A stretch of DNA of 35,691 nucleotides. Origin: a bacterium MS4 (GTDB taxonomy: Bacteria > Bacillota > Clostridia > Oscillospirales > Acutalibacteraceae). Both the position numbers and the translations under genes were made by a program. Positions 1-35,691 of this stretch are shown here, in pieces. A model generated the notes under the pieces. The model ran no database searches. It saw only the letters and a list, made by a program, of their open reading frames with translations, and was not told the DNA's origin. Every line of letters starts with the position of its first letter. Position 1 is the stretch's first letter. The stretch spans positions 55,305 through 90,995 of the forward strand of contig CCFG01000013.1 in NCBI GenBank assembly GCA_000752215.1. Direction: 5' to 3'.

Positions 1-482
1 ATCGCTTTTACGGGACAGGCGCGGATGCAGGGGCGCATGGTGTCGGAAATCGCATTGTACGGGCAGGCCGCCGCACAGCGCCCGCATTCCTTGCACTTGG
101 CGGGATCGATGTATGCGCCCTTGGGAGTAATGGAAATGGCGCCGAACGGGCAGGCCGCGTGGCATTTTTTCGCAAGGCAGTGCTGACAGTTGTCCGTGAC
201 GTTAAAACGGTTGATCGGACAGCCCTCGCAGGCCGCCGTAAGCACCGCGACAATATTGCCGTCATCCTGTCCGGGCAGGTTTTCCCCGCGCGCGGAAATC
301 AGGCGTTCCCGGATAATTTCGCGCTCACGGTAAACGCAGCAGCGGAATTCGGGCAGAGGCCCCGGAATGATTTCATAAGGGATGGTGTCAAGGTGTTCCT
401 TCAGCGTGCCTTCGTATGCGTATTTGGCGGCCTTGGTCAGTACTTCGTATTTTAATTGCTTGGCGTCATTATTATATTGCAT
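1..482 (-). CDS. [FeFe]-hydrogenase, group-B type, N-terminal part (runs off the left edge)
   Basis: Only the first 160 codons lie in the window. The ATG at 482 has a GAGGA ribosome binding site and lies 13 nt after the upstream phosphatase stop. After about 70 residues the translation shows a cysteine-rich ferredoxin region: ACEGCPINRFNVTDNCQHC, then CHAACPFGAIS, then CKECGRCAAACPYNAIS, then RPCIRACPVKAI. This layout (an ACEGCP-type lead-in, two [4Fe-4S] motifs, a further RPC..ACP motif) is what I know from group-B [FeFe]-hydrogenases of Clostridia. The H-cluster domain should follow beyond the window. Expected role: ferredoxin-linked hydrogen production or uptake in the cytoplasm. The group assignment comes from motif memory, not a search. 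It is the last visible gene of the operon that includes the sensory hydrogenase. Confidence 0.8.
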   Translation of the reverse strand, partial: MQYNNDAKQLKYEVLTKAAKYAYEGTLKEHLDTIPYEIIPGPLPEFRCCVYREREIIRERLISARGENLPGQDDGNIVAVLTAACEGCPINRFNVTDNCQHCLAKKCHAACPFGAISITPKGAYIDPAKCKECGRCAAACPYNAISDTMRPCIRACPVKA

Positions 483-495
483 GAATAATCCTCAT

Positions 496-1674
496 CTAAT
501 AGTAATATTTTTCGACTTTTTTGCCGAGCCGCTGCACAAGGGTGCAGAGCTCCTCGATCAGCTTGATCTTAATGCTCAGGTCGGCCGGGAGGCCGGGGTT
601 CTGGTGGGCGGGATTGATCGCCCTGCCGATATAAACCTTCAGGTCGGTACAGTCCTCCAGAAGAAGCCTGGCGAGCATTGCCGCGCCGTTCGGCTGGTCC
701 AGAACATGAAAATAGTAGGAGTCGGTCTGGTGGGAAAGGTAGTCCTTCAGGATTTCCACCGTCCGGCTGAGAGTCAGGACGCCCTCGGTCACAAGGTCGA
801 TCCCCTCTATTTTTCCGGTGGGCGGGATATCCGGGTCCGTGTAATGAATCGTGGTCTCGATCTTCCGGTTCAACACTCTGGATACGATATTGGCGCTGGT
901 TCCCCCGCAGACCACCCTCTTTGCCGGGGAGGTCATAAAATCATGGACGATTCTGGCGTCGTCCTCCTTGCGGACCGGCGGCCCGGAAAGAAGGCTGATC
1001 ATACAGCGCGGGGTGACTTTTAAAATCAGATCGGTGGAATCGTCCCCCGGCTTTCCCAAGTAAAGCTCGTTGACGGCCTGCGACAGCGAAATCGCAAGCC
1101 GCGGCGCGGACGTTTCCTTCAGGGTCGTCTTGGCAAGCCATGCGGAGACATTTTCCCAGTTCCAGCCGAAATTAAGCGCCTGGCCCACACCGGCGTAGAC
1201 AATGCCGTCGCTGACAAGAGCGATCACATCTCCGGGGCAGACGGAAAAATGGCTTTCCGTTACGGTCTTTCCGGCGCACTCTTTGATTTCCGAGCAGTCC
1301 TCCAGATCGATGATCCTGCCGTTTCGCACAAAGATGCAGGGGGGATTGTCAAACTCCACCAAAGAGACGTCGCCGTCGTCGGACACCCGGATGACGCTGA
1401 AGGTAGAGTAGGCCAGCTTGCGGATATTGCAGACCGGCAGCGTTTTGGCGATCGTCTCGACCGCCTCCACCAGGGTCGCGCCCTCCTCCAGCATGGTGGA
1501 AATAATGCTGCTGGTCAGCGTGGAAAGGATATTGGCTTTTACCCCGCTGCCCAGCCCGTCGGCCAGAACCGCGATGGTGGCGTCCTTTGTACGCGAGACG
1601 ATCACCTTGTCCCCGCACAGCTCTTCGCCGTATTTATTCAGACTTCGATATGCGGTGTCAACATGCATTTTCAT
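496..1674 (-). CDS. SpoIIE/PP2C-like serine phosphatase linked to sensory hydrogenase
   Basis: A 392-residue soluble protein. Residues 1-220 look like a PP2C/SpoIIE catalytic domain with the expected acidic metal ligands: ADGLGSG (D39-G40), SDGI (D156-G157) and GDDSTD (D211-D212). Residues about 225-392 form a second, unrecognised domain that begins LLSGPPVRKEDDARIV and contains VVCGGTSANIVSR. Its start ATG overlaps the stop of the upstream hydrogenase gene (ATGA), so the two are translationally coupled. [FeFe]-hydrogenases of the sensory group linked to phosphatases are a recognised class. The inference is that this enzyme turns the hydrogen or redox signal of its partner into dephosphorylation of an unknown target. 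No transmembrane segment is evident. Confidence 0.85.
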   Translation of the reverse strand: MKMHVDTAYRSLNKYGEELCGDKVIVSRTKDATIAVLADGLGSGVKANILSTLTSSIISTMLEEGATLVEAVETIAKTLPVCNIRKLAYSTFSVIRVSDDGDVSLVEFDNPPCIFVRNGRIIDLEDCSEIKECAGKTVTESHFSVCPGDVIALVSDGIVYAGVGQALNFGWNWENVSAWLAKTTLKETSAPRLAISLSQAVNELYLGKPGDDSTDLILKVTPRCMISLLSGPPVRKEDDARIVHDFMTSPAKRVVCGGTSANIVSRVLNRKIETTIHYTDPDIPPTGKIEGIDLVTEGVLTLSRTVEILKDYLSHQTDSYYFHVLDQPNGAAMLARLLLEDCTDLKVYIGRAINPAHQNPGLPADLSIKIKLIEELCTLVQRLGKKVEKYYY

Positions 1675-3383
1675 TGTTCATCACCGTCAAACACAATCAT
1701 ATTTTTCAGTTTGGTCAGCGTGACCTTTGTCTCCGCCGTCGTTTCCCCGAGCAGGCTCGCAATCTGCTGCGCGGCAATCATTTGTTTGTCAATGACCTTC
1801 TGGGCCATCTCCATGGTCTCACTGCGAAGCTTATACTTGCTTTCCAGCTCCGCTTCCTCACGGGTGATATCCTTGTAAATCCCCATGGCGATGTTTTGCT
1901 TCGCGATATACACGATGGTCTGCATCGTGGTAATTCCATAATCCCGGAAATGCACCTTTTTGTCCGGGATGGACTGTCTTGCATCAAAAACATATTGAAA
2001 ATCGGAGGAATCCATAATCTCGTAAATGCATTTCTGCAGTGCCTCGTGGCGGGAAATCTGAAACGCCTTCTCCGCCGCGGTGTTGAATTCAATGATATTC
2101 AGGTCCTTGTCAACAATGATGGTGATGTTGGGCGTTTCGGTCAGCACACAGTTGGAAAGCGATTCGGCGCGTTCCTTCATGTACGGCATACACATGGTCA
2201 GCTCGGCCTTGTTCTGGTAAACGGCAACCGCCTTGTCCCGGCAGGTCGGATAGCCGCAGGAACCGCAGTTGAGCTCATCCTCCGGCGACTCCTTGCCGAT
2301 TTTCGCCAGAATCATGCGGATCGTCGCTTCATCGGGAATATCTTCCCGCACGGAGCAGTCCACAAACTGCATCCCCATGGGGATCTGCTCCGGCAGATTG
2401 GGATATTCACCGGCGTCCTCATCCGCGTATTTTCTGACCTTCATGGAGGATGAGAAACGAGAAGCCGCATCCCTGTTGGAAATAGGACCGTTGATGCAGC
2501 CGTCCCTGCACATGTTGATCTCTATAAAACAATGCCGCAGATCGCCGCGTTCCAGCGCTTTGCAGAGGTCAATACATTCCGCGGAGCCGCTTACGCTGAG
2601 CATCTTCCAGTCGCCCGTATCGCCCATGGAGCGAAGGGAAGCGATGATTCCGTCCGTTACCGGATACATCCGCAGGATTCGCGAGCTGGGATTGAGAAAG
2701 GATGCCGGCTGCGCTTCCTGAATAGAAATATGTTCTTCCTCCATCCATCTGGCCAGATCGTCAAAGGTAATCACGGCGTCCACGTCATTGTTGTGGCGGA
2801 TATCGGCGGCCTCACCGATCTTTGCGATGCACGGGCCTACGAATACGACGCGGGTACCGTATCCAAAAGTCTTTTTCAGCAGCCTGGCGTGCGCGATCAT
2901 CGGAGAAACCACGGGCGCCATCTGGTCGACCAGAGACGGATAATAATGCTCGATCAGCCTGTTTGCCGAAGGACAGCAGGTGGTGATCATATTTTCCATG
3001 CGGTTTTCCTGCATCAGCCGGTGGTACTCCGCCGTCACATAGGCAGCTCCCATGCTTGTTTCGGCTACGCCGTAAAAGCCCAGAGCTTTCACGGCCCCAG
3101 CAAACTTTTGCACATCATCGAAATCAAAGGAGCCCACGTAGGACGGGGCCACGGAAAGAATGGTCCGGACGCCCTTCCCGATCATTTCCCTGACAGCCGC
3201 AGCATCGCTGTTCAGCGTCTTTGCATTCTGCGGGCACTGCTCCAGGCAGGTTCCGCATAAAACACAGTTGCGCTCAATAATCTGTGCCTGTGCATGTTCC
3301 ACTTTAATGGATTTAACCGGGCAAACCTTTACGCACTTATAACAGTTTTTACAGTTTGCCGCCTTTAAACCGATAATGCCCAT
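1671..3383 (-). CDS. Sensory [FeFe]-hydrogenase with PAS domain (HydS-like, phosphatase-linked group C)
   Basis: 570 residues. Domains in order: a 2x[4Fe-4S] ferredoxin (C11/14/17/21 and C40/43/46/50); an H-cluster domain, residues about 70-350, with L1 TTCCP (C136, C137), L2 GPCIAK (C185) and L3 MCRDGC (C292, C296); a further [4Fe-4S] motif CGSCGYPTC with C398; a PAS domain at about 410-505; and a C-terminal helical, probably coiled-coil, segment to 560. All four expected H-cluster cysteine ligands are present, but the surroundings are degenerate (TTCCPSAN, NGP instead of GGP), as expected for a sensor rather than a fast catalyst. Architecture and the adjoining phosphatase match sensory group-C hydrogenases. 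It lies 28 nt behind the [2Fe-2S] gene. Likely role: sensing hydrogen or redox state and passing it on through PAS and coiled coil. Confidence 0.88.
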   Translation of the reverse strand: MGIIGLKAANCKNCYKCVKVCPVKSIKVEHAQAQIIERNCVLCGTCLEQCPQNAKTLNSDAAAVREMIGKGVRTILSVAPSYVGSFDFDDVQKFAGAVKALGFYGVAETSMGAAYVTAEYHRLMQENRMENMITTCCPSANRLIEHYYPSLVDQMAPVVSPMIAHARLLKKTFGYGTRVVFVGPCIAKIGEAADIRHNNDVDAVITFDDLARWMEEEHISIQEAQPASFLNPSSRILRMYPVTDGIIASLRSMGDTGDWKMLSVSGSAECIDLCKALERGDLRHCFIEINMCRDGCINGPISNRDAASRFSSSMKVRKYADEDAGEYPNLPEQIPMGMQFVDCSVREDIPDEATIRMILAKIGKESPEDELNCGSCGYPTCRDKAVAVYQNKAELTMCMPYMKERAESLSNCVLTETPNITIIVDKDLNIIEFNTAAEKAFQISRHEALQKCIYEIMDSSDFQYVFDARQSIPDKKVHFRDYGITTMQTIVYIAKQNIAMGIYKDITREEAELESKYKLRSETMEMAQKVIDKQMIAAQQIASLLGETTAETKVTLTKLKNMIVFDGDEQ

Positions 3384-3411
3384 TTTATGTCCCCACTTCC
3401 GCTTTACTCAG

Positions 3412-3666
3412 TTACTTGATTCTCGGCACAATTTCGTAGTTAAAAAATGTTTCTGCTTCAGAGGGAGTAACATTAAAGCGCTCCCCGTCCACACAGATGC
3501 ACACGCCGTTCTTGGAGCATTCCCCCATACAGAACGAACCCTTGAGCGTAACTTTGTCCTCCAGACGGTGAAACGATATCAGCCTTTCAAAAATTTTGAT
3601 GACGTCGCGCGAACCCTTCAGATGACAGGAACTTCCTATACAGATCGTGATTTCCAAAGTCGCCAT
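3412..3666 (-). CDS. Thioredoxin-like [2Fe-2S] ferredoxin (NuoE/HydC-like small subunit)
   Basis: About 84 residues, a short [2Fe-2S] protein of the thioredoxin-like fold. The four ligand cysteines are in CIGSSCHLKGS and CMGEC, the pattern of the C-terminal domain of NuoE. The chosen start is the ATG at 3666 (MATLEIT); a GTG at 3675 is the alternative, and neither has a well-spaced ribosome binding site. It is the first gene of the hydrogenase operon, 28 nt ahead of the sensory hydrogenase, with a Rex-type operator directly in front. Likely role: electron transfer to or from one of the [FeFe] proteins encoded behind it; the partner is not proved by the sequence. Confidence 0.82.
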   Translation of the reverse strand: MATLEITICIGSSCHLKGSRDVIKIFERLISFHRLEDKVTLKGSFCMGECSKNGVCICVDGERFNVTPSEAETFFNYEIVPRIK

Positions 3667-3682
3667 CCCTCTCACTCATCAT

Positions 3683-3700
3683 TTGTTAATTTTTTAACAT
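3683..3700. promoter_or_regulatory. Rex-type redox operator before the hydrogenase operon
   Basis: Plus strand reads TTGTTAATTTTTTAACAT. The Rex consensus in Clostridia and relatives is TTGTTAA-N4-TTAACAA, so 13 of 14 defined bases match. The site lies 16 bp upstream of the ferredoxin start, so a bound repressor would block transcription. Rex senses the NADH/NAD+ ratio and is known to control fermentation and hydrogenase genes. Confidence 0.7.
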
Positions 3701-3706
3701 ATAATT

Positions 3707-3810
3707 TACAGCATTTCCGGTTGATTCTGCAACAAGTTTTAGTTTCTCCCCCCGCCTCCGGCGGGGGGAGAAACCTGTTTTGTTCCGCAAACTGAAATGG
3801 AATTGCCGTA
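3707..3810. repeat. Dispersed palindromic element, copy 1
   Basis: A 104-bp near-palindrome. Outer ends TACAGCA and TGCCGTA are inverted. The core is a perfect 15-bp stem (3742-3756 with 3760-3774) around a TCC loop. The same element recurs at 6678-6779 and 30248-30348. This copy adjoins the hydrogenase operon control region, and its left arm may supply part of that promoter. The remaining bases to 3941 show nothing recognisable. Confidence 0.88.
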
Positions 3811-3941
3811 GTGCGCTTCGGCTGCTTTCACAGCCAATTTCGGACAAAGGGTCTTACAAGGAAAGGTATTGCAGGCTATTTTTATTATAAAGTTTTTCAA
3901 GGCTAATTTCAATACGGTTGGCGCATTTACAGTCCTTCCCA

Positions 3942-3972
3942 TAAAAAAGCGGGCGCGCCGCACGGCGCGCCC
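3942..3972 (-). terminator. Intrinsic terminator of the GntR-ABC operon
   Basis: On the minus strand a 9-bp all-GC stem (3951-3959 with 3964-3972) is followed by GC and TTTTTT. It lies 22 nt after the permease stop. Confidence 0.88.
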
Positions 3973-3994
3973 AAAAGCTGTATTTGCGTTCAGC

Positions 3995-4795
3995 TTATTC
4001 CAGATTCAGTTTCTTTTTCAGCATCCAGTTGGTCAGAAAATAATACGCCACTCCGAACACAAGCATATACACCAGCAATACCAGCAGCAAATACTGGACC
4101 GCCAGAACCTGGTCGGAATTGGCCGCCGTATTGAGCCAGCTGAAATAGCGGGTAAAGTTTCCGCCGAAGGACGTCAGCAGAATGGAAGTAACAATCTGCT
4201 CGATCACGCCAAAGCCCAGATAAGAGCCGATGCCAAGCAGAATCTTATGTTTGGAGCTCATGTTGCCCACCGTGATGGAGGCATAGATCGTAAGGACCTG
4301 GCAAAGGACGCCGGCAACCACCAGCAACAGGCTTTCCAGAAGGATCATATAAGCCCCGGGTCCCACTTTGTTTAAGATATCCATACAGGCTGCGAAAAAC
4401 TGCTGGAGGGACAGAATGGTCTTATCATTTACCGCCAGCACAAAAACGGACGCCAGCGATACGAGGACGCTCAGAACCGCCCACATCAGAGAGACGAGCA
4501 TCTTGCAGTCGATATGGCTGTGAATCTTCACTGGCAGCGTAAAGGACAGGTAGCCCTCGTCGGACAGCAGATTCTTGTTGTAGCGCTGAATGGTGACCAC
4601 CAGCGTCATGACGCAGATGCCAATAATGATGACGCCGAAAACCGTTGCGGAAATGACCTGGGGGACTCTCAGATAGTCGGCGTTCACCGCGATGAAGAAC
4701 TTATTCAGCAGCGCGAAAACGATCAGAAGCGCATACATCGGCAGAAAGATTTTGGCCGTCGCCTGTATTTCATATTTCAAAAGTTTCCTCAGCAT
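3995..4795 (-). CDS. ABC transporter permease (ABC-2 type)
   Basis: A 266-residue integral membrane protein with about six hydrophobic segments (roughly residues 17-36, 46-68, 98-122, 148-172, 183-205 and 231-255) and a charged C-terminal tail WMLKKKLNLE. No periplasmic binding domain. Its ATG overlaps the last codons of the ATPase gene by 7 nt, so the two should form one transporter. With a YtrA-type GntR repressor in front, the set resembles small ABC exporters that respond to cell-envelope stress or peptide antibiotics. The substrate cannot be read from the sequence. Confidence 0.82.
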   Translation of the reverse strand: MLRKLLKYEIQATAKIFLPMYALLIVFALLNKFFIAVNADYLRVPQVISATVFGVIIIGICVMTLVVTIQRYNKNLLSDEGYLSFTLPVKIHSHIDCKMLVSLMWAVLSVLVSLASVFVLAVNDKTILSLQQFFAACMDILNKVGPGAYMILLESLLLVVAGVLCQVLTIYASITVGNMSSKHKILLGIGSYLGFGVIEQIVTSILLTSFGGNFTRYFSWLNTAANSDQVLAVQYLLLVLLVYMLVFGVAYYFLTNWMLKKKLNLE

Positions 4796-5487
4796 TTAAA
4801 TACCTCCCTGAACAGCGCATCCACGCTCTTATTCTCTTTTTCTCGGATGTCGTCGACCGTGGAAGTCAGCACGATGTTGCCCTGATTGATAAAGATGACC
4901 TCATCCAGTACCTTTTCAACGTCCGCAATCAGGTGGGTAGAGATCACGATGGTGGCTTCGTCGCTGTAATTGCTGATGATCGTGTCGAGAATGTAATCCC
5001 TTGCCGCAGGGTCCACGCCGCCGATCGGCTCATCCAGCAGATAAAGCTTTGCCTCGCGGCTCATGACCAGAATCAGCTGCACCTTCTCCTTTGTGCCTTT
5101 GCTCATGGTTTTCAGCCTTTGCGCAGGGTCCACGCCGAGACGGCGAAGCATGTCATATGCCTTCTGCTTATTGAAATCCTCATAAAAATCAGCAAAAAAA
5201 TTGATCATATTGTTGACATTCATCCAGTCGTTCAGGTAGGTCCGCTCCGGAAGATAAGAAACGATCTTCTTTGTTTCTATGCCCGGTTCCATCCCGTCGA
5301 TCAGAATTTTGCCGCTGGTCGGTGTAATCAGGCCGTTGGCCAGCTTGATCATGGTGCTTTTGCCGCTGCCGTTCGGACCGAGCAGGCCGACGATCCTGCC
5401 TTTGGGCACGGCCAGATTGATCGAGTTCAGTGCCAGACACCCGGGAAAAAATTTCACCAGATTTTGGCATTCCAAAATGTTCTCCAT
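4789..5487 (-). CDS. ABC transporter ATP-binding protein
   Basis: 232 residues with a complete nucleotide-binding domain: Walker A GPNGSGKST near residue 36, a signature loop degenerated to SKGTKEKVQ (instead of SGGQ), Walker B LYLLDEP followed by GGVDPAARD, and a switch histidine in ISTHLI. The degenerate signature is common in YtrB-like ATPases. Its ATG shares one base with the GntR stop (TAATG), indicating translational coupling. It should power the permease encoded immediately downstream. Confidence 0.92.
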   Translation of the reverse strand: MENILECQNLVKFFPGCLALNSINLAVPKGRIVGLLGPNGSGKSTMIKLANGLITPTSGKILIDGMEPGIETKKIVSYLPERTYLNDWMNVNNMINFFADFYEDFNKQKAYDMLRRLGVDPAQRLKTMSKGTKEKVQLILVMSREAKLYLLDEPIGGVDPAARDYILDTIISNYSDEATIVISTHLIADVEKVLDEVIFINQGNIVLTSTVDDIREKENKSVDALFREVFKC

Positions 5488-5855
5488 TATTTTTCCTCCT
5501 TCGATATCCTCTCAAGCAGAGAGATTGTCTGCTGCCTGTCATAGCCCAGATTGCCCATGTTTTCTATAAATTCTTCAATCAGTCCCTGAGCCAGACTGTT
5601 TTTCGTCTGCATAATGCGCTCCACATCCTCTGTTACAAATCTGCCGCTGGTCCGCTGTGAATATAATAAGCCGTCATTCTCAAGCTGCGCCAGCGCGCGC
5701 TGCATGGTATTCGGGTTGACAGAAGCCTCTCCGGCCATGTCGCGGACCGACGGCAGCTTTGAACCGGCAGGATAAACGCCCGATACGATCAAAAGCTCTA
5801 TCTGTTCGATCAGCTGTGCATAAATCGGTCTATCGGATTTCAAATTCCAGGCCAT
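5487..5855 (-). CDS. GntR-family repressor, YtrA subfamily
   Basis: 122 residues, the usual size for the short YtrA subfamily. An N-terminal winged helix (about residues 8-75) contains the typical PIYAQLIEQI, YPAGSKLPSVRDMA, NPNTMQRAL and SQRTSGRFVT segments. A short helical C-terminal dimerisation region of about 45 residues follows, with no large ligand domain. It heads the operon with the ATPase and permease. A 36-bp palindrome 16 bp upstream of its ATG overlaps the promoter and is its likely binding site. A GGAGGTGG ribosome binding site supports the ATG at 5855. Confidence 0.9.
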   Translation of the reverse strand: MAWNLKSDRPIYAQLIEQIELLIVSGVYPAGSKLPSVRDMAGEASVNPNTMQRALAQLENDGLLYSQRTSGRFVTEDVERIMQTKNSLAQGLIEEFIENMGNLGYDRQQTISLLERISKEEK

Positions 5856-5871
5856 GGATCCACCTCCGTTC

Positions 5872-5907
5872 TGTATTATTGTACTAATGGCTTAATACAA
5901 TAATACA
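5872..5907. promoter_or_regulatory. GntR operator (36-bp palindrome)
   Basis: Two 16-bp arms TGTATTATTGTAYTAA and their inverse surround TGGC, with 15 of 16 positions paired. The palindrome covers the -10 box of the GntR promoter. YtrA-type repressors bind this kind of TGTA-rich dyad, so autoregulation is the straightforward reading. Confidence 0.82.
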
Positions 5908-5927
5908 TCATATTTTCAATTTGTCAA
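5900..5927 (-). promoter_or_regulatory. Sigma-A type promoter of the GntR-ABC operon
   Basis: Minus strand: -35 TTGACA (5922-5927), 16-bp spacer, -10 TATTAT (5900-5905). The -10 lies inside the operator palindrome. Confidence 0.75.
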
Positions 5928-5940
5928 TAGCTTTTCAAAA

Positions 5941-5977
5941 AAAACAAAAGAAAAACGCCGGAAGCTTCCTTCCGGCG
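5941..5977 (-). terminator. Intrinsic terminator after the HD-domain gene
   Basis: On the minus strand an 8-bp stem CGCCGGAA/TTCCGGCG (5956-5977) with a 6-nt loop is followed by TTTTTCTTTTG. It lies 43 nt after the stop at 6021. Confidence 0.88.
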
Positions 5978-6020
5978 CACAAGCAGTCAACAGACTTGCA
6001 ACTGAATATAGAATCTGAAT

Positions 6021-6608
6021 TTATTTCCCGTGTATGGAAGACGTTCCTTTTTCGCAAAGATAGGTACTTTCCAGATCCGAAAGGTGCAGCTTTACGGCGA
6101 TGGGATATTTCTGCCACGCCAGGCCGATGGAAAAGCTTCCGCCCCGGACGGATTCGTCGAAGCCGCCCATGTGCCACCGGATAGCAATCGCTTCACTCGT
6201 TTTGAGTCGCATAAACCGCTCGATCAGAAAGACCGATTTTTCACCGTGGCCGTACGGATAGCTGTCCTCAATCGTATAGTACGGGCGCTTTTCCCACGCG
6301 CCGGTCTCTTCGTTTTTCACATTGCGGGTGCTCTCTTTATAAAACTGGGCTTTGCAGACGTCGTGCAGAAGCCCACAGATGGCAAAGCTTTCTTCACTGT
6401 CCGTCTCCGCGTTGAAGTGTCTGTCCATCATCACCTGGTATACGCTGACACTGTGCTGAACAAGTCCTCCCAGACAGGCGCAGTGAAATTTTGTGCTTGC
6501 GGGCGCGGTAAAAAAGTCTGTGGTTTTCAGCCATTCCAGCAGCTCCGCGCTCCCCGCCCTCGTGATTTTGGATATGTATATTTTTTCAAAGTCCTCTTTG
6601 TATCCCAT
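6021..6608 (-). CDS. HD-domain phosphohydrolase-like protein
   Basis: About 195 residues. Metal-binding HD signatures are visible: LVQHSVSVYQ (first His), GLLHDVCKAQF (the HD pair), HGEKS and RWHMGG (later His ligands). This order is typical of small HD hydrolases found singly in Clostridia; many act on nucleotides, but the substrate here is unknown. The start is taken as the ATG at 6608 because GGGGG lies 8 nt in front; an ATG at 6623 would place the start upstream of that ribosome binding site. It has its own terminator at 5941-5977. A palindromic repeat lies between it and the hydrogenase-like gene upstream. Confidence 0.82.
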   Translation of the reverse strand: MGYKEDFEKIYISKITRAGSAELLEWLKTTDFFTAPASTKFHCACLGGLVQHSVSVYQVMMDRHFNAETDSEESFAICGLLHDVCKAQFYKESTRNVKNEETGAWEKRPYYTIEDSYPYGHGEKSVFLIERFMRLKTSEAIAIRWHMGGFDESVRGGSFSIGLAWQKYPIAVKLHLSDLESTYLCEKGTSSIHGK

Positions 6609-6677
6609 AACAAATGCCCCCATCCCTATGATATTACTTTATTATATCATAGATACAGGGGCATTCCTAGACCTTGT

Positions 6678-6779
6678 TACAGCATTTCCAGTTGATTCTG
6701 CAACAATTTTGCGTTTCTCCCCCGCCTTCGGCGGGGGAGAAACGTGTTTTGTCTCGCAAACTAAAATCGAATTGCTGTA
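6678..6779. repeat. Dispersed palindromic element, copy 2
   Basis: A 102-bp near-palindrome with ends TACAGCA and TGCTGTA. The core 15-bp stem (6712-6726 with 6730-6744) has a TTC loop. It sits between the stop of the hydrogenase-like gene and the start of the HD-domain gene. It is highly similar to the copies at 3707 and 30248. Confidence 0.9.
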
Positions 6780-6800
6780 GCAAATTAAAAATCAAACTTC

Positions 6801-8051
6801 TCAGAATTTGCGGGTAAAGATATCGCTGTGTTCGATCAGGCTCTCCACCGTGTCAAAGCCAAGCCGGTGCAGCAGTTCGATTACATAGGGGTTGTCTATT
6901 GGGGTCTGATAGACGGCTTCCTGGCCGTACTGGTTCACGTTTTCGCGGCCCTCCTCGCGGGGGATCAAAGCCTTCGGCCCGCCGACACAGCCGCCGACAC
7001 AGCCCATGCCCTCCAGAAAGTTCGCGTCTATTTTTCCTGCCAGCAGGTCGTTGATCATCGCCTTGCAGGCGGGGACCCCGTCGGCCTGATGGGCGCGAAC
7101 GGTGATTTTCCGGTCGGGGCTCAAGCGTTTGGACGTCCTCTGAACCGCCTCGCTGACACCGCCGCTTCTGGCGTAAATTCTTCCCGCGCGCGACGAGTGG
7201 TCGCGTTCGTCCTCCGGCAGCGCGGCAAGGTCCAGCTTTGCGAATTCAAAAACATCCTGTATTTCCTGAAAGGTCAGGACAAAGTCCGTGGAATCCGAAA
7301 TATCCGGTTCGCGCGCTTCGGCCTTCTTGGCGATGCAGGGCCCGATAAAGACGGTAAGCGCATCCGGATGAATGGCTTTAATGGCACGCCCGCAGGCGAC
7401 CATGGGCGAAACCGCGCCGGGCACATGGGGCATCAGCTCGTGGTACACCTTGCGGATCATGGCGATCCACATGGGGCAGCAGCAGCTGGTAAGCTGGAAG
7501 TCGGTTTCCTTAACGATATTTTTATTAAATTCCAGTGCCTCTTTCAGGGTAAGGATGTCCGCAAAAAGGGCAACCTCAACCATACCGGCAAACCCGAGCA
7601 TTTTAAAGGCGGTGCGCAGTTTCCCGGGAGTCACGTCTTTGCTGAACTGGCTGATAAAGGCGGGGGCAATCATTGCGTAAACAGGGGCCTTCGCTTCATG
7701 TACGGCGGCAAGCGCGGGCAGAATGTCTCGGCTGGCCGTCAGCTTTTTGGTCTGGCAGCTCTCAACGCACTCGGAGCAGCCGACGCACAGGTCTTTATTG
7801 ATTTGAACATTTCCCTTTTCATCCCTGTAAAGGGCGTCAAAAAGGCATTTCCCCTCGCAGGGCGCCTGCTCGCTGCTGGAGCATTCGCATTCGCCGATGC
7901 GGAGCACCGGTGCGTACTTTTCCGGATTCAGCAGACAGTCAAGGTGATGCGGGTCGAATTCCTGCTCCCGAATTTTTTCAAGCTCCTGCGGTTCCCTGTT
8001 TTCCACCGAAGCTTTTACAAGTCTTTCGTATAATTCATTGAATGTAGTCAT
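6801..8051 (-). CDS. Stand-alone [FeFe]-hydrogenase-like iron-sulfur protein
   Basis: 416 residues. The N-terminal about 50 residues are helical and charged. A cysteine-rich stretch follows (C55, C57, C65, C69), then one [4Fe-4S] motif CVGCSECVESC (C89/92/95/99). The H-cluster domain occupies residues about 120-400: L1 TSCCCPMW (C190-C192), L2 GPCIAKKAEA (C239) and L3 EGMGCVGGCVGGPK (C351, C355). Every H-cluster ligand is present and L3 is close to the catalytic consensus, so enzyme activity is plausible. It is shorter than typical group-A enzymes, has a single [4Fe-4S] motif plus an odd Cys cluster, and is not next to partner subunits. AGGAGGG precedes the ATG at 8051. The exact group (B or D type) cannot be fixed here. 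Confidence 0.87.
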   Translation of the reverse strand: MTTFNELYERLVKASVENREPQELEKIREQEFDPHHLDCLLNPEKYAPVLRIGECECSSSEQAPCEGKCLFDALYRDEKGNVQINKDLCVGCSECVESCQTKKLTASRDILPALAAVHEAKAPVYAMIAPAFISQFSKDVTPGKLRTAFKMLGFAGMVEVALFADILTLKEALEFNKNIVKETDFQLTSCCCPMWIAMIRKVYHELMPHVPGAVSPMVACGRAIKAIHPDALTVFIGPCIAKKAEAREPDISDSTDFVLTFQEIQDVFEFAKLDLAALPEDERDHSSRAGRIYARSGGVSEAVQRTSKRLSPDRKITVRAHQADGVPACKAMINDLLAGKIDANFLEGMGCVGGCVGGPKALIPREEGRENVNQYGQEAVYQTPIDNPYVIELLHRLGFDTVESLIEHSDIFTRKF

Positions 8052-8073
8052 GCTTTCCCTCCTGTCCTGTTAT

Positions 8074-8090
8074 TGTATCCGTAAGATACA
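8074..8090. promoter_or_regulatory. Operator-like palindrome upstream of the hydrogenase-like gene
   Basis: A perfect inverted repeat TGTATC-N5-GATACA, 22 bp before the ATG at 8051. It does not fit the Rex consensus, so a different regulator would be needed. Confidence 0.5.
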
Positions 8091-8327
8091 TTTTCAATCA
8101 TCTGGCAGATTCTGTATTTTCTTATGGCAAAATCATAACACATAGCGGATTTTTTTTAAAGAGATACGGAAGATTTATGCAGTTCCGTCCTCTTTCCGAT
8201 ACAGAACTGCAAATATTTTCGATGTAATGAAATAAATGAAATAATAGGCCGGAGAGATGATATAAAATAGAAGAAAAGGATAGAAAATCAAAAAAAGGCA
8301 GACGCAGCGTTTGGCTCGGGCAAAAAA
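8091..8327 (-). other. Gene-free stretch with a possible RNA hairpin
   Basis: Between the hydrogenase-like gene and the tRNA-Thr terminator no gene is seen. A hairpin of two 10-nt arms (8179-8188 with 8201-8210) pairs fully only in the minus-sense RNA, where the eighth pair is a G-U wobble; in the plus sense it is a C-A mismatch. It may belong to a leader of the hydrogenase-like transcript. Confidence 0.35.
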
Positions 8328-8356
8328 CAAAAACGCACCTCACAAAGTGAAGTGCG
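8328..8356 (-). terminator. Intrinsic terminator after tRNA-Thr
   Basis: On the minus strand a 10-bp stem with TTT loop is followed by TTTTTGTTTTTT. Confidence 0.88.
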
Positions 8357-8381
8357 CAATTTGTGTCCAGCTTCAAGCTGG

Positions 8382-8456
8382 TGGAGCTACTGGTCAGAAT
8401 CGAACTGACAACCTGCTCATTACGAATGAGCTGCTCTACCATTGAGCCACAGTAGC
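8382..8456 (-). tRNA. tRNA-Thr (anticodon CGU)
   Basis: Minus strand gives a full cloverleaf: acceptor GCTACTG/CAGTAGC, the T-arm motif GTTCGATTC and anticodon loop TTCGTAA (anticodon CGT). CCA is encoded at 8382-8384. It is a single-gene unit with its own promoter and terminator. Confidence 0.95.
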
Positions 8457-8544
8457 GTAATGGAAAAAGGCGTAAGCCCTTTCATTCTCCAAACCCGGGA
8501 CTGCTCTTGCACTAAAAGTGCCTGTCTGAACAGCCAACTAAGAT

Positions 8545-8573
8545 ATTATACAAAATCAGAATGCACACGTCAA
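8545..8573 (-). promoter_or_regulatory. Promoter of tRNA-Thr
   Basis: Minus strand: TTGACG (8568-8573), 17-bp spacer, TATAAT (8545-8550). The roughly 80-nt leader before the tRNA contains small hairpins, one near 8509-8521 (GCACTTTTAGTGC) and one near 8468-8484. Confidence 0.88.
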
Positions 8574-8625
8574 GAGCTAATCAAATAAATTTATTGTTTA
8601 AGGATTATTTTTAGGTGAATAAACA

Positions 8626-8663
8626 TCACGTTATTATCGTGACGGCATTATATATTATATAAT
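8626..8663 (+). promoter_or_regulatory. Operator and -10 region before the XRE regulator
   Basis: The inverted repeat TCACG-N7-CGTGA (8626-8642) lies where the -35 should be. TATAAT is at 8658-8663. A weak -35 overlapped by a dyad suggests autorepression by the XRE protein encoded just downstream. Confidence 0.5.
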
Positions 8664-8712
8664 CTTGATTAATGCAAGCCCTTTGGCACTTCTTATAAAG
8701 GTGGTGTGACCT

Positions 8713-9102
8713 ATTATTGAAAAAATACATATAAACGAAAGGCTGCGCGAGTTGCGTATAAAAAGCGGCTACACGCAGGTGCAGATCGCAAAAATATTAA
8801 ACATTGACCGCTCAACCTATTCGTACTATGAAATTGGCAAAACAACACCCGATATAACCGTACTGATGACCCTTGCCAAGGTCTTCAATATAGCCATAAA
8901 TGATTTGCTGGCCGATGAAGGAACACCGGAAACAGTAGCGGACAGCGGGGCCAAATCCAACTTTGTTTACAGTAAAAAAAATACAAGCCATATTTACGAA
9001 CTTTCCAGCAATGAAAAAATCCTGGTCGGTGTGTTCCGTTCCTGTACTGTGCAGGAGCAGGAAAAAATATTGAGATACCTGAAGGAAAATATAAAAAAGT
9101 AA
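8713..9102 (+). CDS. XRE-family helix-turn-helix regulator, probable ATT start
   Basis: About 130 residues. The N-terminal half is a Cro/C1-type helix-turn-helix: INERLRELRIKSGYTQ, VQIAKILNIDRSTYSYYE, then KTTPDITVLMTLAKVF. The C-terminal half carries a short helical segment (LSSNEKILVGVFRSC..QEQEKILRYL). No ATG precedes the domain in frame. The first standard start is TTG at 8752, which would delete helix 1 (NERLRELR). Two in-frame ATT codons at 8713 and 8716 lie 8 and 11 nt after AGGTGG, so an ATT start is proposed; the TTG, with AAAGG 9 nt ahead, remains an alternative. A palindrome in the promoter points to autoregulation. Confidence 0.8.
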   Translation: MIEKIHINERLRELRIKSGYTQVQIAKILNIDRSTYSYYEIGKTTPDITVLMTLAKVFNIAINDLLADEGTPETVADSGAKSNFVYSKKNTSHIYELSSNEKILVGVFRSCTVQEQEKILRYLKENIKK

Positions 9103-9173
9103 CGGAAGCCCCGCAATCCGGATTGAAAGAAATCCGGTTGTATGTTAAAATAACAGCAGTACACGTTCCGAGT

Positions 9174-9228
9174 CAAAGCCAAGCCTGCTCCGGCGATTGA
9201 GGAGTACGTTTGCTTTGGCTTTTTTGCG
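9174..9228 (+). terminator. Terminator or attenuator between the XRE and DUF4364 genes
   Basis: Arms CAAAGCCAAGC (9174-9184) and GCTTTGGCTTT (9212-9222, one bulged T) enclose an inner CTCC/GGAG helix. TTTTTT follows. It ends 31 nt before the next start codon, so it could either end the XRE transcript or attenuate the next gene. A smaller hairpin sits at 9117-9138. Confidence 0.7.
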
Positions 9229-9259
9229 TAGAATAAAATATTTACCGGAGGTGCTGTTT

Positions 9260-9859
9260 ATGGATTTTGACGCTTTTACCGGAGGGATCGAACCGGGTGG
9301 ACTCCGAAGCAAAAACCAAATACGCATATTAATCTGCTATCTGCTGTCAAGCCTGGATGCACCGCTTTCAAAAAGCGATATTGTAAATATTATTCAGGAC
9401 AACGGACTGGCAAACTATTTTGAAGTCACCGACGCGCTGGCGGAGCTGATCGAAAAAGGGAATATCATTGTCAGCGGAGAAAAGGACGAGCTCTGCTCGG
9501 CAAGCAGCACCGCCCGGATGATCGCCAAACAGCTGGACAGGGCGCTCCCCCACGTTGTACGGGACAAGGCGGTCGCGGCCGCGATCAACCTGCTGGCCAG
9601 AACAAAGCGTGAACGGGAAAACAAGGTGGAGATTACAAAAACCGAACGCGGCTACAACGTCGTCTGCCATATTTCCGGCGGCGATATGGATTTAATGAAC
9701 TTTACCCTGCATGTACCGGATCTGTATCAGGCCAACATGGTGAAGCACAACTTTCACCAGTCGCCGGAAAACGTCTACCGGATGCTGCTGGCGCTGGTGA
9801 CCGGAAACAGCGAAATGGCCGCCGATATTCTGAAGGACCACACGGCGGCGCTCAAATAA
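9260..9859 (+). CDS. DUF4364-family winged-helix protein
   Basis: 199 residues, starting MDFDAFTGGIEPGGLRSKNQ from the ATG at 9260, which has GGAGGTG 6 nt ahead. An upstream in-frame ATG at 9197 would lie inside the terminator hairpin and is rejected. Residues about 20-80 form a winged-helix region (IRILICYLLSSLDAPLSKSDI, NYFEVTDALAELIEKGNI). The rest is mixed alpha/beta with KVEITKTERGYNVVCHISGG. This matches the DUF4364 family of Clostridia, annotated as putative transcription regulators; the target is unknown. It ends in a long bidirectional terminator shared with bofA. Confidence 0.82.
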   Translation: MDFDAFTGGIEPGGLRSKNQIRILICYLLSSLDAPLSKSDIVNIIQDNGLANYFEVTDALAELIEKGNIIVSGEKDELCSASSTARMIAKQLDRALPHVVRDKAVAAAINLLARTKRERENKVEITKTERGYNVVCHISGGDMDLMNFTLHVPDLYQANMVKHNFHQSPENVYRMLLALVTGNSEMAADILKDHTAALK

Positions 9860-9888
9860 AACAAAAAAAGACGGGCAAAAACCCGCCT

Positions 9889-9936
9889 GACAAAGAAAGG
9901 GAGCTTTCACGCAAGTGAGAACTCCCTTTCTTTGTC
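9889..9936. terminator. Long bidirectional terminator between convergent genes
   Basis: A perfect 15-bp stem (9889-9903 with 9922-9936) is extended inside by TTTCAC-GCAA-GTGAGA, giving about 21 pairs with a GCAA tetraloop. It separates the DUF4364 gene from bofA and directly touches the bofA stop codon. Confidence 0.85.
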
Positions 9937-10206
9937 TCATTTTATAATCAGATTCAAAAGCAGCAGCAGGGTCACCCCCGGAATACCGGCGGCGCCGGAA
10001 ATCCCTATGGTGAGCGGACTGAGCGGCAGACTGACCCCGGTAAAAAATCCGGTCAGATTTACCGCGGCAAGCGCGCAAAGGCCCATAATGACACCGCCCG
10101 CCGCACGCTGCACGGGCTTTTTTGCCTTGACGATCACCTGAATCACCACGAGAAGCGCAAACACCCCGCACAGGGAAAGCGTAAGAATCAGATTGGGCAA
10201 AATCAC
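9937..10206 (-). CDS. bofA: BofA-like inhibitor of pro-sigma-K processing
   Basis: 89 residues. Hydrophobic segments lie at about 3-22 and in the C-terminal half, and the C-terminus shows the family pattern LPLSPLTIGISGAAGIPGVTLLLLL. In Bacillus, BofA holds the SpoIVFB protease inactive in the outer forespore membrane. The start is the GTG at 10206, because it overlaps the yaaL stop (GTGA) and AAGGA lies 9 nt ahead; an ATG at 10224 would lengthen it by six residues. The yaaL-bofA order is the same as in Bacillus, which supports both calls and suggests a spore former or a relative of one. Confidence 0.85.
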   Translation of the reverse strand: MILPNLILTLSLCGVFALLVVIQVIVKAKKPVQRAAGGVIMGLCALAAVNLTGFFTGVSLPLSPLTIGISGAAGIPGVTLLLLLNLIIK

Positions 10207-10475
10207 ACCCCCATTTCCTTGCATTTGAAAGGAGTACAGCTGATTCCCCGCTGTTTTGCCAGGTTCAGCAGATATCTGTAACGGGAATGGAGCTCTTCGC
10301 GCTGATAAATACAGGCGTCTATCAAATTTTCGTCACATTCCAGTTCAAACCAGCAGTCGTTGCAGGCGATCAGACGACAGACCTCCTTGATTTCTTCCAG
10401 AATTTGTTTTTTATCATCATTTTCCTGAACAGCTGCGCAATCCGTGCGCTGCACCAGTTTTAAAACAGATTCCAT
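10203..10475 (-). CDS. yaaL: YaaL-family protein (DUF2508)
   Basis: A 90-residue charged, helical protein. The central LIACNDCWFELECDENLIDACIYQREELHSRYRYLL matches the DUF2508/YaaL family in pattern and position. Function unknown. It precedes bofA with a 4-nt overlap, as in Bacillus. It has its own promoter (10498-10525) and GGAG 8 nt before the ATG. Several cysteines (C33, C38, C41, C50 region, and two near the C-terminus) are more than usual for the family, but no metal-binding spacing is evident. Confidence 0.82.
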   Translation of the reverse strand: MESVLKLVQRTDCAAVQENDDKKQILEEIKEVCRLIACNDCWFELECDENLIDACIYQREELHSRYRYLLNLAKQRGISCTPFKCKEMGV

Positions 10476-10497
10476 ACTAACAGCTCCGCCTTTCGGT

Positions 10498-10525
10498 TTT
10501 ATATTTATGTTAGTATGATGGTCAA
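10498..10525 (-). promoter_or_regulatory. Promoter of yaaL-bofA
   Basis: Minus strand: TTGACC (10520-10525), 16-bp spacer, TATAAA (10498-10503). The gap from here to the rnr stop at 10598 shows no terminator, so read-through from rnr is possible. Confidence 0.65.
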
Positions 10526-10597
10526 ATATGCCAAAATTTATACCAATGCTTCAATATTTTGCCAATGAAGAGGGACTTTTTATGGAAATAAACGCAA

Positions 10598-12721
10598 TTA
10601 AGGTTCCACGTTTACGGAAGTATCCGGAATAAAGTCGATTCTGCCGCTCGTCACATCCGCGGCGACCGCCTGGACGGCAAGCTCCTGCCCGATGGTCAGC
10701 TTGCGGCCGGTATTCTCGTCAACCTGCGTGATGACACCGTCGAAGCGGAAACGCGCCCCTTCAAAGCTGTCGACCGGCACAAAGCCCTCGACGGAATTCG
10801 GCAGCTCCACAAAAACGCCGCGCTGGGTCACCCCGCTGATGATTCCGGTATAGCATTCGCCGATATGCTGCGTCATATATTCCGCCATATAACAGTCCTC
10901 CGCACTACGCTCGGCCTGCATGGCGCGGACTTCCGCGGAAGAGGAAGCGGAGGCGGCGGCGTTCGCAAACGTCAGAAACCTTCTGTTCAGCTCTCCCTTG
11001 TCCTTCGTTTCCAGCATAGCGGAAAGGATGCGGTGAATTGCCGTATCCGGATAGCGGCGGATGGGAGAGGTAAAGTGGCAGTAGTCCGCAAGCGCAAGGC
11101 CGAAATGCCCGATCGGATTCGTATCGTAGCGCGCCTTTGCCATCGTCCGCAGAAGCTGATGGGAAATGACCTTCTGCGCGGGCGTGCCCTCCGCCTGATG
11201 CATGATATCGGCAAAGTCGGCGGTGGTAACGTCCCCTTCATGCTTCAGGCTGCGCGCGTTCAGTCCGAGCGCTCCCACAAGCTGCGCCAGATTCTCCACA
11301 CGCTCCGGGCTGGGCTGTTCATGCACGCGGTAGACAAACGGGATGGCATTCGCTTTGGCCAGCTTGGCGGCGGCCTGATTGGCCGTAATCATCAGCTGCT
11401 CGATCATCTGCTCGGAAACGCCCGTCTGCCGGGGCTCCACATTGACGCAGACCCCTTCCCCGTTCAGCGTGAATTTGGATTCCGTGCTGTCCAGATCCAC
11501 TGTTCCGTTCTGAATGGAACGCGCCTTTAAAAGATCGGCAAGCTCCTTTGCCGCGTTGAGCGAACGGATGACCGGAGCGTATTTTTTCCGCAGATCGGCG
11601 TCGGCTGTTTTGTCGAACAGCTGGTTCACTTCCGAATAAACACCGCGAACCTTGGAACAGATGACACTTTTCCGGAACTGATAGGAAAGGATTTCCCCCT
11701 GCCCGTCCAGCTGGATGATGGCGGAAAAGGTCAGCTTGTCCTCCCCGGCGTTCAGCGAGCAGACCCCGTTGGAAAGCTCCTTGGGGAGCATAGGGATGAC
11801 GCGGTCGGCGAAATAGACGGAGGTCCCCCGCTCCAGTGCTTCCGCGTCAATGGCGCTGCCCTCTTTTACATAATGGCTGACATCCGCGATATGGACGCCG
11901 AGCTTGTAGCCCGTTTTTGTCCGGCTGACGGAAATAGCGTCGTCCAAGTCCTTCGCATCCGCTCCGTCAATGGTACAGATGCTGGTGTCGCGCAGGTCAA
12001 GCCTGCCCTCCAGATCCTGTTCCGTAACCGTACCCGCGGCGATTTTCCGCGCTTCGGTCAGGACTTCGTCCGGGAATACGGTCCGGATTCCGTTTTGGTC
12101 GATGATGGCGTCCGCGCAGATTTTCGCGCTGCTCGACTTCCCATAGACCTTGACGATCCGCGCGGAAAGCAGGGAGGTGCGGGGCGCACGGAATATTTCC
12201 GCCTGAATCTTGTCCCCGTCCCGCACGTTCTTTGCGGAGCTTTTTTCCACAGGGATATGGTAGCGGATCGCGCCGTCCGGGACAATTTCGCACAGTCCCT
12301 GGCCCCGGCTGAGCGTACCGGTAATAATCCGGCTGCTTTTTTCCGAAATCTCGTCCACATGGGCGCTCAGCCCCTTGGCGCTCTGCTTCACATGCTTCAG
12401 GAGAACCGTGTCGCCAATAAAGGCCTTTTTCAGGTTGTCGGCATGAATAAACAGATCCTCTCCGCCGTCCGACGGGCGCGCGAAAGCAAAACCTTTAGAA
12501 AGGGACACAATGGTCGCCTTGACGGTTTTCCTTTCTTCCGGCAGACGGACGCGGTGTTTTTTATTGACTTCCACGGCGCCCTCGTCCCTAAGCTGGTTTA
12601 AAGCGCGGTAAAAGTTTTTGTTATCCTTCACCCCAAGCTTTTTGATCAGTCCGCGGGAAGTGATGCTCTGCGGATAAGCCTGCAGATATTTTATAATTTT
12701 CTTCTTGATTTCCTCTAACAT
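10598..12721 (-). CDS. rnr: Ribonuclease R
   Basis: 707 residues from the ATG at 12721, preceded by GGAGG; an upstream ATG at 12772 would add 17 unlikely residues. Order: N-terminal winged-helix RNase R domain (IIKYLQAYPQSITSRGLIKKLG), cold-shock OB folds (ATIVSLSKGFAFARP), an RNB catalytic domain with acidic motif DTSICTIDGADAKDLDDAIS and HIADVSHYV, HFTSPIRRYPD later in the domain, and a C-terminal S1 domain (YTGIISGVTQRGVFVEL). It degrades structured RNA 3' to 5'. secG lies upstream, as in many Bacillota. The smpB gene often found downstream is absent here; yaaL-bofA follows instead. The basic tail seen in many homologues is missing. Confidence 0.96.
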   Translation of the reverse strand: MLEEIKKKIIKYLQAYPQSITSRGLIKKLGVKDNKNFYRALNQLRDEGAVEVNKKHRVRLPEERKTVKATIVSLSKGFAFARPSDGGEDLFIHADNLKKAFIGDTVLLKHVKQSAKGLSAHVDEISEKSSRIITGTLSRGQGLCEIVPDGAIRYHIPVEKSSAKNVRDGDKIQAEIFRAPRTSLLSARIVKVYGKSSSAKICADAIIDQNGIRTVFPDEVLTEARKIAAGTVTEQDLEGRLDLRDTSICTIDGADAKDLDDAISVSRTKTGYKLGVHIADVSHYVKEGSAIDAEALERGTSVYFADRVIPMLPKELSNGVCSLNAGEDKLTFSAIIQLDGQGEILSYQFRKSVICSKVRGVYSEVNQLFDKTADADLRKKYAPVIRSLNAAKELADLLKARSIQNGTVDLDSTESKFTLNGEGVCVNVEPRQTGVSEQMIEQLMITANQAAAKLAKANAIPFVYRVHEQPSPERVENLAQLVGALGLNARSLKHEGDVTTADFADIMHQAEGTPAQKVISHQLLRTMAKARYDTNPIGHFGLALADYCHFTSPIRRYPDTAIHRILSAMLETKDKGELNRRFLTFANAAASASSSAEVRAMQAERSAEDCYMAEYMTQHIGECYTGIISGVTQRGVFVELPNSVEGFVPVDSFEGARFRFDGVITQVDENTGRKLTIGQELAVQAVAADVTSGRIDFIPDTSVNVEP

Positions 12722-12810
12722 GGTTCCTCCGAATTTATCATTCATTTTATAATTCCCATTTATAATTCCCATTTTTACACAGCCTACGTAAAATGGGGAG
12801 ACGTGCCGAT

Positions 12811-12843
12811 AAGAAAAGCCCCGCTTTACACAAGCGGGGCTTT
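12811..12843 (-). terminator. Terminator after secG
   Basis: A 12-bp stem AAAGCCCCGCTT/AAGCGGGGCTTT with a 5-nt loop; the minus strand continues TTTTCTTA. It separates secG from rnr. Confidence 0.88.
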
Positions 12844-12853
12844 AGCATTCAAG

Positions 12854-13102
12854 TTACTTTCCAAAGTACATGTACGCGTTAATACCGATCACCAGTACAA
12901 AGAATCCGATTGCAATCACTTTTGTCCACCGGGCAAGAAACGAATCCACCGAACGGGCCTTATTCTTTGAAAGAAAAGTATCGGCACCGCCTGTAATCGC
13001 CCCGAGTTCCTGCTGATGGCCTTCCTGAAGAAGGACGACAATCGTTATAGCAACTGAAAATATTAATAATATAATCCCGAAAATAACCTCGACAACTGAC
13101 AT
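12854..13102 (-). CDS. secG: Preprotein translocase subunit SecG
   Basis: 82 residues with two membrane helices (about 5-24 and 60-78) around a loop containing LLQEGHQQELGAITGGADTFLSKNKARS, the family signature. It is the small subunit of the SecYEG channel in the cytoplasmic membrane. GGAGGTG lies 5 nt ahead of the ATG. A TATAAT box is at 13140-13145 on the minus strand, so it has its own promoter, and its own terminator lies before rnr. Confidence 0.96.
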   Translation of the reverse strand: MSVVEVIFGIILLIFSVAITIVVLLQEGHQQELGAITGGADTFLSKNKARSVDSFLARWTKVIAIGFFVLVIGINAYMYFGK

Positions 13103-13139
13103 AGCGCACCTCCGAATATTCTCGCATAAAACAACTTAA

Positions 13140-13145
13140 ATTATA
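13140..13145 (-). promoter_or_regulatory. -10 box of secG
   Basis: TATAAT on the minus strand, 37 bp before the ATG. The best -35 (TTGCAA, 13166-13171) is 20 bp away, so the promoter is only partly convincing. Confidence 0.5.
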
Positions 13146-13242
13146 CTAACATAAAAAGTGCGTTTTTGCAAGCATATTTTATGTGCATTCTCAAGTTTTA
13201 TGCATATGGAAAAGGCAAAAGGGCAATCTAACTACGGACTCA

Positions 13243-13315
13243 TCAAAGCGTCTGCGTTTGCCGCTTTGACCTGACCCGCCGCTGGACTGCTATTGGCTTT
13301 TCAGCGGCGTTTTTT
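13243..13315 (+). other. Plus-strand hairpins and terminator with no associated gene
   Basis: Two hairpins: TCAAAGCG/CGCTTTGA (13243-13250 with 13262-13269), then CGCCGCTG/CAGCGGCG (13277-13284 with 13302-13309) followed by TTTTTT. The T tract fits termination on the plus strand only, yet both flanking genes are on the minus strand. It may end a small RNA of up to about 130 nt; no convincing plus-strand promoter was found. Confidence 0.45.
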
Positions 13316-13321
13316 ATGATT

Positions 13322-15550
13322 TCATAGCTTTAGCTGCTCCCCTGCGGTTTCCTCCGCAGTGGGAAGAGACCCGGAAGCCGGAATGTTTTTGCGGTATCGG
13401 TTCGGGTTGACCAGCATTCCCTCGCTGTACGGCTCCGCACGAAGCAGCCTGCTGCCCTTGCGGAGCGTCATGACGGCGACGCCCTGCGTGCTGCGCGTGG
13501 ACTTGCTGGGAATCGCGCCGGTATGAACCAGAAGGATCCGGCCCTGAAGTGACGTCAGCATAAAGTCACAGTCCTCTTTTACATACGCAATCCGCACGGC
13601 CGGGGATTTGTCGCAGTAGGCATTTAAAAGCTTGCGGCGGTTTGTTTTTGTGGCATAGGCGGACATGTCGACCTTTGCGGCTTTGCCGTTTTCGAAAAAG
13701 AAAAGCATATAGCCGTCATAGTCGTGGGTAACCGCCATATAGAGCACGTTCTCGCCCTCGTCCATCCCCAGCTTTGCCGGGATGTACTCTCCAAGAACGC
13801 TCGCCTTGGTGTCGCCGAAATCGTTGGCCTTTGCTTTATAGACCTGACAACGGTCGGTGAAAAACAGCAGGTCGGCGGTGTTGCTGTCCTCGATATGCTG
13901 TACGACCTCGTCGTCCTCCTTGAGCTTCTGCTCCCCGCTCATGCGTAGGGAAAGCGGCGTGATTTTCTTAAAGTAGCCGTCCCGCGTAAAGAACAGGTTC
14001 ACCGGGTAATCCGCCACTTCCTCTTCCGCCGAATACTCCTCGATCTCGTTCTGATAAATCATCATGGTTTTACGGGGCTGGCCGTATTTTTTCGCCACGG
14101 CGTCCAGCTCCGAAATAATGATGCTTTTTACCTTGGATTTGCTGTCCAGCACGGACTGCAGCTCGGCAATCTCTTTTTCCAGCTGGCCGATTTCCTCGGT
14201 GCGCTTCAGAATATACTCGCGGTTCAGGTGGCGCAGCTTGATTTCCGCGACGAATTCCGCCTGCGTCTCGTCGATGCCGAAGCCGATCATCAGGTTCGGC
14301 ACGACCTCGCTCTCTTCTTCCGTGCGGCGGACAGTGGCGACTGCCTTGTCGATATCGAGCAAAATGGCCTGAAGGCCCTTGAGCAGATGCAGCTTGTCCT
14401 TCTTTTTCGCAAGATCGTAGAAGGTGCGGCGGCGGACACATTCGACGCGGAACGCGGTCCATTCTTCCAGCAGCTCCCGGACGCCCAGCACACGCGGAAT
14501 GCCCCCGACCAGAACGTTGAAATTACAGGAAAAGCTGTCTTCCAGCGGAGTCATCTTAAACAGGCGCTGCATGAGCTTGTCCGGCTCCACGCCTCGCTTC
14601 AGGTCGATGGTGATCTTTAAGCCGTCCAGCCCCGTTTCATCGCGGATATCGGAAATATCCTTGAGCTTGCCCTGCTTGACCAGATCGACGACCTTCTCGA
14701 CAATCGCTTCCACCGTCGTGGTGGGAGGAATCTGGGTAACGTCAATGCAGTTTGCGCTCTTATCGTAGGCATAGCGCGAGCGGATGCGCACGCCGCCGCG
14801 CCCCGTGCGGTAGATTTCCTCCATCGCGGCACGGTCGTAAACCAGCTGGCCGCCTCCCGGGAAATCAGGCGCCAGCAAGGTGGTGGCAACGTCGTGCTCC
14901 GGGTCACGCATCAGAGCGGCGGCGGTCTGGCACACCTCGCTCAGGTTGAAGGGACAGATGGAGCTTGCCATTCCGACCGCGATGCCCGTGTTCGCATTGA
15001 CCAGCACGGACGGGAACGTAGCCGGCAGCAGGGTCGGCTCCTTTAAAGTATTATCGTAATTGTCTACAAAATCGACGGTATCCTTATCGATATCCCGAAA
15101 GAGCTCCTGACAGATGTCGTCCAGACGCGCTTCCGTATAACGGGAAGCCGCCCAGGCCATATCACGGGAATAGAACTTTCCGAAGTTGCCCTTGGAATCC
15201 ACATAGGGATGCAGAAGCGCCTCGTAGCCGCGGCTCAGACGCACCATGGTGTCGTAAATGGCGGCGTCGCCGTGGGGATTCAGCTTCATGGTCTGGCCCA
15301 CGATGTTCGCGCTTTTGGTGCGCGCGGAGCCGAGAAGCCCCATTTTGTACATAGTATATAAAAGCTTGCGGTGGGACGGCTTAAAGCCGTCGATCTCGGG
15401 GATCGCCCGGGACATAATCACGCTCATGGCGTAAGGCATGTAATTTTTTTCAAGCGTATCGGTGATCTGCTGCTCCACAACCGCACCCGCGCCCTCAATA
15501 ACGCCATGTCCGCGCGGCGGCGCCGACTGCTCCGTTCTCTTTTTTGGCAT
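13322..15550 (-). CDS. DNA topoisomerase IV-like subunit A (ParC/GyrA family)
   Basis: 742 residues, shorter than GyrA (about 820-875). The N-terminal breakage-reunion domain contains MSRAIPEIDGFKPSHRK, the active-site tyrosine in AASRYTEARL (Y138) and GGIPRVLGVRELLEEW. A coiled coil lies at about 470-500. The C-terminal beta-pinwheel is short and lacks a clear GyrA box (QRRGGKG); the nearest element is STQGVAV. It therefore fits topoisomerase IV better than gyrase. In the quinolone-interacting region the serine position is alanine (NPHGDAAIYD, A96). The ATPase partner gene is 49 nt upstream. The start ATG at 15550 has only a weak ribosome binding site. Confidence 0.88.
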   Translation of the reverse strand: MPKKRTEQSAPPRGHGVIEGAGAVVEQQITDTLEKNYMPYAMSVIMSRAIPEIDGFKPSHRKLLYTMYKMGLLGSARTKSANIVGQTMKLNPHGDAAIYDTMVRLSRGYEALLHPYVDSKGNFGKFYSRDMAWAASRYTEARLDDICQELFRDIDKDTVDFVDNYDNTLKEPTLLPATFPSVLVNANTGIAVGMASSICPFNLSEVCQTAAALMRDPEHDVATTLLAPDFPGGGQLVYDRAAMEEIYRTGRGGVRIRSRYAYDKSANCIDVTQIPPTTTVEAIVEKVVDLVKQGKLKDISDIRDETGLDGLKITIDLKRGVEPDKLMQRLFKMTPLEDSFSCNFNVLVGGIPRVLGVRELLEEWTAFRVECVRRRTFYDLAKKKDKLHLLKGLQAILLDIDKAVATVRRTEEESEVVPNLMIGFGIDETQAEFVAEIKLRHLNREYILKRTEEIGQLEKEIAELQSVLDSKSKVKSIIISELDAVAKKYGQPRKTMMIYQNEIEEYSAEEEVADYPVNLFFTRDGYFKKITPLSLRMSGEQKLKEDDEVVQHIEDSNTADLLFFTDRCQVYKAKANDFGDTKASVLGEYIPAKLGMDEGENVLYMAVTHDYDGYMLFFFENGKAAKVDMSAYATKTNRRKLLNAYCDKSPAVRIAYVKEDCDFMLTSLQGRILLVHTGAIPSKSTRSTQGVAVMTLRKGSRLLRAEPYSEGMLVNPNRYRKNIPASGSLPTAEETAGEQLKL

Positions 15551-15599
15551 TCTGGTTTACACCCACATTCATCAAAATTTATCCGTATTCATTTTTCAG

Positions 15600-17579
15600 C
15601 TAGCTTACATCCGCTGAATCAATATAGCTGTATCCGTTTTCCGCGATATAATCCTTCCGGCCGCTTAGATTGTCGCCGAGCAAGAGGTCAAACATTGCGC
15701 TGGTCCTGGCCGCATCCGTGGGCATCACCTTAATCAGGCGGCGCGTCGCCGGGTTCATCGTGGTCAGGTTCATCATGTCCGGCTCATTTTCACCCAATCC
15801 CTTGGACCGCTGAATCGTAAACTTTTTTCCGCTCAGCTTTTTCAGCACTTCATCCTTTTCCCGTTCGGTATAGGCAAAATAAGTATTGTCCTTCGCCGCA
15901 ATCTCAAAAAGCGGGGATTCGGCGATAAAGACCTTCCCCTCTTCGATCAGCGTAGGGGTCAGGCGGTACAGCATGGTCAGAAGCAGGGTCCGAATCTGAA
16001 AGCCGTCCACGTCGGCATCGGTGCAGAGGATAATTTTATTCCAGCGAAGAAGGGACAGGTCGAAAGAGGACAAATCCTTGTTTGCCTTCGACTTTACCTC
16101 GACGCCGCAGCCCAGCACCTTGATCAGGTCGGTGATAATATCGTTCTTGAAAATCTTATCATAGTCGGCTTTCAGGCAGTTCAGGATTTTGCCGCGGATC
16201 GGCATAATGGCCTGAAAGTTCGGGTCGCGCGCCTGTTTGCACGCGCCGAGGGCGGAATCTCCTTCCACAATAAAGATTTCCCGCTCGTTCACGTCGCGGG
16301 TGCGGCAATCCACAAACTTGGCGACGCGGTTCGTAATGTCCATATTGCTGGTGAGCTTTTTCTTGATATTCAGGCGGGTTTTCTCCGCGTCCTCGCGGCT
16401 GCGCTTGTTGATCAGCACCTGAGCGGAGATTTTATCCGCATCGACGGGATTTTCGATAAAATATACCTCGAGCTGATGGCGGAGCATCTCCGTCATCGCT
16501 TCCTGGATGCCTTTATTGGTAATAGCCTTTTTGGTCTGATTTTCATAGGAAGTCCGGTTGGAGAACGAGGAAATAATCAGCACAAGGCAATCCTCGACGT
16601 CGGCAAAAGTGATTTTGCTTTCGTTTTTGTTGTACTTCCCCGTCTGCTTCAAATAAGCGTCGATCTGATAGACAAACGCGTTGCGCACCGCCTTGTCCGG
16701 TGCGCCGCCATGCTCCAGCCAGCTGGAATTGTGGTAATATTCAATCAGCTTATTGCGGTTGGAAAACGCCACCGCCACATTGATTTTCGTCTTGTACATG
16801 GGCTTGTCCGCGCGGTCGCGCACCTTGCGTTCCGCCTGCCAGAACTGGACGGGAGTAAGCGCGTCCTCCCCCGCTATTTCCTTGACGTGGTCCACGATTC
16901 CCTGCTGATACAGCATTTGGGTCTCTTCAAAACCGGAACCGGTCTGGTTGCGGAACAAAAAGCTGATGCCGTCGTTGACGATGGCCTGACGCCGAAGCAC
17001 GTCCAGATAATACTCCACCGGCACGCTGATGTCGGTGAATACCTGCAGGTCCGGCTTCCACCGGATGATGGAACCGGTATCCTTTTTATTGTACGGTTCT
17101 TTTTTCAGTCCGCCGATATTCTCCCCGTGCTCAAAATGCAGGGTATAACGGAACCCGTCGCGGCGGACCTCCACATCCATATATTCCGAAGCGTACTGCG
17201 TGGAACAAAGCCCAAGGCCGTTCAGGCCGAGGGAATACTCGTAGCTCTCGTCCGAATCATTGTTGTATTTTCCGCCGGCGTAAAGCTCGCAGAATGCAAG
17301 CTCCCAGTTAAAGCGCTGCTCCTTCTGATTATAATCGACCGGGCAGCCGCGGCCGTGGTCCTCTACCTGGACCGAGTTGTCGCTGAAACGCGTGATGGTG
17401 ATCTGTTTTCCGTAGCCTTCGCGCGCCTCATCGATGGAATTGGACAGTATTTCAAAGATGGAATGCTCGCAGCCCTCTATGCCGTCCGATCCAAAGATGA
17501 CAGCAGGGCGCCGGCGCACACGGTCCGCGCCTTTCAGCGAGGAAATACTCTCGTTTCCATATTCCGTTTTCTTAGTCAT
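15600..17579 (-). CDS. Divergent topoisomerase IV-like subunit B (ParE/GyrB family)
   Basis: 659 residues with the usual GHKL ATPase, transducer and TOPRIM layout. The ATPase has EILSNSIDEA (E43, N47, D50), but the second motif is DHGRGCPVD instead of DNGRGIPVD and the ATP lid is GLNGLGL instead of GLHGVGA. QTKKAI keeps the ATP-contacting lysine. TOPRIM motifs are intact: EGDSALG, PIRGKILN and TDADVDG. It is full length with no frameshift, so it is probably functional. It pairs with the subunit A gene just downstream. A TATAAT box at 17674-17679 (minus) is its likely -10. Gyrase itself is presumably encoded elsewhere. Confidence 0.88.
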   Translation of the reverse strand: MTKKTEYGNESISSLKGADRVRRRPAVIFGSDGIEGCEHSIFEILSNSIDEAREGYGKQITITRFSDNSVQVEDHGRGCPVDYNQKEQRFNWELAFCELYAGGKYNNDSDESYEYSLGLNGLGLCSTQYASEYMDVEVRRDGFRYTLHFEHGENIGGLKKEPYNKKDTGSIIRWKPDLQVFTDISVPVEYYLDVLRRQAIVNDGISFLFRNQTGSGFEETQMLYQQGIVDHVKEIAGEDALTPVQFWQAERKVRDRADKPMYKTKINVAVAFSNRNKLIEYYHNSSWLEHGGAPDKAVRNAFVYQIDAYLKQTGKYNKNESKITFADVEDCLVLIISSFSNRTSYENQTKKAITNKGIQEAMTEMLRHQLEVYFIENPVDADKISAQVLINKRSREDAEKTRLNIKKKLTSNMDITNRVAKFVDCRTRDVNEREIFIVEGDSALGACKQARDPNFQAIMPIRGKILNCLKADYDKIFKNDIITDLIKVLGCGVEVKSKANKDLSSFDLSLLRWNKIILCTDADVDGFQIRTLLLTMLYRLTPTLIEEGKVFIAESPLFEIAAKDNTYFAYTEREKDEVLKKLSGKKFTIQRSKGLGENEPDMMNLTTMNPATRRLIKVMPTDAARTSAMFDLLLGDNLSGRKDYIAENGYSYIDSADVS

Positions 17580-17696
17580 ACCAACATATCGCTCCTAAAT
17601 CTATTCACTGTTTTTGAAGTTCCTTCCGCAGAACACGGCAGTTTGCGCTTCCCGCACAATCGTATCAATTCTTATTATACACAAATATTCCAGACA

Positions 17697-17728
17697 GCAA
17701 AAGGGGAAATGTGGCAACATTCCCCCCT
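17697..17728 (-). terminator. Terminator after ftsH
   Basis: Minus strand: GGGGAATGT, loop TGCC, ACATTTCCCC (one bulged base), then TTTTG. It closes the long rnj-to-ftsH operon. Confidence 0.7.
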
Positions 17729-17735
17729 GAATTTT

Positions 17736-19634
17736 TTATTCTGCTGTAGCGACGGATAGCTGGCCCCCGTCGGAAAACTCCTCCGGAGGTTCGGGTCCCT
17801 TCGCTTCCATCATTTCTTTGAACTGTTCGCCGGACATTTTTTCGTTCTGGTAAAGGAATTTTGCTACTTCGTGCAGCTTATCCATGTGTTCTCTCAAAAT
17901 GCTTTCCGTTCGGTTATAAGCGGTCGTCATCAGGGTTTTGACTTCCTTGTCGATCATGGACGCCGTCTCTTCGGAATAGTTCCGGATATGGCCCATATCG
18001 CGGCCAAGGAACGGCTCGCCCTGATCCTGCCCGTAGGTGATCGGGCCAAGAGCGTCGGTCATGCCGTATTTTGTGACCATGCTGCGCGCAAGCTTTGTGG
18101 CGCGCTCAATGTCGTTGGAAGCGCCCGTGGAAATGTCGTCAAGCGTAAGCGCTTCTGCGACGCGCCCGCCCAGCAGCACCACCAGATCCTCCTGCATCTC
18201 CTTGCGGGATTTGTAGGAACGGTCCTCGGTCGGAAGATGCATGGTATAGCCGCCCGCCATGCCGCGCGGGATGATGGAAATCTGGTGAACGGGGTCCTGT
18301 GTGGGGCAGAAATAGGTGGAAACCGCATGGCCGCCTTCGTGATACGCGGTGAGGGTCTTTTCCTTTTCCGTCATCACATGGCTCTTTTTCTCGGTACCGA
18401 CCACCACCTTGATGGTGGCCTCCTCGATTTCCTCCATGGTAATGGCTTTCAGGCTCTTCCTTGCGGCCAGAAGCGCCGCTTCGTTCAAAAGGTTTTCGAG
18501 ATCCGCGCCGGTGAAACCGGCGGTGGATTTCGCAATTGTTTTCAGATTGACGTCCGGCGCAATCGGCTTGCCGCGCGCGTGGACCTTCAGAATTTCCTCA
18601 CGGCCCTTGATATCCGGATAGCCGACCATGACCTGACGGTCAAAACGGCCCGGACGCATCAGAGCGGGGTCGAGGATGTCGGGACGGTTGGTGGCGGCGA
18701 TCATGATAACGCCCTCGTTCGCGCCGAAGCCGTCCATTTCCACCAGCAACTGGTTCAGGGTCTGTTCCCGCTCGTCGTGCCCGCCGCCGAGGCCGGCGCC
18801 GCGCTGACGGCCGACTGCATCGATTTCATCGATGAAGATGATGCAGGGAGAATTCTTTTTCGCCTGTTCAAACAGGTCGCGCACACGGGAAGCGCCGACA
18901 CCGACGAACATTTCAACGAAGTCGGAGCCGGAAATGGAGAAGAACGGTACGCCGGCTTCTCCGGCCACAGCGCGCGCCAGTAAGGTTTTACCGGTGCCCG
19001 GAGGGCCCACGAGCAGCACGCCTTTCGGGATGCGCGCGCCAAGCTCATTATATTTTTTCGGATTCTTCAGGAATTCGACAATCTCGCGCAGCTCTTCCTT
19101 TTCCTCGTCGGCACCCGCCACGTCGGCAAAGGTCGTCTTGCGCTTTTCGTCCGCCATCTGCTTGATCTTGGCCTTGCCGAAATTCATCTGCTTGCCCGCG
19201 TCGCCCATGCTGGTGTTCAGGCGCTTCATCATAAACCACCAGAACAGGACCATAATGCCGAGGGTGACGAGCATGGGAAGCATGCTGGCGATCCACGAGG
19301 TTTCCGCCGGATGCTTCAGGTTATAGACCATCAGGGCGTTCGGATGATCCTCGTCGTACTGTTTGATATCATCGCGGATATCGTCGTACAGCAGCTGAGC
19401 ATTCGGAGCCACGTAGGATATCTGCGTCTTATCCTTCAGCTTGATGATCATTTCGCCGCTGCCCATGTCCATGGAAAACTCCGGAACCTGCTGGTTCTGG
19501 AAGTAATGCAGGATATCGGAATAATTGTAGGTCTTTTGCGGCCTGTTGCCGTAAATCATGGCAATCAGGATAAACAGCAAAATAGGCACTCCAATAAACA
19601 GGCCGATATTTTTAAGTGTTTTTTTGTTATCCAA
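17736..19634 (-). CDS. ftsH: ATP-dependent zinc metalloprotease FtsH
   Basis: 632 residues: membrane helices at about 9-28 and 116-135 with a short extracytoplasmic domain between, an AAA+ module (Walker A GPPGTGKT 210-217, Walker B IIFIDEID 265-272, [22 protein letters not shown]), and an M41 protease with zinc motif HEGGH (432-436; most homologues read HEAGH). It degrades membrane and regulatory proteins. The start is a TTG at 19634, since AAGGAG lies about 10 nt ahead and no ATG is available. Only 7 nt separate it from hpt, the conserved tilS-hpt-ftsH order of Bacillota. Confidence 0.97.
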
Positions 19635-19641
19635 ATGAAGT

Positions 19642-20217
19642 TCACTCCTTACTTGAGTCGCCTGACGCCTTTCGGTCAGCTTCCTCGTAAACCTCCGGTT
19701 TTAGAATTCCCACAAACGGAAGGTTCCTGTATTTTTCATCAAAGTCAAGGCCGTAGCCGACTATGAATTCATCCGGAACAACCGTTCCGGCGTAATCAGC
19801 TTTTATGTGGGCGGTCCGTCTGTCCGGTTTATCAAACAGAGTGCAAACCTTAATGCTCTTCGGGGAGCGGGATTGAAGCAACTCGAGTATGTAGCTTAAG
19901 GTCAGCCCGCTGTCAAGAATATCTTCAACGACCAAAAGATCGTAACCTTCCAAGTTAATGTCCAGATCCTTAACGATTTTCACCACACCGGAAGTCTTTG
20001 TTCCGGAGCCATAGCTGGAAACGGACATAAAATCAATGCTGCAGGGAATGGTGATCGCGCGCATCAGATCGGCCATAAAAACCACGGAACCTTTCAGTAC
20101 ACTGACCATCAAAAGGTTTTTATCCCTGTAGTCCTCGCTGATCCGTTTGCCCATTGTCTGTACGATGTCAGCAAGCCTCTCCTCGCTGAACAGTACGGAC
20201 TGAATATCATTTCTCAT
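19642..20217 (-). CDS. hpt: Hypoxanthine phosphoribosyltransferase
   Basis: 191 residues with the purine PRTase features: [16 protein letters not shown] near residue 38, the flexible-loop SYGSGT, the PRPP-binding motif [12 protein letters not shown] at about 95-106, and the C-terminal [20 protein letters not shown]. It converts hypoxanthine or guanine plus PRPP to IMP or GMP (purine salvage). Its ATG overlaps the tilS stop (ATGA), so it is translationally coupled. TilS and Hpt form a complex acting on ftsH expression in Bacillus; whether that holds here is unknown. Confidence 0.96.
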
Positions 20218-21596
20218 GTTTCGAACTCCTTAATTATTATTTCCGCTATATTGTGAGTGTCCCCGGTGACACAGGCTCGCTGTGAAACACCAAAACCCTC
20301 TATCCAGATAATTTCCCCGCCGCTTTCAAGCATTGCAATTTTACCGCGCTGAGACGGCGCGACTGCCCCTTCGTTGAAAAGCTTTTTGAGGCTCTTTGTG
20401 ACACCGCGTCCGGCAGGACGGAAAGTATCGCCGTTCTGTCTGTTCCTAACGGAGGTAGTACTAGATATTGTATCATAGTTAATTAGATTATTAAATAACA
20501 ATTTATTAAATTTGTGGCATTTTTCTAATTCTTTTTCGGTCAGTTTTACGACCGTAAGCGTTCTTCCGTCCGGCAAAACGGTTTTTGGGGCGATAAAAGG
20601 TACGCTCCACTCCCCAAAAGAAGCCGGGTCGCTTCCGGCGGCAATAGAAAGAGTATTGCCCTGTGCGGTACATTGTATTCTTCCGGCAACGGTTGCGGAG
20701 CCGGTTCCTTCGCGCACAATTCCGGCGACGGCCTCAATATGGCGGCTTTCCAGCCTTACCCTGCGCACCCTTTCCACACCCATGGCGATTGCCCGCGAAA
20801 GCAGCGGACCGGGCAGCTCACGCAGCGTTTCCAGACGGTATCCGCCGGGGCAGGCGGCCGCTTCCAGCCGTTCGTGCGCAAGCTTGTTCAGATATTCGTC
20901 GTCCTCGCTCAGACGGCCGGTCATTCCGAAAACCGCCGACTCAAAGGCGGGATTGATTTCGCGCAGAACGGGGATGACGCCGAGCCTGATTTTGTTGCGC
21001 TCATACTCCGCTTCAAAATTCGTGCTATCCGTCACATAATGCAGGCCGTAATGCGCACAGTAGGCTTCCACCTCGGCGCGCGTAATGCCGATCAGCGGGC
21101 GGACGATATTCTCCCGCACCGGCGGGATCCCGCGCAGGCCGCGCGTCCCCGCGCCCTTTGCCAGATTCATCAGAACAGTCTCGGTGCTGTCGGACAGCGT
21201 GTGGGCCGTGGCGATTTTCCCGTTTTCCCCGGCAAGCTCTTTGAAAAATTCGTAGCGCACGTTGCGCCCGCACTCCTCAAGGCCTTCGGATTTCTCCGCG
21301 GCCAGAGCGCGCACATCGGCGTGCAGAAGCTTCAGCTCGACCCCATTTTCCCCGCACCACCGGGAAACAAAGCGTTCGTCGCCGTCGGCTTCCTCTCCGC
21401 GCAGCCCATGGTTAATATGCGCCGCGATCAGACGAATATGACGGGGTTTCCCATATTTTAAAAGAAAATGAGCAAGCGTCAGGGAATCCGCGCCGCCGGA
21501 AAGGCCGACCACAACGGTGCAGCCCGGGGGCAGCATGTTCCACCTGACGATTACTCCTTGAATCTTATTTTCAATATTTAAAATGTCACTGTTCAC
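20214..21596 (-). CDS. tilS: tRNA(Ile)-lysidine synthase TilS
   Basis: 460 residues from the GTG at 21596, which has a full AGGAGG 9 nt ahead; the open frame extends further upstream only through dnaB. The PP-loop SGGADS is at 33-38, followed by AAHINHGLRGEEADGDE and GHTLSD-like ATAHTLSDSTETVLMN. The C-terminal TilS domain ends KSLKKLFNEGAVAPSQRG. It makes lysidine at C34 of tRNA-Ile(CAU), so AUA is read as isoleucine. A CAU tRNA that may be its substrate lies at 34525-34601. The gene overlaps dnaB by 11 nt and hpt by 4 nt. Confidence 0.95.
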   Translation of the reverse strand: MNSDILNIENKIQGVIVRWNMLPPGCTVVVGLSGGADSLTLAHFLLKYGKPRHIRLIAAHINHGLRGEEADGDERFVSRWCGENGVELKLLHADVRALAAEKSEGLEECGRNVRYEFFKELAGENGKIATAHTLSDSTETVLMNLAKGAGTRGLRGIPPVRENIVRPLIGITRAEVEAYCAHYGLHYVTDSTNFEAEYERNKIRLGVIPVLREINPAFESAVFGMTGRLSEDDEYLNKLAHERLEAAACPGGYRLETLRELPGPLLSRAIAMGVERVRRVRLESRHIEAVAGIVREGTGSATVAGRIQCTAQGNTLSIAAGSDPASFGEWSVPFIAPKTVLPDGRTLTVVKLTEKELEKCHKFNKLLFNNLINYDTISSTTSVRNRQNGDTFRPAGRGVTKSLKKLFNEGAVAPSQRGKIAMLESGGEIIWIEGFGVSQRACVTGDTHNIAEIIIKEFET

Positions 21597-22953
21597 TGCG
21601 GACAACCTCCTGCGCCGTAAAGCGCATGAACTCACCCTGCCAGTGCAGAGGGACCGTCTTTGTTTCACCGTGACGGTTTTTGGCGACAATGCATTCCCCG
21701 CTGTTCCGGTCGGCGTTTTCATTCGGCGTTTCCGCGTCCTGATAGTAGTCCTCGCGGTACAGGAACAGAACGATATCCGCGTCCTGCTCAATGGAACCGG
21801 AATCACGCAGGTCGGACAGAACCGGGCGGTGATTGGTGCGCTTTTCGCTGTCACGGGCCAGCTGTGAAAGCATCAGCACCGGCACGTTCAGCTCCTTCGC
21901 CATGATCTTCATATTACGGGTAATCGCCGAAATTTCCTGAACACGGTTGTCGGTTTTACCGGAGGCGGTCATCAGCTGCAGGTAGTCGACCACCACCAGA
22001 TCAACATCTCTGAGCCGTCTGATTTTGGCCTTCATTTCACCCACCGTAATGGACGGATTGTCGTCGATATAAAACTGGGTCTTGGAAAGGACGTCGCCCG
22101 CTTCAATAATGCGGATCCATTCATCCTCGCTTAATTTCCCGGTGCGCAGCTTGGTGCCCCCGACCAGAGCCTCGGTGGACAGCAGGCGCGACGCCAGCTG
22201 CTCCTTGCTCATTTCCAGTGAGAAAAACGCGACCCGCTTGTTCGCCTTTACCGCCGCGTGCCGCGCGATATTCAGCGCGAAGCTGGTCTTTCCCATGCCG
22301 GGACGCGCGCCGAGCAGAATAAAGTCGGTACGGTTCAGGCCGATGATGGTTTCATCCAGCTCCTTAATGCCGGTCGGCACGCCTTTATACAGATCGGCGT
22401 CCGGGGAATTCAGCAGGTCGAGCCGGTCGAAGGTCTGCACGATGATTTCGTCCAGACGCTGCAGCCCCTGCATATTCTTGCCGCGCCGGATATCAAAAAT
22501 GCGCTGCTCCGCGGAATCGAGCAGCGTGGCCGCGTCGGCCGCGCCGGAGGAAGCCTCCTCAATGATATCGCGCGACGTGGTGATAAGGGTTCGCACATCG
22601 TATTTGTCCCGCACAATGCGGGCATAGGATTCCACATTGGAAATAGAGGGAACGAGCTGCGCAAGCTGGAGCAGATAGGTCTTTCCGCTTGCCTCGTCAA
22701 AGCCCGGCGCGCCCTTCAGCCGTTCCAGAAGAGTGACAAAATCCACCGGCTGGGCGACGGTGAACATCTCCAGCATGGTGGAATAAATCAGGCCGTTGTT
22801 TGTCTGATAAAAATATTCCGGACGCGGAAGAATCTCCGCAACGCGGTCCAGGCAGGAGGAATCCAGAAGGATGGCACCCAGAACAGACTGCTCCGCTTCG
22901 GGACTGAACGGCAGATTCAGCGCGCTGTAGCCGCCCGTTACCATCTCATCCAT
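21586..22953 (-). CDS. dnaB: Replicative DNA helicase DnaB
   Basis: 455 residues. An N-terminal helical domain (PFSPEAEQSVLGAILLD) is joined to a RecA-like motor: Walker A GARPGMGKTS near 208-217, FSLEMSKEQLASRLLS, Walker B LVVVDYLQLM, and the C-terminal RDSGSIEQDADIVLFLYRE. It unwinds DNA ahead of the replisome (named DnaC in Bacillus). No intein is present. It sits 43 nt behind rplI, the conserved gdpP-rplI-dnaB order. Confidence 0.97.
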   Translation of the reverse strand: MDEMVTGGYSALNLPFSPEAEQSVLGAILLDSSCLDRVAEILPRPEYFYQTNNGLIYSTMLEMFTVAQPVDFVTLLERLKGAPGFDEASGKTYLLQLAQLVPSISNVESYARIVRDKYDVRTLITTSRDIIEEASSGAADAATLLDSAEQRIFDIRRGKNMQGLQRLDEIIVQTFDRLDLLNSPDADLYKGVPTGIKELDETIIGLNRTDFILLGARPGMGKTSFALNIARHAAVKANKRVAFFSLEMSKEQLASRLLSTEALVGGTKLRTGKLSEDEWIRIIEAGDVLSKTQFYIDDNPSITVGEMKAKIRRLRDVDLVVVDYLQLMTASGKTDNRVQEISAITRNMKIMAKELNVPVLMLSQLARDSEKRTNHRPVLSDLRDSGSIEQDADIVLFLYREDYYQDAETPNENADRNSGECIVAKNRHGETKTVPLHWQGEFMRFTAQEVVRSEQ

Positions 22954-22996
22954 TTTCTTTCCCCCTCTCTGGTTCTATATCATTCTTAACGGATTA

Positions 22997-23446
22997 TTAC
23001 TCCTTTTCGCCGACGACAGCGAAAACCTTTGCGGTAATCCCGTTGTAAAGCTTAATTTCACATTCATAGGTACCGAATGCTTTAATGTCGGCGTCCAGAG
23101 CAATTTTGCGCTTGTCAATATCGACCTTATAGGCCTTTTTAAGCTCTTCCGCAATTTCCTTCGCGGTGACGGAACCGAAAATTTTACCGCCCTGTCCCGC
23201 TTTTGCGTAAAGCTTCACGCTCTTTTCATTGATTTTCTCCGCGGTCTGTTTCGCGGCGTCTATTTCGGACTGAATTTTAAAGGCCTTCGCTTCCGCGGCA
23301 TTTTTCAGTTCGTTCATCGCCTGGGCGTTCGCCTCTTTTGCCAGCTTGCGGGGAAACAGAAAGTTGCGGGCGTAGCCATCACTGACATTGACCAGATCCC
23401 CTTTTTTGCCGGTGCCTTTCAGGTCTTCAAGCAGAACTACCTTCAT
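22997..23446 (-). CDS. rplI: Ribosomal protein bL9
   Basis: 149 residues. The N-terminal L9 signature [20 protein letters not shown] and [13 protein letters not shown] is followed by a long central helix and a C-terminal RNA-binding domain starting near [21 protein letters not shown]. It binds 23S rRNA at the base of the L1 stalk. It lies 30 nt behind gdpP, with GGAGG ahead of the ATG. Confidence 0.97.
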
Positions 23447-23476
23447 TGATGATTACCTCCATTATCTGAAATTGAT

Positions 23477-25444
23477 TTATTGCATTGCCTTTGCCATGGT
23501 GTCCTGTAAAACGGCAATCAGCTTTTCGCGTGCCTGCCGGACCGTAACGCCGGTAAGCTGCGCGCCCGCCATCGTCAGGTGACCGCCGCCGCCCAGAGCC
23601 TCCATAATCAGCTGTACGTTGATTTCGCCCAGCGAGCGGGCGGAAACATTCACCACATTATTTCCGGTCGGGAACAGTACGAACGAGGCGTTCACGCCCT
23701 GAATGGACAGAAGCTCGTCCGCCGCCTGCGCCGAGGTGATGCGGATATCCGGAAATTCGTGGTCGGCGGAAGCGATTGCGCAGTCGCCGAAAATCTCCGC
23801 GCCGGAAACGATCTGATACTTTGCCTTATAGGTGTCGATCGTATCGGAAAACATGCGTTTTACTTCCACGGTATCCGCGCCGCGCCGGCGAAGATAGGCC
23901 GCCGCCTCAAAGGTACGGACACCGGTTTTGAGCACGAAATTCTTGGTATCGAGCATAATGCCCGAAAGCAGCGCCTCGGCCTCGGTCTGAGTGAGCGCGG
24001 TTTCACCGATATACTGGACAAGCTCGGCCACCATTTCGGAAGCGGAGCTTGCGTAAGGCTCGTGATAGAAAACGAGTGCGTTTTCGATATGCTTGACCAT
24101 CATGCGGTGGTGGTCGATAATGACCACACGGGAAACAGCGTTTAAAAGCTCCGCGCTTTCCACGAATTCCGGGGAGTGGGTATCCACAACGATCAGCAGC
24201 GATTTCGGCGTCGCCATGGACAGTGCTTCCATGGGAGAAATAAAGACTTTTCCATTGCCCGCGCCCGAGGCTTCCATGGACGTAATGAGCGGGGACGCAA
24301 GGCTCTGCGAACGGTTGATCACGACAAAAGCGGGCTTTTTCAGCGCCTTCGTCACCGCGCTCCACATGCCCACAGCCGCGCCTACGCTGTCCAGATCGGA
24401 AAACTTATGCCCCATAACCAGAACGTTGTCGCTGTTTTTAATATGGTCGGAAAGAGTTGCGGCAATGACCCGGGTACGCACCTTGTCGCGTTTTTCCACC
24501 CCTTTGGAAAGGCCGCCGAAGAACTCGTATGTATCGTCCTTTTGTTTGACGGCCACCTGATCTCCGCCGCGGCCAAGCGCCATGTCGAGCGCTTTGCGCG
24601 CCCACTCCTCACACTCCGACAGGGATTCCGCGCCGCGCCCCACACCGATGGAAACCGTAGCGCTGCGCCTTTCCCCCGCTTTGATCCCGCGGATGGCGTC
24701 AAGAATCTGAAAACGTTTCTCCATGGCGTCCCGGGTGTGGGCTTCGTCGGTCAGAATCAGATAGCGCCCGCCGCTCAGCCGCTTGAGAAAGCCGCCCATG
24801 CTCTGCGCCCAGGTAATCAGCGCGCCCTCCACCTCCGACGCGATGCGGGAATCCTCGCTGCCGCTGGAATCGCGGGCGAGCTCCTCCCGGTTGTCGAAGC
24901 TTGCCAGCGCGACAACCGGGCGCCGTTCGATATATTCACGGTTGATTTCTTTATAATAAGTGTCGTCCACAAAATAGGCCACACTGCCGTATTCCGTTTT
25001 TGTGGCAAAGACGGTGTAATGTCTGTTCTCTACGGTAATATCCGTTCCGCTTTCGGCGATGATCTGGCGAATCGTTTTCGGGTAAATAAACTTTAAAATA
25101 TTTTCCCCGCGGCTTTCGCGCTTGACGCTGACTTTTTCCGCAAAGGCGTTATTGACCCAGATGATGTCCCCTTCTTCGCCAATCACCGCAACCGGCATCG
25201 TGAATTCCTGCAGCGCGCGGTACTCCTCCCCGGACAGAATTTTCTGAGCGCTTTTCACCGCGGTGGCTACGTGCGCCTTGAAACGTTCCGTGGAAAGGAT
25301 GACGGCAATGACGGAGCCGATGGCAAATGTCATTTCGACGGCAAACAGAATATGGCTGTAAAAATAGCTGACGCTGGCCATAATGAGCATAACCGCTGTG
25401 ATGACAAAGAATACCGGCGAAGACACCCATACTTTTCTCTTCAA
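23477..25444 (-). CDS. gdpP: Cyclic-di-AMP phosphodiesterase GdpP
   Basis: 655 residues. Two membrane helices (about 10-29 and 33-51) precede a degenerate PAS domain (80-160), a degenerate GGDEF domain (about 172-300; no GGDEF residues) and a DHH/DHHA1 phosphodiesterase: HKFSDLD (346-352), VVDTHSP (D421), IDHHRM (444-446) and GGGGH near the C-terminus. It hydrolyses the second messenger c-di-AMP to pApA, affecting wall and potassium homeostasis. The start is the TTG at 25444 with AAGGGG 8 nt ahead. It lies 26 nt behind rnj and directly before rplI, as in Bacillus. Confidence 0.95.
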   Translation of the reverse strand: MKRKVWVSSPVFFVITAVMLIMASVSYFYSHILFAVEMTFAIGSVIAVILSTERFKAHVATAVKSAQKILSGEEYRALQEFTMPVAVIGEEGDIIWVNNAFAEKVSVKRESRGENILKFIYPKTIRQIIAESGTDITVENRHYTVFATKTEYGSVAYFVDDTYYKEINREYIERRPVVALASFDNREELARDSSGSEDSRIASEVEGALITWAQSMGGFLKRLSGGRYLILTDEAHTRDAMEKRFQILDAIRGIKAGERRSATVSIGVGRGAESLSECEEWARKALDMALGRGGDQVAVKQKDDTYEFFGGLSKGVEKRDKVRTRVIAATLSDHIKNSDNVLVMGHKFSDLDSVGAAVGMWSAVTKALKKPAFVVINRSQSLASPLITSMEASGAGNGKVFISPMEALSMATPKSLLIVVDTHSPEFVESAELLNAVSRVVIIDHHRMMVKHIENALVFYHEPYASSASEMVAELVQYIGETALTQTEAEALLSGIMLDTKNFVLKTGVRTFEAAAYLRRRGADTVEVKRMFSDTIDTYKAKYQIVSGAEIFGDCAIASADHEFPDIRITSAQAADELLSIQGVNASFVLFPTGNNVVNVSARSLGEINVQLIMEALGGGGHLTMAGAQLTGVTVRQAREKLIAVLQDTMAKAMQ

Positions 25445-25470
25445 AATGATTACCCCTTTGGCGTTTCAGC

Positions 25471-27519
25471 CTAAACTTCCATAATAATCGGAAGGATCAT
25501 CGGACTGCGTTTCGTACGGTCATAAAGCATGCGGGAAAGCTCATCCTTGATTTTAGTCTTGAGCGTACCCCAGTCGTGAATCTTATTTTCAAGGCAGTTC
25601 TCGAGTACGGAATTGACCAGTACCCTCGCCTCGTCAATCAGCGGTTCGGATTCGCGCACATAGACAAATCCGCGGGAAACAACGTCCGGTCCGGAAACAA
25701 TATGTCCGTCGCCCTGAGAAATGGTGCAGACCACCACGATCAGGCCGTCTTCGGCCAGATGCTTGCGGTCGCGCAGCACGATGCTGCCCACGTCCCCGAC
25801 GCCAAGACCGTCCACCAGCACCCTGCCGGCCGGAACGGAGGATAGCTTTTTCATATAATTCTGATTCAGTTCCAGAACGTCGCCGATATCGCCGATAAAC
25901 ACATCTGCGGCACTCTTGCCCATGGCGTAGGCCAGACCCGCGTGCTTGCGCAGGTGCTTCTGCTCGCCGTGAACGGGAATGAAAAATTTCGGTTTGGTGA
26001 TCGCCTGCATCAGCTTCAGCTCTTCCTGGCAGGCGTGGCCGGAAACATGCACCTCGTACATGGATTCATAGACCACCTGGCAGCCGCGCTTCATCAGCTC
26101 GTCGATCACCGTGCCGACCGTCTTCTCGTTGCCGGGAATCGGCCGCGCGGAAATGATGATAAAGTCCCCGGGGCCCACCTCCACCTTGCGGTGGTCGGCA
26201 AAAGCCATGCGGGTCAGCGCGCTCATCGGCTCGCCCTGGCTGCCCGTGGTAACCAGAACGATTTTATCCTTCGGATACCGGTTGATCAGGTCAAGGTCGA
26301 TCAGCACCCCGTCGGGAACCTCCAGATACCCCATCTCCACGCCGATGCCCATCACATTGAGCATACTGCGGCCGGAAAGGGCGACCTTGCGCCCGTACTT
26401 GACCGCGCAGTTGATGATCTGCTGTACGCGGCTGATATTGGAAGCGAAGGTGGCAATGATGATCCGATTGTTTTCCGCCTGTTTGAACAGACGCTCAAAG
26501 GAATCGTTCACCTTGCTCTCCGACATGGTATAGCCGGGTCTTTCGGCGTTTGTGGAATCCGCGAACAGAGCCAGAACGCCCTCCTGCCCGAGCTGGGCCA
26601 AACGGCCAAGGTCTATCATTTCACCCTGTGCGGGCGTACAGTCGATTTTAAAGTCTCCGGTGTGGACGATCGTGCCCGCCGGAGAATGGATCGCCAGCGC
26701 GACCGAATCCGGTATGGAGTGGTTGACATGGATCAGTTCGACCGTCATGCAGCCGAGCTTGATCTGGTCGCCCGGGTGGACGACGTTCAGCTTCGCCTTA
26801 TTGGACAGCCCGTGTTCCTTGAGCTTGCCTTCGACAAGGCCGAGGGTCAGCGGGGTACCGTAAACGGGCAGATTTACCTTTTTCAGCAGATAGGGCATCG
26901 CGCCGATATGGTCTTCGTGGCCGTGGGTCAGCACGATCCCGCGAATTTTATCGGCATTGCGTTCCACAAAAGTAAAATCAGGCAAAACTAGGTCGACGCC
27001 GAGCATATCCCCGTCCGGGAAAGCCATGCCGCAGTCGACGATCATCATATCGTCTTCACATTCAAACAGTGTAAAATTCTTTCCGATCTCGTTTAATCCG
27101 CCGAGAAAATACGCTTTGATCGACGGCTTTTGCGGGCCCTGCCTGCCGCGTTTCCCCTGCTGGCGCTGGCTTGTCTTTTTTTGCTGCGCCGATTTCTGCT
27201 TGGTAAGCTGCGCCAGTACCTGCGGGGCCTTTGACGGGCTCTGCTGGGCCTGCTTCTGCGGCTGACGTCTCCGCCTGGGCTTTGCGGGCTGAGCGGCAGA
27301 CTGGGCGGCAGGTTCTTTTAACGGAACGGCCTCCCCGCCGATGACCTGATCCGCAGGCTTCTGCGGTCTCTTCTTCGCCGCCGGTTCCGGCCTGCGTGCC
27401 GGTTTTTGCGGCGGTACCACCTTTTGATAAAGAGAAGAGCGGCCCTCGCCCGAAGCGCCGGTGCGCTGCTCTGCGCTCTCCTTTTTCTCCGCGGAATTTG
27501 TTTGATTTTTTTCTGACAC
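25471..27519 (-). CDS. rnj: Ribonuclease J with a long basic N-terminal extension
   Basis: 682 residues from the GTG at 27519, which has GGAGG 7 nt ahead; upstream codons to 27570 lack a usable start site. Residues 1-132 are a low-complexity Lys/Gln/Pro/Ala/Arg extension. The enzyme begins at SIKAYFLGGLNEIGKN. The metallo-beta-lactamase motif HGHEDH is at 199-204, followed by HSIPDSVALAI, HTGDFKID, the beta-CASP segment ATFASNISRVQQI and a late SGHACQEELKLM. RNase J is a 5'-3' exo- and endonuclease central to mRNA decay and rRNA maturation. It heads a seven-gene operon behind a strong promoter and a leader of over 200 nt. Confidence 0.95.
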   Translation of the reverse strand: MSEKNQTNSAEKKESAEQRTGASGEGRSSLYQKVVPPQKPARRPEPAAKKRPQKPADQVIGGEAVPLKEPAAQSAAQPAKPRRRRQPQKQAQQSPSKAPQVLAQLTKQKSAQQKKTSQRQQGKRGRQGPQKPSIKAYFLGGLNEIGKNFTLFECEDDMMIVDCGMAFPDGDMLGVDLVLPDFTFVERNADKIRGIVLTHGHEDHIGAMPYLLKKVNLPVYGTPLTLGLVEGKLKEHGLSNKAKLNVVHPGDQIKLGCMTVELIHVNHSIPDSVALAIHSPAGTIVHTGDFKIDCTPAQGEMIDLGRLAQLGQEGVLALFADSTNAERPGYTMSESKVNDSFERLFKQAENNRIIIATFASNISRVQQIINCAVKYGRKVALSGRSMLNVMGIGVEMGYLEVPDGVLIDLDLINRYPKDKIVLVTTGSQGEPMSALTRMAFADHRKVEVGPGDFIIISARPIPGNEKTVGTVIDELMKRGCQVVYESMYEVHVSGHACQEELKLMQAITKPKFFIPVHGEQKHLRKHAGLAYAMGKSAADVFIGDIGDVLELNQNYMKKLSSVPAGRVLVDGLGVGDVGSIVLRDRKHLAEDGLIVVVCTISQGDGHIVSGPDVVSRGFVYVRESEPLIDEARVLVNSVLENCLENKIHDWGTLKTKIKDELSRMLYDRTKRSPMILPIIMEV

Positions 27520-27737
27520 GAAATAACCTCCATTGTTAATTAGGGTGCAACCAAATAAGTCCGCCGGCAAACGGTGCCTGAGCGGGCATGGTTTTTCCCT
27601 GTTCGATTTTTTGCTTCCTTCGCACTGCGCGGGCAGCTGCGAAAGACAGCAGAGTCAACCGCAGAAAATGCGGTTTCAAATATATTTAATGTCTAAATAT
27701 AATGCAATATAATAAAATAAATCCGGACACAAATATC
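27520..27737 (-). promoter_or_regulatory. Long 5' leader of the rnj operon
   Basis: The predicted start of transcription near 27737 leaves about 218 nt before the GTG. A clear hairpin AACCGCA-N5-TGCGGTT (27657-27675) lies within, and further GC-rich pairing is possible around 27615-27645. No known riboswitch motif was recognised. Confidence 0.5.
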
Positions 27738-27743
27738 GTTATT

Positions 27744-27772
27744 ATTGTACCTTGATTCGTTATGACTGTCAA
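27744..27772 (-). promoter_or_regulatory. Sigma-A promoter of the rnj-gdpP-rplI-dnaB-tilS-hpt-ftsH operon
   Basis: Minus strand: TTGACA (27767-27772), 17-bp spacer, TACAAT (27744-27749). This is the only strong promoter seen upstream of the seven genes. Confidence 0.85.
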
Positions 27773-27834
27773 GCGATTGCGTCTTCGTGCAGATAATTTA
27801 TATTATGGCCAAAAAAGAACATCCTAAACCAAAG

Positions 27835-27864
27835 TTGACATTGTTTGTATAAAGTCGATATGAT
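27835..27864 (+). promoter_or_regulatory. Promoter of rnhA
   Basis: TTGACA (27835-27840), 18-bp spacer, TATGAT (27859-27864). It is divergent from the rnj promoter, about 60 bp apart. Confidence 0.75.
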
Positions 27865-27905
27865 ATAATGGAAAAAATATTCGGTTATACTAAAGGATGG
27901 TTCAA

Positions 27906-28343
27906 ATGAAACAGGTTGAAATCTATACCGACGGCGCCTGCAGCGGAAATCCGGGCCCGGGCGGCTGGGGAGCCGTGCTCCGGTACAACGGTGTCGAAAA
28001 GGAAATCAGCGGCGGCGTGGCCGACACGACCAACAACCGGATGGAGCTGACCGGGGTGATTGAGGCGCTTCGCCTGTTAAAGGAACCCTGCGAAGTGATC
28101 CTGTGCAGCGATTCCAAGTACGTCTGCGACGCGATCAGCAAGGGCTGGGCAAAAAGCTGGAAGAAAAACGGCTGGCGCAAGGCCGACAAAAAGCCCGCTC
28201 TCAATTCGGACCTGTGGGAAACACTGCTGACGCTTCTTGAAAAGCACCGGGTCACCGTCCAGTGGATTAAGGGACATGCCGGCCATCCGGAAAACGAACG
28301 CTGCGACCGGCTTGCCGTAGCCGGGGCAGAAAAATTCAAATAA
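27906..28343 (+). CDS. rnhA: Ribonuclease HI
   Basis: 145 residues. The start is the ATG at 27906, because AAAGGATGG then lies 5 nt ahead; an ATG at 27897 would sit inside that ribosome binding site. All catalytic acids are visible: D in [19 protein letters not shown] in NNRMELTG, D in CSDSKYV and D in ENERCDRLA, with the handle region [18 protein letters not shown] also present. It removes RNA from RNA:DNA hybrids. Single-gene transcript or joined to iscS, which has its own promoter 15 bp after the stop. Confidence 0.96.
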
Positions 28344-28357
28344 TCATCGTTAGACTA

Positions 28358-28386
28358 TTGAAACATATACCAATTTGGTGTATATT
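28358..28386 (+). promoter_or_regulatory. Promoter of iscS-iscU with operator-like dyad
   Basis: TTGAAA (28358-28363), 17-bp spacer, TATATT (28381-28386). The spacer holds a perfect inverted repeat ACCAA-T-TTGGT (28369-28379) flanked by further AT symmetry, a typical position for a repressor such as an IscR/Rrf2 protein; no such gene is in the window. Confidence 0.65.
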
Positions 28387-28440
28387 ATGTGCAGGACATA
28401 TTCCTATCAATTCAATAATATATTAAGTAAAGGTGATAAG

Positions 28441-29643
28441 ATGGCACGTTTTGTTTACGCGGACAACGCCGCGACGACTCCTGTTTCCAAATCCGTCCTG
28501 GAAGCGATGGAGCCTTTCTATACCCAATATTATGGAAATCCCTCCAGTTTATATTCTGTGGGACGGACGGCCAAAAAGCCGCTTGAGCAGGCGCGGGAAA
28601 CTGTTGCCCAATGCCTGGGCGCATTGCCGAATGAAATCTTTTTCACGTCCGGCGGCAGCGAAGGCGACAACTGGGCGCTGAAGGGCGTTGCCCACGAGCA
28701 GGCGAAAAAAGGAAAAAAACATATTATCACTTCCAAGTTTGAGCATCACGCGATCCTCCACTCCTGCGAAGCGCTTGAGAAAGAGGGTTTTGAGGTCACC
28801 TATCTGGACGTCCACAGCGACGGCCTTATCAGGCCGGAAGAGCTGGAAGCGGCCATCCGTGACGATACCGCGATTGTTTCCATTATGTACGCGAACAACG
28901 AAATCGGCACCATCCAGCCGATCACCGAGATCGGGGCCATCTGCAAAAAGCACGGCGTGATTTTTCACACCGACGCGGTACAGGCCGTGGGCAACCTCCA
29001 CATCGACGTCAAGAAGCAGAATATTGACCTGCTGTCTCTTTCCGGCCATAAATTCCACGCGCCGAAGGGCGTCGGCGCGCTGTATATCCGCAACGGCATT
29101 AAAATGCCGAACCTGATCGACGGCGGCGCGCAGGAGCGCGGCCGCAGAGCCGGGACGGAAAACGTCGCCGGAATCGTAGGTCTGAGCGTTGCGCTGAAAG
29201 AAGCCTGCGCAAATATCGACGAGCGTGCCGAACGTCTCACAAAGATGCGGGACAGGCTGATCGACGAGCTGCTGAAAATCGACCGCTCCCACATCAACGG
29301 CGACCGGGTAAAACGTCTGCCGGGCAATATCAACATGTGCTTTGAGGGCATTGAAGGCGAATCGCTTCTGTTAAGGCTTGACCTGAACGGAATCTGCGCT
29401 TCCTCCGGTTCGGCCTGCACCTCCGGTTCCCTCGACCCAAGCCACGTGCTGCTGGCGATTGGCCTTCCCCATGAGATTGCCCACGGTTCCCTGAGAATCA
29501 CCTTCAGCGAACAGAATACGGAGGAAGACGCCGATTATATTCTGGAGGTGCTTCCGAAAATCATAGAGTATCTCCGTTCCATGTCCCCGCTTTGGGAAGA
29601 AATCGTCTCCGGACAGAAGTCCTATTCTCAGAACATTTTTTAA
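28441..29643 (+). CDS. iscS: Cysteine desulfurase (IscS/NifS family)
   Basis: 400 residues from the ATG at 28441, preceded by AAAGGTG. Fold-type I PLP enzyme: [13 protein letters not shown] at the start, [10 protein letters not shown] for cofactor contact, the PLP lysine K204 in [12 protein letters not shown] and the persulfide cysteine C326 in [10 protein letters not shown]. The short active-site loop and sequence fit the NifS-like Clostridial form. It supplies sulfur for Fe-S cluster assembly on the IscU scaffold encoded 42 nt downstream. The high Fe-S load of the hydrogenases elsewhere in the window fits this, but the genes are unlinked. Confidence 0.95.
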
Positions 29644-29685
29644 GGAACAGGTTCCTATTTATAATTACTAAGAGAGGTAATGAAT

Positions 29686-30120
29686 ATGGCATACAGCGAA
29701 AAAGTGATGGACCATTTTGCGAATCCGCGCAACGTCGGTGAAATTCCGGACGCAAGCGGCGTCGGCGAGGTCGGTAACCCCAAATGCGGGGATATTATGA
29801 GGATGTATATCAAGGTTGACGGCGACGTCATTTCGGACGTAAAGTTCAAGACCTTCGGATGCGGCGCCGCGATTGCGACCAGCTCCATGGCGACCGAGCT
29901 GATTAAGGGAAAAAAGATCGAGGATGCCTTAAAGCTGACAAACAAAGCGGTCATGGAAGCGCTGGACGGCCTTCCGCCGGTCAAGGTGCACTGTTCCGTA
30001 CTGGCCGAGCAGGCAATTAAAGCCGCTGTTTCGGACTATTACAAAAAGAAAGGGATCGACCCCGGCCCGCTGGTCGGTGAGATTCCGGAATGTGAGTCCT
30101 GCGCCTGCGACCTGCACTAG
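29686..30120 (+). CDS. iscU: Iron-sulfur cluster scaffold IscU/NifU N-terminal type
   Basis: 144 residues. The second ATG (29686) is chosen because AGAGAGG then lies 8 nt ahead; the first at 29680 would be too close. The three cluster cysteines are C34 (NPKCGD), C59 (FGCGAAIATSS) and C103 (VHCSVLAEQAI), with D36 next to the first. The chaperone-binding motif PPVK precedes C103. The protein ends in an extra cysteine-rich tail PECESCACDLH (C136, C139, C141) that is not part of the classical scaffold. It forms an operon with iscS and ends in a 19-bp terminator hairpin. Confidence 0.94.
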   Translation: MAYSEKVMDHFANPRNVGEIPDASGVGEVGNPKCGDIMRMYIKVDGDVISDVKFKTFGCGAAIATSSMATELIKGKKIEDALKLTNKAVMEALDGLPPVKVHCSVLAEQAIKAAVSDYYKKKGIDPGPLVGEIPECESCACDLH

Positions 30121-30172
30121 GAAGCTGCCCTGCAAAAAGAGTTTATTACAGAACACCGAAAATAAAATTACA

Positions 30173-30219
30173 CAAAGAGCCGGAAAGAACGTCTAACCAG
30201 CGTTCTTTCCGGCTCTTTG
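30173..30219 (+). terminator. Terminator after iscU
   Basis: A perfect 19-bp stem (30173-30191 with 30201-30219) with a 9-nt loop. There is no long T tract after it, so efficiency is uncertain, but its place between convergent genes fits termination. Confidence 0.75.
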
Positions 30220-30247
30220 CTCATCAATTTCGGAAAAGATCAATCCT

Positions 30248-30348
30248 TACAGCATTTCAGTTAATTCTGCGACAAGGTTGCGTTCCTCCCCCGCCTGCGG
30301 CGGGGGAGGAACGTGTTTTGTCTCGCAAACTGAAATGGCATTGCTATA
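30248..30348. repeat. Dispersed palindromic element, copy 3
   Basis: A 101-bp near-palindrome with ends TACAGCA and TGCTATA. The core 15-bp stem (30281-30295 with 30299-30313) has a TGC loop and carries a T-to-C change in the left arm matched by A-to-G in the right arm, relative to copy 2. It lies between the convergent iscU and hydrolase genes. Confidence 0.9.
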
Positions 30349-30374
30349 GTGTATTCAATACCGTAAAGGCTCAA

Positions 30375-31187
30375 TTAATCCTTTGTAAAGGCGATTAATT
30401 CTTTATTAAACTGCTCCATCTGGTCGTAGAAAAGGAAATGACCGCACTGATTAAAAGGAACCAGCTTTGAATTCCGGATTCCCTGGTTCTGCGCGACGGC
30501 CAGCGGGTACAGACAGACCCGGTCGTTCAGACCGTGTAAAATCAGGGTCGGAACATTGATTTTCGCCATGTCGTCGAACAAAACCTCTTTGATCCACGTG
30601 TTTGCGACGGCAGCGGTCGACCAGCTTGCGGCCTGCAGCCCCAGCTGGAAAATCCAGTCGGACAGCGGGATGCTGACGCGGTGGAAGAAAATCATATTCC
30701 CGAAATCCCGCAGCATCTTAGGACGGTCCGTGTAAGTACCCTGAATGATATCCAGCACGGCCTGCTCCTTCAGCCCATTCGGAAAATAGGGCCGCTGAAT
30801 GAGGCTGGGCGCGGCCGCGGCAAAAAGAGCCAGCTTCGACACGCCGTGCCCGCTGTGCCTCGCCATATAGCGGATACAGATCGCTCCGCCCGTGGAATGC
30901 CCTCCCAGCGTAATGTCTTTCAGCTGGAAAGCATCGATCACGGCGCGTACGTCGTCGGCCAGCCGGTTATAGTCGTACCCGCTCCAGGGCTTGTCGGACA
31001 TCCCGAAGCCCCGGCAGTCAATAGCCACGCAGCGATACCCCAGCTTGGGAAGCTGGTTCAACTGGTATTCAAACAGATTATGATTTCCGGGCCAGCCGTG
31101 AACAAACAGAATGGTTTTATTCCCGGTCGGGTTTAAATCTTCAACGTAAATATTGACGTTCTGTTCTACCGATACGTAATACCCCAC
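30375..31187 (-). CDS. Alpha/beta-hydrolase fold protein (haloperoxidase/esterase-like)
   Basis: 270 residues from the GTG at 31187, with AAGGTGA ahead. The frame stays open to 31301, but that part is a translation of the lon terminator and is not taken as coding. Features: an oxyanion-hole segment FVHGWPGNHN, CRGFGMSDKPWSGYDY, a nucleophile elbow GGHSTGGA (serine flanked by H and T), an acid in LHGLNDRVC and the catalytic His in CGHFLFYDQ. This pattern suits perhydrolase/arylesterase-type enzymes. There is no signal peptide, so it should be cytoplasmic. The substrate is unknown. It is probably transcribed separately from lon, because a terminator lies between them. Confidence 0.85.
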   Translation of the reverse strand: MGYYVSVEQNVNIYVEDLNPTGNKTILFVHGWPGNHNLFEYQLNQLPKLGYRCVAIDCRGFGMSDKPWSGYDYNRLADDVRAVIDAFQLKDITLGGHSTGGAICIRYMARHSGHGVSKLALFAAAAPSLIQRPYFPNGLKEQAVLDIIQGTYTDRPKMLRDFGNMIFFHRVSIPLSDWIFQLGLQAASWSTAAVANTWIKEVLFDDMAKINVPTLILHGLNDRVCLYPLAVAQNQGIRNSKLVPFNQCGHFLFYDQMEQFNKELIAFTKD

Positions 31188-31254
31188 ACAATCACCTTCA
31201 ATCCCATACTGATCCCGATTGCCTACAGGAATATTTATGTTTGCAGTCAACCCA

Positions 31255-31284
31255 AAAGAACCCCCGGCCTGTAAAAAGCCGGGG
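31255..31284 (-). terminator. Terminator after lon
   Basis: Minus strand: CCCCGGC/GCCGGGG (31262-31268 with 31278-31284) with a 9-nt loop, then GTTCTTTTGG. It lies 78 nt after the lon stop. Confidence 0.8.
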
Positions 31285-31362
31285 ACTCCTATTGCCTGCA
31301 CGGTTAAAAGCGCATCTGTCGATTAACCGGTCAGTCTATATCATGTAATGTCGTATGCTGTA

Positions 31363-33726
31363 TCAGTGGATTTCGCTGCGCTGCTCCTTCAGCCTGGTGA
31401 AGAACCGGGGGTCCGGCATCACGTATTCCGGCTTTGGCAGAGCAATGTCCAGCGCTTCCCGCAGGACGTCCTCTATAGTTTCTACCGCGACGATCTGAAT
31501 TTTTTCCTTGACTTCGTCGGGAATATCCTTCAAATCCGCCACATTGTCCTTGGGAATCAACGCTTTTCTGATTCCGGCGCGTTCCGCGGCCAGAAGCTTT
31601 TCTTTCAGCCCGCCGATCGGAAGCACCGTGCCCCTCAAAGTGATTTCACCCGTCATAGCCAGTCTGGAATCGACTTTTATGCCGGTAATCAGAGAGGCAA
31701 GGGCCGTAAAGAGTGTAATACCCGCCGAGGGTCCATCCTTCGGCACGGCGCCGGACGGCACATGGATATGGATATCCTTTTCCTTGAACTTGATCGCATT
31801 GACCGGCAGACGGGATTTCAGCAGGCTGAGCGAGATTCTCGCGGACTCCTTCATAACGTCTCCCAGTTGGCCGGTCAGGATGATCTGGTCGTTGCCGGGC
31901 ATTTCGGTCGCTTCAATGAACAGGATTTCCCCGCCCACCGGAGTCCATGCCAGACCGGTGACCACTCCGGGAGGATTCATTTCCTGAGCAACGTCGTGTC
32001 TCGACATTTTGCTGCCCAGAATCTCCTCCAGATCGTCCCCTGAAACGGCATAGGGCTTTTCGACATCGCCAAGAACGATTTTCTCCGCCGCTTTTCTCGC
32101 GATGGAATCCAGCCTTTTCTTCAGCCCTCTGACGCCGGCCTCCATGGTGTAATCGGCTATGATCTTCCGAAGGGCTTCGTCGCTGATCTGCACGTCGTCT
32201 TCGGTCAGACCGTGCTCTTCCAGCGCTTCACGAACGAGATGGTTCTTCCCGATATGGAATTTCTCACTTGAGGTGTAGCTGGAAAGCTGAATGACCTCCA
32301 TACGGTCCAGCAGGGGTCCGGGGATGGTCTCCAGCGAGTTTGCCGTCGCGATGAAGAAGACGTTGGACAGGTTGTAGGGTAGGTCAAGGTAATGATCCGT
32401 AAAGGTATCGTTCTGCTCCGGGTCGAGAACCTCCAGCAATGCGCTTGCCGGGTCTCCGTTATAGCCTGTCATCAGCTTGTCGACTTCATCCAGCACCATA
32501 ACCGGGTTCATTGTGCCGGCTTTCTTCATGCTCTGGATAATCCGTCCTGGCATTGCGCCGATATAGGTTCTGCGATGTCCGCGGATTTCCGCTTCGTCGC
32601 GGATTCCGCCGAGGCTGAGCCGGACATATTTTCTGCCCAGCGCTTCGGCAATGCTCCGTCCCAGACTGGTTTTCCCGGTGCCGGGAGGCCCGACCAGAAG
32701 CAGAATGGAACCCTGCTTATCCTTTTTCAGATGCAGCACCGCCAACTGCTGAATGATGCGGTCCTTCACCTTTTCAAGGCCGTAGTGCTGTTCGTCCAGA
32801 ATGCGGCGGGCTTCCCGGATATCCACGGGCTTTTCTTCCTTCGTCTCCCACGGCAGCTCTACCAGCAGATCAAGATAGTTCTGAAGGACGTTGTAATCTG
32901 CACTCGCGGGGTTCTGGCTTTCCAGCTTACTCAGCTCTTCCAGCGCGGCTAGCCGTATTTCTTCCGGCATATGCGCGTCCTCAATGCGGGTCCTGTAGTC
33001 CTTCCCCTTTTTAGCAGATTCCGGCTTTCCTTCGTTCAGCTCCTCCTGGATAGCCTGAAGCTGCTCGCGCAGGACCGCCTCGCGGTAGTTTTTGTTTGCC
33101 TTTTCGGAGAAGCGCTCCGTCATCTCAATCTGAAGCTTAATTTCCTCTTTGTAATGGAGGAAATAATCGATAAACGTCAAGCCGCGGTCTTTCAGGGAAG
33201 AAGTTTCCATCAGGGTATACTTTTCCTGTCTGGAAAACGGCAGGAACTGGCATATGTATCCAATCAGCACATTCAAGTCCCTGATTTCATCGATGGCTTT
33301 CATAACGCCGCCGGAATTCTTGAAATTCGCTCCGATCTGGTGAGCGATGTTCTGAATATAGCTCGCCATTTCTTTCTGGCTGTTTTCATTGAGGTCAATG
33401 ACCTCCGGAATATCAATGGTATTGCCTGTGATGACGTCTTCCCGAATCACAAGATCGGAGACTTCCATACGGCTCATTGCCTTTACCTTAACAAGATGGC
33501 CCTTTTCGCCGGACATGATATCCAGCACCTGCAGCGCAATCCCTATTTTATAGAAATCCTCCGTCTCCAGTTCCTTTCTGTCCACCCGACGCTTTAACGG
33601 CAACGCTGCGATTTCCTGATCTTTATTTTGCAGAACGGACAGTTCCTCTTCGCTTAACCGGCTGAATGCCAGCGGATAAACCATACCGGGCAGTAAAACG
33701 AGATCTTCAATTGGTATTATCAACAT
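31363..33726 (-). CDS. lon: ATP-dependent protease Lon
   Basis: 787 residues: N-terminal substrate-binding domain (1-195), a coiled-coil region to about 300, an AAA+ module with Walker A GPPGTGKT (346-353) and Walker B VMVLDEVDKL, and a Ser-Lys protease domain with S667 in DGPSAG and the catalytic lysine at about 710 in GGLKEK. It degrades misfolded and regulatory proteins in the cytoplasm. AAAGGA precedes the ATG at 33726. A near-perfect 22-bp palindrome 19 bp upstream is almost identical to one in the promoter of the neighbouring tetR gene, so that regulator probably controls lon. It is not next to clpX, the common neighbour in Bacillota. Confidence 0.97.
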   Translation of the reverse strand: MLIIPIEDLVLLPGMVYPLAFSRLSEEELSVLQNKDQEIAALPLKRRVDRKELETEDFYKIGIALQVLDIMSGEKGHLVKVKAMSRMEVSDLVIREDVITGNTIDIPEVIDLNENSQKEMASYIQNIAHQIGANFKNSGGVMKAIDEIRDLNVLIGYICQFLPFSRQEKYTLMETSSLKDRGLTFIDYFLHYKEEIKLQIEMTERFSEKANKNYREAVLREQLQAIQEELNEGKPESAKKGKDYRTRIEDAHMPEEIRLAALEELSKLESQNPASADYNVLQNYLDLLVELPWETKEEKPVDIREARRILDEQHYGLEKVKDRIIQQLAVLHLKKDKQGSILLLVGPPGTGKTSLGRSIAEALGRKYVRLSLGGIRDEAEIRGHRRTYIGAMPGRIIQSMKKAGTMNPVMVLDEVDKLMTGYNGDPASALLEVLDPEQNDTFTDHYLDLPYNLSNVFFIATANSLETIPGPLLDRMEVIQLSSYTSSEKFHIGKNHLVREALEEHGLTEDDVQISDEALRKIIADYTMEAGVRGLKKRLDSIARKAAEKIVLGDVEKPYAVSGDDLEEILGSKMSRHDVAQEMNPPGVVTGLAWTPVGGEILFIEATEMPGNDQIILTGQLGDVMKESARISLSLLKSRLPVNAIKFKEKDIHIHVPSGAVPKDGPSAGITLFTALASLITGIKVDSRLAMTGEITLRGTVLPIGGLKEKLLAAERAGIRKALIPKDNVADLKDIPDEVKEKIQIVAVETIEDVLREALDIALPKPEYVMPDPRFFTRLKEQRSEIH

Positions 33727-33745
33727 AAACAGTATCCTTTCTTTT

Positions 33746-33767
33746 TATAAATGAATGTTCGTTTATA
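33746..33767. promoter_or_regulatory. TetR-type operator before lon
   Basis: A 22-bp palindrome; minus-strand arms TATAAACGAA and TTCATTTATA are separated by two bases. Its 20-bp core matches the tetR operator at 34416-34437 in 19 of 20 positions. It lies just upstream of the lon ribosome binding site. Confidence 0.78.
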
Positions 33768-33801
33768 ATTTCTGTAAACAAAATAGTGTGGATTTTGAAT
33801 T

Positions 33802-34371
33802 TTAATAGCCTCTGATTAATGCTTTCTGAATAATCGCGATTAATTCGTTCAAGCGGTCTTTTGCGGCCTCCTCGGAGTCACAGCGCTTCACGGCAATGGT
33901 TTTCACCGGAGAGAACAGGATAGCATACAGGTTATCGTTGCTGTAATTATTGAGAATTTGTCTCCTCTTCAAATCCGTCAGCAGTTGGTTCAGGTTTCCC
34001 GGTCCCTTTATAAACCCACATCCGGATTGAAGAGCGGGACAGGTGCTGAACTGCTCGATGAAGTGAAAAATCTCCTGATTCTCAACAATATAGGAATAAT
34101 AGCTGCGGATCAGTTCTTCAATGATCTGTTCGCCCTCCATATTCGGGTTTAAGCATTCCAGCAGATATTGAAAGGTATCTTCGGCATATTCCTGATAAAT
34201 ATCGCGCAGCATTGCGTCCTTGTTTTCATAATAAATATACACTGTTGCCGGGGAGACTCCCGCGGCATGGGCAATTTTAGAGATGGACGCACCCTGAAAT
34301 CCTTCTTTTAAAATTAATTCAACAACTGCGGTTTTAATACATCTCTGTTTTTCATCATCTTTTTTTCTCAT
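33802..34371 (-). CDS. TetR/AcrR-family transcriptional regulator
   Basis: 189 residues from the ATG at 34371 (MRKKDDEKQRCIKTAVVELI). The N-terminal helix-turn-helix is clear: LILKEGFQGASISKIAHAAG, then VSPATVYIYYENKDAML. The remaining about 130 residues form an all-helical ligand and dimerisation domain with no family-specific signature that I recognise; the ligand is unknown. A palindrome fills the spacer of its own promoter, and a near copy lies before lon, so it should repress both itself and the protease gene. An upstream in-frame start at 34428 would fall in the operator and is rejected. Confidence 0.9.
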   Translation of the reverse strand: MRKKDDEKQRCIKTAVVELILKEGFQGASISKIAHAAGVSPATVYIYYENKDAMLRDIYQEYAEDTFQYLLECLNPNMEGEQIIEELIRSYYSYIVENQEIFHFIEQFSTCPALQSGCGFIKGPGNLNQLLTDLKRRQILNNYSNDNLYAILFSPVKTIAVKRCDSEEAAKDRLNELIAIIQKALIRGY

Positions 34372-34413
34372 ACGCACCACCAAAATTTTTGATAAAGCGG
34401 AAGGATTACTATT

Positions 34414-34442
34414 ATAATAAACGATCATTCATTTATTGTCAA
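34414..34442 (-). promoter_or_regulatory. tetR promoter with operator in the spacer
   Basis: Minus strand: TTGACA (34437-34442), 17-bp spacer, TATTAT (34414-34419). The operator palindrome (34416-34437; plus-strand core ATAAACGATCATTCATTTAT) fills the spacer, a standard arrangement for TetR repression. Confidence 0.8.
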
Positions 34443-34489
34443 GTACCGGCAGTCTTTAAATTGTTAAATATTTGTAAAGATTTCCAAAA

Positions 34490-34514
34490 TAAAAAAAGCA
34501 CCCACAAAGGGTGC
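34490..34514 (-). terminator. Terminator after the CAU tRNA
   Basis: Minus strand: GCACCC-TTTGT-GGGTGC followed by TTTTTTT, 11 nt after the tRNA. Confidence 0.9.
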
Positions 34515-34524
34515 CTTCTGATGT

Positions 34525-34601
34525 TGGTGGGCCATCAAGGACTCGAACCTTGGACCGACCGGTTATGAGCCGGTTGCTCTAACCAACTGAGCTAATGGCC
34601 C
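34525..34601 (-). tRNA. tRNA with anticodon CAU (tRNA-Ile2 or elongator tRNA-Met)
   Basis: A full cloverleaf on the minus strand: GGGCCAT/ATGGCCC acceptor, anticodon stem ACCGG/CCGGT around CTCATAA, T-arm GGTTCGAGTCC, CCA encoded. The D-arm and anticodon context (CTCAUAACC) resemble tRNA-Ile2 of Bacillus, the substrate of TilS, but an elongator tRNA-Met cannot be excluded by eye. It is not an initiator, as the anticodon stem lacks three GC pairs. Confidence 0.93.
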
Positions 34602-34652
34602 GTATTGAAAACAAAGGACAGAAAAGAATTCTGTCTAACAAAGTGCTTGAAT

Positions 34653-34681
34653 ATAATACCACAAATCTGCATAAAATGCAA
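34653..34681 (-). promoter_or_regulatory. Promoter of the CAU tRNA
   Basis: Minus strand: TTGCAT (34676-34681), 17-bp spacer, TATTAT (34653-34658). The tRNA is thus transcribed separately from the rRNA operon. Confidence 0.75.
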
Positions 34682-34920
34682 TCTCAAGTTGTAATTTTTA
34701 CGACCCAAAGAGACTGAATAAAAGGCGCAGATGAATACAAGCCAAGTCGATAGGCTTTCTCTCAGATACTCGAAAATATAAACAACCTCTTTATAAGACA
34801 TTAAAGAGATTCCTCTTCTCTCCAAATTATGCTCGCCCCTAGTCATGATCCAAAACAATCCGGTCTGCAATTTTCCAGCGCCCTGTTTGAATCTCTCAGG
34901 ACATACGGAATACAAACACA
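34682..34920. other. Spacer without recognised content
   Basis: About 240 bp between the tRNA promoter and the terminator of the rRNA operon. A minus-strand frame of 109 codons runs through it but continues into the tRNA and its promoter, so it is not taken as a gene. No repeat or hairpin stands out. Confidence 0.4.
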
Positions 34921-34950
34921 AAGACCACCAATCCTGCGACTGGTGGTCTT
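34921..34950 (-). terminator. Terminator of the rRNA operon
   Basis: A perfect 10-bp stem AAGACCACCA/TGGTGGTCTT with a 10-nt loop; the minus strand continues TGTGTTTG. It lies directly after tRNA-Asn. Confidence 0.82.
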
Positions 34951-34953
34951 CTC

Positions 34954-35029
34954 TGGCTCCCCAAGTTGGACTCGAACCAACGACCCTGCGGTTAACAGCC
35001 GCATGCTCTACCGGCTGAGCTATTGAGGA
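34954..35029 (-). tRNA. tRNA-Asn (anticodon GUU)
   Basis: Cloverleaf on the minus strand with acceptor TCCTCAA/TTGGGGA, anticodon loop CTGTTAA and T-arm GGTTCGAGTCC. CCA is encoded. It is the last gene of the rRNA operon, about 10 nt behind 5S. Confidence 0.95.
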
Positions 35030-35038
35030 ATATTTGTG

Positions 35039-35152
<114 letters not shown>

Positions 35153-35219
35153 CTAAACTTATTGAATTGTAATTCTCCGACTCGGCGGAAACAAAAACTG
35201 AATGCCATAGAACAGAAAA

Positions 35220-35294
35220 TGGTGACCCGTGGGAGAATCGAACTCCCGTTATCGGCGTGAGAGGCCGGTGTCTTAACCGCTTGACCAACGGGCC
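35220..35294 (-). tRNA. tRNA-Glu (anticodon CUC)
   Basis: Minus strand begins GGCCCGTTGGTCAAGCGG, the typical tRNA-Glu start, with anticodon loop CTCTCAC and encoded CCA. The outermost anticodon-stem pair (27-43) is a C-A mismatch. It lies between tRNA-Lys and 5S. Confidence 0.93.
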
Positions 35295-35355
35295 ATATCT
35301 TTCATACAGTCAGATGCAGAGGCCAGAGGCTCCAGCCCCCGTTCCGACTTCTTAA

Positions 35356-35431
35356 TGGTGCACCATCAGGGACTCGAACCCGGGACACCCTGATTAAGAG
35401 TCAGGTGCTCTACCAACTGAGCTAATGGTGC
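35356..35431 (-). tRNA. tRNA-Lys (anticodon CUU)
   Basis: Minus strand: acceptor GCACCAT/ATGGTGC, D-arm AGCTCAGTTGGTAGAGC, anticodon loop CTCTTAA, T-arm GGTTCGAGTCC, CCA encoded. It is the first tRNA after the 23S gene. Confidence 0.95.
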
Positions 35432-35566
35432 ATATGGCAGGTTGAGCCTGCACGCTCCGAATTTTCATCCGCTGCTCTTTGCATTTCACAGGTACAATTG
35501 TACACTGAAAACTGAATAAAGGAAGGGAAGCAGAAGTAAGAAATAGAGGGTTGCCAAGAAAATTAT

Positions 35567-35691
35567 GGTCAAGCCCTCGGCCTATTAGTACTGCCAAGCT
35601 GAATACGTTACCGTACTTACACACGCAGCCTATCAACCTTGTAGTCTTCAAGGGGCCTTACTAGCTTACGCTATGGGATATCTAATCTTGG
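35567..35691 (-). rRNA. rrl: 23S ribosomal RNA, 3' end (runs off the right edge)
   Basis: Minus strand ends ...GGCAGTACTAATAGGCC and GAGGGCTTGACC, the conserved 3' end of 23S rRNA, preceded by the sarcin-ricin-distal segment GATAGGCTGCGTGTGTAAG. Only the last 125 bases are present. The 135-nt spacer to tRNA-Lys holds a 12-bp palindrome GTACAATTGTAC, perhaps part of the processing stem. Confidence 0.95.

Follow-up and report, generated by a model that had tools for sequence, protein, structure and literature searches.

What a hydrogen sensor controls, and through which output, is the question raised by the first genes of the 35,691-nucleotide stretch of DNA analysed here (the window). The initial annotation had read them as an operon joining a hydrogen sensor, a phosphatase and a hydrogenase.

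A hydrogen-sensor operon at the edge of the window

Four cassette genes, called as open reading frames within the window, span 3675..3, all on the minus strand:

3412..3675, minus: thioredoxin-like [2Fe-2S] protein of the short NuoE type (hfsA position), 87 aa from GTG; PF01257 26.3 bits, cut-off 24.8
1671..3383, minus: HydS, sensory [FeFe] hydrogenase with PAS (hfsB position), 570 aa; Fer4, Fe_hyd_lg_C (182.9 bits), FeS and PAS
2484..3164, minus: HydS H-cluster domain, residues 74-300 (PF02906)
2184..2273, minus: HydS C-terminal four-cysteine FeS motif, residues 371-400 (PF04060)
1863..2141, minus: HydS PAS domain, residues ~415-507; PF00989 22.6 bits, equal to its cut-off of 22.6
1704..1796, minus: HydS conserved C-terminal stretch KQMxxAQ.IASLLGETTAETK, kept across a 27-row alignment
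496..1674, minus: SpoIIE/RsbU-type PP2C phosphatase with an extra C-terminal domain (hfsC position), 392 aa; PF07228 54.7 bits, cut-off 25
1015..1584, minus: PP2C catalytic domain, residues 31-220 (PF07228)
499..1002, minus: phosphatase C-terminal domain, residues 225-392, without a Pfam family
3..482, minus: group-B-type [FeFe] hydrogenase, N-terminal 160 aa (hfsD position); TIGR04105 183.5 bits over 157 residues

These coordinates agree with the earlier description of four co-directed genes, the middle two (HydS and phosphatase) overlapping by ATGA, here at 1674-1671. The [2Fe-2S] protein carries the cysteine pattern C-x4-C ... C-x3-C. In HydS, the H-cluster ligands that had been called intact are present (C137, C185, C292 and C296) and, like the FeS-motif cysteines 373/376/381/398, invariant in 136/136 aligned rows, which amount to 130 distinct ones since six loci are common to the family and database sets; the HydS tree was built from 54 of the 136 rows. 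That HydS ends in a PAS domain stands, but with a PF00989 score just at the cut-off, and a second PAS profile, PF13426, reached 21.4 bits, under its cut-off of 27. The conserved C-terminal stretch is likely an output helix.

The phosphatase had been described as PP2C/SpoIIE-like with its metal ligands, and this was confirmed by its PF07228 score and by four acidic residues (D39, D156, D211 and D212), invariant in 52/52 aligned rows, which we take to be the metal ligands. Against the SpoIIE profile TIGR02865 it scored 38.1 bits, below the NCBIfam cut-off of 490.8, and judged by its profile scores it is a relative, not SpoIIE itself. Its AlphaFold model (pLDDT 89.4) gave 3pu9 as best Foldseek match, with SpoIIE (5mqh/5ucg) and RsbU Rv1364c (3ke6) also found. 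The C-terminal domain, which the initial annotation had not mentioned, occurs in 145 genes across 122/396 genomes of the phylum, and at least 120 of the 145 lie behind HydS among the matches listed (the HydS comparison list comprised 126 rows, long frames of roughly 550-900 aa in which the match covered only part of the query being left out as another kind). Ten of the remaining 25 were inspected: six had HydS adjoining, one (L226) had no HydS near, and three, in three genomes (L222-L224), were stand-alone domains of 156-159 aa sitting between two hydABC (bifurcating-hydrogenase) operons. The domain is thus tied to hydrogenase genes. As to its fold, the best 50 Foldseek matches were all PP2C or PP2C-containing proteins.

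The next gene is the hydrogenase that had been announced, here the N-terminal part of a group-B-type enzyme; its 183.5 bits come from 160 aa and lie below the whole-protein TIGR04105 cut-off of 450 bits. The frame is open at the window edge; the window begins directly after a single N at C13:55304. Because this N is flanked by a 154-bp exact repeat, the break in the gene looks like an assembly join, and we rejected it as a biological event. In a genome of the same genus the hydrogenase is intact (483 aa, 93% identical).

Conservation of the gene order

Gene order was compared in a family set (42 of 52 HydS matches, taken with wide flanks and including both copies of the genome under study) and a database set of 80 loci, with six loci in common; alignment A10 omits L103, whose tail reads out of frame. 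The phosphatase gene lies directly 3' of HydS in 42/42 family loci (40 of them full length) and in 79/80 database loci, the remaining contig stopping ~100 nt past HydS. With longest-frame starts, the two genes overlap in 34/42 family and 69/80 database loci. A co-directed [2Fe-2S] protein gene precedes HydS in 35/42 family, 64/80 database and 12/12 class loci. More varied is the gene after the phosphatase: a group-B-type hydrogenase in 33/42 family and 48/80 database loci, hydABC in 1/42 and 3/80, and another gene in 6/42 and 21/80, while five of the 80 database loci end there. The initial annotation had held that an order not kept in relatives would speak against its reading; the order is kept, and a hydrogen-sensor/phosphatase/hydrogenase operon is the right description.

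Known relatives and a proposed mechanism

The window operon is of a type already described, sharing its gene order with hfsABCD and fitting HydDB group C3. In the published accounts of Thermoanaerobacterium hfsABCD (PMC5707799, PMC11837493), the same four kinds of product occur in the same order A-B-C-D, in a different lineage; the putative orthology rests on this order and on published descriptions. A phosphatase-linked sensory class had been taken as already defined, and HydDB indeed lists group C3 as 'phosphatase-linked (putative)', with an H-cluster domain, PAS and an adjoining Ser/Thr phosphatase in its description (PMC5037454); by motif and gene neighbourhood, window HydS shows the H-cluster cysteines, the PAS domain (at cut-off) and the linked phosphatase gene.

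Genetic data exist for these relatives. According to the deletion results in PMC5707799, where hfsABCD was deleted gene by gene, loss of hfsA or hfsB raised ethanol and adhE, loss of hfsC or hfsD was reported to bring no such rise, and hfsB deletion raised both hydrogenase activity and ethanol. In a T. thermosaccharolyticum strain that lacks all hfs genes and retains hydAB and nfnAB, overexpressing hfsD by itself is reported to give high ethanol (PMC11837493), so that hfsC is not always needed. An eight-gene cluster of R. albus (sensory hydrogenase, phosphatase, hydrogenase and AdhE) drops 111-fold in co-culture, a regulation visible at the transcript level (PMC6776011). As described there, it groups sensor, phosphatase and hydrogenase as the window operon does, but it contains adhE, which is not found beside the window operon, and its hydrogenase is termed group A1, whereas that of the window is group-B-type. 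Both the direction of the signal and the phosphatase target had been called undescribed. For the direction this no longer holds entirely, part of it being known from the work published on relatives (PMC5707799, PMC6776011); for the target it does, none being named in the accounts of these systems cited here.

We consider it probable (about 0.7) that in this hfsABCD-type operon HydS senses H2 or redox state and acts through the phosphatase on fermentative electron routing. H2, or the redox state of the H-cluster, would alter HydS, and the change would travel via the PAS domain and the likely output helix at the C-terminus to the product of the overlapping gene, the phosphatase, which HydS would touch and restrain. 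The phosphatase, directed to a hydrogenase-linked partner by its C-terminal domain, would dephosphorylate that partner, whose state would set the electron exit: the group B or bifurcating hydrogenase, or ethanol through AdhE. The genes, their motifs, the kept order, the PP2C fold and the C-terminal domain linked to hydrogenase genes are observed, and the published genetics of relatives (PMC5707799, PMC11837493, PMC6776011) support the model by analogy. Against it count the high ethanol obtained in T. thermosaccharolyticum with hfsD and no hfsC, and the loci in which the phosphatase is followed by some other gene or by the end of the contig.

An alternative that we regard as unlikely is a kinase-phosphatase switch, in which the SpoIIE/RsbU-type phosphatase and a kinase would work against each other on a regulator, anti-anti-sigma-like or of another kind, with transcription as the output. 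The nearest folds (SpoIIE, RsbU and RsbX) would suit it, as would the transcript-level regulation in R. albus (PMC6776011), and kinase-like genes occur in other loci: on C17 the same genome has an RsbW-like HATPase gene next to DRTGG genes, hydrogenase genes and a HydS-like gene that lacks PAS (L011), and the cassette of gut Clostridia is separated from adhE by the gene for an APH/RIO-type kinase-fold protein (PF01636 53.3 bits). The window cassette, however, is without a kinase gene, and inspection of the gene lists drawn up for cassette loci turned up neither a STAS nor a sigma gene. Improbable is the reading of HydS as a working subunit of one four-protein hydrogenase complex with an incidental phosphatase, which a 2026 paper would accommodate where it leaves open HfsABC hydrogenase function without HfsD (PMC13277313), but against which stand the raised hydrogenase activity and ethanol after hfsB deletion (PMC5707799), the very low activity reported for characterised HydS enzymes (PMC11376134) and the joint conservation of PAS domain and phosphatase with HydS.

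A sister locus with a TnpB-like protein and an RNA

Sensing by HydS through its phosphatase, as preferred above, may have another output in a second cassette of the same genome (C15), outside the window. This cassette continues behind the phosphatase into a gene for a TnpB-like protein and an RNA, and, in further difference from hfsABCD, its hydrogenase is divergent. The pair was found in 18 genomes, always behind HydS-phosphatase. A 'cross-phylum' spread was rejected: L091 is named Calditrichales, a doubtful name because its genome falls into the same class as that of L092, a Bacillota genome.

The protein matches PF07282 weakly in 6/6 members (18.7 bits, below the gathering score of 26.3), and its profile matches solved TnpB/Cas12f structures over RuvC-II/III and the Zn ribbon (9nzp 2.6e-5, 9nzq 3.5e-5, 7wju 1.3e-4). 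With catalytic sites assigned by motif, the RuvC-I Asp is lost in 18/18 (replaced by A/S/G/T/V), the RuvC-II Glu is retained in 6/18 and the Zn cysteines in 18/18. An AlphaFold model from two sequences was too low in confidence for use (pLDDT 40.4). The RNA, ~100 nt with a covarying pseudoknot, lies directly behind the gene in 18/18 (two near copies, L217 and L086, are omitted from its alignment); the case for its structure depends on covariation, because single-RNA folding z-scores are only -1.3 to -2.0. A known RNA family was rejected: L010, L062 and eight further loci gave nothing that reached an Rfam gathering score, and permissive scans of two stretches gave matches only far under gathering scores.

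By its motifs, the C15 protein appears to be an inactivated RNA-guided nuclease that has taken on a role in gene regulation. TldRs, TnpB-like nuclease-dead repressors for which flagellin control is described (PMC13418256), share with this locus the lost RuvC-I Asp (in C15 an inactive RuvC predicted from motif residues), the kept Zn ribbon and an RNA directly behind the gene; the candidate guide-like promoter sites would be a further likeness. Compared with the TldRs of that account, C15 differs in its very short matches, its RNA running into a terminator-like hairpin and its hydrogen-sensor operon setting, and in three C15-type loci the candidate sites are in tandem and lie 5' of the -35 box.

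Guide-like bases at hydrogen-operon promoters

In 12/18 genomes, the bases 3' of the RNA pseudoknot are found again, adjoining ACC[AG], near the promoter of either the HydS operon or hydABC, with matches of 5-10 nt; no site was found in the other six. The candidate promoter motif is AAAACC[AG]TAT[CT]T. Since guide-like bases recur at these promoters, an RNA-guided regulator run by the hydrogen sensor is suggested. We put forward tentatively, at somewhat under even odds, that one family of hydrogen-sensor operons, C15 included, acts through an RNA-guided transcription factor, a RuvC-dead TnpB descendant paired with a pseudoknot RNA of its own. The guide (TATCT.../TATTT...) would find AAAACC[AG]-flanked sites in sensor-operon and bifurcating-hydrogenase promoters, and HydS-phosphatase would tune it according to H2. 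In L210, L212 and L213, a TTGACA-N17-TATAAT promoter is preceded by tandem candidate sites 30-31 bp apart, which start 60-61 and 30 bp ahead of it, a placement that would suggest activation rather than blocking.

Somewhat less probable, in our estimate, is that an ordinary DNA-binding protein recognises the motif, whose likeness to the RNA would then be due to chance. The shortness of the matches speaks for this, as does the behaviour of longer words: RNA 9-mers were not generally enriched in the loci (3 vs 4.5 expected), 12-mers with one mismatch gave neither an excess nor a promoter site, and a long guide was rejected, since a 15-mer with two mismatches allowed matched, apart from its own position, just two places in its own genome, both with 2 mismatches. 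When the 400 nt preceding each operon were first compared with shuffles, L210 and L212 alone among the 18 were exceptional (0 and 1 of 100), and the mean prefix was 5.8 vs 5.0. The motif was defined after viewing these loci, and the sole later check, on seven extended loci, placed it before NUOE in one (L220); a looser pattern added L236 and L238, away from the expected place. The genomes without a site count on the same side, and carrier loci are related, so that counts are not independent.

Against a chance likeness stand the 12/18 genomes with sites before the HydS operon or hydABC, and the places where the exact motif falls elsewhere: 117 HydS loci that lack the TnpB-like gene (111 distinct) gave six matches, two of them from a single locus, with three inside HydS, one in an ORF-bearing stretch and one locus ~4.5 kb from HydS. 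In the genus of the window, T replaces C at position 4 in RNA and site alike. The fit of guides to their own loci also exceeds that to shuffled ones (81 vs 58.3, 1/20,000; within TATCT loci 58 vs 51.8, 800/20,000), although the search motif includes TAT[CT]T and so builds part of the agreement in the first letters into this test.

Discussion

Taken by itself, the window operon adds one more member to a known kind; what is new is its C15 sister locus. A 2024 review states that the signal transduction mechanism of sensory [FeFe] hydrogenases is unknown (PMC11376134), and two handles on it are offered here: the phosphatase C-terminal domain, which stands alone between hydrogenase operons in three genomes, and the TnpB-like/RNA variant, whose RNA and promoter sequences name candidate targets. 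If the RNA-guided reading is true, the ethanol/H2 branch of fermentation would be under a domesticated RNA-guided protein, beyond the flagellin control described for TldRs (PMC13418256).

A hydrogen-sensing operon of an already described kind

The four co-directed genes that the initial annotation read at the start of the window, with the ATGA overlap between HydS (the sensory [FeFe] hydrogenase with a PAS domain) and the phosphatase, were borne out: all lie on the minus strand (3675..3), overlapping at 1674-1671, and both Pfam and NCBIfam back their names.

3675..3412, minus, short [2Fe-2S] protein
3383..1671, minus, HydS
1674..496, minus, SpoIIE-type phosphatase
482..3, minus, group-B-type hydrogenase, start of the gene only

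The spacing in gene order is 28 nt, the ATGA overlap and 13 nt. HydS comprises a Fer4 pair, the H-cluster domain, a C-terminal FeS motif of four cysteines and a PAS. Its four H-cluster cysteines, described from the start as intact ligands, do not vary across the alignment (136/136 HydS rows), nor do the further FeS cysteines that were checked; at the residue directly ahead of C137, the proton-transfer cysteine of other enzymes, 116 rows have Cys, 13 Ala and 7 Ser. The hydrogenase gene extends past a single N that immediately precedes the window (C13:55304; L009:9305), with an exact 154-bp repeat on either side of the N. Here two overlapping contigs seem to have been put together unmerged, with the join probably inside the hydrogenase gene, which is intact in a same-genus genome (483 aa, 93%). 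Elsewhere in the window, another monomeric [FeFe] hydrogenase-like gene (6801-8051, minus, 416 aa; TIGR04105 302.5 bits, below the cut-off of 450) also adjoins the cassette in G025 (locus L042), a genome of the same genus, and 34525-35691 holds tRNA genes together with the gene for 5S rRNA and the 3' end of that for 23S rRNA.

HydS was found in 50 of 150 family genomes (52 matches, E<=1e-60). Among the 42 of these matches with wide flanks, two of them from the own genome, the phosphatase directly followed HydS in 42/42 loci, the [2Fe-2S] gene preceded it in 35/42 and a group-B-type hydrogenase lay behind the phosphatase in 33/42; in a second set, the best 80 of at least 574 relatives among genome contigs (six loci common to both sets), the counts were 79/80, 64/80 and 48/80, respectively. 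The gene order is conserved, a point that the initial annotation had asked to be surveyed. In L071, L140, L146 and L156 the phosphatase is followed by the bifurcating hydrogenase operon hydABC, which in L081 precedes HydS. Three gut Clostridia loci examined (L107, L117 and L133, the last named by Pfam) run from AdhE through a 249-aa protein of the APH family and one or two [2Fe-2S] genes to HydS, phosphatase and hydrogenase.

The cassette is real, but most of it has been described before: the operon adds a member to a known kind, since HydDB group C3, the Thermoanaerobacterium hfsABCD operon and a Ruminococcus albus cluster are published. Group C3 is given as phosphatase-linked, putative and of undetermined role (PMC5037454), and a review calls the signal path of sensory [FeFe] hydrogenases unknown (PMC11376134). 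Each hfs gene of T. saccharolyticum was deleted singly: loss of hfsA or hfsB raised ethanol yield about 1.8-fold and the adhE transcript two- to threefold, loss of hfsB raised hydrogenase activity, and loss of hfsC or hfsD left ethanol at wild type (PMC5707799). High ethanol in T. thermosaccharolyticum required hfsD, hydAB and nfnAB without hfsB, and after full hfs deletion overexpressed hfsD alone was enough if hydAB and nfnAB were present (PMC11837493). The R. albus cluster (sensory hydrogenase, phosphatase, hydrogenase, AdhE) dropped 111-fold in co-culture (PMC6776011). Since these hfs and R. albus results fit together with it, we infer a direction in which HydS would restrain the phosphatase and the phosphatase would favour high hydrogenase/AdhE flux.

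A candidate source of a kinase partner is a group on a further contig of the own genome (C17, L011:13308-15745), where a DRTGG gene, an RsbW-like HATPase gene, a PAS-less HydS-like gene and a DRTGG-like gene stand with hydrogenase genes nearby. The APH-family (kinase-fold) protein upstream of HydS in L107, L117 and L133 is a second candidate.

The phosphatase and its C-terminal domain

An AlphaFold model of the phosphatase from 52 sequences (pLDDT 89.4) matched SpoIIE, RsbU and RsbX-type PP2Cs in Foldseek, and the acids that we take to be metal-binding, recognised early on as ligands, are kept in 52/52 rows. Residues 225-392 form a second domain matching no Pfam family. Its profile found 145 genes in 122 of 396 phylum genomes, at least 120 of them behind a HydS; ten of the other 25 were examined, of which six had an adjacent HydS, one had no HydS in reach and three were stand-alone domains of 156-159 aa between two hydABC operons (L222:5623-6102, L223:5445-5915 and L224:5599-6075). 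This distribution suggests a module tying the phosphatase to hydrogenases.

A sister cassette ends in a TnpB-like gene

The unexpected part is the sister locus, where the last gene of the cassette is apparently a dead TnpB relative followed by a covarying RNA. The second HydS of the own genome (contig C15) is 41% identical to that of the window.

L010:6367-10572 (own genome, C15): HydS2, phosphatase, (AdhE), apparently RuvC-dead TnpB-like protein, pseudoknot RNA; also in L062, L086, L087, L091, L092 and L210-L221
L010:8057-8734, L062:6754-7479, L086:8909-9586: short phosphatase paralogue that lacks both the C-terminal domain and key metal acids

The C15 phosphatase has N at D156 and S at D211, and the short paralogue, retained by several genomes of the genus, is likely a pseudophosphatase. 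On C15 a 513-aa gene comes next; over RuvC-II/III and the Zn ribbon its product matches structures of TnpB and Cas12f, with a Pfam score under the gathering threshold. Of 11 genus genomes 4 carry the gene, each together with the C15-type HydS; in a fifth (G154) that HydS is cut at a contig end. The gene was present in 14 of 341 genomes of the class of L092's genome (L091 and L092 included), only in L091's genome in the phylum of the latter (1/149) and, at full length, only in the own genome in a wider phylum sample (1/398, with partial matches in 11 others), giving 18 carriers in total.

Every one of the 18 has the gene on the strand of HydS and the phosphatase, downstream of both; a full-length phosphatase precedes it in L091 and L092, and AdhE intervenes in three (L210-L212; identified by Pfam for L210). 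The L087 phosphatase was read by eye. On the HydS tree the carriers need two state changes, vs 15.3 expected with shuffled labels. The RuvC-I Asp position holds A, S, G, T or V in 18/18, the RuvC-II Glu is kept in 6/18, the RuvC-III residue is Glu (13) or Asp (5), and 18/18 retain all four Zn cysteines. dN/dS was 0.09-0.16 in four pairs (a fifth was saturated); the protein looks dead as a nuclease yet kept. Among the best-ranked open-licence PMC papers listed, none dealt with a TnpB-like protein encoded in an operon for hydrogen sensing.

A covarying RNA follows the gene

Directly 3' of the gene is an RNA, trimmed to 77-117 nt, that ends in [GA]YAGC-TAT[CT]T and has behind it a hairpin that by eye is terminator-like in most loci. 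Of 287 cells in 16 rows, 96.9% pair. Pairing reaches 100% in helix 1, helix 3 and the pseudoknot, which show double changes in 4/5, 4/5 and 2/5 of their pairs respectively, and 80.9% in helix 4. Slid controls fell to 19-50%. Further pair types, one of five covariation measures, were not above shuffles (19 vs 21.3), and single sequences had only a small folding advantage over shuffles (z -1.3 to -2.0). The RNA model gave one strong match in each of the 18 carriers (61.8-99.3 bits; others there <=23.4), and in six other genomes (four shown to lack the TnpB-like protein) no match exceeded 18.3 bits. Rfam gave no match at its thresholds. The position 3' of the gene is like that of TnpB's own RNA, in which the guide follows the scaffold (PMC10278001).

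Sites ahead of hydrogenase operons

The bases after the pseudoknot strand, a putative guide start, recur upstream of operons. Ten of the 18 carrier loci contain AAAACC[AG]TAT[CT]T, with 16 occurrences in all (0.1 expected, first-order model): 14 are outside labelled genes, 107-467 bp ahead of the first gene of a HydS operon or hydABC, and two are elsewhere (L062:5823, L212:608). It is absent from the window, L009, L011 and L012. The control, 117 HydS loci without the TnpB-like protein (111 distinct), had six occurrences: three within HydS, two that are a single locus counted twice, at about 4.5 kb from HydS, and one in a stretch with an opposing ORF. Including an L092 variant (ACCG kept, 556 bp ahead of HydS) and one site in the extended L220 locus, 12/18 genomes have an ACC[AG]TAT[CT]T site ahead of a HydS operon or hydABC; none was found in L214-L219.

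The best matches of sites to their own RNA span 5-10 nt (L212 10, L092 9, L210 and L091 8, L221 7, the rest 5-6), and a search of the loci for longer ones found none; for TldR, nuclease-dead TnpB-like repressors, seed positions 1-6 are described as mattering (PMC13418256). RNA and site share TATTT in the own genus and TATCT in others. Own guides outscored shuffled ones (sum 81 vs 58.3, 1 of 20,000), in related loci and with a motif that itself contains the guide's first letters; within the TATCT loci alone the sum was 58 vs 51.8 (800 of 20,000). In an unguided test of promoter matches only L210 and L212 stood out. As sequence evidence this is suggestive, not proof, that the sites are targets of the RNA, and at the sister locus they read like targets of the TnpB relative.

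L210, L212 and L213 carry site pairs 30-31 bp apart, starting 60-61 and 30 bp ahead of the TTGACA of a TTGACA-N17-TATAAT promoter; L211 has one exact site 59 bp ahead of TTGACA, and L213 an additional one 185 bp ahead of NUOE, a gene of hydABC. Their placement would be more like that of an activator than of a roadblock.
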